DNA of 64,000 nucleotides, taken from the NCBI RefSeq assembly GCF_030463535.1, contig NC_132897.1, positions 6,454,321 to 6,518,320 on the forward strand, in the 5' to 3' direction. Below, piece after piece: positions 1 to 64,000 of this stretch (its first letter is position 1; every line of letters begins with the position of its first letter). The DNA is from Salminus brasiliensis (taxonomy: Eukaryota > Chordata > Actinopteri > Characiformes > Bryconidae). A model generated the notes under the pieces. That model was not told the origin of the DNA. It saw only the letters and a program-made list of their open reading frames with translations, and did not search any database. The translations under genes and the position numbers were made by a program.

Positions 1-2225
1 AACAGAAGCATGACCCACAGGAGACCTTGGCTTTGCAAAACAAGGAAACTACCCTCTCTTGCCAGGTGGGATTCAGACTTGTGCTGTGGTGGTGTTACAG
101 TCAGTTCAGTAACAGTTCAGTTCAGGGCATGGCCCTAATCTGGCTATGGTATATGGCATACTATTATACTATAAACGTCCATTCTGCCCACTCTCTCACT
201 ATACATGCTGTCCATCGGGGGCCAGCTATTCAATAAAATAATCAATGAACATTCAAATGTTTTCTAAAATCGTGTTGTAAAGACAACTGCATCAAACACA
301 CATGCTGAAAACATCACAGTGTTTCTGGTTGCCATAGCGACACTTCCTCTAATTTTGGAGGGTAAATGACCCAATTAACCCTCTGCTCCCTCGGGTAGTT
401 GGTGCCCATGAGCTCTACCCAATAACACAGAAGTTATAAGGAGTGTTTCAGTCCAGACAGCTTTTAAAATGAGGTATGTTATAGGACAACCAATCAGAAC
501 TTAGATTAATTACATACACCACATGTCCATGTCCAAATGCCCCCTCCAACGAATGCATTCGGCTTGTTAAAGTTGCAACCATTGCTGACACAGATGTGCA
601 AATGCACACACACAGCCTTTCTAGTCGAGTCATAAACATGAACCTACTTGCACCATGCCTAATTTCAGATGTGGGTTAGAGGGGTATAAAGCTCCACAGC
701 TCAATGCTGGAATTGTGGTGCTCCATCCAAAACTTTAATAAGTTGGGGAGTTGGAGATGAGGTGGGGTGGTGATCATCAAATAAATATTTTTTTAATACC
801 CTCAATTTCAGACATTAGCTTTGTAAGTAACAAAGGCACAGTAACAATAATGGCCTGTATATAGGTGTTTTTATATATGATTTTGTATATATGATTTTGG
901 TGCATAAAAACACACATATGACCTCAGGGAGAAAAATAAATTGCAAGACAAAAATGTGTAAATATTTAAAGTGTAATTGCTGTTGTAACATTTGATGTAG
1001 AGAGAGGATGGACGTTTCTTATTAAATGCACAATGCACATTTTCTTTTATTACATGCATTTTGCATTGTCCAGCAATGTAGCTCCTGACAATAACACTTC
1101 CTGGAAGATTCTTATCTACCACATGTCTTTGTTATCATTTCAGTCATTTACCACATGTTCTCCAAACAAGACTATCAACTGTAAAATCCCTTCTGCAGGA
1201 CTTACTGTAAGTACTATCTTAGCGGTATAATGGCCCGCCTCCTTGACATCAAACCTCAGGCATGAGAAAGTGGCAGCAGGCATGAGAAAGTCTGCATTGC
1301 ATCATCACATTTTTCCTTATGGAAACAGCATAAATCATTGCCTGTTGGCTCCGACAGGTTGAGCCATGTGTCTATTGTTACTTTTACTTGTGTGATGTGT
1401 ACACAGACTCAAATAAATACATTAGCAGCAGCTCAAATGCGACATGAGACAAGTGGGAAATAAACTCTAATATAGACCAGCGTTATTTAATCCTGCTCCA
1501 GGCGTTATGATTTAGATAAGAATTTTAAGGGGCCCTATAATGTCAAACTGTATTTTCTTGGGCATGTTGTATGACGAAAGAGCTGTAAAATGATCCAGTT
1601 CTAAAATCATTTGTGAATCATTATAGAGCAGCTACCCCAGCACTGTTAATGTTGTAAGCTTGTAAGTTTATATTAAGTGGATGAAGTCTTTTATTCATAG
1701 CAGACAGACCATGCAAAACTGACTCTGCCAGCACAGTCTGCAGATTTCCCTGCTCTAACAGACCTACTACGCCTGACAATTAACAGGTGAGTTGAATCAG
1801 GTGTGGTTAAGTAGGAATTGCCCCTCTCACTCGATCTAGAGGCTATTCAGTTGTGAAAATGCAGCTAATGTAGTGTTTGAGTCCGTACTACCCAATAAAA
1901 ATCCATGCACAAGATATTTAATCAGAATTGCTCTTTATTAACCCCTTAAAAAGTGTTATTATAGACTTCTATTACAAGTGAATAGCCCTGCCAGTCCCTG
2001 TAACTATTGAGTAATACTAACAGAGTGCCTTTTCCTTTCACATTTTAGCAAATTTCCCAATGTAATCATAGTAAAACCCTCTACAAGCTACCATCCACAC
2101 TACCAGCACTGGGATGGTGAAGGGTGTTTTGGGTAGATAAACATGCTTGGAAGAAAACCCTAGCTGCCAATTCATCAGCTAACAGACTGCATTTGCTAGC
2201 GTTACGTTAGAAAGCATGACCAGCT
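1..2225. other. Repeat-containing spacer
   Basis: No gene is supported here. Short open frames lack family signatures. The only recognisable item is the MITE fragment at 517-785; the rest is AT-rich unique or very old repeat sequence. Confidence 0.5.
517..785 (+). repeat. MITE family A, partial copy
   Basis: It matches other copies in this window (37310, 40024, 26105): a start like 'catgtccaaatg', then 'aatgcattcggc', 'gcaaccattgctgacacag', 'gtgcaaatgcacacacacag', and later 'gttggagatgaggtggggt'. The distal end is missing. Family A looks like a non-autonomous Tc1/mariner-type element. Confidence 0.65.
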
Positions 2226-2229
2226 ATAG

Positions 2230-3015
2230 CTGCAATCAGAACAATTCAGATCCAATTGCAAATTAGGTTTAGTAGCAACATTTACAAACGTTTAACTGTT
2301 TACAATAAACCAATCAAACAAGACCAATTTAAATAGGTTTAGTATGCTCCCGTCATTTCCCGGTTGATCCATACAGCCTGTGGATCAGTCGTATGTCTGG
2401 AAAAGGCAGAACGAAGTATAAGCTGAAAAGTGGCTCTGTGATGCTAAGGGGCTGCTTTGCTTCCTGTGGCACTGAAAATTTGCAGCGTGAGGAGGACAAG
2501 AAAGATTCCATCAAGTTTTAGGAAATCCTAGGAGAAAAGCTGAAGCTTGGGCATCATTGGTCCTTCCAACAGGACAGTGATCCCCAGCACACCTTAAAGT
2601 CCACCAAGGCTTGGTTTCAGAAGAAGTCCTGGTAGATTCTGAACCCCATAGATAATCTTTGGTGGCATTTGAAGAGAGTTGCTGCAGGAGCAAACCCAAG
2701 TATATATTAGTGAACTGGAGGCCGTTATTTATGAGGAATGGAAGATTCATCAGAAATGCTGCCAGAAGCTGGAGTCTGGCTATGCGTCATATTTGCACCA
2801 GGTCGTAACAGCAGATGGATGCTAAAGACGCTTGTCATTAAGATTTATTGAATTTGGAGAAAGTACTTCTTCTGTTGGTTGTGTTGAGCTATTCAAATTG
2901 GTCTTGTTTGATTGGTTTATTGCAAATCGCTGAAATTATTGAAACCGCTTTGTACATTTTGCTAATAAACCTAATTTGCAATGGGGGTTAAATAATTTGA
3001 ATTGCGACTTTATGC
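2230..3015 (+). mobile_element. Decayed Tc1-like transposon
   Basis: Long terminal inverted repeats are visible. The block 2303-2330 is the exact reverse complement of 2895-2922 (28 bp), and similarity continues outward (attgcaaattaggttt near 2257 against aaacctaatttgcaat near 2968). Between them, on the + strand at about 2566-2635, a frame reads QQDSDPQHT...KAWFQKKSW and stops. This is the Tc1 transposase segment that holds the second catalytic aspartate. The rest of the transposase is deleted, so the copy cannot move by itself. Confidence 0.85.
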
Positions 3016-3977
3016 TGTCTTGGACTTCCGGCCACCATAGGCTGTCAGTTCGTTACACGGCAAATGCAATGTTGTAATTAGTGAACAAGTTCATTTAGTT
3101 TATACTGTATTAATAATTTTTCGAATCAGGAGTTCAGTTTTGATGGAGTATCTCGGTTTGTGGTTCAGCATCTGCATCTTTATATTAGGCTAACTATGAC
3201 TTGCCAACACAGGGTCTATTTTTAAGCAGCACAGTGTTCACATAAGCCTATCATGTATCACCTGTACTGTGCACTGCTTTTGAATACAGGTTCATTGAGT
3301 GTCAATGTAATGATTGCACTGTATCACATTTCCTCTTCACTCTCTAATCATAGATAGCCTTTTCTTTTGCAGGTCTCAGATAACTGCGGCCCTGATTACT
3401 TTGTTTAGCCCGTGACAAGGCGAAATGCCAGCAAACACAGACATATTTGCTTTCACTTCTCCGTTGGCTGGAGTTCGAACCGTTTACAGTTCCAGGCAGA
3501 GTAATGGAACTAAAAAAACCTGTTCACCTGTGAATGAGCCGTTGCACCAGCGAGACTGGCCTGGACATTGGCGGCCACTCCTGAATCATTGTTCAGTTGA
3601 GCTGTATTCTACACATATAATAGCCTGGTTTGTATTTCATACTCATACTGTTTTGATAGCGTGCGCAAAACAGAATTAGTGCCGTCTGTGGCCTTTTGTG
3701 ACAGGGATACTTAACTGAAACGGGGCTTTCTCATTTTTCGAGGTTCCTCTTCTTCTTCAGCCAAGTTCTGTGTTCCGAAATGAAAAAGTACTTTCAGGAC
3801 CGTTTGCATATTCCACAGAATTCTTTGTGATCGCTGTCTGTCTGCCACAACAGGAAGATTATGCCATTAACGTTGGATGAAGCTTAGACTAAGCACTTTC
3901 ATAAACATGACCTTTTGAAATATTATAGTCTATCGTGCAACAAAATTAAAAGGAAGTACAGACAGTACACTTGTAGA

Positions 3978-4135
3978 CATGCTTGCACAGATGTGCAAAT
4001 GCACACACACAGCAATGCTTCAAAATCTAGTAGAAAGCCTTTCCAGAGACAGTTACTCCACCAAAAGCAGGATAAACCCCTTTATTAAACTCTTTTACCT
4101 TGAACAGGTGTCCCAATACTTTTGTCACAGTAGTG
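3978..4135 (+). repeat. MITE family A, internally deleted copy
   Basis: 'cagatgtgcaaatgcacacacacag' from the left half is joined directly to 'tagtagaaagcctttccag' and 'ggtgtcccaatacttttgtcacag' from the right half. The middle found in full copies is absent. Confidence 0.6.
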
Positions 4136-4289
4136 ATTGTCATACAATCTGAGGAAATCAACTAAACGCACACTATGGATTTAAAAAAGCAGTGTCTGAA
4201 TATATGATGGATATATCCTTTTGTGACAGTTTGTCCTTTTATAGATCTACCTGTAAATGCTCAAGGAATCCACCATGGTCACCATGTGA

Positions 4290-4400
4290 TGGGGTCCAGT
4301 TCAGATCCTTACTGCAATGTTCCAACATCTTGTGTAACGTTGTTCCAGAAGAGTGGTGGCTGTTACTACAAAGCTTGTGGTTTACTGAGGTACGTGCTGA
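4290..4400 (+). repeat. Possible family A-like fragment
   Basis: 'tgcaatgttccaacatcttg' and 'ccagaagagtggtggctgtta' resemble the interior of Tc1-derived MITEs of the family A type. The open frames through this block show no protein family, so I read it as repeat rather than gene. Confidence 0.35.
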
Positions 4401-4964
4401 TCACTGTCAAGATAATGTCAAGCATTTGTTATCTTGGGCAGTGCATTATTAGATCTGTTTGCAAGCCATCTGGATCAAAGGTACAGTTTAAATAGTCCTC
4501 CCCTTTACCCTAAATGACATTGAGCATCCAAGTCTGGTGTCTGCTCAAGCAAAGCCATTTTAAAGGTAAACGCTTGTCTAAAATGGTACGGGTCCTAAAA
4601 TGGCAATGGAAAACATGGCTGCTTTTCCTCTGCAGAACTGAACGGTTCTGAGCTTGGTGGGTAACAGTTTCGTTGGCTTCTCCACACGGACACGGTTCGG
4701 CACAGATTGCTTACAAACCGGGCTGGGCCAGCTTTTCTCAGTTACTTGGGGCCACAGAACTACTCGGTGGGAGGACCAATCCGAGATATTTCCAGTACAG
4801 AAAATGGCAGAGACCGTATCTAATAAGAGAATAGTCTATTTCAGTTGCACTGAACATTAGTGTGGCAACAAGCACCCTTTAATGCACTTTAGGATAAAAA
4901 AGTTTAGCATATTTAAGTTGGGGCCATGATTTAGCAGTGCTGCATATTGAAAAAGGAGCCGTGA

Positions 4965-4966
<2 letters not shown>

Positions 4967-5041
<75 letters not shown>
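4967..5041. repeat. (TA)n microsatellite
   Basis: An uninterrupted TA dinucleotide run of about 75 bp. The tyrosine-isoleucine open frames across it are artefacts of the repeat. Confidence 0.95.
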
Positions 5042-5043
<2 letters not shown>

Positions 5044-6194
5044 GGTCTGCACTGGAGTAGAACGGTGCTGCATGGCCTTATTAAACATTTGGCCTTGCAG
5101 TGGAAAAGAGGCCATGAACGCCATGGTTTCATTACTTTCCATTCTATATAAATGAAGGCACAATGTACAGAGCAGGGGGTCCTCCAAGACCAGGGTTGGG
5201 AACCATTGGTGTAGTGTGTGCCGGCTGCTAAACAGAACTAATTACAGCATGGTTTGAGACCTACTGCTATCAGCAATTTGTCCACATATCACATGGTTGT
5301 CCTCTTCACTGTTTGTCTTCCAGTCAGTTTAGTTCTGATCAATTTAGTTAAATATTTTTTTTTGTTGAAGAACTCCAGTAATATAAATAGACCTACGTGT
5401 TGTACCACTCTATTCTTGCGAGAGGGCCATCATAGTAGCAGCCATCATGTAGCCTCAGTGCTATCTATACTTTTTAGTCAATTTTATAGATAACATCATC
5501 ATACAGGGTCACAAACCACAAACCAGCAAGTCTATTTGAGATTATTTAACAACTCAGTTCAGGTTAAGGCAAGCGTGTGATGGTTTGGGTATGCTGCATG
5601 CTTGATGCTAACACTACAGCATGGCTTGACTGTTCATTGACAATTGGGATAAGGAGGAAGTTACGAAACCATTCCTACGAACGAAACTTAAACCAGATCC
5701 AGGTTTGTGCAGCTGACATGCAAAGTAGAGAAAAACAGGAGAGGAAGGTGGACTTTCTAAAAGCCTAAGAAAAGGAAGAGATGTTGACACGTCTGGTGAG
5801 CAGCACTTAAATGCTTAGCTGTGCAACAGGAAGGAACACACTCTCAGGAATTTACCGCTACTTCTGAAGAATTAACTGACTTTCTTTTCACAGGAAGGGG
5901 CTGAAAAGGATGCTTCCCGACGAGGGGCCCATGCACAATCATGTGAACATCCAAAACATGTGAACATCCAGTACAGTGTCTAAGAAGTCCATTGCAACAC
6001 AACTTATGCATGACAGTTTATAACCAATACAGAAAACACTGCAGCTTGTAGAGTATCTATACCCACCTAATGGTGAAGTCTACTGGTTTTTCAAATTTTC
6101 TCCATAATTCAATCTTTGATATGTAAACAAAGTCAGAGATAATTTTTGAGTCTGGCGGGTATTTTGTACATTGTGTTAAATTGTAACAATGAAT

Positions 6195-6290
6195 GGACCA
6201 ATAGAAGTGCACCAAAATAGCTTGAAATATTTATTTTTACATTGACTTGCATTGAAAGTTAAAATTACGGGGGTTCCTGCATTAAAGTGC
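6195..6290. repeat. Dispersed repeat C
   Basis: 'gaatggaccaatagaagtgc', 'tttttacattgacttgcatt' and 'gaaagttaaaattacggggg' recur with small changes near 11055, 22885, 49440, 51670, 55950 and 63350, sometimes on the other strand. The family is not identified. Confidence 0.55.
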
Positions 6291-6635
6291 TATCTATATC
6301 CATATTCATCAATATCCATTTTATTTACTTTTCAAAATGACTAGTAAAGCCACATAGGTCTTATGTGCTTTATATGTAATGTTGATTATTGGAAAAATAA
6401 TGGCAAATTTCAAAATATACATTTTCTTTTTGCCTTGCAAAACCATATCTTTACTAGAAATGACTTTGCAAAATATACGGAATCACTTAAGTTTTGATCA
6501 ATTCTGCTCAGTTTCATGTTCAATAATAAGTCTGATATTTTATTAAGTAAATTATTGTCATGCTATCTGCCTTGATATTATTGTATCAGTAATTTTCACA
6601 TACGAGGCATTCAGCATGTTCATCTAATTATAATT

Positions 6636-6900
6636 CTATGGGTAGCTGTGGCCTAAAGGCTAGATTAATTGACTTGGAACCGGAAAGTTTGCTGGTTTGA
6701 TCCCCTGGACCAACAGGAAGCAGAGGAGTAAAGGAACAGCATTTCTCCTCCCTTAGCACTTAACCCCCAGTTGATCCCTGTGTTGCTCCCAGTGCCCACC
6801 ACTCTGGGTGGGGTATGTGTTCTCAGTGGTTCTTGGGCACCTACAGAAGACCAAGGGGTGGTGAAAGACCATGTGCGGGGAAACTCGTTACACATCTGGA
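6636..6900 (+). repeat. tRNA-derived SINE
   Basis: An A-box-like start (gggtagctgtggcctaaagg) and a B-box (GGTTTGATCCC, 6694-6704) lie at tRNA-like spacing. They are followed by a body with 'gcccaccactctgggtgggg' and 'ggtggtgaaagaccatgtgc', typical of fish SINE bodies. Confidence 0.55.
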
Positions 6901-6934
6901 CATACATATATATATATGTCCAGATGTGCAATGA

Positions 6935-7001
<67 letters not shown>
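6884..7001. repeat. Palindrome followed by a (TA)n microsatellite
   Basis: 6884-6937 reads almost the same on both strands around a TA core: 'cacatctggacata' on one side and 'tatgtccagatgtg' on the other. A TA run of about 64 bp follows directly. Confidence 0.8.
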
Positions 7002-7004
<3 letters not shown>

Positions 7005-7265
7005 TCATGTGAAAATGTTAGGACACCCCCAACTTTACATGTATTAGATGTAAATTGTGTAAAGGTCCTACAATTGGGCCTACTTAAAACCCCTCAGCTA
7101 CAACATCCTCACCATGATAAATATCCATGTGTCCACAATGTCCTCCTTTACGAAAAAAGCCAAGCATTCCAATCACATGTTTTTAAGATGATTCTCAGCA
7201 GACATTTAGCCAGGTGTGTCCAGACTGGTATTTGCACAGTATTAAATGTCTCTCTGTTCTACTAA
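7002..7265 (+). repeat. Tc1-type MITE fragment
   Basis: It starts 'acagtcatgtgaaaatgtta' + 'ggacacccc', a Tc1-style terminus. The inner part (cctacaattgggcctactt..., aacccctcagctacaac) matches the element at 34059-34501. The right end is worn, near 'ccaggtgtgtccagactggt'. Confidence 0.6.
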
Positions 7266-7505
7266 CTAGTCTAGTCTTTAAATGTCTGTGATATGATTTG
7301 CAGCTGAATCTGACTTTTGGCCTGAAGTTAACTTTTTGAAATTGAAAGTATTTTGAAACATTTTTGAATCATGCACAGCATCTGTGTCCAAACATGACAG
7401 GGAAGGGGGAGGAGGGTGTAAATATGACGGGAAGCAATTGGACATCTTGACTGAAGTTGTGGGAAGTGGAGATGCCTTCAGGGTACGATGAGTTTATCAG
7501 ATAAT

Positions 7506-7542
7506 GAAAGTGAAATGAAGCTCTTCAGCAGGTGTATAAATA
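7506..7542 (+). promoter_or_regulatory. Core promoter of the first chemokine gene: IRF-type site plus TATA box
   Basis: GAAAGTGAAA at 7506-7515 fits the IRF-binding pattern GAAANNGAAA. TATAAATA at 7535-7542 is a good TATA box, about 83 bp before the ATG, so transcription probably starts near 7565-7570. The motifs are seen in the sequence; the function is inferred. Confidence 0.6.
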
Positions 7543-7624
7543 TAGTTTCTCCACCTGAGCACAGACACCTTCTCGAAGAGCTACACACACCTGCATCCGA
7601 CGCTCATACAACACAGCAACAGGC

Positions 7625-9164
7625 ATGTCGACTGCAGTGGCAGCTCTTCTGCTCATTACAGCAGCAATCTTGGGCAACACAGAAGGTAGGGTGTGCATTT
7701 GCACATGCACATAAACACACACAGACACACAGTTGCATGCACAATATTTTTGTTGTATATTTTCAAAGCTTAGAGGAAACAATAGAGGAAACTGGGGTTG
7801 GAAGTTTCATTAAATTATGACCTAATGGCCAGTTAGTTCACAAGCTGCTGGCTGCAGCACTGAAGCTCTATTGTGCATAATGTGAACGTGCCACAGTGCA
7901 TCTGTGTCACCCATAAAGGTCAACAACATTTCCATGTTCTGATCTTGGCTGTGGTTTGAAAGATCCCTCTGTGGTTCTTTATGAAGACGGACTTTCAGTA
8001 AATCCCACAGGAATCCAGAAATCCAGAAATTTCACAATGAAACCAAACAAAGTGAAATGTCCAACTTTCCCTTTTCTTAGATTTTCGTCTCCTTCATCTC
8101 CTTGAACCATAAAAATGCATATGCACTCATTGATCCATCTTTTATCCCACTGCTTTGGTAATTTATGCAGGTTTTCCCCTCTTTCTCTTTGCTAGCATTC
8201 TCAGAGGATGCCATTGACTGCTGTTTTGCGACTTCAGACAATTACGTTCCACGCAAAATTGCAGCATCCTACATTGTGCAAACCACTCACAGTGGATGCC
8301 CCATAGCAGCTACTGTGTAAGTATCTACAGGTCTCTATGCAAACAAGTACAGAGGAGAAGCATGAAGTTAATTGTCTGTGATAATGAACTGATGGAGATT
8401 AGGTCGAAAGAATCTATAGGAACCCAGAAGTGGTCCCTCTATAACAGGGGTGATCTACCACCCACCCGGCTCTCTTACACAGAATGCTTACTAAACTCTG
8501 CAGTATGGCAGATCTCCACTACCAGGATTGTGAATTTTAAATGATGAATGAAAAACTCATGTCTTTTTTTTCTTTCAGGTTCATCACAAAGAGAAACAAA
8601 AGGCTATGTGCTCCACCTGCAGAAGACAAAAAATCTAAATGGGTGGCCAATCTCATTTCATTCCTGGACAATAAAGCTGGCAGAAATGAAGGTATGCAGA
8701 CTCTCAGCACAGATATACAAACCCTCTGAACCAGAGATGTCAAATTAAATTCCTTTTAGGCCACAACTCTGCAGACTTTAGACCTCCTCTTCTTGAACCC
8801 TTTAACACAGAAAGGCTTATTACTCACTAAGGTGTATTATTTAGCAGCTACAGGGATTTCTGCAGAATCTGGTGGAGCCGTTCTTTGGTAATAGAAGTTA
8901 AAAGTGTGTAATAAGACGTTCGGCCCGCCAGCGGGATAGAGGCTGTTTAAGGGGTTTAACATGTATAATATGAAGGTTTAGAAAGCCAACTTTATAGTGT
9001 AAGAATTTCCAAACATGTGTTACATTTACATATATGACCTTTTTCAAAAATTTCAGAGATGCAAGGTTTTGTTTTAACAGCAACAAAATCAAACCTCAAA
9101 AGCAACCTAATTTAAGTGACATCTCTCTTTCTCTCTCAATTGCTCTGTTGCAGACACACAGTAG
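7625..9164 (+). CDS. CC chemokine, CCL19/CCL21-like (four-cysteine form)
   Basis: Four exons join in phase: 7625-7685, 8196-8316, 8579-8691 and 9154-9164, giving 101 residues. The ATG follows a TATA box at 7535 by about 90 bp and opens a hydrophobic signal peptide (residues 1-20, STAVAALLLITAAILG). The mature chain has the adjacent cysteine pair DCC (about residues 28-30), then C in SGCP and C in RLCAPP, the standard four-cysteine CC chemokine pattern. The 'F-x-T-K-x-x-x-LCAP' strand and a C-terminal helix starting at KWVANL match the CCL19/21/25 group. Family knowledge: secreted ligand of a G-protein-coupled receptor that steers leukocytes. The last coding exon adds only DTQ, so there is no basic tail. 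A similar gene follows at 12108 on the same strand, which suggests tandem duplication. The exact orthologue is not resolved. Every splice site is GT-AG. Confidence 0.9.
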
Positions 9165-9458
9165 AAAAGCATCAACATGACTGCCCAAACTGAGTGTCCT
9201 GGTGTTCATCGGATGATTGCCTTCACGGCATTAAAGCTACATACCTTGATTTCTATTTTATAGACATTTCTAATGGTTATGTTGTCATGCATTTCAACAT
9301 CTCAACACAAATGATATACAAATAGTGTGTGTATGTTGCTGTTGTAGACACAAGCAGGGCTTTTCTATTCAATGTCATTCAGTGCTTTTCATATCTTGGT
9401 GCTGCTGAATAATTGTTTGTGTTTTTATGGGTTGTTTATGTATATTGTACATATTTAT

Positions 9459-9466
9459 AAATAAAA
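9459..9466 (+). terminator. Likely polyadenylation signal of the first chemokine gene
   Basis: An AATAAA-type hexamer lies about 300 bp after the stop codon in an AT-rich 3' region, followed by T-rich and GT-containing sequence. This gives a 3' UTR of about 310 bp. Confidence 0.55.
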
Positions 9467-10132
9467 TAAGTTTGTATTCATTCAATTTAGCAACATTTAC
9501 AGCATGCACACACAATCCCAGGCAAGCAATGGGACAGTCTTCATGTGTTATTTATTTATTTTTTGGTTAATAGCTGTTCATTAGTTTTGTATTTTTACAG
9601 TAACATACACATACACATCTCTGTGCATTAATACATTGAGACAAAAACAAACAAATAGACTAACCAACAAGTAAAAAAAGACAATGGGGACCCCATGCAG
9701 AATATATCCATACAGTAGCATCAAAAATAGACTGATATAAAGTTTATTGTCTTACCCAATGAGGTGCTTAATAAAAGAAATAGCAAAACATGTATATCCG
9801 ATCAACAATTATGCCAAAACGAGGACAACCTCGCTCAAATCAACCTTTCCAAATGTATTTCTTTCAGGCTGTTGAATACCATTATTGCTGCAGAGTATTT
9901 GTACTACATGCACTTATGAGCAGGCAGCGTGTACCGTCAGCCACTAGCAGGGGGTGTGGCCAGCAAAGTATGAAAGCTGGTGGGGTTGGAGCAAAGAACT
10001 CTAAGCCCCAGAATACCCAGCGGTAATCAACGCTGACCAGACCCACCTGTGTGGCACGGTATAAATACACCCAGCCAAACACAATTTCCTATCACACCTT
10101 TGTAGAGGGGCGAACGGTAACTGTGGGTTTAA

Positions 10133-10229
10133 GTTGTGAACAGTGAAGAAAAGCTGAAGTTAAAAGAGAAAAAAGTTCAAGGTGTGAACAATGAAGAAAA
10201 GCTGAAGTTAAAAAAGAAAAGCATTTGAG
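10133..10229 (+). repeat. Two-copy 48-bp tandem repeat
   Basis: Units at 10133-10181 and 10182-10229 share 'gaagaaaagctgaagttaaa' and the preceding 'gtgtgaaca'/'ttgtgaaca', differing at a few bases. Confidence 0.8.
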
Positions 10230-10365
10230 TTGTTGTCGTTTGTTTGAGTAAACACCACTCCTAGTTTTTCCTTTGTTTGTTTTCCCACCGTTTTTCTATA
10301 TTGCTTATGAACAGTGTTTATACTGCCCCCTCTCACAGATGTGGTGGTGCAAGAAGTTCAAGAAT

Positions 10366-10512
10366 GCACTGAATGCAGTCAAATCCTCAGCAATGCTCCT
10401 CCAAAATCCAGCAGAAAGTCTTCTCTGGACAGTAGAGACTCTTTTTTTAGCACCCTTAATTTCAGAAGAATCAATGAATGAGCAGGTGTCTGAATACTTT
10501 TATTCTTATAGC
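10366..10512 (+). repeat. MITE family A, right-half copy
   Basis: 'gaatgcagtcaaatcctcag', 'tccagcagaaagtcttctct' and 'gaatgagcaggtgtctgaat' match the right half of family A. The left half is absent. Confidence 0.6.
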
Positions 10513-11032
10513 GTAATTCCAAAAAGGCACTCCTGTTTTGGCCAACCCAAAGCAATTAAACTTCTCAGACATAATAATCACATATCATCACCAGTGGACT
10601 TCCCAAAATCAAACAGTTATAATCTTCAATGAAAAGGTGCAGACACAATAGAGCTCAGGAATCTGGCGCCGAAACCAAGATTACAACTGATGATTACAGA
10701 GTGGAAATGAATGTTTGAAGAGAACTTTAGGAGAAACTGAAAGCATACTACGTAGAGCATTACACTTTAAACGTGGAGAGCATTTAATAGAGTATGAGAA
10801 AAAGCACCTTTCCCATCTGACCATGATGGAAAAAATGTTGCCCTGACCACTACCACAGAATGTGTGTCCTTTTGAAACGGCTTGTTATTTAGAAAGTGTG
10901 AAGAGTTGTCATTCATTTCTGTGCAGGCGGTAATATGTGCTTTCTAAATATTTGTTTGCTGGTCAGTGGTGTGTAAGAAGTAAGAGTAAGAAAGTCAGTA
11001 AACAATTCAGTGTGAGCAGCATACAGGAACCA

Positions 11033-11695
11033 TCAATGTTCATGAGTGCAACTCATTGCATTACATTGACTTCCATTGAAGGTTAAGAAGGTTTTATATA
11101 TACAATCTTGGATTGACAATGCAACCCTCTTCTCCCACTCTTCACACACTGATAGCAACACCGCAGAAGAAATGCTAGCACAGGCTTCCAGTATCCGTAG
11201 TTTCAGGTGCTGCACATCTCGTATCTTCACAGCATAGACAATTGCCTTTAGATGACCCCACAAATAAAAGTCTAAGGGGGTCAGATCGGGAGACCTTGGG
11301 GGCCATTCAACTGGCCCACGACGACCAATCTACTTTCCAGGAAACGGTTCATCTAGGAATGCTCGGACCTGACACTCATAATGTGGTGGTGCACCATCTT
11401 GCTGGAAAAACTCAGGGAACGTGCCAGCTTCAGTGCATAAAGAGGGAAACACATCATCATGTAGCAATTTCAAATATCCAGTGGCCTTGAGGTTTCCATT
11501 GATAGAGAATGGCCCCACTATCTTTGTACCCCATATACCACACCATACCATAGATTTTTGTGTTCCAACAGTCTTAAAGGGATCTATCCAATGTGGGTTA
11601 AGTGTCAGATCAATAGCGGTGGTTTTGTTTGTTAACTTCACCATTCAAATAAAAGTTTGCCTCATCACTGAACAAAATGTTCTGTATTATATGTA
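11033..11695 (-). pseudogene. Broken mariner/Tc1-superfamily transposase
   Basis: Read on the minus strand from about 11695 down, the sequence gives NILFSDEANFYLNGEVNKQN, a stop, then on through FFQQDGAPPHYECQVRAFLD and PVEWPPRSPDLTPLDFYLWG. These are the second and third acidic blocks of a DDE transposase (the QDGAPPH and SPDL.PLDF.LWG motifs). Stops and a frame change near 11265-11330 break the reading frame. The N-terminal DNA-binding part and terminal repeats are not recognisable. It lies between the two chemokine genes and is inert. Confidence 0.8.
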
Positions 11696-11796
11696 TATAA
11701 TGTGGCTGTGCCTACCAGGTCACGGTGGCCATGTCCCTTTCCCCAGGGGCTCATTTTGATTTTAATATTGTGTGTGTAAGTGCATGTTGTGTGTGT

Positions 11797-11820
11797 GTGA
11801 GAGAGAGAGAAAGAGAGAGT
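11797..11820. repeat. (GA)n-rich short tandem repeat
   Basis: 'gtgtgagagagagagaaagagagagtg' is a short imperfect GA run just before the promoter of the second chemokine gene. Confidence 0.8.
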
Positions 11821-11897
11821 GTGCTCAAATGTGTGTGTAAGCAGCCCAATTATTGTTTTTTTTTTTCACACTACTTAACCTTTGCTCCAATATCTCT

Positions 11898-11964
11898 GGA
11901 AACCCCCTAAAAGTAAGTCCTAAAGGGAACTGTCAAAAACGAAACTTACTGCTGTTCTATAAAG
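11898..11964 (+). promoter_or_regulatory. Promoter of the second chemokine gene: kB-like, ISRE-like and TATA elements
   Basis: GGAAACCCCC at 11898-11907 fits the NF-kB pattern GGRRNNYYCC. AAAAACGAAACT at 11935-11946 differs by one base from the ISRE pattern GAAANNGAAACT. TATAAAG at 11958-11964 lies about 145 bp before the ATG. The order and tight spacing suit an inducible cytokine promoter; activity is inferred. Confidence 0.55.
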
Positions 11965-12107
11965 AGCCAAGAAAGGGACAGTGGGACACATCACTCACAT
12001 CACATCACAAAAGCCCACAGGAGGTTTCTTTATACTCTCAGCAGCAACAGACACACCTTCTTAACTGAGCTGAAACACGAACACTCCTCTCTCCTTCTTC
12101 ATCAGCG

Positions 12108-12575
12108 ATGGCAACAACCGGGGTTAGCAGTCTGTGTGTGGCTCTCTGGATCACTGGCCTCATCTTAAGCAGCAACCTGGAAAGTAAGTTCTATTGATTC
12201 AAGTGAGCATCATGCATGACAGTATACAGTACATGTGTTGTGTATATGCATAGATGCACTGATTTGATATATATATGAAGTTGCTGTTTTTTTATATAAT
12301 GTATAATACAAGAGTAGAAATAATAGATTTTGATAACAGTATTATTAGCAGTATTATTAGTAACAATATAAAACTATATAATAGCATCATTTCTGTCCTA
12401 TATTATGTACATTATATTACATGTCATGCTCTTATTTTGTATTGAATATAACCCTGGTGTTATATAACAACAGTATGATTAGTAACAATAAAATGCTGTA
12501 TTTCATTTATGTTATTTTATGTTATATTATATATATATACACATTACTCTAATTTTGTATTATATATACCCCAGT

Positions 12576-12633
<58 letters not shown>

Positions 12634-12634
12634 T

Positions 12635-12701
<67 letters not shown>

Positions 12702-13185
12702 TAGAGAGAGAGAGAGAGAGAGCGAGAGCGAGAGAGACAGAGAGATGTGCACTGAGGGGGATGTTGTCGTGCCGTGCCGAATTACAGTCTGCTTTCACAT
12801 CCCCCTGCAGTGACTCCACAGTCGCAGGCTTGGGAATATTGCAGTTATATATCATAAAAGACAAGCTCCGATTTTAGTGCAGCAGAGTTCCGGTCTTAAT
12901 AGCTGCTGCTCCTTTCCCACCATGAGCCAGCATTGCAGATGTTAAAATGTATGAGATTGTAAAACACTGACCACACACGTGCACACGTGCACACACACAC
13001 ACACACACACACACATAGCTAAGAAACACTTTCATTTTCACTGACCTACAGCAATTCTGAAACAAACAGGCGGTATCTATTTATAGTCTTTCACCCTCAG
13101 AGTAACATGAATCAATCTAACCCTGACCAGACAACACTCAAACTCAACACTGTGCTATCTCTCCTTCTTTATCTTTCTATCATCT

Positions 13186-13228
<43 letters not shown>

Positions 13229-15080
13229 TTTCTCTCACTCACTCTCCTCTTTCTATACCCCCTCTTTCTTTCTTTATCTCTCTATCCTCTCCATATCTTT
13301 CTTTCTGTATCCCTCTATCATCGCACATTCTCTCACGCAGCCTGGTTAGACTGTTCCATTGATGTGACCAGTAGGCTACTAAGTTTTCATAGGACAGTCC
13401 TATCGAGGACCTGACACCCTATAGGATTGGAACACAGCTACTGCAGTGCAGCAAAAGTGAATTACACTCCATTGCTGCTTTTATTTTTTTGCTACTGTGC
13501 TTTTCTTTCTAGCTTAAATCTAAGTTTGAAATTAAAATATTAATATTATTATTCCTCTTCTCTCTCTCAGTGGGCCTCGGAGACCAGGCACTGGACTGCT
13601 GTCTGTCAGTCAGTAATAACAGTATCCCAAAATATATCGTATCCAGCTACCGCGAGCAGTTCAAAGATGAAGGCTGTCCCATCGATGCTGTCATGTGAGT
13701 ATAGCATGCAGAATAGACTGGACAACATATCATGTTCATCAATTGCCATACATGTATAGCTCAAGAGCTGATGACTGATTCCCCATAGATGGTAAATGCA
13801 GCATGTAGCACGTCTATAATCTGAAAACTGTTATTTATAACATGTTTACATAGTTATATATAAGACTAGCATCTTTAATAGGTGACTTTGCTTACCTTTC
13901 ACAGATTTGTAACCAAAAAAAGCAGGCACCTGTGCGCTCCAAGTGATCCTGAATGGGTCATCAACCTGAGAAAAGATGTGGACAAAACTCTGCTTCACTG
14001 CCAGAAGACCAACTTCAAGGTATGTGATTTACTTATTGTCAAAAGTTTGTAGTTTGAAGAAATATACACCTGTGGTTTTACCCTAACTGCAGCATCCATA
14101 ACCTGCACTAGATGACCAGAGACAACCTGGCTTCTTTGCACTTGCAATACGACAGAAAGCTTGCATAATGGGAAACACATGTATAGGCTAATGGAAGTCA
14201 ATAGACAGATGCTTATAACAGGAGCCAGTGGGTAGTACATTTAAACTCAGCAAAATTATTAAACATGACAATTAAGTTTATGCTGCAAGAAAACATAATC
14301 CATCTAATTTCAAGCTGCAAAATACAGGTTAGGGGCTTTTCTCTAATGGTAAACATAGTTTACAAGGCAACTCAAGGGTTATGCAACTCCTCAAACCCTG
14401 TACATAGTTTTATAGACCCTGCACTGGAACCCTGTGGGACTCAACAAAAATGTCAGTTATACCAGAGCTTCTCATTCTGAAGAAAGTAGGTGAGATCTAG
14501 TCATATATTCATGATACAGTCTGAAGAACAGAGCTCCATTCCTCCAGGTTTCTCCTGGATGCCCCCCAGTCCAGCCAGCACAGCATGGATGTGTTCAATT
14601 CCATCATCATCATCAGCAGCAGCAGCTCACCTGATTTACCATCATTAAGCCCTGATTTACCACTAAACCAGGTGTTGGATGATGACAAATAATAAGTGTC
14701 AATCCATGACTACCCAGGCTTGATCTACAGTTCTACAGCTGTCTCAAACCGGTGCTTAAAACTGCATGCCAAATGCTGTTGAAAAGAATGAACAGATGTG
14801 TTTAGAGCTCCGAGTACTAATTCAAGCCCCATTGAGCTTATCTGAACCGAATCTTGGTTTATGTTTCTGGAAGATTATCTGTCTCATTGTATCCATTTGC
14901 TTTGGTACGGGTCTGACGCAACAGCCTTCACACAAAAACCACTGTACTCTTAAACCGCAGACCACAAGTCATAACTTCTTACTGCTGAATAATCACTAAC
15001 AACTCACGTCACTCAGTGAGCTCACTCTCCTCTGTTTCTCTGTGTTGCAGGGGAAACGATGCAATGGCATGAAACCCTAG
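12108..15080 (+). CDS. CC chemokine, CCL19/CCL21-like (six-cysteine form)
   Basis: Four exons join in phase: 12108-12183, 13571-13694, 13905-14019 and 15051-15080, giving 114 residues. Residues 1-25 form a signal peptide (SSLCVALWITGLILSS). The mature chain has DCCLSVSNNSIPKYIVSSYR, then DEGCP, FVTKK and RHLCAPSDPEWV. This is very like the mammalian CCL19/CCL21 core (DCCL...IP...V.SYR). Two extra cysteines follow, in LLHCQK and KRCNG, as in six-cysteine CCL21-like chemokines. Family knowledge: CCL19 and CCL21 bind CCR7 and guide lymphocytes and dendritic cells. The gene has the same exon plan as its upstream neighbour, with a longer third intron (about 1 kb) and a 10-codon last exon (stop included). 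It has its own TATA box, IRF-like site and NF-kB-like site. A poly(A) signal AATAAA is at 15354-15359. Confidence 0.92.
12576..12740. repeat. Compound (TA)n/(GA)n microsatellite in chemokine intron 1
   Basis: About 125 bp of TA with a few interruptions (cat, gtg) passes into about 30 bp of GA. All open frames across it are repeat artefacts. Confidence 0.95.
12981..13015. repeat. (CA)n microsatellite
   Basis: A CA dinucleotide run preceded by 'cacgtgcacacgtgcacaca', within the first intron of the second chemokine gene. Confidence 0.9.
13185..13330. repeat. (CT)n/(CG)n low-complexity tract
   Basis: A CT run of about 30 bp, then a short CG run (gcgcgcgcgc), then TCT-rich sequence, just before exon 2 of the second chemokine gene. 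Confidence 0.85.
14470..14695 (+). repeat. Dispersed repeat D, copy 1
   Basis: It shares 'gcttctcattctgaagaaag', 'tctgaagaacagagctcc', 'tcctccaggtttctcctg', 'cacctgatttaccatcatta' and 'accaggtgttg' with 32308-32500, around a variable cat/cag triplet core. The family is not identified. Confidence 0.7.
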
Positions 15081-15353
15081 AACAATTGAGAGAACTCACA
15101 CAACCGTCAACAGTGTCAAATGAAAGCTGGAGGTTAACGTGACTCACGGCAGCTATACAGCTAAATTATCACCTTTGTTTTCTCGAATTACATGCTTTCT
15201 AAACGTTCTGCTCTGCATGGCAACATGGCACTTTTTGTTTCTGTGGTACAAATAAGCTTTTGTAAACCATTTTGATATTTCATTGTTTTCTAAAAAGGAT
15301 TTAAGTGGGCATTTCTTTGGTCTGTTACTGTAGATGAATCATGTGTCATGTTC

Positions 15354-15359
15354 AATAAA
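15354..15359 (+). terminator. Polyadenylation signal of the second chemokine gene
   Basis: A canonical AATAAA lies 274 bp after the stop codon and is followed by a GT-rich stretch (GTGTGAGCAATGTGCAGTG), the usual downstream element. Confidence 0.65.
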
Positions 15360-15399
15360 TGATTGAAGTGTGAGCAATGTGCAGTGTTGTCTTCATTGT

Positions 15400-16300
15400 C
15401 CTTTATAGTACTACATGCTTGTATTGCTAGCTTTTTTCTTTCTATGTCTTTTATGATAATAAAAATATTAACAGGATTTCTAAAGTGAGTTTCAGTAAGG
15501 GCAACTGCTCTAAAAATGCATCTTACAATTATTAAATCCTGATCATTAAATTAAATTTAATTTAAGAAAATATTTTCTTTAAAATCCCCATTACCTTTAC
15601 CATATATAGGTATGTTATCCCTTGTGGCAGGATACATATTGAACCACATCCGTAAAGAATTAATAAAGAACTGGGCTGCGTCCCAATTGCTCATTACACA
15701 CTACCATACTATAAGGTCTATTGTCGCTGTCCAATCACAAACATGTATGTGTTAAATAAGAGTTTGAATTTCTCTTGGTCCATTCATTCAAAATTCTTTA
15801 CACAGTGTACCGAACAGCTACTGAGTAAAAGCAGATAAAAGTGGAGATACGTGTTTTTACTGGACAGCAGCAATATACTATATATTACTCTAGACAGTGC
15901 ATGTTTGGCAGGTCAGTACACAAATAATCTTGTATCTTTTTTTGCTTTTTTTTTTTACATAATAGTTTTGGAAAGCAGTTGTGTTAGCATACATTTTTAA
16001 TAGCATATTTACCTTCATAATTTACTGGAACTTTACTGTTTGAAAATGAAAATACAATAGAACTAACACATTCTTAACTTAATATAACAAAATAGTAATT
16101 AGATTGAAATCTGGCTGTTGTTATTTATGTTGTATATATATATATATATATAATATGTATATAATATATATAATATTATTATTCTATAATTTTATTACAT
16201 TTAATTTTTAATTTTATAATATTATTATAATATAATATATATTTATTTATTTATGTTATATTTATGTTAGAAATGCTTCCAAATTACTGGACTATTACTG
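15400..16300. other. AT-rich spacer before tctn2
   Basis: No gene is supported. It holds AT-rich DNA, a TA/TAATAT tract at 16130-16260 and 'gctgcgtcccaattgctcat' near 15674, which resembles the end of a dispersed element. Confidence 0.6.
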
Positions 16301-16626
16301 TTTTTTGGTTGTTGTTGTTGTTTTACATTGTCTTACACTGAGAGAAAGATTTTTATCTTTGCCATTTTGGAGATACAAGGTCTTTGTGACAGTGCTGATG
16401 GCAGCTGTTTTCCTTTCACCAACGAAATCCGAGTCAGTAGGTTTCACACACTGAACCCCTCTGAATGGCTTTATTCACTTATGTCATTTATTCAGAAATG
16501 TGAAAATTCCCCTTTAAATTCTCAGGCCAGCGTGTCATCCCGGCCGCAGGGTGGCGATAATGCGGGGATTGTTTCTCCGAGCGCTTTCAGAGTTTTCACA
16601 GAGAGAAATTCCCACCCGCTCCTAAA

Positions 16627-19600
16627 ATGCCAACAGGGAGCCCATCTTTCCGTTTAAAGGTCGCTTCTGTGCTTGTCTTCGTGCTGCTTTTAAAAGAAGA
16701 AGCCACATGCAGTGTTGGTAAGCTGAATTTCTGAATAAGGCGCCGTTTGTGCGTCTGTTATGAACCTGGTTAGCTTGCTAGCACTAGCATATTATTGCCA
16801 GCGAGCTCAACGCACTCTCGTTGCCAGGGAGATCTTTGCCTCGTTGCCAAGGAGACCGTAGGCAGGCCTCTCGATGTAAATAGAAGCATGCGCTAGCTCG
16901 TTTAGCTAGCTAGCTAGCAGCTAGCTCATTACCCTGTCTATTTCAGTCGTGTTTATGTAAATAACCGCGTATTTATGCTGCATTAAGATTCTCTACATTG
17001 TACAGAGCTTTTCTGATCTTCTGGGAAAGCCTAGTTACACTAGAAGGTGGAACATTTCCTTAAGGATCTGATTGCAGTCAGCCACAAGAGTATAAGCTCC
17101 TACTGTCCAGCTACTGGTGTTGGATGAATAGCCCTGGATCACAAGTGATTCAGGGCTTTTTAAGGAATGCTTTTAAGGAATGCATTCAGCTGCTTTGCTG
17201 AAGTTGCACCCATTGCCTACACAATGCCCCTGTAGAAAAGTATTGCTGGTAGATTGGGACTCTACACTTGCACACTATTGTTTACATTTCTTACTTGCAA
17301 CCTGCACTTTATAGCTGCTGCTCTTCATACTTGCTCATACTTGCACATAAAAGCACATTTAACTTTTATTTAAATTTTTTTTTATTGTAAAAAAGGAAAA
17401 AGTTTACTTAATTTTTCTTTTTTTTTTTTTTACTTCAACTTATATTATTATACTTTATTTATTTTGTATATATTTTTTATTATTAATTTCTTTTTTGTTA
17501 TCTTTATCTATTGGTGAATGGAGGGACAGCAAAGTAAGAATTTCATTGTACAGCGTAACTGTCTGTTTCGGCTGTGCATATGACAATAAAACTCTTGAAT
17601 CTTGAATCTGCACCATGCTGCCTAAAGCCAGGCGTGGGCTATAGAGGGGTCCGAAGCCCTCCAGCATTGAGCTGTGGAGCAGTGGAAGAACCGTGTTCTC
17701 TGGAATGATGGGTGGTGGAGCTCCATCCAGTACTTTTTGGATGAATCGTGGAGTTGGGATTGAGGTGGGGTGGTGATCATCCAACATCCTGACCTCATCG
17801 ACTCTGTTGTTGCTGATTGCAATCAAATCCTCACAGCAGTGTTCCAGAATTTAGTAGAAAGCCCTTTCTGGACAGTGACAGTTATTCCATCAAAAGCAGG
17901 ATAAACTCTCTTTTTATTATCCTTGATTACGGAATAAACAGTGAATGAGCAGGTGTCTCAATACTTTTGGCCATAAATAGGGTATAAGAAATATTAAAAG
18001 ATAGCAAGTCTGCAAGAAAGACTAAGGAAGACTCTGCTCTACATGCCCGAACGTCTGTAGACACCTCCTAAAGTTTCTTCTAAATATCAAGTGTATTAAT
18101 TTTCCTCTGCTCCACAGCCCAAGGCGCCCAAGGCTGTGGTGTCTTGATCATGCTAAAGGTCACAGTGTCAGGAAAACCTCACTGACCGCATGTATAAGAA
18201 ACCCTGAGAGGAACCAGGAATCAGTAGAGGAACCAACTTCTGCTCATTATAGTGGCCCTACATGTTTACAAGAAAGGTTAAACTGAAAAAAATGGTCTAT
18301 GAGGATGTCCATATGTTTGTGGACTCATGCTCATCCAGTTTCCAATCTGGTTGATTAGCTGTGGATCACAATCGCTAGTCCAGCTCACTCCACAGCTCCA
18401 CTTCTCCATCACATCACAGCTTGATCATGCTGAGGGTGTCTGTGTCAAGACCCAGATAACATGCCCATATGGGGCCTGTATGGTTTGCCCAAATGGGAAC
18501 CCGAAAGTTTTGTCCATGATGAACTCACATATGACTTGGCCACCAGGGTCCCACCAGGGTCAGTGAGGGGACCAGGAGGGGTTGAACATGGGCCCCATTT
18601 GAGATGTACACTGCATATGAGGAATATAGGGGACCCATGTGAGATTAGGGTGGGCTGTAGCGATGGAACCCATTTTGGGAAGCCCAACTGGGTCCTAATT
18701 ACGACACACGTGGTTGGTGTGGTGCGACAGATAACACCACTACCTGCCAGTGAGTTACCACACCATGTGGGAGACTGGGGTTCAATTCCCAGTCTGGGCG
18801 GCTATGCTGTGCTACACCAATAAGAGTCTTTGGGCAAGACTCCTAACACTACACTGGCCCTCCTCTGTAATACAAGTAACCTTGTAAGTCGCTCTGGATA
18901 AGAGCGTCAGCTAAATGCCATAAATGTAATGTAAATGACGCACACATGGTAGAAAACTTAGCCCACATTCCACCCATGTGAGCCCCACATGAGTAAGTTA
19001 GCTGGGAAAGAATTAGTGAAAGTATGTATAAGAAACACTGAACACTGAGAGGAACCAATATTCAATAGAGGAACCAGCTTTTCCCTGAGATCATAGCCTT
19101 AGATGTTTGCAGTAAAGGTTAAACAGAGGGCATGGGTTCATACAGAGGAAGGGTCAGTGTGATCCACTACATGGTCAAAGGTGTATAGACACCTGCTCAT
19201 TCAGCCTTTTCTGATTTCAAGGTTATTGGTAAGCAGTTTGGCAGTTCTCCAGCTCTACTGTCCAGTGCTGGGGTTTCTTGATCACACTAAAAGTCACAGT
19301 GTCAGGAAGAACTACCTAAAAGCATGCATAAGAAACCCTGAGAGGATTTAGTAGAGGAACCATCTTCTGCCCATTATAGTAGCCCGACAAGTTAACAAGA
19401 AAGGTTAGATGAATGTTCTCATACAGAGGCAACCAGACTGAGCCCAGCATCTACTGTAAAGGTTTTTAAGGAAGAGGCTGTTACGGCTATAAAAAGAGCA
19501 AAAATACTCTTGATTTTAGAAGAATGGATGAGTAGGTGTCTACAAATGTTTGGACACACTAATAAGCGCTCTTTAGGAATGGCTCCCGCCATCAAAGCTC

Positions 19601-22600
19601 TGGTGGTTAGATGGGAAATATCCAATTGGCAGAAAAGCAGATTATGCTGGTGCCAGTCAGGCTTTTTAGCACTTTTTTATATCTTCTGTTTATTTCAAGT
19701 CTACATGTAAAGGGAAATCAAATTTCCCAAATTAACAAATTAAATTGTTATGTCAGCAACGTTATTCCCAACTTGTCAAGCCAAAATTATAGGAACTAAA
19801 CACCTATAGCATCTAGTGCTTCTTAAAGCCACATCACAGGACATTAATACATGTAATAGATATGAATACACAGCATAATAGCTGAGGCATTGTTTTACAT
19901 TACACTATATGTCCAAATGTTTACAGACACCCCTTCTAATGAATGCATTCAGCTACTTTAAGTTGCACCTATTGCTGATGCATAAGTGCAAATGTACACA
20001 CACAAATGTCCAGTCCATGTAGAGAAGCATTGCCAATAGCATAGAACTCTCTGGAGCAGATACACTTGAACCTATTACCATTATGCCTAGGTTTAACTGC
20101 TGAAAGCAAGCTGGTTCAGTAGATCCAGGTTCAGTCTTAGCTAGTCCTGGTTAAGTCTTGGACATGCATAATTCTGAGTAGGCCTAAGACCATTATATTG
20201 ATTCACAGCTTGATTTATAAAAAAAAAAAACCCTAAAATTATATAATTAAAATTATTAATAAAAAAAGTCATTTCAATGTTGTTACTGCAGTGTGCACAT
20301 GTGCAATAGTCACTTTGCAGGATGTGTAATGTCAAATAAAAAATGTTACAAATTATTTGCTGTTAGATATTCACACCTTTCTATTTTTTATGTCACATCA
20401 AATTATATATGCTAAATATTGTTAATTGTGGTCCAATATTGGATACACAGAGTGCATTATTAATATTATGACATGTCCGGTCACTACCTTCTGATGAAAT
20501 CTGGTGAAAATCCGTGTTTTTTTAATATTTCAAAATATAACAGAGAAAAATATAATACAAGCCCCTTGTAGGAATCCAGTCACAAGGCAGAGCTCTAAAC
20601 CATGTGCCGCCTGATGTAATTCAGGTTAAACATGATTGCTTAAAGGGGAATTCCACCATTCTTTTCAAATTAGATTCAACAACTCATAATTTTAACAAAG
20701 CCAATGACTCAGATTTCCCCCAGATGTTTTTCCACTGCCTGCAGTGCTACTACTGTAAGTTTTCGTATGTAATGTTGAAGATGGAAAAAGAGGGTAAATC
20801 TCAATAAAATGCTTTCTTTGTGAACTGTTCACAATTTACTACCTTCCCTAATATCTGAGATCAGCCCTAACATTAAAACCACCTGTCTAATATTGTGTAG
20901 TTCCTTAAAACAGCTGACACAATGAGACATGGACTCCACCAGACCTCTGGAGGTCTACTGTGGTATCTGGAGCAAATATGTTAGCAGCAGATCTCTTAAG
21001 TCCAGTAAGTTGGGGTATTGGGGTACAGGGTCACTGGTGGCCCTTCTTTGGTCCACTTTTGGTACGTACTAACCACAGCATTTGGAAACACCCCACAGGA
21101 CTTGCCTGATGTTTTGGAGATGTTCTGACCCATCATAATTTGGTGTCTTCTTATGTGTGACCATTTCCCTGCTTCCAACACTTTAAAACCTGGCTGTTCA
21201 TTACCTGCAATGTGTAGATTTCACCGCTTGGCACATGCTATTGTTATCAGATAATCAGTGTTACTCACTCACATGTTTTTTTAAACTTACTCTTGTGGTT
21301 TTAATGTGAATGTGATTTCATACCAGGCCATTCTCAATGACTTTGCTTATCTTAACACCCAATGACCTGTCGCTTCTTGGGTACTTTACAGTGTTTCAAC
21401 CTTCATTCCTTGTCACATTTGGGCCGAGAGCCTCTGCCTTTTTGGTTGGGAACGTGTCTAATATCTCTCTGACCGTCAGCAGCGTCACACCATCCAATAA
21501 AACAGGTATGACCAGAACAATCCAGATTTGCAATGCTCAGCTGGTATGTTGGGGTAATGCCATGGTGGAGTGCATGGGGGTTTTTCTTTCTTTCATTTGT
21601 TTTTCCTCCACCTTAGATCATTAATTGCGGTTCAAAATCTTTTGTGATTGTCTGTCTCCCTCTTCTCTTTCATTTTCTTTTTTTCCTTTCCTTTGCTATT
21701 GATATGCAGAATCATTAGCCTTTACCACTGTGTGCAGGATCTCTATGTACATTTCTAAACATAATAAAATAAGTGATCACTTTAAACTGTAAACAAAGCC
21801 ACAGGGTCAGCATATTCATTTTGTATTGCTTCTTTGCCCAAAAGGACGTCTCCCTCCTCCGTCCTGCATTCCATCCTTTCCCAGTCAATGGAATTTGTCA
21901 CAAGAGCTGATTGGAAAGGTATATATGTACTGCTCATAAAGGTTTTATGTCTTTTTATTTAGAGTTTTTATTTTATTTAGAGCATTTCAGTCACCTGGAA
22001 TGACATACGGTACAAACTACTTTTTACTTGGTTCTTTAAAACTGTCATACCTACAGTACTGTGATTAAGTATTTGCCAGTGCCAAGTATTTTGCCCAGTT
22101 TTTTCTATGTGGGTGTATTTGTCACATTTAAATGTTTTAAATAATTCAATTAATTTAACATAAGATAAAGACAACATGACAAACACACAAAAAAGTGCAT
22201 TTATGAAAGATAATGATTTGTACTCACCCATTCACCACTGTTTTAGGTTTTTCTTCATTTGTTCACTGGACTCCCAGAGCCTTAGCAATGGCCCTGTATC
22301 CATTTCAACTCCATTTCACTGACTTACATTTACATTTAATATCCTTAGCTAGTTTGTACAGACTAGGATCTAAAAGATACCTTTCCAGACCAGAATACTG
22401 AACATACTCTACACTCCGTCTAAGTACTCTCTGAGAAGATCAGTCTTCAGTCTGTCAGGTGTCAGGACAGAAAATGCCTGGATGCTTGTCTTCCGTTGAT
22501 CTTAAAGGATGGCGGTTCAAGCCGAGCCATACTTATAGCTGGAAGGGCTTTTGGTAAAGATTGGCTTTTGACCACTTTACTGGTTTACTTTTCTACTGGT

Positions 22601-25600
22601 CTTTACAGCATCAGGGTTTTCAATCTGATGCGGGCAACAGCTACAGGAAGCCAGTTAAGAACATAACAGAGGAGTTACATGGCTGAACTTAGAAACATTC
22701 ATGGATCAATCATAGACGTCTAATAGTGTGCATAGGATGACCAGCAAGAAGGTAGCTATAGTAGTCAAGTCTTAAAATGACAAGAGGAAGGGTCGAATTC
22801 TCTGGATGTTGTAAAGAAGAAATCTGCATGGCCAAGTCCGATTTGCAGCATCTTCACTTTTATACATGACATTATGTCAACATTTCATGATGAATGGACC
22901 AATAGAAATGCTCCACAATGACTTTAAATAAAATCTTTTTACATTGACTTTCATTGTTTGGTTGTGTATCAGAGTTCCCTGCTGGTGCGACTAAGCCTGA
23001 ACCGGAGTCTGCAGCTGTGTGTAAATGAGACAGAGTGCTGTGCCCAGCCGCTGTGTGTGGCAGAGACTGTGCAAGTTTCGGCTTGTCTTGGTGAAGCTCC
23101 TCTGGCCTCACTGATCCTTCAGTCTCAGATTTATGCTCAGCTGCCCCCTGGTGGCCCTGTGTTGGGTAAGCAACGTTCAGCTCTCAGCTGCTGCCTTTTC
23201 TTCACTGTGTCATTTGCCATTTTATGCCATATACACAAAATGTGAGTCATGTGAAAAAATAGGACACCCAATGAAAACCTTTTGAATTTTTTTTTAAAAA
23301 CTATTTAATCATATGGACTTTTGATCTTAATTTGAACAATACTGACAAGACACAACAACCATATTTAACATTAGCCCTTGCTGCGGTGCCCTGGGGCAGA
23401 GGGGGTGAAGGGCCTTGCTCAAGGGCCCAACAGTGGCAGCTTGCAGAGCCAGAGTATCGGACCCACAACCCTGTCATCAATAGCCAGAGAGAAATGTCTT
23501 CAAAAAATAATTAAATAGTGTATTTAATATAAATGCAGTTTTTATTAGGATTACGTTAGAACACCCCCCACATATATTACCACCTAAAATGTGTAGAATT
23601 AGAATCAGGTGCAGCACATCAGCTGCAGATAACAAGAACATGGTTAGAGAGGGTTCTGGAGGAGCCTGTCTTATTATAACCTCAGACGTTTAGTCTGGTC
23701 TGCTCTTGATTATTAAAGTGAGTGGTGAGGATCACCATGGCCAGGTCCAAAGATCTCTCTGAGGCCTTCAGAAAGAGGGCTGTAGATGCAGGTGAGTCTG
23801 GGAAGAGATTTTAAAGGATTTCAGAACAATTAGAAATCAGCCGTTCCACTGTCTGCTAAATCATTGACAAGTGAAACAACTGCCAGCGTGGCCAGGTTAG
23901 ACCATCCTAGCCAGTTTAGCCCAAGAGCAGACCACAAGATGAGTAAAGAACTATCTATCTATCAGTCCAAAAATGTCATCTTAACAACATTGTGAGTTAA
24001 CAACAATTCTTATTTATGAACAATTTTGTTAAATGTGTAAATCAATATAGGCCAGGTGCTGGCAATATGTAGTCCTAAACCAGACTGTGTATTTTGCAGC
24101 ACTGTGTAGAACTATGGGGATTTTTTTTATTGCTGTGAGGTATATTGTGATTCTTTGATTCTCTTGGTTTTGTAGAGAATAAGACGGTTATCCCTAATCA
24201 AGTGTTTCAGCCCTTGGGACGCTGCCCATGTGATCTGTCACCAGGAGAGTGTGATGTACGATGCTGCTGTGATCAGGTATGTTTAATGTCATAGAAAGAA
24301 AAAACTCCTCTAAATTCCCACTGGCAACAATAGTACTCATGACTTTAACCTTGGCCCACCCAGACTAGAGCTGGGTATCTAAACAATGGCTAGAAAATCA
24401 TTGCTTATCTCTATTATTTACGCTAGGCGATGAATGAGCCAAAATGGTCGAGTAGGTAGTGCATGACCTGTCTGCTGTAGGCCTGTGTGTTTCTCTCCTA
24501 CAGGACTGTACTCCAGAATTGCTGTGGCTTTTTACTGGTCACTGTCTCCCTGGTCCATTTGGAGGGAGTGTCACTCCTGCTCCTGAGTATGACTGCTCCT
24601 CCCAGTCTGCTGACAATGCTCCTGATTGGTTCCCTTTCCTCTGTGTTACGTCACCCTCTGAAAACAACCCGTTCCTGGGGCTCTTCTACCATGGTCAAAC
24701 AATGTAGGTTAAGTCTCTAAATCATTTTTCAAGATTTATTTCAACAGATATTTTTTTTTACTTTTTTAAGTCTTTTAAATGTGTGTTGAATGATTTCCTG
24801 TTGAAACACCCTTCCTGCAGAATTCCAAAGGGTGCTCCATCTTTCCAGGCTCAGCAGGTGGCAACTCCTGTACCTCCCACAAACTACCGCCAGGGGGAGC
24901 CTATATTCACCACGGACAACCAGTACTTTACCATCCCACAGGTTAGTAACAATCTACTGTATGTGTGTATTGTAATACACTGAAAGATGTTTTTTCCACA
25001 CCTACTTCCTGACTCTCTGGAGTAGATAAACATGAACCTACTGGCACCATGCCTAATGCCAGGCGTGGGCTAGAGGGGTATAAAGTGGAACTGTGTTCTC
25101 TGGAATGATGGATGGTGCTCCATCCAATACTTTTGGGATGAATTGGGGAGTTGGGAAAGAGGTGGGGTAATTATCCAACAGCCTGACTTTACTAATGCAC
25201 TAATGTGTTCTGTGTATGTCCCTATTCAGGTGTCTGTGCTGGGCCAATGTCTAGAGAATGCTCCAGTAGCGTTCCTACAGGACTTTGAGTCTGTGTGTAC
25301 GAGGACTCTTCAGGCCTGTCCTGCTACACCAGCAGATCTAACGGTGGCAGTGAGAGATGGGCTGGGAGGTGGGTTTTCATGAGGCTGTTGCTTTCTGATA
25401 TGCTGTGTGTTGTACCTGCATAGTATAATCCCCTGTTCTTGTGTGCATTCCAGGAATGGTCACTGTCAGCGTTGTGGATGAAGTTATCACAGACACCAGC
25501 TTATATGTATCCAGTCCTGCAAAACCTGAATCTGGTCAGTGACTGGACAGTCATTACATGCCACTTTTCTTCTCTGTGGCATCTCTGTGTGATCAGTGCT

Positions 25601-28600
25601 ATCCTGAGTGTCGTGCCCTGACTCTTCTGTTTGGTGTGTGTTGTCTATATTGTTTTAGCAGGCCCTGCACAGGTACCTGAGAGACAGCTGTGTGTAAATG
25701 TGGTGCTTGCCTTGAGTTATGTAGTGTACTGGAGCGGCAACGGCCTCACGTCTATCAGTGTGACCCGCCGCATTGGAAACATCACACTCAGTCCAGCAGG
25801 TGAGCATAGCTTAGATTAGCATAGTTGCACCGTTCTCCCACTGAGACACTGTATAATTTACGCTTTCTCATTTTTTTTTCAGTGTCTCTGACCAGCCGAT
25901 ACTCTGCAGTGTTTGTGAATGGAAATGTAACAGCTCAGCCTAACTCTGGCAACCCAGGTCTGACTACTTCTCTACTCCACACAGTACCACATTAACCCTT
26001 TAGAATCTAGAGTTCTCATTGTTGTTTTACTATACTTTTACATTACACAATTATTAATTGTTAACAGTTATATGATAATTGTGTATTCTGTTACATTTGC
26101 ATTTGATTCGCACTATATGTCCAAATATTTGTGGACATCCCATTCTAATAAATGCATTCAGCTACTTTAAGTTGCACCCATTGCTGACACAGAAGTGTAA
26201 TTGCATATACACACAGTTTCTAGTCTTGTCCCATATTGCCAATAGAGTAGGACTCTCTGCAACAGATAACCATGAACCTACTGGCATCATGGCTAATGCC
26301 AGGTGTGGGCTAAAGGGGTATAAAGATAAGATATTCCTTTATTAGTCCCCCCAGCATTGTGTTCTCTGGAATGATGGATGGTGCTCCATTGAATACTTGT
26401 GATAAATAAGTACTGGGATAGAATACTTTTTCAAATAGTTTTTCCTTCAATAAATCCATTGATTTTCTGGGTTCTTTTCAGGTTATCAAGTTGGAAGGCC
26501 TGTCATTGGTGGGTCTTTGGACTCTACCACTGGAGTCATAGAGAGAGCTCCACTTAGCCTCTGGCACACAGGTAATATAGCAAACGCAAGCTCAAAGAAC
26601 TGCTTATTGCCCAAGTGCTACAGCTGTGGCAGGTTGGGAAACAGTAGTTCACGAACCTAGTTAGTGAAGTAAGACCTTACATTATGTGGATGGGTCAGTT
26701 ATAGCCTGTATAGCTTTGTAGCTCTTTATTGATTTCTTTATTATTGTATCCCTGTTGTCCTCTGTGCAGTGGGAGATGGCCTGTGCTCTTCAGCAGGCCT
26801 GAGGCCAGTTCTGTATGGGATGAACTCCACATCTGGATGTCTAATGCCTGTCAGTCTGCTTAATCTCACCCAGTGCGGCCAGCTCAGGTACATTTATTGC
26901 ATCCAGATGTTCAAATTTGATGATTTACACAGCAGTCTAATTTTAATAAGCTTTGGCAGGCTGGTGATACTTTATGAAGGCAGTGTCCTTTCACACGTTG
27001 TGAATTAACCCCATCTTGCCTAACCTATGGTCTGCAACACATAGGTCTGCAACCTATGGTCTGCCCTTGAGTAATTAAGGAACATCAGTGCCCATGCTTG
27101 AATTGTGAAAGGTTTCATCATGGAGCCTTAATTGTGCACCTAAATATTAAGGGTCTACACATGGGTGTTTGAGCAATGCCATAGAATACAAATATTTAGA
27201 ACCATATTTCTAACTGAGTTGATGAAAAAGTATATATATATAGATGCATTTTTCAGATGTGCCAAACAGTCACAGAACACAACTGCTATCTCTCAGTATA
27301 CTGTTTTTAGTGCTAAGGATGCTCATATAACACATTTTATTAAAGCATGACTTAACATAACAACATAATGGGGGGGCAGTGTGGGGCCAATGGTTATGTT
27401 AGAGGGGCAGACTGCTTTCTAGGCGCTGGAAAATTCATTTTTACATTATTGTGCTGCTTAAGCCTAATTTAAGGGGGGGCCATAGGGGGGTCCAAGCATG
27501 TTGAGAGGGGCACTGGCCCCCCTCAGCCCCCCTAGAACCGCCACTGTTCAGATCACTAAGGGTTCAGTATTTGTTAAAAATGGTAGTTTGTGACACAAAT
27601 GTAACTGACATACTGAAATAGAACAGTTCAAAATCATGGAAAGGATTGAGATTCAGAAACAGACATTTTTCTTTTGCCACAGAGAAACAGTCCGCTTTGT
27701 CTTGTCTGGGTTGGTTCCTGCTACACTGGTCTCCTGGTCAGGAAAGCCAGATTTCACCTTGCAGGCCAACTGGACCAAAATCAGCAGTGAGTAATCCAGT
27801 AACTACAGGCCATTCTTGGTCTGTACTTTATTATTTCTTTTGACCTGAATCCTGTAGCATTTTGTCTCTTTGAATGTGTGAATGTAAGCCCTGAAGTGTT
27901 ATGAATCTTTGATACACCCTGAAATGTGACACAATTCAGGAAAAGTTCACATCTGTTTACATGGCATTAAGGGGTGTGTTTTTTTTTGTTTGTTTGTTTG
28001 TTTTTTTTTGTGCTGCATGAAATGTTAATTCTGTCCTGTATTTTCTGCAGCTGTAGTGCAGAACTCCAGTCAACCTTCATGGGGCTTTGCTGGCGTGTGC
28101 TCTGGCATTCCAGCCCATCTAAACATCCACATCAGGAGCATTGTCATGGGGACAGTGGGAGGTGTGCCACAGAAGATGATCCAAGCTGTAGAGTTAAGGT
28201 AGAGCCTCAACCTTGATACAGTTCCTCACTCTGAATGAGCGCATATTATTGAAGCTTGTGCTTAGGCAAGCCTGGTATTACCATCTGGCATACTCCCTCA
28301 AAATACCTTCAAAGAATGTATGAGGGATGTATGTGACAGTTGTAGGGTGAAGACTTATGCGTCCCCAAGAGTAACAAAGGACCACCTAAGCAATTGTAGT
28401 TCGTCATCACAGCAGAGACTATCCAACAGTAATATCCAACATTGAAATCCAACATTTATTATAGAGCTTAACATCTATGATAGTTCATACATAGATTAGT
28501 TTATTAATTACTGATATAATTCATAGAGATCGATGACTTCGTCTCTAATAGCTCTTATCCAGAGTGTCTTACACTTGAATCATGTTACACAAGTAGGAAA

Positions 28601-30990
28601 ACATAGCATCAGTTCAGATTGAACCTATATTCATGAACAGTCACACAGTAATACTACTACCTGATTCATCCTTTTCATCCTCTATTTATAGTGATCGTGG
28701 TCACTTGCTTAATTCAGAACGTCCTATTGTAAATATATGTAAATGTCTTTGAGATTAAAGCATTACAATTTTTTGTTCTTCCAGTTTTAAAGAAGCCACA
28801 TGGAGTTTGGAGTGTGATGCGGTGGACGGCAATCCCTGTGTGACTCCAGACCTGACACAGTCTTTTCCTCTGACCTCTTCTGTGACCTTCATTGACACAC
28901 CCATCAGTACTCAACCACCTAAGTCCAGGTGAGCCACAAATTGTCTTTCGCGCATTGTGTATGCGTATTTATCATTGAGGCACTTCCATTTCTATAAGCC
29001 AAAGTTTATTAGTATTCAAATGGTTTTGTAATGCAAGGCTTTGTATAGCAGCTTATAATGAGTGTGTTTTTCAAAATATATGAAACTATAGGTGACCAAA
29101 AACAACCCTCTTGACATTTCTTTCCTACTGGCTATAAATTAGCACATATAAAGGAAGCTACATGTTGCAGTGTGTAGCAGTAGGCTCTCGTGAGTACATA
29201 ATTGTCTGATGTAGTGCTGGGGGATATGACCTCAAATCATCAGTATCACAAATAATCGAACATTTTACCTCAGTTATGATTAATGAAGGATTCTATAATT
29301 TGCTTGAGTTGCTCAGTTGGCTTCATTTCGCAGAAGGTGGAAAGATCAGGGAAAAATAATAAAAGAATAAAAATAAATAAATAAATATTTAACATGGGCA
29401 ATATTATGTTGATTAGAGGTTATGAGTGTCAGATTTGATGTCAGATTAATTGTAATTCTGATAACCTTTGTGGTTAGAAAGCTAATCAATTTTTTAGTGT
29501 GACTGCAGCTTTACAGAACTTCTTTCAATTACTTCAGAATAGTCTGTATTTTGACTACACAATGACTAAATATATTATTCTGAAGTCCTACAGTGTGGGT
29601 TACAAATGTCTGAATATTTACATCAATTTAAATGTAGGCATTTGAGCTTATGTGATGTCCTTTAATACGTCTGCATGTTTAGGAGTGTGATTCCACTGTA
29701 GTTAGGATGCTGATGCCTTCTCCTGAGATTCATTTCCAACCTAATATTGCACACCTAATCCAGCTACATTAAGTTTATCAGAGATTTTCTCTTATTATAT
29801 AGGTATAGGTAAGTAGATATGGTGAAGTAGGACTAGTCTACATTGCAGCAACATCAGTGCAATAGATTGTTTTTTGTATGGAAGTGGGAGGACAATTATT
29901 GAGTCTGTACTGTAGTCTTCTCTTGGCAATGTGTTCTATTAAAATGCTTTGCCAGGGACTACTATCGGACAGAAACTACACATTATCATTAACATATCAT
30001 TCACATTATCATTATCACAGCTTTAACTGCTGCTTAGAGCTCTTACACTTATCACAGTGTGCTTAATGATAGGTGTGGGCATGCTGAATGGTTATGTAAA
30101 TAAATAGTAGAAATAATAATGATATAGACATATAAATTACATCTAGGTTAAGTCAAGGAATCCCTTGCCAATATTGGGAGATACCCACCCACCCACAGAC
30201 CGCAGATACAGGCCTGTTTTTTGTATTGTTACTTCAGAAACAAATGGTAAATACTTATAATGAAACTGTAGTGTAATCGTACCTTCTCATCCTACCTTCA
30301 AGTTCTTGCTACACAGGGAGCTTATGACACACCAGACCCCTTGATCTCATGCTATGAACTCCTTGGCATGTGTTATTACTTAATTATATGTGTCAAGTGA
30401 GCACTAAAGAAGCTGTCATCATAATATACTGTGGATACTTCAGTTCATACAGGGCTTCATTATGATGAATAATAAGTCTGAAACTAGAGCTAAAGTTAAG
30501 GTTGGCGACAGTTTCTCACCCTGGAAAAGGTTAATTGGGATGTGAGCAGCATAATAATCTAATTAATCTAACCTTCAGCATATCTTTCTTCTGTTGCTTC
30601 TCCACTGCAGGTTCAGCATTAACTTCACAGAGTTTGACTGTCAGAGGAATGACGTGTGCTGGCCTGAGCTCGCCTTCCCTCTGACACCCTACTACACTGG
30701 TGAGGAAAACTTTTCTGAGCTGCTGATATAGAATAAGAGATTAGCATCTCTTAGCATTAGGACATCCTATGAAAACATTTACCCATTTTAACATATTTAA
30801 ACATCTGGACATTTGATCTTTATTTGAACAATATTAAGAGATGGAGGTTATATAACTAAACACACACAACTGAAGGAACGTGTTTAACAGTAATTTGTAA
30901 AATGACAGCACAGCACATTCACCCACTATAAACCAGTTATTACACACCAGTAGACCAACAACAACAGATATCAGTCCAGAGTGTGTACCA

Positions 30991-31025
<35 letters not shown>

Positions 31026-31510
31026 AAGTGATTAGACTGCAGTGTTGTAAAGAAGCTGGGAGCTGATTGATCGTGGTCTCATTATAGAAACTGCTACAAG
31101 AAATTAAGGGATTTTACTGATTGGATTAATCAGCAGCTCATCCTATCTAAATTGTGGGGCTGGATTATTTATACAAACACAAAGATCAGATCAGATCTGC
31201 GTCGACTGATACTCAGCATTTAGGGACTTGGATCAGATTGGGGGGGGGATTAGTTATTGAGCTGTTTATAGTAGTTATTGATTAAAAAGTCTTGAGGTTA
31301 ATAACTGAGTAATAAGTCCGGCTTTAAGGCTTTGATACGATTGAGGGGAGGATTGTTTAGTGAGTGCTGTGATTGTCTCTGTCTGCAGGTGAGCCGTACT
31401 CACAGGCTCTGGCTAAAGGGCTGATCCTCGTCTTTTTCTTCATCGCCGCATCCGTGTTAGGAACGCCGTGGAGACAAATCAGACAGGCATGGAGTAACAC
31501 CTCACTCTGA
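16627..31510 (+). CDS. tctn2: Tectonic-2, ciliary transition-zone protein
   Basis: Eighteen exons join in phase to 713 residues (human TCTN2 is about 697): 16627-16717, 21392-21505, 21845-21918, 22973-23165, 24176-24276, 24504-24703, 24821-24941, 25230-25368, 25454-25534, 25662-25799, 25883-25957, 26482-26571, 26770-26887, 27683-27786, 28051-28198, 28785-28928, 30611-30699, 31389-31510. Residues 1-27 form a signal peptide. The family hallmark is in exons 5-6: [11 protein letters not shown] followed by a dense cysteine cluster ([16 protein letters not shown], about residues 161-193). Many N-glycosylation sequons follow. One transmembrane helix near the C-terminus (about 683-699, [14 protein letters not shown]) separates TCTN2 from secreted TCTN1. 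Known role: part of the MKS/B9 complex at the ciliary transition zone, needed for ciliogenesis and Hedgehog signalling. The exon 2 and 3 boundaries are the least certain, since the acceptor of exon 3 (CAAAAG) has a weak polypyrimidine tract. Poly(A) signal at 31795-31800. Confidence 0.95.
16820..16856 (+). promoter_or_regulatory. Pair of RFX X-box-like sites in tctn2 intron 1
   Basis: GTTGCCAGGGAGAT (16820-16833) and GTTGCCAAGGAGAC (16843-16856) each carry a perfect GTTGCC half site and a weaker second half, compared with the X-box pattern GTTGCCATGGCAAC. They start 23 bp apart and lie about 100-140 bp after the first exon. RFX factors are known activators of ciliary genes, which suits tectonic; function here is inferred. 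Confidence 0.45.
17165..17985 (+). repeat. MITE family A interrupted by a retroelement 3' end
   Basis: The left half (17165-17265, 'gaatgcattcagctgctttg') and right half (17608-17985, ending 'ggtgtctcaatacttttgg') belong to one family A copy. Between them lies a block that starts 'acacttgcacactattgttt' and ends 'gacaataaaactcttgaatc', a typical fish LINE/SINE 3' end with a short tail repeat. This is a nested insertion in tctn2 intron 1. Confidence 0.65.
18120..18310 (+). repeat. Dispersed repeat E, copy 1
   Basis: 'aaaggtcacagtgtcaggaa', 'ataagaaaccctgagaggaa' and 'gaggaaccaacttctgctca' recur at about 19020-19130 and 19270-19420, all in tctn2 intron 1. Confidence 0.6.
18452..19010 (+). repeat. 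Dispersed repeat B with a nested SINE
   Basis: The family B body 'cagataacatgcccatatgg' ... 'gacccatgtgagattagggt' matches 57085-57420 and, reversed, 53290-53620. It is split at about 18695-18940 by a SINE and resumes as 'cacccatgtgagccccacat'. Confidence 0.7.
18695..18940 (+). repeat. tRNA-derived SINE with LINE-like tail
   Basis: A B-box-like GGTTCAATTCC is at 18779-18789. The 3' tail 'aagtcgctctggataagagc' + 'gtcagctaaatgcc' (18896 on) is the widely shared fish SINE/LINE2-type tail, ending in short 'aatgta' repeats. Flanks gacacacgtgg and gacgcacacatgg may be a worn target duplication. Confidence 0.75.
19020..19420 (+). repeat. Dispersed repeat E, copies 2 and 3
   Basis: Two further degraded copies of the 18120 repeat, separated by a MITE-like border ('ggtcaaaggtgtatagacac' near 19172). 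Confidence 0.55.
19900..20095 (+). repeat. MITE family A, left-half copy
   Basis: 'cactatatgtccaaatgttt' followed by 'ccccttctaatgaatgcatt' and 'gtgcaaatgtacacacacaa' is the left half of family A. The right half is missing. Confidence 0.7.
20862..21312 (+). repeat. MITE with 'taacattaaaaccacc' termini
   Basis: The left end 'taacattaaaaccacctgtc' and right end 'cttgtggttttaatgt' are inverted with respect to each other. The inside has 'gacatggactccaccagacc' and 'acccatcataatttggtgtc'. A related end occurs at 58300. Confidence 0.65.
22400..22800 (+). repeat. Dispersed fish repeat in tctn2 intron 3
   Basis: 'ctacaggaagccagttaaga', 'agaggagttacatggctgaa' and 'gtagctatagtagtcaagtc' resemble a repeat seen in many teleost genomes. 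It lies between tctn2 exons 3 and 4. Confidence 0.5.
23230..23975 (+). mobile_element. Decayed Tc1-like element
   Basis: The left border is 'gtcatgtgaaaaaataggac'. On the + strand from 23737 a frame reads [16 protein letters not shown], then a stop, then [13 protein letters not shown], the helix-turn-helix start of a Tc1 transposase. A separate repeat fragment ('gggccttgctcaagggccca', 23405-23475) is nested within it. The catalytic part is absent. Confidence 0.75.
25010..25195 (+). repeat. MITE family A, middle fragment
   Basis: 'agataaacatgaacctactg', 'aatgccaggcgtgggctaga' and 'ttctctggaatgatggatgg' match the family A interior. It lies between tctn2 exons 7 and 8. Confidence 0.65.
26105..26420 (+). 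repeat. MITE family A, 3'-truncated copy
   Basis: 'cactatatgtccaaatattt' through 'ttctctggaatgatggatgg' follows the family A order; the right terminus is missing. It lies in tctn2 intron 11. Confidence 0.7.
27365..27545 (+). repeat. G/C-biased dispersed repeat in tctn2 intron 13
   Basis: 'gggggggcagtgtggggcca' at the left and 'ggcccccctcagccccccta' + 'gaaccgccactg' at the right. This border style is common in teleost DNA transposon relics; the family is not proven. Confidence 0.4.
28930..30600. other. tctn2 intron 16, unannotated
   Basis: An intron of about 1.7 kb of AT-rich sequence with short A-rich runs (for example 29370-29390). No exon, RNA gene or clear repeat family recognised. Confidence 0.5.
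30760..30850 (+). repeat. Tc1-type terminus
   Basis: 'aggacatcctatgaaaacat' and 'tggacatttgatctttattt' + 'gaacaatatt' match the left end of the element at 23230. No transposase follows. Confidence 0.5.
30991..31022. repeat. (CA)n microsatellite
   Basis: An uninterrupted CA run of about 30 bp within the last tctn2 intron. Confidence 0.95.
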
Positions 31511-31794
31511 CTGGGAGGGGGGGGGGTGTGTGCATGCATGCATGCATGAGCGAGAGAGATAAGGCTTTAGTGAGAATGTACTGTAACTGTCTCTGTGAAC
31601 ACTGAAAACGTGTGTGAGTGTGAGTTTGAGAGTGTGGAAAAAGCGAGAGAATGGGCTGATGAGGCTCAGTTACCGTGTTACTTTCTCATGAATGTAAATT
31701 TCTAGTTTGATAACAGTGTTCAGTTTTGTACTGAGAGATAAAAGATGTGTGCATTTTTATATTATTTATTGTGTTTTTCACTGATTAATTGGTT

Positions 31795-31800
31795 AATAAA
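31795..31800 (+). terminator. Polyadenylation signal of tctn2
   Basis: AATAAA lies 285 bp after the tctn2 stop codon, followed by TGTGAATAAGACTCTGTGAG, a GT-containing downstream element. Confidence 0.6.
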
Positions 31801-32307
31801 CTGTGAATAAGACTCTGTGAGCTATATATTCCATATACCATTGGCTAGGCAGCTGCCCCTAAATGCAAAATGGAATTTCACCCCTTTCTGTTCATGTGTA
31901 GCTTTAGCTCATTTTAACACTGCTTAAGATGCAGAAAACTTAAACGTATCTTAAACATGGAGCAGTTATGGCTGGTACGTTCTGGTGGAGACTCCTACCA
32001 TTCTTTGCTGGACATACATGTGCTGTATGCTACCCTTACATTAGATTATTCTTTTTTTTTTCATTAATATGTAAACAAAATAGTACAAACTTGGTAGAAT
32101 TTGAATAACCACCATTTTGCATTGTACACTATGCAATTACTCAATAATGATGCCTAGGATGAAATAAACATTGCATAGTTTAAGAGGTTACGAATGTAAA
32201 GTACTGTGCAGACATTATAAGCACCTAAGCACAATATTAAGCCCCTTGTCTCAACAGCAATTAATTAAAACAGATGCAGGGAAACATAAATACAGTAAAT
32301 AGATACA

Positions 32308-32510
32308 AGAGCTTCTCATTCTGAAGAAAGTAATGAGATCTTGTAAGCTAGTCTGAAGAACAGAGCTCGGTTCCTCCAGGTTTCTCCTGAACGCCCCCCA
32401 GTCCAACTCCATCAGCAGCAGCAGCAGCAGCAGCAGTTCACCTGATTTACCATCATTAAGCACTGATTTACCACCAAACCAGGTGTTGATCTGAGGAGAA
32501 CTAAATAATA
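32308..32510 (+). repeat. Dispersed repeat D, copy 2
   Basis: The same backbone as 14470-14695, in the same orientation. The core here is an expanded run of about seven CAG units, where copy 1 has CAT and CAG runs. Confidence 0.7.
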
Positions 32511-32784
32511 CTAGACTCCATGAGGAGAGCTAATGAACACCGTGATGGAAAACCACGACTTGCTGTAAGAATGTTTTTTTTAGTATTTATTCTAATATCA
32601 GTGTTTTACTTTGTAAATAGACACTTAAGGCACAATAAGGGAGTATCGTCTTATTCTAATTTTCACAGGGGGCTAAAACTTTTATATGGTAATAAAATAA
32701 ATATAATAAAAATAATAATTATTTTAGATTATAATTATAATATATGAAATCTTACTAAAATAATAATGAAAAAAAAATCGAGTG

Positions 32785-32865
32785 TGACGTCACTCGGACA
32801 GTGGGCGTGTGTTGTGGTTGGCGCGCCTCTGGTGGGCGTGTCTTGTAGGTTCTGCCCCTCCCAGG
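32785..32865 (+). promoter_or_regulatory. CRE and GC-rich promoter of the SEC14-like gene
   Basis: TGACGTCA at 32785-32792 is a perfect palindromic cAMP-response element. It is followed by several GGGCGTG/GGTGGGCG GC-box-like motifs and a rise in CpG content up to the ATG at 32969. I see no TATA box. This fits a CpG-rich housekeeping-type promoter. Confidence 0.5.
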
Positions 32866-32968
32866 CCCCCAGTGGGAGGGATGAGGAAGCAGCTCTGCTC
32901 GTGCGAGTGTTATCACCTCTCACTCCTCCGTTCATTCGGGCCTGTTAGCTGCAGCGGATGACGACGAG

Positions 32969-35900
32969 ATGAGCGGCAGAGTCGGAGACCTGAGCCCCAA
33001 ACAGGCTGAGGCTTTAGCACAGGTGGGTAATTTCAGCTCCTGCTCCATACTGGTCTTCTTTTCTAACGAGCTTTTTACGGGTTTAGACATCGTTAAAGAT
33101 CGAAAAAAAAAGCACGCGCCGGGTACCCCCTCCCACCCCCCTCCGCCCTCCAGTCTCCCATCAACTCGCTGAAGGGCGTGAACTATGGAGTTACGCGTGA
33201 GATGCAGTAGCTCGGTAGTGCAAAGCAGGGCCTGAATGAGGGCTGTTTCTGTGCCTGTCAGCCCCTGACTGCTCCTCAGTGAACTTGCACGCTGTATCTG
33301 CGCATGTAGGTTGATGCAGTGTTGTGCTGATTCATCTGCATGTCCCACCTTGAGCTGCTTGCGTAAGTAGCAGGTCTAACACCAGTGTTTTTTTTTTTGT
33401 TTTTTTTTTTATCGAAATTTGGTTTGCTAACAAGTGTGAAACTTATATAGTAGGCTAAGGCTTGAATGGGTCCAGAAAAGACTTAGAAATTCAGAAGTCA
33501 CCATCCAAAAAGTGTGAAAAATTGTAAATTATTATTAATATGTCAGTGTGGCAGGCGATTCCAAACTTTTGAACGCTTGTGTAGGATACAAGCAGGGGCA
33601 CTGCCAGAGATATCCAAATATTACACTGGTCCACACAACTCTAGCTAACAGTTCAGCTGCTAAAATACTCAATTAACACATTGTCAGGGCCCCTATCAGT
33701 CACAGACCCTTAGAATGGTCCTAACTTGCCCCCCCCTCCCCCCTCCCTCTCCCCCTCCAGCACCCATATGGTATTTTTTAGTATAATCTATTAAAATAAT
33801 TAACCAGCCAGTTTATACCAGTTAACGCTGGTGATCTCACCAAATCTAATAAAAATCCCTTGACTCTTTTTTTTCACTGGACAGTTTCGTGAGAAGCTTC
33901 AGGATGTTCTCCCACAGTGTCCTTCTCAGAGTGACCACTTCTTACTGCGCTGGCTTAGAGGTAAGAACAAGATGGACTTATGGGACTTGTGAGTCTATGC
34001 AAGACAGAAGCCTGTTGGTTGTTATGTATAAAGCTTTTATTAGTATTTTCCTTACACACAGCACCAGTCAAAGGTTTGGATACACCTGGTTGAATGTGTG
34101 CTGATCGCCATCTAAAAACATCTGGTCCAGAGGACACTGGGGGGACACAGGTATCCAGGGTAGTTAGGATGTCGTGACGGGGGAGGGATTTAATTAGAGC
34201 TAAACCAAGAGGAGATGATTTGGTCACACACTCTATTAAGGCTATTTACTGGTCTTTGTAAATGAGTAAGTGTGTATTTATTAAAGTACACTATTGTACG
34301 TAGTTGCATGGTTTGAGAGGTGTTTCCACTCTCACACACTCACACACACTACATTTCTACAACTTAGGCCTACCTGAAACCCCCCAGCCATGATATTTTC
34401 ACTACATCTACAGTGTTCTCTTTTAGAAAACAAAATTATGGTCACCCTAGCATTTGGATCAGCACACGGTCAGGTGTATCCAAACTTTTGACTGGTACTT
34501 GTACTGGTACTTGTTTGTCAGGGCCAATACCTAGTGTTTGACACCATCAACACTACAATTGACAAGCCAAAGTTAACACACCTCCACAATTGTGATGGAC
34601 GCAACACTTTCAGGTTTACAAAGCTGGCGTCCTAAAGATTTATCCATTGGTAAATGACCACTGACCTCGAAGATTAGCCCTAAACTAAGGGTTATTTGAG
34701 CTTCCATGATTCAGAATTGAATAAATCCCAAACGACATTTTAAAACTGTAAGACAGCGCTTGTGTTGATGTCCGATATTTTCCTTCAGTGCGGTTGACTG
34801 ACACATCCGAATCAGTGTGGGCCTAATCTGTGTCCTGGAAATCCTCGTTTGCAGTGTAGCCAAGTCCCATGGGGAGATTAAGAAGATAAGAATAGTATCA
34901 AAATAGTAATAGCGTAACAAGTGTGCTGGAAAAACTGTAAAACCCAGACGTAAACAAAAAGAGTGGGTGGAGACTTCGGTGTCCTCATGTTCAGTGTTTT
35001 ATAAGCGTGATATTGCAATCTGTTGGTATGTGGGGGCTGCATTGTCCTCATGTTCCCTGTTTTATTAGCATGCTATAACAGTGATATTGCACACTGGGAT
35101 TTCCAGAGTTACTGTGCTATTAGCGTAGTGGCCTAGTAACCGTACTTAACTCTGTAAGTTAAGAGTCCACATAAAATACCATGTTACACAAATTCAGTTT
35201 CTCTAACAGTTGCACATAAACTCATGCAGTGAAAGGGTCTATTGTTCTGTCCTGACACAGCAGAAGCAGAATGAACCGGATTAATCCCAGCTGTAATCCG
35301 ATTAGTGACTGTAAAACAAAAACGTATCTGTGGGGTTAAGTACAGCCGACTGTATCAGTGCCATTATTAAGAATATATTTATTCACCAAATGTTCCTTTC
35401 AGTCCTAACAGTTAGTTCGAGCAGTTACTGACATGTAAACATACTGTGAACTAGTTTAAGTCCTCCTTAGCTTGGTTCTGGGATCTTTTATATGCAGGTG
35501 CCAAGGCTGTTTTCCTATAAGCCTTAGGCTTGTGGCATAAGATGTCTGTGTTCAGAGCCAGCAGCTCTGGACAGACTCCAATTATGTCCTGGTCAGCATT
35601 ACTAGAGAGCAAAGGACCAGCAATATATCAGCCTTCTAAGATAACATATCCCTGCTTCATACATGCTATTGTTTCAGTACAGTACATGTCCGAAAGTTTG
35701 TAGACATCTGCTTATCCAGTATTTCTTCTGAAATCAGTTCCCCCGTTCCTGCAGTAGCAGCCTTTACTTTTTTTGGAAAGGCTTAACACTAGTTGGAGCA
35801 TTACAGCGAGGATTTGATTGCATTTAACCACAAGAGCATTTGTGAGGTCAGGCACTGATGTGGTATGATTAGGTTTGGATCGCATACGTGACTTCAAGTC

Positions 35901-38900
35901 ATTCCAGAGGTATTGGATGGAGCTTCATCAGTCCAGGGAAGGCAGTTCCAGTGTTTTGGGGGCTTTTTACCCATCGATCTGATGCTTGGCACTGGGCATG
36001 GTGACTTAGGCTCATGTAGGGCTGCTCCAGAGCTATTAGCAATGCTTTTCTCTTGAAGATCTGTATATATCTGGACGGACAGTAAATACTTTACAGCTTT
36101 ACGAGTTTAGAATGAATGTAATATCGATTTTTTGGCTATTTTAAAGGTGTTTTCAATGTAGTGTTTGCCAGAGTGGCCATTTATTGTGAGTTTCACATGC
36201 CTATGATTGCCAGTGATCTTTCCTAGGAGTTGCCTTATAGGCCTATCTCATTTTATTTAAGATAAGATTGTGCAGAGATTTGACAGTTCAGACGTGAGGT
36301 GTGCTGAGTTTGCATTGCAGCACAAGCCTCGTTATATGGTGGAATAGTCATTGTGACTTCGAGTTAAGATCAACAGTTAAGATTATCTCGGCTTATATAT
36401 TATGTAACCGTGCCTGGGATGTATTCTGTGATAACTTTGGCTTATCATAAAGATAACTCCAGATCTAAAGGATCTAAATCAGTAACAAAAAGCATACAAC
36501 ACCTAAAGGAATATGTCCAGTTTTTATATGGTTGCTTGGCATCCGTTGTCTACTGTTACTACAGTGCATCTACAATCCATTGCACTGTACATTACAGTTG
36601 TTGTTAAAACAAATAAAATAATAATAATAATAATAATTGAATATTCATGTGTTTTATTTTATTTGGTTTTAATGGCTTATTGCTTCATTTTGCATGTATG
36701 TGACATGGATTGACCCCTTGTAACTGAGCAGAGATTGGTTGGAGGCAGGCATCAGATCCGTCTTAACCCAATGACCGCTACTGTCAGCTGTAAAATATAA
36801 TCCCTGTTGTGGGTATTAAACACTTCTTAAACACTACTGTATGGCATAGTGAGTAAGTGTGTGTTATGGAGCAGGCCTGTCACCGGTTCAGTCATGTGTG
36901 AACAGGTGTCACAGAGGTGACATTAATCTGAGCTACACTGAGCTACACACGCAGGGCCAATGCAAATACTGTGTGAAGTGAGCATGTCATTTGCATGGGC
37001 AGGGGCATCCCTATGCTGATTGCATACTGGCACTGACTACCTAGGGTTTCCTAAATGAGATAGCTCTCAAAGGCCAAGACTGAAAAATCTTAAAAACTCT
37101 ACTTAGCTCCAGTTAGTCCTCCCCTTTGTGGGATAGTCCACACTGTCACTAGATTTGATCATAGATAATTGTGGTGAGTGCTGCTGATAGAAGAAGTTCA
37201 GTAATATGAAAAGCAAAATAGGGGAACCAGAATGGAGAGGATTACAATTCTGTTGAGTTGACTTTTATTATTACAGTAAAACAACCAAAAAAAACAAAAA
37301 GCTTTATTCATATACACTGTATGTTCAAATGTTTGTGGACACTCCTTCTAATGAATGCATTCAGCTACTTTAAGTTGCACCCGTGGCTGGCACAGATGTG
37401 CAAATGTACACATGCACATAGCCTTGTCTAGTCCATGTAGAATAGGACTCTTGTGCCTAATGCCAGGTGTGGGTTTGAAGGGCATAAAGATCCCCAGCAC
37501 TGAGCTGTGGAGCAGTGGAACTGTGTTCTCTGGAATGATGGACCAGACAGTACTTTTGGGATGAGTTGGGGATTTGAGGATGAGGAGGGGTGGCCATCGT
37601 CCAACATCCTCACCCCAGTAACGCTCTTGATTTTGGAATAAACCATGAATGAACAGGTGTCCCAATACTTCTGTCCATAGTAGTGTGTAAAAAAAAAAAA
37701 GATTAAGTAGAGGTAGGTAGCACTATATTAAACCTTATTGGGTCATATCCACCCCTACCATCCAGGGTTCAGGGAAAATAATGGCCCGTATTTATAAACT
37801 TCTCATAGTAAGAACGCTGATCTGGGATCAGTTAGGTTTCACTGAATTCAGTTAGTCAGACGATAAGAGGTGATCTTAGATCAGTACTATAAATCTGAGA
37901 TATATAATGAGGCCCATTCTTTGTTGTACTGTTCTCATATCCTGAGGGTCAGAACACACTTCACACTTGAAGAGCCTAACAGTCCTAACAGCAGTGAATT
38001 GAATCTCTATCCCCAAAGTAGCTTTCTAGGAAAGGCTTGATTTAAATTATTTGCACTGTGTCAGTGTTGTATGATTGCTACAGAATCTTATCAGTAGCAC
38101 AAGAGAACAGTTTTCTTATCATTGCAGGGCTGAGTGAACTCTTCACTTCTTTGGGTCTGTTCAATAAAGCGTATGGTTAATGTGTTACCAAAGAATTCCT
38201 GACCAAGTTCACATATGGTCTCCTGTGGTCCGCCACTCATTTTGCTAAACCCCTTAAACCCTAGGGGGCCATATGGCCCCAATGCTTTAATTCCCTACTT
38301 TGATAACTGCATAACTTATGTGGCAGGTTAGTTACCAGCATGACCAGCTTCAACAAAACTGCTCAGCCAGCTTTACCAAATCAGTATAATCAGCTTAACA
38401 GCCATATCAGCCAGTCATTTTTCTAAACCAGCTCAACCATCAAACTCAAGTTTTACTGTACACTTAACCAGCTGGCTTACCTGCATAGGGTATGTATTCT
38501 CCTGGATGTCAAACTTTTAAACCACCTCGACCATCTGAAAGCAGCACAAGCTGGCCTTGAGTTGGATTTTCCAGCAGGGGAGATACGAGACATTCAGACA
38601 GAGATTAACTAGTAGTTACTTAATAATAAGCCTGCAGTTTAGGGGATTAGGCACTTCCAAATCTCAGCAAAGGAGAAATTGTTGCATCTTTGTTTGTTAA
38701 GTATTGCTAGTTACCCATATCTTCTTCTCCCGCTGTGCTCTGCTCACTCACTCTTTATTTCATTTCTCTTTTCAGCCAGAAATTTCAATGTGCAGAAATC
38801 TGAAGCAATGCTACGAAAGGTATGGTACTTTTTTCTCTGATTCTTTATATAAAACATATGGCTTATGCTTTAGAAGAATTACTGTGTGTCCAATTTAAAG

Positions 38901-41900
38901 ACACATTTTAATAGCATGCTGTCAGAAATTCCTCATTATATGAAAATGTGCTGAAAATGTAAGTATGAATGTATGAAAATGTATGAAAACTACAAAACCT
39001 GCCTCTGTTGGGCCCTTAAGCAAGCTCCAGGGGCGCCATAGACAGGCTGAACCTGTGCTCAGATCCTGGCTTTTTCAGCTGGGATGTGCAAAAAACTAGG
39101 GTAGTGGTTGCATAGTGGTTAGGGTGCTGGGTTATCGTTAACCAGGTTATGGGTTCGAGACTGGGCCCTCTGCTCAAGGGCGAATTGGCCTGTTAGAGGA
39201 GTGTATCAGTATGAATTCTTCTAGTGGGAGATGTCCCTCAGGGTGTGGTGGGAACCCAGCTGTGAGTTGGAATTCATGCAACAGACTCAGTTCGATGAGT
39301 CACAACGTTAGCCAGTCACAAGCTGGCAGCACTCATGACCCTGTTCCTGGTTGGATTCTGCTGATTCAATTGTGTCAGGGTTATGTACTCCACTGACCCT
39401 ATATTCTCAGTTCCTTTATAATCAGTGAAGGTGACACAATTCACTCAGCCCTACATTGTTCTCAAATATATATATAAAAAAAAGGAAGTTCGATGGTTAG
39501 TTTTGAGAAACCCAACATTGCAAGAAGCAGCTTTCTTTGGTTCACAATACACACAATCCTAAAGGATACAACAACTTAACGACTTTACACTGATGAACAT
39601 GACTACAGTTAAAGTATGACTCTCTTAGCGCCAATTATCTCAAGTCTTGACATGTTAGCTTAGTCTCAAAAAACTGCTCCGACCGCTGTGGAGTGAACAT
39701 ACACAGAATAGCCATAAATGTTTCCACCTGTTCAGAGAGAAAGACATTAGAGATTAATGAGAAGAACCACAGTACACACCATGTGTTGTTTTTCCAATGC
39801 TCCTCAGGTGAAAATAGAGAGGGTATTGGGAGACTCACATACTACCACTAACACACAGGTACTCTGGTATCTAGGAAGGTATCTCCCTGGTTTCTGTTTA
39901 CATGAACATTTACATTTAGCAGATGTCCTCACGCATGCCCTTACAATGACATACTGTCTACTCAAAAAGCTCTTCCTGGTTTAAATCAAGGGTATTCAAA
40001 TAGAGCTTATAATGCTTTTGTTGGCGTAACTGTCTCTACTGTCCAGGGAAGAAGGTGGTCTACTAGATTTTGGAGCAATTCTGCTGTGAGAATTTGATTG
40101 TGTTTAGTAACCAGAACATTAGTAAGTTCAGGATGTTGGATGATCACCACCCCACCTCATCCCCAACTCCACAACATACCAAAAGTGGATAAAAAGTTGG
40201 ATGAAGCACCATCCACCATTATTCCAGAGAACACAGTTCCACTGCTCCACAGCTCAATGCTGGGGGCTGTATACCTCTCTAGCCCACGTCTGGCATTAGG
40301 CAGCATGGTGCCAATAGGCTCATGTTTATCTGCTCCAGAGAGTCCTATTCTGTTGACAGTGCTTCTGTGTGTACATTTGCACATCTGTGTCTGCAGTGAG
40401 TACAACCTAAAGTAGCTAAATGCATTCATTAGAAGGGGTGTCCACAAATATGTGGACATATAGTGTACCTCTGGGTCAAGACGTTTCCAGAAACAATTTG
40501 TGTTGTGTTTTGACTGTGGTTATCAATAGCACATAGTTCCGCACTTGGCATGAAGACCTGTCCTTCTAGTATTTTCCAGCACAGCTTCTTCCACAGTTGC
40601 CTTTTTGAGAGAAGGTCAAAAGTAGTTTTCACGTTCTTTAAATTACTAGAAATAAAGGAGTTTGGAAGTTTCCAAACGTTTACCAATCACGCCCAAGTCC
40701 ATAAAGTCCATATATGAAAACTAAGCTGCAAAAACAGCCCATTTAGGAATCACTCTTTATATATCTCTTCCAATTCAGCTTACAACAGCTCTGCCCGCTC
40801 ACACTGCCGTTCTCAGAAGTGCTTCGGCTCGAAGTGCCTTTGAATGAGGCACATTAAAAGGCAGCCAGTCGGAACAGAGTTTATTTATTATGCTTATATC
40901 CATGTTGAGCACAGTAACACAATCATCCTGCTTAATTATAAAGGCTTCAAATAGGTTTACAACACTATTTTAAGGGACCACTTTTTACCCATTCCATGCA
41001 CAGTCTATGAAGGTAGATGGAGTCCTTTTCTTTGGAATTTTACAAAAGTAAAGAGGGCAATGGATCATAAATACGTTGACAAGACTCCTTAGGGGGGGAC
41101 AGAACTTGCCATGTGGGCAGAAATAGGTTTGTCTCAGTGTTAGAACAGGATTGGCTGTTCAGAGGCATTGAATCACCTAGATAAAGAGTTAGCATGCAGT
41201 TGGAGACACTGTCAGTTTGAGACGGTTGGATACAGTTGAGCTGACTTGGAGTGAGAGAAAAGAAGAGTTTGAGAAGATTGTTTAGAGGACATAGATAGTG
41301 AGGCCTTATCAGTACAGCCTCCACTCTGGCTGAGACATGGGGCTGAGAGAAAGAAAGACATGTTATGGTTATTGATTTATTAATTGTTGTACCAATCCGT
41401 TTTTTTAGTTCCATTAGGTATTAGTTCTTCCTATTTTGCCATCGTAAAACTGCAAACCCTCACTTCGCATTTTATAGCTTAATCATAAAATTATGTCATT
41501 CATTCTTTACCCTTTGCCAGTTATGTCCACTGGGAGAAAATATGTAAACTGATATGTCTGAAAACTGAGGATAAATGGAACTGTATAGGTGTGGCGCTGC
41601 ACAGACTGTTGACGCTAGAAAAGTAATGATTGAATTTATGTTCTCTATGCTCCCTAATAATTTTATTTTTGTTCAATGGCAGGAGCAGGACAATAAATTA
41701 TATCTATATGTTACCCTATTAGAAAGGTTTGTGGCCGCTCGGTTGAGTTGCCCAAATAGGGTAAACAGAATTAAATGATAATGTTAGCTCAGCATAAACA
41801 CTGCACAAGAACATATCGCCAATTTCCTAGCTAGACTGAATTGAACACTGTACGTTGAATAGCTATTGCTACAACTATAGGATCACTCAAACCACATACA

Positions 41901-44900
41901 AGTCAATACAAGTGTAAACAGAATGCGTGATCAAATTCTGCCAGGCAATCGGAAATACGTCTGTCGAAAAAAACATTACTACAAATATTAATAACTGTGG
42001 ATCTTGGCTTCCTTCTCTCCCTCGCTCTTTCTCTCTCTCTCATGTGTGTGTGTACACGCTCTTACTCGCACCAATTTACCGTTAGATGATGGCAGTATTA
42101 CAGAGTTTGTTCCCTTACTGTTTAAAAAGCCTGGTGCATATTCTGATAGGGCTGTTACAGGAATGCAAGAACCATCGATTGTTCCCCTGTGTTGTCGAAG
42201 AACCCCCACTGTTCCCCTAAACCATTCACAGTCTCCTGGTGCAGAACAATTTTGATGAAAAAACGCTGTGTACAGAAAGTAAAATGGAAATGATGTATGT
42301 GTTGGTGAGCTTCTTAAGTGGAACACTAAAATCTGATCTAATCTAGTCACACCGGTGACACATTTTAATGAAACATTAAACAGAATCCGGTCAAAGTAGA
42401 TCCAGATACTATACAGATACAAGACATATGTTAATGCCAGGGCCTTAAGTAGCACCTTAATTTTTAAGAGTAAAGTAGTCATTTTGTTCCTCTCTGATCA
42501 TTTTCTTTTATTTTATTGATAATCATTTTTATTAATAAGTAAACTTTATGCCAAAAAAAGATTCTGAGATGCTTGAAAACTGTGGGCCCTGATCTCAGAA
42601 ATGTTCTCCTTTACCTTTTAGCATTTGGAGTTCCGGAAACACATGAAAGCTGACACTATCACTGCTGACTGGAAGCCCCCTGAGGTATAATGCACACATA
42701 ATGGACACTATACAACCTAATGGAAGTCCCAGTTGGAAGTCCCAATCAGAAAACAGTCTCAAGTTTCAGAGATGGCATTTCCATTATTATCTTATTCTTA
42801 TTAGATTTCTTTTAGGCTGCTGTCGAACCACGTTTTTCTGTTGAGTTAGCCTCAGCATTAATGCTAAAGCTTGACAGAGTTCAGATGTTAACCTTTATTC
42901 TTTTATTTCTGCCTGTTGCTGTTGTGCTCCCCGTCCAGGTGATAGATAAATACCTCTCTGGAGGCATGTGCGGCTACGACAGAGAGGGCAGCCCTGTCTG
43001 GTATGACGTCATTGGGCCTGTGGACCCCAAAGGTCTCCTTCTGTCAGCTTCCAAGCAGGACTTCATCAAGTGCAAAGTCAGAGACTGTGAGATGCTGCAG
43101 AAAGAGTGCGACTTGCAGAGCAAACGGGTGCGTTCTCAAACCCAGTGCTTCTTAAACTGGTCCTCAGGGACCTGCAGACGGTCCAGGTTCTTTTTGCAAA
43201 CCAGTAGGCAACATATAGAGCAAAAATGTAGACCTTCTGAGGGTCTTTCTCACTCTGAGGACTGGTGTGATAACCACTGCTTTATAAACTCTATAAATCA
43301 CATCCATGCTCACCTGTCCTACCTGTGGTTGAGTTAACAGTCATGTTATTGATTGCAAAAGCACAGGGAGATACGTTATCATCATTTACATAAGATCACC
43401 CAGTAGAAGGGGGAAGATAGGAATACGGAATAGGAAGATATAGCTCTTATTTTATATATATATATATATATATGTCCATATATCTATATATATATATGGT
43501 TTGATAGTTATAAATATAAAGAACATGTATTTTCACAGGTGCTTGTTTAATAGCTGTTCTCCTGAAATATTGTGAAATACACAGTCATAACAGAATATAC
43601 CACCTACCTAATAGTGGAAATAACCACCCTTGGCTCAGATGACACTACGAGACATCTTGACATGGTCTGTATTAGGTGATGGAAGGTGTTTATAGAGAGT
43701 AACTGCTCCACACTGGCACGCCAATTGTTCAGTTCCACTTGCCGGAGCCGTCATTCCTCTTTGGCATCAATGGCCTGTGCGGCACCACAGTTATGCCATT
43801 GGGAGGCACTTAAGGTGAGAGAAGTTTATTCTTGGTACACCTTCACAACAGCGGCTGTAGAACATCCCACAAAGTTAATCATTTCCGAGATGCTATCACC
43901 CTTTACCCGGTACCCTATTATCACACCCTTTTTGGACATTAGCCAAATCACATCCTTTGCCCATGCCGACTGTTTTGCACTCGCTACAACTGACTGGTGT
44001 GCATCAATATACCCTTTCGCATGGCATCGGTGACGTCCCGGACACAGTGCATTACAAACCAGGGGTAGTCATAATATTCTGATATGACTGTGACAGTGGG
44101 CGAAGGTCCTTCTAGAGCCGCCGTAGTGAAGGTGAACAGAGAATGGACTTCACACATTAAGTGCCTCCCAACGGCATAACAGTGGTGCCCCATAGGCTAT
44201 TGAGGCCAGATGTGGAATGTGTACTCCGGCAAGTGGTACAGAGCAATTAAAGTGCCACTGTGAACCAGTTATCCTCTATAATCACCTCTATAAACACCTT
44301 CCCTCACCTAATACAGTCTATGCCACCACTTCTTCACATCTTGCTAGTTTCATCCAAGCCAAGGGTGGTCATAATGTTCTGATGACTGTGTAAGTCTGTG
44401 CAAACGTCCTTCCTCTATTTTTATGTCTAAATAAACAGGATAAAGTGAGAACTGTCACTTCCCATGTTTAATTTTTTGTTGACACCCTTCTATATCGGAT
44501 GTCTCCTGTTCTTCTGCTGTTTGTTTATACAAAGCGCCCGTCTCTCTCTCTCTTGCATATCAGTTGGGGAAGAACGTGGAGGCCATCACAATGATATATG
44601 ACTGTGAGGGTTTGGGTCTGAAGCATTTATGGAAGCCTGCTATAGAACTCTATGGAGAGGTAGGATTATATCCCTGTGTATTTAGCGTATCTGTGTGTAC
44701 TCTAATGACCTTACCCTCTGCTTTGCCTCAAACATGCCTCTGTTGAAATGTAAAATGTGTAAATATTTACATGTCATGACCCCTTGCTGAACATGGCTTA
44801 AAAAAGGGGGACAGTTCTTGGGGACAGAACTCTTGAGCAATCAGCAGATGTTTATTTCTTATAGGTCCTGACCATGTTTGAAGACAACTATCCGGAAGGT

Positions 44901-47900
44901 CTCAAGAAGTTGTTTGTAATAAAAGGTTTGTTCTCATATCCAGTTAAATATTGACACAACATTTGTAGTTTATGCATAAATGATAACTACACAGTAACAC
45001 AGCTATATGAACACAGTTTTCTCTGCATTAGTGAACGTGGATGGATTGTGCTAATGACTTGTAACCTGATGGCTTGATTGCTTTTATGCTACAACGTTTT
45101 GTTTGTTTTTGCAGCACCCAAATTGTTTCCTGTGGCCTATAATCTGGTGAAGCACTTTCTGAGCGAAGACACTAGGCGCAAGATCATGGTTCTGGGATGT
45201 AAGATAAACAAACCTTTTGTGTTATCTCACTGATTGATCACTGATTCTCACTTATTGCTGTTGACTTTTGCTAGGCATGAACCAGTGAATCTGCAGTGTA
45301 AAGTCAAGCCAACTTAAAATATGTATTATATATTATATAAGTAACTGATTACAGAGCAGAGAATTTAACTTCAGCTGCAGCTCATTTACTAATGTTTTTA
45401 AAAAAATGTGTTATGAGAATTTTTGGCGGAACTAAGTTAAATGAACTCTAAAACACTCTATATGTTATTTAGTTGTTTTACAGTGTGATTTTTAATTAAA
45501 GCCCATGGGAACCTAAATCTACTTTTCTGTCTAATGAAGTTAACCTAGCTCTTTAGGGCCCCCAGTTTAAATGTACAAAGTATGTCTCAAGAATATATTC
45601 CCAAAGTCTAATAGAAAGTCCTGCTGTATGTCACCAGTATTGCTCTCCTCGACATAGAAAAGTGGGTCAGTTTTGCCTCAGCATACCCCTGACCAATCAC
45701 AAGGCTAACATGGCGTCACCATCTCTCCAAGTCTGAGCAACCTGGAGAGCTAAAGATTAAGCGAAAGCTAAACCTGGCGAGCTAAAGCTCAAGCCGCAAT
45801 TTGGAGAGTGGCTACCATGCACGTCCTATCATTCTTAACGTCCAGCGTCTGTCACCTCTCCGCTTCACTGTGGAATTTAGTGGCTGGGTGCCGGGATGGA
45901 CGGAAAGTCCCCACACAGCACCGTAGCCGGGGATATCTGCTGCCTGCAGCACCCCATCTCGTAGGCCACTGCCGGAATGGAGACGTTTTTATAAATGGGC
46001 TGATAACTTGGTTACAAATAGCAAAACCTTAGTAAACCGTAAAGAATGGTAAATTCACAGCCACAGTTTAAAGTAAAAAAGCACAAAAAATAAAACACAA
46101 ATCAGCGTTGCCTTGGTAACTCTAAATATAGATTATTAATATTCGAATATTGAGACCATACCTAGACCGAGGTGTGAGGAATGAGCTTTAAAATAAAATA
46201 TGTAAGCATTGTAAAGTAAGAGTTAAAGTCCTGCTCTACTGATTAGGGCCTGGCTGATATGGACCTTTTAGTGGGTGCAATATAGATACCGATTTCAGAG
46301 GGCTACAGTTTCAATAGGCGATATATAAAATGAAGCACACAACTAAAATCTAGAATGTAAAATTATATGTCAGTTGTCCGTAGTTTCTCAAATCTCTTTA
46401 TGTGAGTTACATGTTTGTATAACATAGCTTATATACATACAGTTAAACAGGGGGCTCAGTTGGGTTCTTCTGTGGGAAAGGTGTTTTGGCATTGTGTGTC
46501 TACATCTTGATGCTGCCGTGACCAAATTGCACATAACAGATAAACAGCTCAGTTGTATTTTAATTGAATGTTCAATACTAAGGTGTACCCACAGCTTAAG
46601 CACTGATTGTGATCGAAATTGCATCTGTTTTAATCCTGTTCAGCGAATTGGCAGGAAGTTTTACGGAAGCATATCGACCCTGAGGAGCTCCCAGCTGTTT
46701 ACGGGGGAAAACTGACTGACCCTGACGGCGACCCCCGCTGCAAAACCAGGGTAAGTGATGGAGGTCACATAGGGTCACAGCCCTGCCTAAGTGACATCAG
46801 CTTGTTAGCAAACAGGTAGTTGCAATTGCAGGCATAGTGTCATAGTTAGGCGCTACATGCATTATTTAATGCTGAACAGGCTACTAGTCCCTTTTTTAAC
46901 TAGATAGTCATGTCTTGAAATTGGCTTGTGTTGAAAATCAGCTGAAGTTGCAACATGTACTTCCTTTAAACGTCCTGTCCTTCGGTTAGTAACATATGTT
47001 CCTGAATACAGTCTGTATCTTTCTCAGCTCAGCTTGAACAGTGTTCAGTGTGCGTATGGCTGTCGGTTCAGTATACAGTAACTCACCTCATATCTGTAGT
47101 AACAGTGGTTTCACCACTGCTGGCACTCACTGGGATTAAATGGGCCCTAGAGTGGAAAACTGTGTTTACCTTGGCATAGTTAAATACTTAAATACTGTTG
47201 TTCCTCCCATGTTAAGTCGGTAAAAGAGCTAGGCCAATCCCAAAACCCAAAAGCTGTTAATGTACCCCTCCAAAATTGACAAACTCCACCTGCTAGTCAA
47301 ATCGATGCTAAACACAACAACGTCAGGACAAGATGGAAGCAAAGGCTAATAGCTAATACTAACCTTGGCAGGTACTAGGCTAAAAGCTAACCATACCAGA
47401 CTAGAGCTTAATAAACTCTGATCAGCTGCAGGTTTCATTCTGAGGGAAAATAACAGGGTGGTAAACATGCTTGTTAAACTAAGCATTTTTCACCTCAAAC
47501 AAATTCACATGCTTAGTGTGCATCAAAAGACATTAAAATACTTAAATAATAATAATAATATAGAATAAAAAACTTTCTGGTGGGACTTTCAAATAGTACA
47601 TTATCTATGATCAGTCTAGTTTAGAGTTGATTTTAAGAATCTGCCCTGTGCTTTCACAGATTTAGTGAAACTGAACTGCCTAGACAGACCACACTGATTC
47701 TGCAACACCAAGCCACTGCTTCAGGATCAGGCAGTAGCAGCTTTAATATTAGCCTTGTAGGCCTAGTATCCCGGGCTTGGTATTCATCAGTCTTACTCTG
47801 AGAAACTTAATGCAGACCCTGATGCAGTAGAGCAGCAAAGAACAGCCTGCATGTTCTACATGTTCTGAGATCTCAATATATTAGAAGTAGGCAGGTTGGC

Positions 47901-49612
47901 AAGCATTTCCTCAGGTTGTGCACTCTTGGCTTTTGCTAGATTGTGAACTATGTTTGAAATGTGCTCTATTGCATACAAATATTATCTCTAGACGGAAACA
48001 TTTAGATAGAAGATTTAGAGATTATGGTATTGCCTGGAGCAGAGCCCAGTTTGTTGCTTCACTGTGCGTTATCAATTGCATTGATTCACAGCAGTGATTA
48101 GAGATTTTTTTTTGTTAGTTATTAGTGTTCTGCCTCACAGCATCAGTATTAACAAGCATCTCAAATTGGACTATATATATATATTGCATTATTAACAATT
48201 TATTAATATATATCTGTAGTAACAGTGGTTTCACCACTGCTGGCACTCACTGGGAAAACTGTGTTTACCTTGGCATAGTTAAATACTTAAATACTGTTGT
48301 TCCTCCCATGTTAAGTCTGTAAAAAAAGATCTAGGCCAATCCCAAAACCCAAAAGCTGTTAATGTACCCCTCCAAAATTGACAAACTCCACCTACTAGTC
48401 AAAGCCTTTCGCTGCTAAACACAACAACGTCAGGAGAAGATGGAAGCAAAGGCTAATAGCTAATACTAACCAGGTGAAACACCGTTTGGCAGGTACTAGG
48501 CTAAAAGCTAATCATACCAGACTAGAGCTTAATAAACTCTGATCAGCTGCAGGTTTCATTCTGAGGGAAAATAACAGGGTGGTAAACATGCTTGTTAAAC
48601 CCACAACTGAGCATTTTTCACCTCAAACAAATTCACATGCCTAGTATTTGTGCAGTTTATTAATACAGACAATTTTAACAGATTTCATCAGAAGTCAATA
48701 ATTCAACATGTCATGGAGGATGGCTTACAAAAAATTATATTGGGCTGATATAAGCATCCTCTAATAGATCTGTCCTGGAAAATGACAACATTCATTCAAG
48801 TGAATTTGCCCTACATGGCATTGTGCATCCTGTATACTTGGGTGGTATGACGGTAATACTGTTTACCACAGTACAACTTCTGTTCTGTGTCTATCTAGTA
48901 CACGGCAAGTAAGCTCATCCCCCCATGTGCCTTTAAGAGATCCACACCCACCATATTTGCAATTTTAGCAACACTGAGTTTGACTGAAAGACAGCAAGCC
49001 CTAATGAACCATCATCTTTGAAATCCGATTTCTGTTGCACATTATTGTCTACAGAGAGAACCATTTAGAAGATAGAAGAAGGAGATATGGCATTGTGGTG
49101 CTGTCTGGAACAGAGCCAATTGAGTTGCTTCACTGTGTGTTGTAGATTGGATTGATGCTCTGCAGTGACTAGGCATTTCTATCAGTTATTAGTGCTGAGA
49201 GTTAAAGCTGTGGCATGCAGTCTGACTATGGGTGCAGTAGTCATTACACGCTCTAAGCTAATGTTTTCTGGACATATAATAGATGTACAGTGATCCAAAT
49301 GTGTCTGGCAGTGTATCACAATACCAGACAGTCTGGGGATTCTTGTTAAACGTTACCAACAGCATATCGCCATCATGCAAAAACCTTGTGCCTCCAGAAT
49401 AGCGACTTTAGAGGAGAAGGCAATCTTACTGGCTTTCAGTGGAAGTCATTGTAAAAATATTTTATTCAAAGTCAATTTTGGAGCATTTCTACTAGTCCAG
49501 TAAAGAACAAACCCAGTAGACGCAGTAAAGAACAACTGCCAGATTCAAGTTATGTAAAAAAATGACAAACAACAAAAATGGGGATACAGGTTTTTTGTGT
49601 GACAGCTACAAT

Positions 49613-49663
<51 letters not shown>

Positions 49664-49700
49664 CATGTGTGTGTGCGTGTGTGTGTGTGTGTGTGTTCTG

Positions 49701-49741
<41 letters not shown>

Positions 49742-52485
49742 TATCAGAATATTATGACCACCCCTGGTTTGGAATTTACTCGTCCCATGTTACCCTCCTC
49801 ACACACTGTCCTTCAATGGTCAAGACCCCACAGGCCTACCACAGAGCATTCTCAGAACTGGTGGTCTGTTAATTTGTGTTGCACTGGTACCAGTGGATCA
49901 GTGCTGGTGGAGTTCTTACACATCCTCAACATCACTGCTGGACTGAGAACAGTACACCAACAGAATGTCCAACCAACTTTACATCTACAAGGTGGACCAA
50001 CTAGGTAGGAGTGTCTAATAGAGTGGACAGTGATTGGACAGACACAGTGTTTAAAAACTCCAGCAGCACTGCTGTGTCTGATCCACTTGTACCACCAACG
50101 TAACACACACTAACACACTCACCATCACCATGTCAGTGTCACGGCAGTGCTGAGAATGCTGACCCACCACCCAAATACTACCTGCTCTGTGGTGGTCCTG
50201 TGGGGTCCTGGTTATTGAAGAACAGGGTGAAAGGAGGCTTACAGTAAGTCTGCAGAGAAACAGATGGATACAGTATGGAATTCTAGAACTACACTCAGTG
50301 CTCTTATATGGGACGAGGAGCTCATTTAATGGGCCAGGTTCAATAATATTCATGTATGATTGTATATATACTCTATTGTGCATATTGATTGCTGATTTAT
50401 ATGTTATTATATCTTATGGTGATACAAAAGGTCTTACAGTTGCAAATTCAGGTGCATTGGCATAGTGACAAAGTGAGTTCCCAGACTGTATGGTTTCTAA
50501 AGCTTTCTGCTGTAGCTAAATAATGTTGCTTATTAAATGCTTATCGGGCCCAGTAAGACAATGCAGAAGTAGTATCATGCCTTTCAAGGCCTAGTAATGA
50601 TCTGACATGTTGTCTGTCCATACACACTTAGGTAAAGATGCTGCCCCCTTCAGGACAGGAGGAGAGGTCTTTATGAAGCCACACTGGACTCTTTTTTTAT
50701 TCTCTTTGGGATTGCCTAATTTTGTTGGACGGAGATTTTAGCGGATAAACATTCTTCTAATTAATCCAGTGCTAGTTTTTTAGTTTCGGACTGGTAATAC
50801 TCAAGTTGTGCAAAGGCAAAGATTTGCTGCTTTCACACGAAATAGAGGCATTTGTTCTTTTCAGGGTCTCCTAAAACAGAAGCTGTATGTATAGATCAAT
50901 TTGCAGCCGTGCTTCTGTTTGATAAAGACACATAATGTTTCCTGTGCTGGTCAACCAGTAATCCATGTTCAGCAGGGGCATCCATGTTTTCTTCACTACC
51001 ATGGGAAAAAGAGTTAGATAAAATGAAGTTGGTGTGGGTGTGTGTTTGTGAGGACAGCTGGGCCTTTTAGATAGCAAGTTCAAACTTAACATTGAGTAAC
51101 TGAACGAATGAATTCTGAGTATTTGTGCAGGTGTGTATATGTAAAAGTTTTGGGGATTCTTTGTCAGGACCTCTTTTTTAGGGTTGTACAACAGACCTTC
51201 TGACTGACGAGCAATCTGTGTATTTGGTGTCCAGTGCAGACTAGCCATAAACAGCTCCTTCAGGCATCTGTAGACAGTGTGTGAATTCATTGGTGATCCA
51301 GCTCTTCTCAGCAACACTCTCAAATCCCTATTCAGGTCTTTAACTCCATACAGCTTGACTGTAAACATAGTAATTGTATGTACATAGTCTTAGTCACGTA
51401 CCTTCATCTGCTGCAATAAATGTAGGACTAGACAGCTTGTGTTTCTCCACTTATTGCAACAAACAGTAAACACTAAAACAATACAAAAACTGATAATGAC
51501 ATAGTCATATCCTAAGCAGGATATTTGAGACTGTATAAGATAATCACAACATGTTATAATAAGAAAAATGAGTGACTTTATATATTGATATTATATACTG
51601 TTGCGCAAAAAACATGTATCTCCATTTTATTTCATTTTTTCAACTACTTTTTGACCTAATTTGATCATGATCTCAAAATGTCATGACCAAAAAAAAATCT
51701 CTAGAATGACTTGGAATAAAATCTTTTTACATTGATTTCCACTGAAAGTTAAGGAGGTTTTTCTTTCTGTTGAAAAGTTGTCCTTTTAGAGATGCAAGGT
51801 GTTTTAGGGACAGTGATGATATGTAGAAATTACTCAACATTCTGTGCCAATATATTGATCTGATATACAGATTAATAAAGTGGTATTAAGAATCTTAACT
51901 TAAGAATCTGAACAAGTTAACAACACATAAAAGGTAGTTGACATCAATTAGTATAACGTGATTTGCATATTGCTTATTGGTTTTATTATATTTGTTTGTA
52001 AATCTCTGGCCAAAACCTCATACAAACAACCTGCCCAGTGCAGTACATAAAGACACAAAGCAGAAATAAGAAGCTTAGCTGTGTCTGATCTAAAGTGATC
52101 TGGAGCTTCTACAGTAAAAATAATCTTATTGCTGAGAGAAAGAGTTTTAAATAGTGTGCTGAGGTGCCCAAAACCTCACACACACAACCTGCCCAGTGCT
52201 GTACATAAGGACACAAAGCAGAAATAATAAGCTAAGCTGGTCTAGATAGAAAATTCAGACATTGGTTAAGAAAACCTTTCCAGTTTTGGTTTTCGATCCT
52301 CAAACCAGTTTGAAGCTCTGCTTTTAAAACTCATGCTCAGAAAGCATTTCAGAATGAAATACTTCAGCACTGTGAAAAGCTGCCATGGTGCTGAGAGACT
52401 GCAGAAGAGAGTAGAAGAGGCAATGAGGAGGAGTGTGTGAATAGGGGGCCCACTGGAGGTTTATCTATTATCCACAATTCTGTTT

Positions 52486-52518
<33 letters not shown>

Positions 52519-53727
52519 ACGCTCTCTCAATTTTGCTGTCAGCCTTTTATCATTGCATTACTTGCGTAATCCTAAGTGTTGAGCTTAAGCATGTCGTAAG
52601 ACATTGGTTCATTTTATGCACTTAATTACAAATGAGGTTGGATTCATACATTTACTGATAATATTCCAAATATTAATACTTAGACACTGTTATATGTTTA
52701 TGATGAAAGTCTGTATTTACCTTGTAATTCTTTTTTTTTGGGTTTCATTTAACTTCATAAGGATAGGCCTTACCAAACATGACTGTGCTTAGAAGGCTTA
52801 TTCAGATTTTGTTAGCTAATGTACCCTTAAATGAGTGAGTATATTGCTGTATATTATATACCTTATAATATACCTAATATACCTACTATAACTGCATCAA
52901 TTACATGACGATTGTACAAGTGTACATTCCATCCACAACACACTATATCTTCACAATGTCATATTAACCACAGCAGTCTCCCCACAAATCCTCCTGTCAT
53001 CTCAGTAAGTTTCATTTTCCTTTTTCTTCTTTTCATTTCCTCTCACAAACAACTTTCTCTTATGTTCAAAAGGAGTTAAAACACCTTCAATGTTAAAGCT
53101 GTTACCTGTTTTTCTGCACAGATTAAACAGGGAGGGCAGGTGCCTCAGACATACTATGCACGGGAATTCATTAAGGTGCAGTACGACCAGAGTGTGTCCA
53201 TCAGCCGTGGGTCCTCACACCAGCTGGAGTACGAGATCCTGGCACCGGGTTGTGTGCTCAGGTAAGGTATTTTATAGAGCAGAGTGTGCCCAGCAAACAT
53301 ACTCATGTGAGGCTCACATAGGTGGAACGTGGGCTAGGTGGGTTCCAGGTTGGCATGGACTCATGTATGTACATGTGTTGTTACTGGGACCCCAGTTGGG
53401 CTTTACAAATGGACTCCGTTGGAACAGTCCACCCTAATCTCACATGGGTCCCATCTAGGCCCCATGTGCTGTACAACCCAGATGTGCCTCATGTTTAACC
53501 CCTCGTGGTCCCATCACTGACCCTGGTGGGCATCCATATTTGGGACAAACTATAAACCCATGGACAAAACATTCTGGTTCCCAGATGGACTAACCATACA
53601 GGTCCCACATAGGCATGTCATTCCTTATCTTTTAAGTTTAAAAAATCAAATTTGCTCAGTTTTGCCTCATCATAAATATAGTTGATCAGATTTCCGCAAT
53701 GTATACACCCAACCATCCAACCTTTAT

Positions 53728-53764
<37 letters not shown>

Positions 53765-53801
53765 ATCTGTTACTGAAGGTCCTATTCTATTGGCAAAGCC
53801 T

Positions 53802-53841
<40 letters not shown>

Positions 53842-55112
53842 AGGCTTTGCCAATAGAATAGGACCTTCAGTAACAGATAAACATAAATCTATTGGCACTA
53901 TGCTTAATGCCAAGCGTGGGCTATAGGGGAATGTCATGCGGGTATCTTGCCAACATCCAGACCTCATTAACACTCTTGTCACTGAATGCAATCAAATCTT
54001 CACATCAGCGCTCCATAATCAAATAGAAAGCCTTCAGTAGAGATAGAGTTACTATAGCAGCTTTTTAATATCCTTGATTTCTGAAGAAGCAATAAATGAG
54101 CAGGTGTCCCAACACCTTTGTCCATATAGTATTCATTAGTAAACTAGTAAAAGGCCATGTAAAGGCTTGTCTGCTACTGAAGTTGCTGCTGCAGCCAGTG
54201 GGAGCATTAGCGATCGAAGGTCTCTGCCCACAGCTACATAACAGAGGGGAAATTCTATTTCTTTTATTATCGACTGAATTATGCTATGAGTTATGGACGT
54301 ATCAGCCACCTGGGGGCGCACTAGCCAGGTTTGGAACAGCAAATGTGTAATTTAAGATAAGATAATCCTTATTTGTCCAACAAATTTGTCCAACAAGTGA
54401 TTTGTCCAACAATAAACATTTTATGCTGATAAATTACCCATTGCTGTTCAAGACTCGGCTGGTTCTCTCCTTCACACTCCTCACGCTGGAGTTGGCTGCC
54501 CACCGCTCTGGGTGTGTGTGTACTCACTGCCCCTAACACGTGTGAGTGTGTGTTCACTACCAGATGGGTTAAATGCGGAGGACACATTTCGCTGTACACT
54601 GTACAGTGACAAATACGTGCACCTTTACCTTTACCTTTACCTTTACCTCCACATACTTGTCAACCCCATAACGTGCACTTTTCAAATCTCATTCTCCCTC
54701 CATTCCTCCCATCAGATGGCAGTTCTGCTGTGAGGGAGCAGATGTGGGCTTTGGGGTCTTCCTAAAGAAGAAACTAGGGGAGTGGATGAAGGCGGGTCAG
54801 ATGCAGGAGGTGGTGCCCAGTCAGCGCTACAATGCACACCTGGTACCTGAGGATGGATCCCTCACCTGTGCAGAGGCAGGAGTGTGTGAGTAGAGAACAA
54901 CAAGAAATGGATAATGTGTGAGGCTCAGCTCAGTAATGAAATTACTAATGGGACTTTTTCTTTTAGATGTTCTACGATTTGACAACACTTACAGCATCTT
55001 TCAGTCCAAAAAAGTCAGCTTCTCTGTGGAGGTACTTCTGCCCAGCAGTGACAGCCAATCACAGCCCCAGACAAGCAAAGCGTCAGGACAAGAATCTCCC
55101 AGCAGCCAGTAG
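32969..55112 (+). CDS. SEC14-like lipid-transfer protein (SEC14L2/3/4 type)
   Basis: Twelve exons join in phase to 409 residues (human SEC14L2 is 403): 32969-33022, 33885-33960, 38776-38819, 42622-42684, 42939-43127, 44564-44659, 44865-44925, 45115-45198, 46644-46750, 53122-53261, 54716-54885, 54967-55112. Residues 1-75 are the CRAL-TRIO N-terminal helices ([40 protein letters not shown]). Residues 76-245 are the CRAL-TRIO lipid-binding fold ([53 protein letters not shown]). Residues 250-385 are the GOLD domain, ending in [26 protein letters not shown]. Family knowledge: a cytosolic carrier of squalene, tocopherol or phosphoinositides (supernatant protein factor). The C-terminus adds a short Ser/Gln-rich tail. 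Intron 9 (6.4 kb) and intron 2 (4.8 kb) are inflated by repeats. The paralogue (SEC14L2, L3, L4 or a fish-specific copy) cannot be fixed by eye. Confidence 0.93.
34059..34501 (+). mobile_element. Tc1-type MITE in the SEC14-like gene intron 2
   Basis: Terminal inverted repeats: 'caccagtcaaaggtttggat' + 'acacctg' at the left and 'caggtgtatccaaacttttg' + 'actggtac' at the right. No coding capacity. The inner part matches 7002-7265. Confidence 0.8.
35680..36080 (+). repeat. MITE related to family A
   Basis: The left border is 'gtacatgtccgaaagtttgt'. The interior has 'gatttgattgcatttaacca', 'ggtattggatggagcttcat' and 'tgcttggcactgggcatggt', a variant interior compared with family A. It lies in the SEC14-like gene intron 2. 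Confidence 0.5.
37310..37682 (+). mobile_element. MITE family A, near-complete copy
   Basis: The left end 'acactgtatgttcaaatgtt' and right end 'aggtgtcccaatacttctgt' + 'ccatagtagtg' bracket about 370 bp with the full family A order of internal blocks. It encodes nothing and serves as a reference copy. Confidence 0.75.
39096..39300 (+). repeat. tRNA-derived SINE head
   Basis: An A-box-like 'agtggttgcatagtggttag' and B-box GGTTCGAGACT (39152-39162) at tRNA-like spacing. The tail is not recognised. Confidence 0.5.
40024..40468 (-). mobile_element. MITE family A, near-complete copy in reverse
   Basis: The blocks appear as reverse complements: 'gatgatcaccaccccacctc', 'ccagagaacacagttccact', 'tctagcccacgtctggcatt', 'tagctaaatgcattcattag' and the end 'tatgtggacatatagtgta'. 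It lies in the SEC14-like gene intron 3. Confidence 0.75.
43450..43500. repeat. Imperfect (TA)n microsatellite
   Basis: TA runs separated by 'tgtccatatatc', partly self-complementary, in the SEC14-like gene intron 5. Confidence 0.85.
43580..44390. mobile_element. Long-hairpin DNA element of about 810 bp
   Basis: The ends pair ('acagtcataacagaatatac' and 'ataatgttctgatgactgtg'), and so do blocks all along the arms: 'ctgtattaggtgatggaagg' with 'ccttccctcacctaatacag', 'ccacttgccgg' with 'ccggcaagtgg', 'gttatgccattgggaggcac' with 'gtgcctcccaacggcataac'. Almost the whole element is one inverted repeat with arms of about 400 bp. The open frames in it match no family I recognise. Confidence 0.8.
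47092..49200 (+). repeat. Tandem duplication of about 1.1 kb in the SEC14-like gene intron 9
   Basis: 47092-47520 is repeated at 48210-48640 ('tctgtagtaacagtggtttc', 'gttgttcctcccatgttaag', 'aaatgctgtta'-like blocks, 'cagctgcaggtttcattctg'). A later block at about 47990-48110 recurs at about 49050-49180 ('gttgcttcactgtg'). Copy 2 lacks 'attaaatgggccctagagt' and the two middles differ. Confidence 0.8.
49613..49740. repeat. Compound (TA)n-(TG)n-(TA)n microsatellite
   Basis: TA runs flank a central TG run of about 50 bp. The second TA run abuts the dispersed element starting at 49741. Confidence 0.95.
49741..50240. repeat. Inverted-repeat DNA element related to the 43580 element
   Basis: The end 'atcagaatattatgaccacc' resembles that of the 43580 element. 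Inside, 'gaccccacaggcctaccaca' + 'gagcattctcag' is nearly complementary to 'gctctgtggtggtcctgtgg' + 'ggtc', giving long arms. Confidence 0.65.
51665..51800. repeat. Dispersed repeat C
   Basis: 'aatgacttggaataaaatct' + 'ttttacattgatttccactg' then 'agagatgcaaggtgtttta', the same family as at 6195. Confidence 0.55.
52490..52520. repeat. (TC)n microsatellite
   Basis: A TC run of about 28 bp in the SEC14-like gene intron 9. Confidence 0.9.
53290..53620 (-). repeat. Dispersed repeat B, reversed copy
   Basis: 'catgtgaggctcacataggt', 'ctaatctcacatgggtccca' and 'gaccctggtgggcatccata' are reverse complements of the copy at 57085-57420. It begins about 30 bp after SEC14-like exon 10. Confidence 0.65.
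53733..53762. repeat. (TG)n microsatellite
   Basis: A TG run of about 28 bp next to the palindrome at 53762. Confidence 0.95.
53762..53881. repeat. Perfect palindrome with 43-bp arms around (TA)n
   Basis: 'tttatctgttactgaaggtc'... to 'gcaaagcctgac' (53762-53804) is exactly mirrored at 53839-53881, with a TA run between. The sequence belongs to the family A interior. Confidence 0.9.
53839..54135 (+). repeat. MITE family A, right part
   Basis: It continues from the palindrome through 'taatgccaagcgtgggctat' to 'aggtgtcccaacacctttgt' + 'ccatatagta'. The left terminus is replaced by the inverted duplicate. Confidence 0.65.
54420..54650 (+). repeat. SINE fragment with (CTTTAC)n tail
   Basis: 'ctgcccaccgctctgggtgt', 'gatgggttaaatgcggagga' + 'cacatttcgctgtacactg' and the tail of repeated 'ctttac' are typical of a teleost SINE. 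It ends about 65 bp before SEC14-like exon 11. Confidence 0.7.
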
Positions 55113-55452
55113 GACACCTGCTCAGAGACTATAGAGTCTGGCACTTGAAGCAGCCTGTCTTGTATTCAGGCCTAACATGGAAAGGGTTTTGGAGCTGTAC
55201 AACAGAGTGGGTGAACTAAGAAAAATGCTGCTGTTAGGAAGAGAATGAGTCAAAGTCATTTATTCTAAGTCCAGCTTGAATACTCGCACAAGCCCTGGCA
55301 TCACAGGTTTCCCATCAGTACATTCCAGAGTCCACGTCATGGCAGTGAAGAGGTTGTATGTGGTGTTTATTTAAATATGAGGAGGTTTCTATACAGCTGA
55401 TGCTGTACAGCAGATCTGAGTTCAGAAGCAGTAAATTACATGCTTACTTATA

Positions 55453-55484
<32 letters not shown>

Positions 55485-55487
<3 letters not shown>

Positions 55488-55870
55488 TCATGCCCGAAAG
55501 TATTCATACCCCTGGCAAAGTTTGACTTAAATTTACTTTTATTTAACCAGAAGTTATATTTTTGCCTTGAAACGACACAGGCATCTCCCAGGAGATAACA
55601 CGATGATGTACAAGAGGCATCATTGTGGGAAAAAGTATTTCTCAGCTTTTATACACATTTGAACAAAAAATTTTGGACATGCCACTTTTTGTTCAAATGT
55701 GTATAAAAGCTGAGAAATACTTTTTCCCACAATGATGCCTCTTGTACATCATCGTGTTATCTCCTGGGAGATGCCTGTGTCATTTCCAGGCAAAAATATA
55801 ACTTCTGGTTAAATAAAAGTAAATTTAAGTCAAACTTTGCCAGGGGTATGAATACTTTCGGGCATGACTG
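55485..55870. mobile_element. Near-perfect palindromic MITE, 386 bp
   Basis: The ends 'cagtcatgcccgaaagtatt' and 'aatactttcgggcatgactg' are exact complements, and arms of about 184 bp match with only two or three differences around a loop near 55669-55686. TA lies on both sides, as expected for Tc1/mariner insertion into the adjoining TA run. The high identity suggests a recent insertion. No coding capacity. Confidence 0.9.
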
Positions 55871-55899
55871 TATATATATATAGTTACTGTCACACAGAA

Positions 55900-57080
55900 A
55901 CATCATATCTTCTAAATAGCACCTTTACAGGAGAAGGAAAAATGTTTTGAATTTCGATGGAAGTCAATGGAAAAATATTGACATAATGTAAACAACAGCT
56001 GCCAGATTCAACTTATGTCAAAAAATAAAATAGATGTCAAAATTGTAGATATACGATTATACGATTATAGATTTTTTTTTTTGTCCAATTAAAAACATGT
56101 ATCTCCAAAATGGTCTTAGCTTTGAATGTATGTTAATGTAGAATACCAGCTTATTCCAAGTCATTTTGAGAATGTTTTGAGAATTCAGAACTATGTAAAC
56201 AGTTTACAGAGCAGCAACAGGGCTCAAACAATGAAGAAAACTACAAACAGACAATAATGAAGATATAATGGATGTTTATGTACTTTTGCCAATACAACAG
56301 ATGTTTGCGCAGGTACATAAAATACATATTCTAATTTGGTAGCAGTACTATGCAGATTTACAGATTATAAATAAGTCCCTGGTTTACATGATCTAAGTTT
56401 ACATTGCAAAATTCATTATCAAATTAAATAACATTTTTTTATAAAACAAGTGATTCCAAATTTATGAGCAGTAATAAACATACATAATAGCGTAGGTAAA
56501 GAAACCCAACCACAGAAAAAACACAAAACAGAAAAACCTTGTATCTCAACTTTACAGGAGAGGTTTTATTCTGTAATTACTATTGGACTTGGAAAAACAG
56601 ACATGCAGGGTTTTTGTGTGACTGTGACAGACTGCATAATGCACTTTGTAGGCAAACTATAAAGAACTGTCCATTGTAGCCCCTGCCATTATATTTTATA
56701 CAAGTTGAACATGGTCTTCCTTTTTGGTGCAAGTATTATGACTGTTTTGAAACAACAGCCTTTGTAACAGTAGATGCTCTTAGGTTGGGTTGCTGATTAG
56801 GACTTCCCAAAGATCATTTCAGTGATCCCAGCACTTTAGGACAACCCCAGTGCAGGTTAACTCAGTAAGATAATATAAATGCCACTAATTTGGACTAATT
56901 TAATGATGTGATCTTAATAGCTTGAATACTGGAAGTGAATCACTGGCATTCCTTGCAGCTTTGCATAAAACACAGTGTTACTTAGTGGTTCATAGAGCTT
57001 CATTCATGTATTTATTTCATTCGTTTTAGTTGATTTCTTTTCAGCTTGCAAAATATTCCACAGGAAAGGAATGTCAAACC
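55900..57080. other. Spacer after the SEC14-like gene
   Basis: AT-rich sequence with short stretches of dispersed repeat C on the minus strand (for example 55947-55985, 'gaagtcaatggaaaaatatt'). No gene is supported. Confidence 0.5.
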
Positions 57081-57084
57081 AACC

Positions 57085-57420
57085 TTCACACCCCAGATAA
57101 CATGCCCATGTGGGGCCTGAATGGTTAACCTATCTGGAAACCAGAAAGTCTTGTCTATGGTCTCCATGTTGGCCCCACATATAGATGCCCACTAAGGTCA
57201 AAGCAGGGTTAGTGATGGGACCGGCCAGAAAGGGTTAAGCTTGGGCACCATCTGGTTTGTACACTGCGCATGGGGCCTAGATGGGACCCATGTGAGATTA
57301 GGATGGGCTGTAACAATTGGGCCCCTTTAGGGAACAGCTCATGTACAAACCCACTCAGAAGCCATGCCCACCTGGAACCCACCTAGTCCATGTAAGCTCC
57401 ACATGAGCATGTTGGTTGGG
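57085..57420 (+). repeat. Dispersed repeat B, uninterrupted copy
   Basis: 'cagataacatgcccatgtgg' ... 'gacccatgtgagattaggat' ... 'gtaagctccacatgagcatg'. It shows the family without the SINE seen at 18695. Confidence 0.65.
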
Positions 57421-58284
57421 TCGTCACCAGTCCGTTGGACAGGCCTGTGCACATGTATATTCTACTGAAGTAACCTTTGCATTATTTAAACCACCCCTAC
57501 AGATGGAGGAATCACAGTCGGGATCAGGCTATCTGATGCTGTCAGAATCGCTAGGAGGAGAGGGCTGGCAAAATTCTGTTTTTATTTACTTACTAGCTAC
57601 AGTACGCACAGTTCCTAATCAACTGTTTTAATAAGACTATCTCAAGGTTTAATTTATACCTATTTAAGTTTGGTTTGGTTTTTGTTTTGAAAAATCAACA
57701 AAATGTATTTTACTGTATTAAATACTGTATAAATGTTCTGATGGTTGATGCCAGTGTTTGTTTGTCGATGCCATGCTTTCTTTTACCCCAGGGGTCATGA
57801 CATGCAGTTGGATTGATAATATAAACAGTTGGATTGATAATGTTTATATTTCTAATAACACTTATTATTACTAATGATGGATAAAGTGGATAAAATGCTT
57901 GAGTATTGCCCTTCAAACAGGGCCAGTAGGTCGGTGCCTATTGTCTGAGAACCTACAGTCTGTCCAGTGTGTATCTGTCCCTGTTGTGTACTTGTAATTC
58001 TTAAATTGCCTTAATTGTTTAAGATGAATTAATTCACTAATTAAACACTGATATTTAAATTAGAACGCTGATTCTGCATGTGTTTAAGTACCTTTGTTTT
58101 GTACCTTTGTTGCAGTATGCCTAATTTAATCACTTAGCTGATACTGCCACTTAGTGACTGTTCACCACAAGTGTCAACAGGCCTTCCAGCCAATAAGTGG
58201 AACCAATATTTGAGCCACCAGCATTCATGATCATACAGAGAGGTTGTGTGGTATTTGGATTTGAACTTTACTTGAGCATAATTG

Positions 58285-58460
58285 AAACACTGATCAGCCA
58301 TAACATTAATACCACATATTTGTTTTTTAAAAAATCCACTCGTATCCCCTGCGCAACACACACAGAACACACCACCACCATGTCAGTGTCACTGCAGGGC
58401 TGCAAACGACCCACCACTCGACTAATACCTGCTCTGTGGTGGTGTAGAGAGATGTGGCCA
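58285..58460 (+). repeat. Fragment of a 'taacattaa..accac' type element
   Basis: 'gatcagccataacattaata' + 'ccacat' and 'accaccatgtcagtgtcact' resemble the ends and interior of the elements at 20862 and 49741. Confidence 0.5.
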
Positions 58461-59109
58461 GTGGCATGGTAAACATTTTACTGTAAAAAATTAAAAAATA
58501 ATAAAAAATATTATTAACTATTAATAAACTATTATTTTTCAGGGGTGTCCAAACTTTTGTATTCCACTGTAAATTGATATTTTTAAAAATACAATAACAA
58601 AAACAGATTTCCCCATTAAGGCCCCTTCAAATGGATTGAGTGGGTGTCCCAGTTTACCAGTCCCATTTCCAATAAAATTAAAAACTAAAAATTACATTCA
58701 ATTATTTATATTTTCCATTTTTTTACATGTCACACCCTTTAGTGTACATTTACAAACCTTAAATACTATTTACAAATTGATTCTTTAAATCTTAAACTCA
58801 TTTAGACTAATTTTCCTCAGTCCTGCCATGCCTTACTATACACTTACTATTGATTTTTTATAATCCCAGTCAAAAACTGGATTTGGACTCCTCCCTTATA
58901 AATGGCATAACGATCACCAGTCCCACCAGTTTAACACTTTACTACCAAAGGTGTTTCAGTCACTGAAGTTCTGTATACCAACTAATTTAATTAGGCTCAA
59001 GCTTAAACGTCCCACTTCAGCAGTGTTCACCCTGCACCACACGAGGGCGCAGTCGTCCTTAAAAAGAGCACAGACTGAAGGCGCTCACGCCTTACACGCG
59101 TATATCGAA

Positions 59110-59295
59110 ATATCATTGGCTGTATGCTAATGAGGGAGCGCGTATACCACTCTTATTGGCGGTATGCTAATAAGGGACCTATCGAACAGTCTGATTGGTG
59201 TTTTGGTAACAAGAATCGCAGCCCAGAGACTTCTTGGTGGCATGCAAATTGAGTAGGCAGGCACAGCAACCTCATTGGTGGTATGCTAATGAGGA
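59110..59295 (+). promoter_or_regulatory. Five-module CCAAT/octamer array upstream of cnnm4
   Basis: Reverse CCAAT boxes (ATTGG) start at 59115, 59155, 59194 and 59274, with a one-base variant (CTTGG) at 59233, giving a period of 39-41 bp. In four of the five modules an octamer-type element starts exactly 9 bp after the box: ATGCTAAT at 59124, 59164 and 59283, and the canonical ATGCAAAT at 59242. The third module has a decayed octamer. CCAAT boxes bind NF-Y and octamers bind POU factors such as Oct-1. The array ends about 100 bp before the ATG. Confidence 0.65.
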
Positions 59296-59320
59296 GGCGT
59301 GTCCTGCGGAAAGGAGTAGG

Positions 59321-59328
59321 TGACGTCA
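59321..59328 (+). promoter_or_regulatory. Palindromic CRE in the cnnm4 promoter
   Basis: TGACGTCA lies 62 bp before the ATG and directly after the CCAAT/octamer array. It is a perfect CREB/ATF site; occupancy is inferred. Confidence 0.5.
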
Positions 59329-59389
59329 GCCCTCGACTAGCGGGCAGAACGAGCGTGCGCGTGTGTCAGAGTGTGTGTGGATAACAAAC

Positions 59390-60803
59390 ATGGCGACAGG
59401 ATGGTGTGGAAAGGGGAGCGCGCTGACTTTCGTGGTTTTCCTTTGCACCGGAGTTTGTGCGAGCGCGGCGGGGAGCGGCGCGGGGGACGCGGGCGAGAGC
59501 CGCATCCTCGGCATGCGGCTGGAGGGCAGCGACAAGCCGGCCACGATCACCGAGGACGGCGTGATCCAGGTGACCGAGGAGAGCAGCGTGTCCCTCCGCT
59601 TCTACGGGCTGCACCTCAGCAACAACACCCTGGCGCAGGTCATGTTCATGGACCTGGGTGGGGACACCGGTGGTGGTGGTGGTGGAGGTGGAAGCGGTGG
59701 AGGTGGAGATGAGAAGAACGGCACCTGCGTCGATTCCACCAAAGACATCATCATGAAGAGCATAAACGTGGGTAAGCAGGGCACCTCCGCGGTGCTGCGC
59801 CTTACAGTCAGACTGCTGCGTAAAAGTGAGACGCACAAGGACTATGGCTTGTGCACGAGGAACGAGAGGGACGGCACGTGGTACCTGTTAGGCGAGCAGG
59901 ATGGCAGGCTTCGCGTGGTGGAGGATAAGAAGTACCTGCTCCCCATGTGGCTCCAGGTGATCCTGATCTGCTGCCTGTTGGTGCTGTCAGGTATGTTCAG
60001 TGGGCTAAACCTGGGCCTCATGGCTCTGGACCCCATGGAGTTGCGCATCGTGCAAAGCTGTGGCACAGACAAAGAGAAGAAGTATGCACGCAAAATTGAG
60101 CCCATCCGAAGGGAGGGGAACTACCTGCTTTGCTCACTGCTTCTAGGCAACGTTCTGGTCAACACCACCCTCACCATCCTTCTGGATGACCTCATAGGCT
60201 CAGGTGTGGGTGCTGTGGCGGCCTCCACCATCGGCATAGTCATCTTTGGTGAGATTGTGCCTCAGGCCCTCTGCTCTCGCCACGGCTTGGCAGTGGGCGC
60301 CAACACCATCCTGCTTACCAAGTTCTTCATGCTGCTGACCTTCCCCTTGTCCTACCCTGTCAGCAAGCTGCTGGACTGCATCTTGGGCCAGGAGATGGGC
60401 ACGGTCTACAACCGTGAGAAGCTGGTGGAGATGCTGAAGGTGACTGAGCCTTACAACGACTTGGTGAAAGAGGAGATGAATATGATCCAGGGAGCCTTGG
60501 AGCTCAGGACTAAGACGGTGGAGGACGTCATGACTCCGCTAAACAACTGCTTCATGATACACAGTGATGCGGTGCTGGACTTCAACACCATGTCCGAGAT
60601 CATGGAGAGCGGCTACACTCGCATCCCGGTGTTTGAGGATGAGCGGACCAACATCGTGGACATCCTCTTCGTCAAGGACCTGGCCTTCGTGGATCCGGAC
60701 GACTGCACGACCCTCAAGACCATCACCAAATTCTACAACCACCCGGTCCACTTTGTTTTCCATGACACCAAGCTGGACTCCATGTTGGAGGAGTTTAAGA
60801 AAG
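59390..60803 (+). CDS. cnnm4: Metal-cation transporter CNNM4-like, first coding exon (gene continues past the window)
   Basis: One long open exon of 1414 bp (471 codons plus one base) ends at a GT donor after EEFKK, where vertebrate CNNM exon 1 is expected to end. The ATG at 59390 has a strong Kozak context (A at -3, G at +4); no earlier in-frame ATG is used. From the N-terminus: signal peptide about 1-28; extracellular domain with LGMRLEG and a Gly-rich run (about residues 94-107); DUF21 membrane domain about 183-360 ([56 protein letters not shown]); CBS pair from about 375 ([27 protein letters not shown]). Family knowledge: Mg2+ efflux or Na+/Mg2+ exchange at the basolateral membrane. [15 protein letters not shown] and [11 protein letters not shown] look closer to CNNM4 than CNNM2 by eye. 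The second CBS domain is completed in exons not seen here; intron 1 exceeds 3.1 kb. Confidence 0.93.
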
Positions 60804-63800
60804 GTCTGTTCACACTGCACAGTGTTTGGTCTGGGGTTATTAGTGCTGGTTGAAGATGCACAACTTCTACATTAAACAGGGAGGTCCTTCAGTGGGTGCT
60901 TGGTGCTTGGAGGGTGATTGCACTTCTATTGTTGCAGAAGGCAATGGGGTTCTCTGATTGGTCCTTAGACCCATCCAGATGGTCCACATGTTTGCTCAGT
61001 CTCTTGGGAACCGGGATGGAGCAAAAATCAGTCACTGGCCACTGGCATATGGAACAATCAATCAACAGGCTTTTGAAACCTTCTTAAGTAAAGTCTGCCT
61101 GTTCTCATTTGGCAGTGATGAGTTCATCAGGTCGTCAGGTCCTCACAATATTAAAGATTATTATAGATGCCTGGGTTCACAGAACCCACCGAAAATCTCC
61201 TAGACCATGTCAGGTCAGGTCAGGTGAGCAAGGAAAGGTGAGAGTATAATGGAAAACACCCTCAAAGCTGTAGGAAGAAACCTTGAGTAAAGAGATTTTA
61301 CACTGGGCCCTACAACCAAAATACTCGTACGTTTTTAGGCCTGCTCCCCTATAAAGGGGGGAGGGGGGGTACATCCTCCTCTGATCAAAACCAATTATAA
61401 ATGACCAATAAAGTCACCTTAACACCACATAAGACTGTTGTTAAGATCAGGTGCACTGATATAATTATTGATATGCATAGTAGTAATCATAATAATAAAA
61501 GTAATGATGGGTAATAGTAATAATAATCTAGATAATACATTTACAGTTGGCCATAATACATGACAGTAATAATAAATGTATTGCTTTGCTACAGGCTTAA
61601 TTTTTGTAATGGCCATCTGTGCTATCAGTATTACAAAGGCCAGTATCATGATAAAAATGAACAAGCTGCGACGTATGCATATCTAATATGCACGGAAGAA
61701 GACAACCTAATTATTACATAGGGATTAAGTATGCACCGAGCTGGGAATTGTTAACCAATATTTTTCATGTATATCCACCGTTGTTGATGCTGATACATGA
61801 ATATTTACCAAACCTATAAATTAAGACTACTTTTACAAGGATCTGAAGCACAGAAGAAATGTATAGTTATTCATAAAGGTTAAATACTGTAGTAATTTAA
61901 TTAAAATGCAAATATTGCAGCACAGTAGCCTAACACCACTTAAACATTCTGATCCCCTGGAGGCCCATAAATATCGCCAAATCAAAACCGTCTGATGGAT
62001 ATAGATATCACACACCATCCGCTACTCTTTATTCGTGTAGGTCTTCTTAGCCTCCATACTGACTGGTGATACATAAACACACTCTCAAACTGTATACTGT
62101 GGTCATCATTACTTTAAGATAAAAAGGGTACAATAGAAGTGTGTTGTGGAACTCTGTAGGGCAGTAATGTCCAGTTTGGTCCTATTATGGAAGATAAGGC
62201 CTGAAGTTGAGACACAATGTATGGGAAGTAATGGAACTTATATACACAAAAAAAATATTGAAAAATAGTGCGGTTGTGTTCACTAACTAAAAAGGTACTA
62301 AAGAGGTAGTGACTGTGTACTCTCGAGGCTGCCACCGTAGTGAAAGTTTGCCCCCCCTAGTGTATTATATATAACCTGTACCTGCCCTTCTTATGCTCTG
62401 TCTCTCCAGAGGAAGGAGGAAGGTTTTTAATCATGCCAGATTTCCAGTGAGAATAATTCAGTTGCTTTTTAATGTACTTTATTTTTTCATGATTGTGTGT
62501 CTTATTTCTTAGAGAGATTTTTTTTTTTTTTGCAATTCTGGATCCATGTTCTCCTCTACATTTTATATTTAAGGCCTAAGGGGTTCAGAAAGAGCTGCTA
62601 TTGCAGAGTACAGCTGCACAGTGATGGCTAAAAGTATATCCACTATAAAAATGACTAACATTTATTCAAATTATTCAGATAATTATGTAACACAGTAGCT
62701 CATTTACAGCACTCAATATCAACCTAATTATATATATGCTGTTGCAAATCCAGGTTATATGTTTGTCTTGGCAGATATTTAAATTATAAATATTATTAAC
62801 TATATTACTTTAATACTAGTAATACTTTAACTTTAGCCAAGTTTGCTGCTTTGGCAGCTGCGCCTAATTAACTGCAGAACCCGACAATGCTCATGATGAT
62901 TAGAGTATGATTAATTGTGTCGCTGTACTGCAGTGCTTTCCAAGAGTGCGTCATGTGCCTCTAACCTGCCCCTGTATGTTTTTTTTTTTTTTTTTAACAG
63001 CCAGCCATGGCTCACAGTAAAGAGGCTAAGTCCATTATATGTGCACAAAGGGAACCAGTTTACAGTCAACAGGCTTTGGCCTGGTCCTCTACACCTGCCA
63101 GCGGTATCCTCGCTGTTCTTACCCCTGCATACAGTATGGCAGTGGTAGCCAACTCGCTCTGTGCTGGCACGTGGCCTTCGTTTGGATGATGCATTGACAA
63201 AATGAGAAGCCTTAGTGTATCCCGGGGTTACTGGCTCCACATTTGTTGTGGTTGCATTCATCAGTCCAACCCTCCATTCTCATTCAAACTACCATCTTTT
63301 GCCTTTAAATAATGAATAATGAAAGAGGAATGCAAATGATTTTGTGTCTTTAAAGGAATCCGTTACACAAAAGCCTTGCATCTCCAAAATTGCAAGCTTA
63401 CAAGCCTGCAGGAAAAAAAAAACAAAAAACAACTCTTGACTTTTAATGACAGAATCATGTTGGACCGTTTCTACTGGTCCATTCCTTATAAATGTTTGAG
63501 ACCATGTAAAGAACGACTGCCAGATTCGCATATAGATAAGACCACTTTATAGTCCATTAAATTTGCATAATATGGAGACCTATTTTTGACAGTCGGATGC
63601 ACAAATACATAGAAATACATAAGGCCTTAAGTCTCCTGCCCTATAGCAGCAGCTGGAATGATGGATGGAAGGGGTGGGGTAGGGTCATCGTAGACCTATT
63701 ATTGTGAAAAAAAGGGCAAAGGGCAAAAATGGAGATGATGATATACTTAATTACAGTGGACAATGACTGAATTTGACTGTGCTAAGGAACAAACAGAAAC

Positions 63801-64000
63801 CTCTCCTGACCCAAAAACACACTTATGATGAAGCCAATAGGATGCCCATTGGTATCCATTGTAAGTGTGTTTCAAAGGCCTTAAGTGTTCAGTTCTTCAG
63901 TTCTTTCCTATCCATGTTTTTCAACCATATGGTAGAGATGCAGCAGATGGAGATTAGACAATTCCTTTAACAGTTTTTAGTAATGAGGACAATAGAGCAC
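60804..64000 (+). other. Start of cnnm4 intron 1
   Basis: No further CNNM exon is recognisable up to the window end. The stretch holds AT-rich DNA, poly-T tracts (62519-62531, 62980-62996), ATA/ATT-rich sequence around 61460-61580 and a dispersed repeat near 63340-63540. No coding exon is supported. Confidence 0.7.
63340..63540. repeat. Dispersed repeat C in cnnm4 intron 1
   Basis: 'gccttgcatctccaaaattg', 'ttggaccgtttctactggtc' and 'aaagaacgactgccagattc' match fragments at 49380-49545 and elsewhere. Confidence 0.55.

Follow-up and report, generated by a model that had tools for sequence, protein, structure and literature searches.

Positions 59110 to 59295 of the Salminus brasiliensis DNA analysed here (all positions refer to the window, i.e., the whole 64-kb stretch under analysis) contain an array of five modules built from two motifs, namely, a reverse CCAAT box followed at 9 bp (start to start) by a site of octamer type. 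With moderate confidence, we assign the array to the proximal promoter of a gene of CNNM4-like type and regard it as a duplicated NF-Y/POU-type unit that has kept its motifs best. The modules are most likely five worn copies of a unit of approx. 40 bases, that is, the product of an old local duplication retained in an ordinary putative promoter. Promoter activity, the proteins involved, their cooperation, and the action of selection are what we infer from this arrangement and from its likeness to known promoters.

Layout, rarity, and setting of the array

The reverse CCAAT box (ATTGG) starts at 59115, 59155, 59194, and 59274; at 59233 it is replaced by CTTGG, which differs from it by one base. 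The start-to-start steps across the five modules are 40, 39, 39, and 41 bp, which confirms the first-pass annotation in its description of five reverse CCAAT boxes, one with a single-base change, repeating every 39-41 bp. All modules are on the + strand. In module 1 (59115-59131), the box at 59115-59119 is followed at exactly +9 from its start by ATGCTAAT (59124-59131) and then by GAGG. The same ATGCTAAT occupies exactly this position in module 2 (59155-59171; box at 59155-59159, ATGCTAAT at 59164-59171) and in module 5 (59274-59290; box at 59274-59278, ATGCTAAT at 59283-59290), where it is again followed by GAGG. Module 3 (59194-59210) combines an intact box (59194-59198) with TTGGTAAC at the octamer position (59203, exactly +9), which has three mismatches to ATGCTAAT. 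In module 4 (59233-59249), the damaged box, CTTGG, adjoins the canonical octamer ATGCAAAT, again at exactly +9 (59242-59249). An intact CCAAT is found in four of the five modules and an octamer-type site also in four, of which three have the variant ATGCTAAT and one has ATGCAAAT; the annotation was right to report four modules with an octamer-type site 9 bp on, but both motifs are intact only in modules 1, 2, and 5 (3/5). Several of these features count against the promoter reading favoured here: two of the five modules lack one motif each, the reverse CCAAT of module 2 is preceded by T, versus C or G in the consensus, and ATGCTAAT is non-canonical, being a variant of the octamer.

The array is not due to chance. 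All four ATTGG and all four forward ATGCWAAT sites of the interval 58000-60500 fall inside it; no reverse-strand octamer occurs in that interval, and its three forward CCAAT boxes outside the array (58190, 58203, and 58669) are located 450 to 930 bp upstream. When up to three mismatches are allowed, the composite ATTGGN4ATGCWAAT has 49 matches in the 64-kb window, below the shuffle expectation of 63.5. Its perfect matches in the window number three, all in the array, and its one-mismatch matches number two, one being module 4 and the other lying at 2911. The latter, ATTGGTTTATTGCAAAT at 2911-2927, is the sole match in the window outside the array with no more than one mismatch to the composite. 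A sample of 20 Mb simulated from local base steps contained one composite. In the Salminus assembly (1,066,335,885 bases), strict ATTGGNNGTATGCTAAT has three matches, all of them in the array, and neither the other strand nor the reversed control gave any match in these 1.07 Gb, counts that may run low; for such a 15-base strict pattern, simple arithmetic on uniform sequence gives a chance expectation of about two matches outside the array. A genome-wide strict element was rejected on these grounds, as the 15-base pattern was matched nowhere in the 1.07-Gb assembly but at the array's own three sites. Moreover, the modules look related, and their probabilities must therefore not be multiplied.

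The array ends approx. 100 bp short of the start codon inferred for the CNNM4-like gene, and the four exact ATTGG start 116 to 275 bp before this ATG. The first coding stretch of the gene extends on the + strand from the inferred ATG at 59390 to approximately 60802, and its open frame continues upstream to 59324. Among solved structures, the gene product matches CNNM4 (9y9d_A) with 639.7 bits, and its Pfam matches are Ig_CNNM4_N and CNNM; the claim that the array adjoins a CNNM gene is thus borne out, the gene being CNNM4-like. In particular, CNNM4 is the only animal CNNM represented at full length in the structure matches, and the nearest CNNM2 chains are part-length. Over the CBS part of the product, solved structures of CNNM2 (209.9 bits) and CNNM4 (209.6 bits) score alike. 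Because the CNNM2 chains are part-length and the scores over the common part are similar, the gene is called CNNM4-like and no further. Its first exon also contains a glycine-rich run (GGT/GGA codons) at 59669-59707, within the Ig-like domain match.

Across 59000-59599, the CpG observed/expected ratio of successive 200-bp bins is 1.06, 0.81, and 1.15, whereas the six bins that cover 57800-58999 stay between 0 and 0.43. Between the array and the gene lies a palindromic word, TGACGTCA (59321-59328), which we take to be of the CRE type. The position of the array, the CpG richness, and TGACGTCA fit a putative proximal promoter. The proposal that all modules lie on one face of the DNA was not borne out: at 10.5 bp per turn, the sites are placed at 0, 291, 189, 86, and 51 degrees from module 1, and near alignment is obtained only at 10.0 bp per turn (0, 0, 324, 288, and 324 degrees). 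Among the five pitches tried, the sites fall within 72 degrees only at 10.0, and they are spread over most of the circle at pitches of 10.2 to 10.6; a single helical face was consequently rejected.

Copying and selection

The five modules were compared over 40 columns, 13 of which belong to the motifs and 27 to the filler. Mean pairwise identity is 0.85 in motif columns versus 0.43 in filler, with a column permutation P of 2e-5 that flatters the contrast because the motif columns had been named by eye before the test. Pairwise comparisons of modules 1, 2, and 5 give the same picture, as all 13 motif columns are identical and only 15, 16, and 13 of the 27 filler columns agree.

The filler itself appears to bear traces of common descent. 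Its in-register identity (0.433) exceeds that of shuffles (0.252), none of 20000 shuffles being as high, and motif-masked identity over lags 30 to 50 peaks at lag 40 (0.368; the next value is 0.319 at lag 48). The 8-base word CGCGTATA is common to the fillers preceding modules 1 and 2 (P 0.006 for the local score), the 7-base TATCGAA to those preceding modules 1 and 3 (P 0.0455), and AGGGA to those preceding modules 2 and 3 (P 0.0495), all three values being uncorrected for 15 pairs; a longest common word of at least 8 bases occurs in 4.75% of shuffled sets. Two results speak against copying, since significance was reached neither when the fillers were compared with gaps (P 0.077) nor when local scores were summed across six fillers (P 0.26). 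In register, the fillers thus resemble one another at the repeat period more than chance would give, as expected of an old, diverged tandem duplication, while the gapped tests do not reach significance. Such a duplication appears best visible in modules 1 to 3, is likely for module 5, and is uncertain for module 4; for the last two modules it is less certain because the gapped tests are non-significant and the P values of the word matches carry no correction for the 15 pairs. A fresh minisatellite was rejected, since Tandem Repeats Finder at score 50 reported no array at 59110-59295, filler identity is as low as stated above, and the best 45-nt copies are only 62% and 71% alike.

Duplication passes the 9-bp register on with the unit, and the register alone is therefore not evidence of selection; copying explains it without extra assumptions. 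The contrast between motifs and filler would be the evidence of selection, within the small sample of five related copies from one genome. The annotation had regarded the motifs and their spacing as selected rather than merely copied. The motif columns are indeed the better kept, but the claim as worded is not supported, in view of the in-register filler identity, the lag-40 peak, and the common words; judged by the sequence, both copying and selection have probably been at work.

The same observations bear on an alternative, namely, that one CCAAT promoter piece was duplicated long ago, that only one or two of the CCAAT boxes matter, and that the octamers and the register are functionless passengers. 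The filler similarity and common words speak for it, and so does the loss of one motif each from modules 3 and 4. Against it stand the better-kept motif columns across the array and the full agreement of modules 1, 2, and 5 in their motifs compared with their incomplete agreement in filler. We consider this alternative unlikely.

Dyad symmetry and the RNA reading

The near-complementarity of CTCATTGG and CTAATGAG enables modules 1, 2, and 5 to form hairpins, and the near-palindromic character of these modules suggests another origin for the second motif. NF-Y would still bind to CCAAT, but the second site would serve a reader other than a classical octamer protein or would be a decayed inverted CCAAT, with CTAAT, one base off, in place of CCAAT. 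Over the outer 12 positions of the dyad, pairing in modules 1, 2, and 5 amounts to 17/36 versus 10.0 expected (P 0.0044), though these modules were picked after looking; over all five modules it is weaker, at 23/60 versus 16.2 (P 0.026). Furthermore, an inverted-CCAAT origin does not predict the exact canonical octamer ATGCAAAT of module 4. This explanation is held to be quite unlikely.

It is very improbable that the unit acts as RNA, by means of sense-strand hairpins in the 5' leader. In its favour, the array's sense RNA folds with a z of -2.41 (5/200 shuffles as good), with stems at modules 1, 2, and 5, and the antisense RNA with a z of -1.49. In folds of single-stranded DNA, z is -2.64 for module 1, -2.93 for module 2, and -4.71 for module 5 with longer flanks (0/200 shuffles as good). 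In addition, one dyad pair (within 59150-59176) is C..G in modules 1 and 5 and T..A in module 2, a two-sided change that keeps the pairing but represents one event, no more than shuffles give. Against these points, modules 3 and 4 lose the stem (z of -0.77 and +1.50), and covariation across the five modules is at the shuffle level (248/500 as high) and is exceeded when partners are slid by +2 and +3. Stems of at least 8 pairs with a loop of 5 are, moreover, numerous on the + strand of the window (53, compared with 27 to 44 in ten simulations), and only 3 of them are in the array; in Rfam, the array has no match up to E 1. Neither compensatory changes nor a family match, either of which would mark a structured RNA, thus characterize the array, and an RNA hairpin array was rejected because of the covariation result, the two stemless modules, the similar stems elsewhere in the window, and the Rfam result. 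The only Rfam match at the gathering threshold in the window is a UnaL2 LINE 3' element at 18871-18924.

We regard the hairpins as arising incidentally from the two motifs. Module 5 may be an exception, as its inverted repeat extends to 20-base arms with 70% complementarity. This longer, imperfect inverted repeat occupies 59257-59307, within 59255-59309, and it is stronger than the CCAAT/octamer dyad alone would explain. Least probable of all is an independent origin of the sites within a selected, fixed grammar and with no copying, which would agree with the non-significant gapped tests but is opposed by the in-register identity of the filler, the lag-40 peak, and the occurrence of CGCGTATA in the fillers of both modules 1 and 2.

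Proposed mechanism and comparison with known promoters

In the favoured promoter reading, a unit of approx. 40 bp, comprising a reverse CCAAT and a POU-octamer-type site 9 bp on, would have been duplicated in tandem some time ago. The filler would then have drifted and the motifs would have been best preserved, with modules 1, 2, and 5 remaining intact, module 3 retaining CCAAT only, and module 4 the octamer only. By analogy with known promoters, the CCAAT boxes might be occupied by NF-Y trimers, which would hold the chromatin of the region open, with Oct-1/POU2F1 or another POU factor bound alongside; together, they could raise transcription of the transporter gene from a start just downstream. 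A more ambitious form of this proposal, in which the array is a dedicated NF-Y/POU cooperative composite with a 9-bp register, its five cassettes set the dose or timing of the transporter gene, and the grammar is conserved in related fishes, is regarded as decidedly doubtful. If the register is conserved, the array would offer a natural series of graded copies (three full, one CCAAT-only, and one octamer-only) from which the spacing requirements of NF-Y and POU factors could be measured; if it is not conserved, the array would be one more promoter with a duplicated, partly worn CCAAT unit.

Direct CCAAT repeats recognized by NF-Y are taken to comprise at least two boxes of the same orientation near a gene, and here four exact ATTGG lie on one strand; an octamer-type site beside CCAAT, the mark of an Oct-1/NF-Y composite, is found in three of the five modules, with starts 9 bp apart. 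A literature search of incomplete coverage retrieved no paper on a CNNM4 promoter of such a layout. Among the matches listed for ATGCTAAT with CCAAT or octamer, the ATGCTAAT papers are, by their titles, on other subjects, and a search for NF-Y/Oct-1 composite promoter spacing with ATTGG gave no match.

NF-Y, according to two reports, binds to CCAAT and acts as a pioneer factor in early embryos, including those of zebrafish, where it promotes open chromatin (PMC11802806, PMC6986763). In NF-Y promoters with direct CCAAT repeats, the main distance is described as 31 bp, followed by 41 and 51 bp, with peaks every 10-11 bp (Haubrock et al. 2016, PMC4982600). The array resembles this class in having several same-orientation CCAAT boxes near a gene start, and its 39-41 bp steps are at or near the reported 41 bp; it differs in that the peak of the class is at 31 bp and the word octamer is absent from that paper (PMC4982600). 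Measured between intact boxes, the spacing is 40, 39, and, across the changed box, 80 bp, i.e., near 41 and not 31. The agreement with 41 bp is not a strong argument, because the sharp peaks that the class shows at 24 and 41 bp in distal regions are reported to derive from LTR12 elements (PMC4982600).

Other promoters share parts of the layout, as far as their accessible descriptions extend. In GADD45A, Oct-1 and NF-YA act at OCT1 and CAAT elements between -121 and -75 (PMC7037490); an Oct-1-type site and a CCAAT box likewise occur together in one putative proximal promoter here, as read from sequence alone, but no array is described for GADD45A. The ATRX promoter has three CCAAT boxes at conserved spacing, at +3, -34, and -65 (steps of 37 and 31), and a CREB-type site, and is conserved across eutherian mammals (PMC3144453). 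It is similar to the present array in its spaced CCAAT boxes with a CREB-type site and differs in its demonstrated conservation and in having no octamers in the description. Human histone promoters also combine CCAAT and Oct-1 motifs in one class, although CNNM4 is not a histone gene (PMC1794435). Finally, TAATGAG in modules 1 and 5 equals the first seven consensus letters of the TAATGARAT-type Oct-1 sites, but the last two letters are missing in both modules and the host promoter is cellular (PMC6065388). Proximal promoters that repeat CCAAT boxes and octamer-type sites are thus a known kind; what makes the present variant unusual is the repetition of the 9-bp register.
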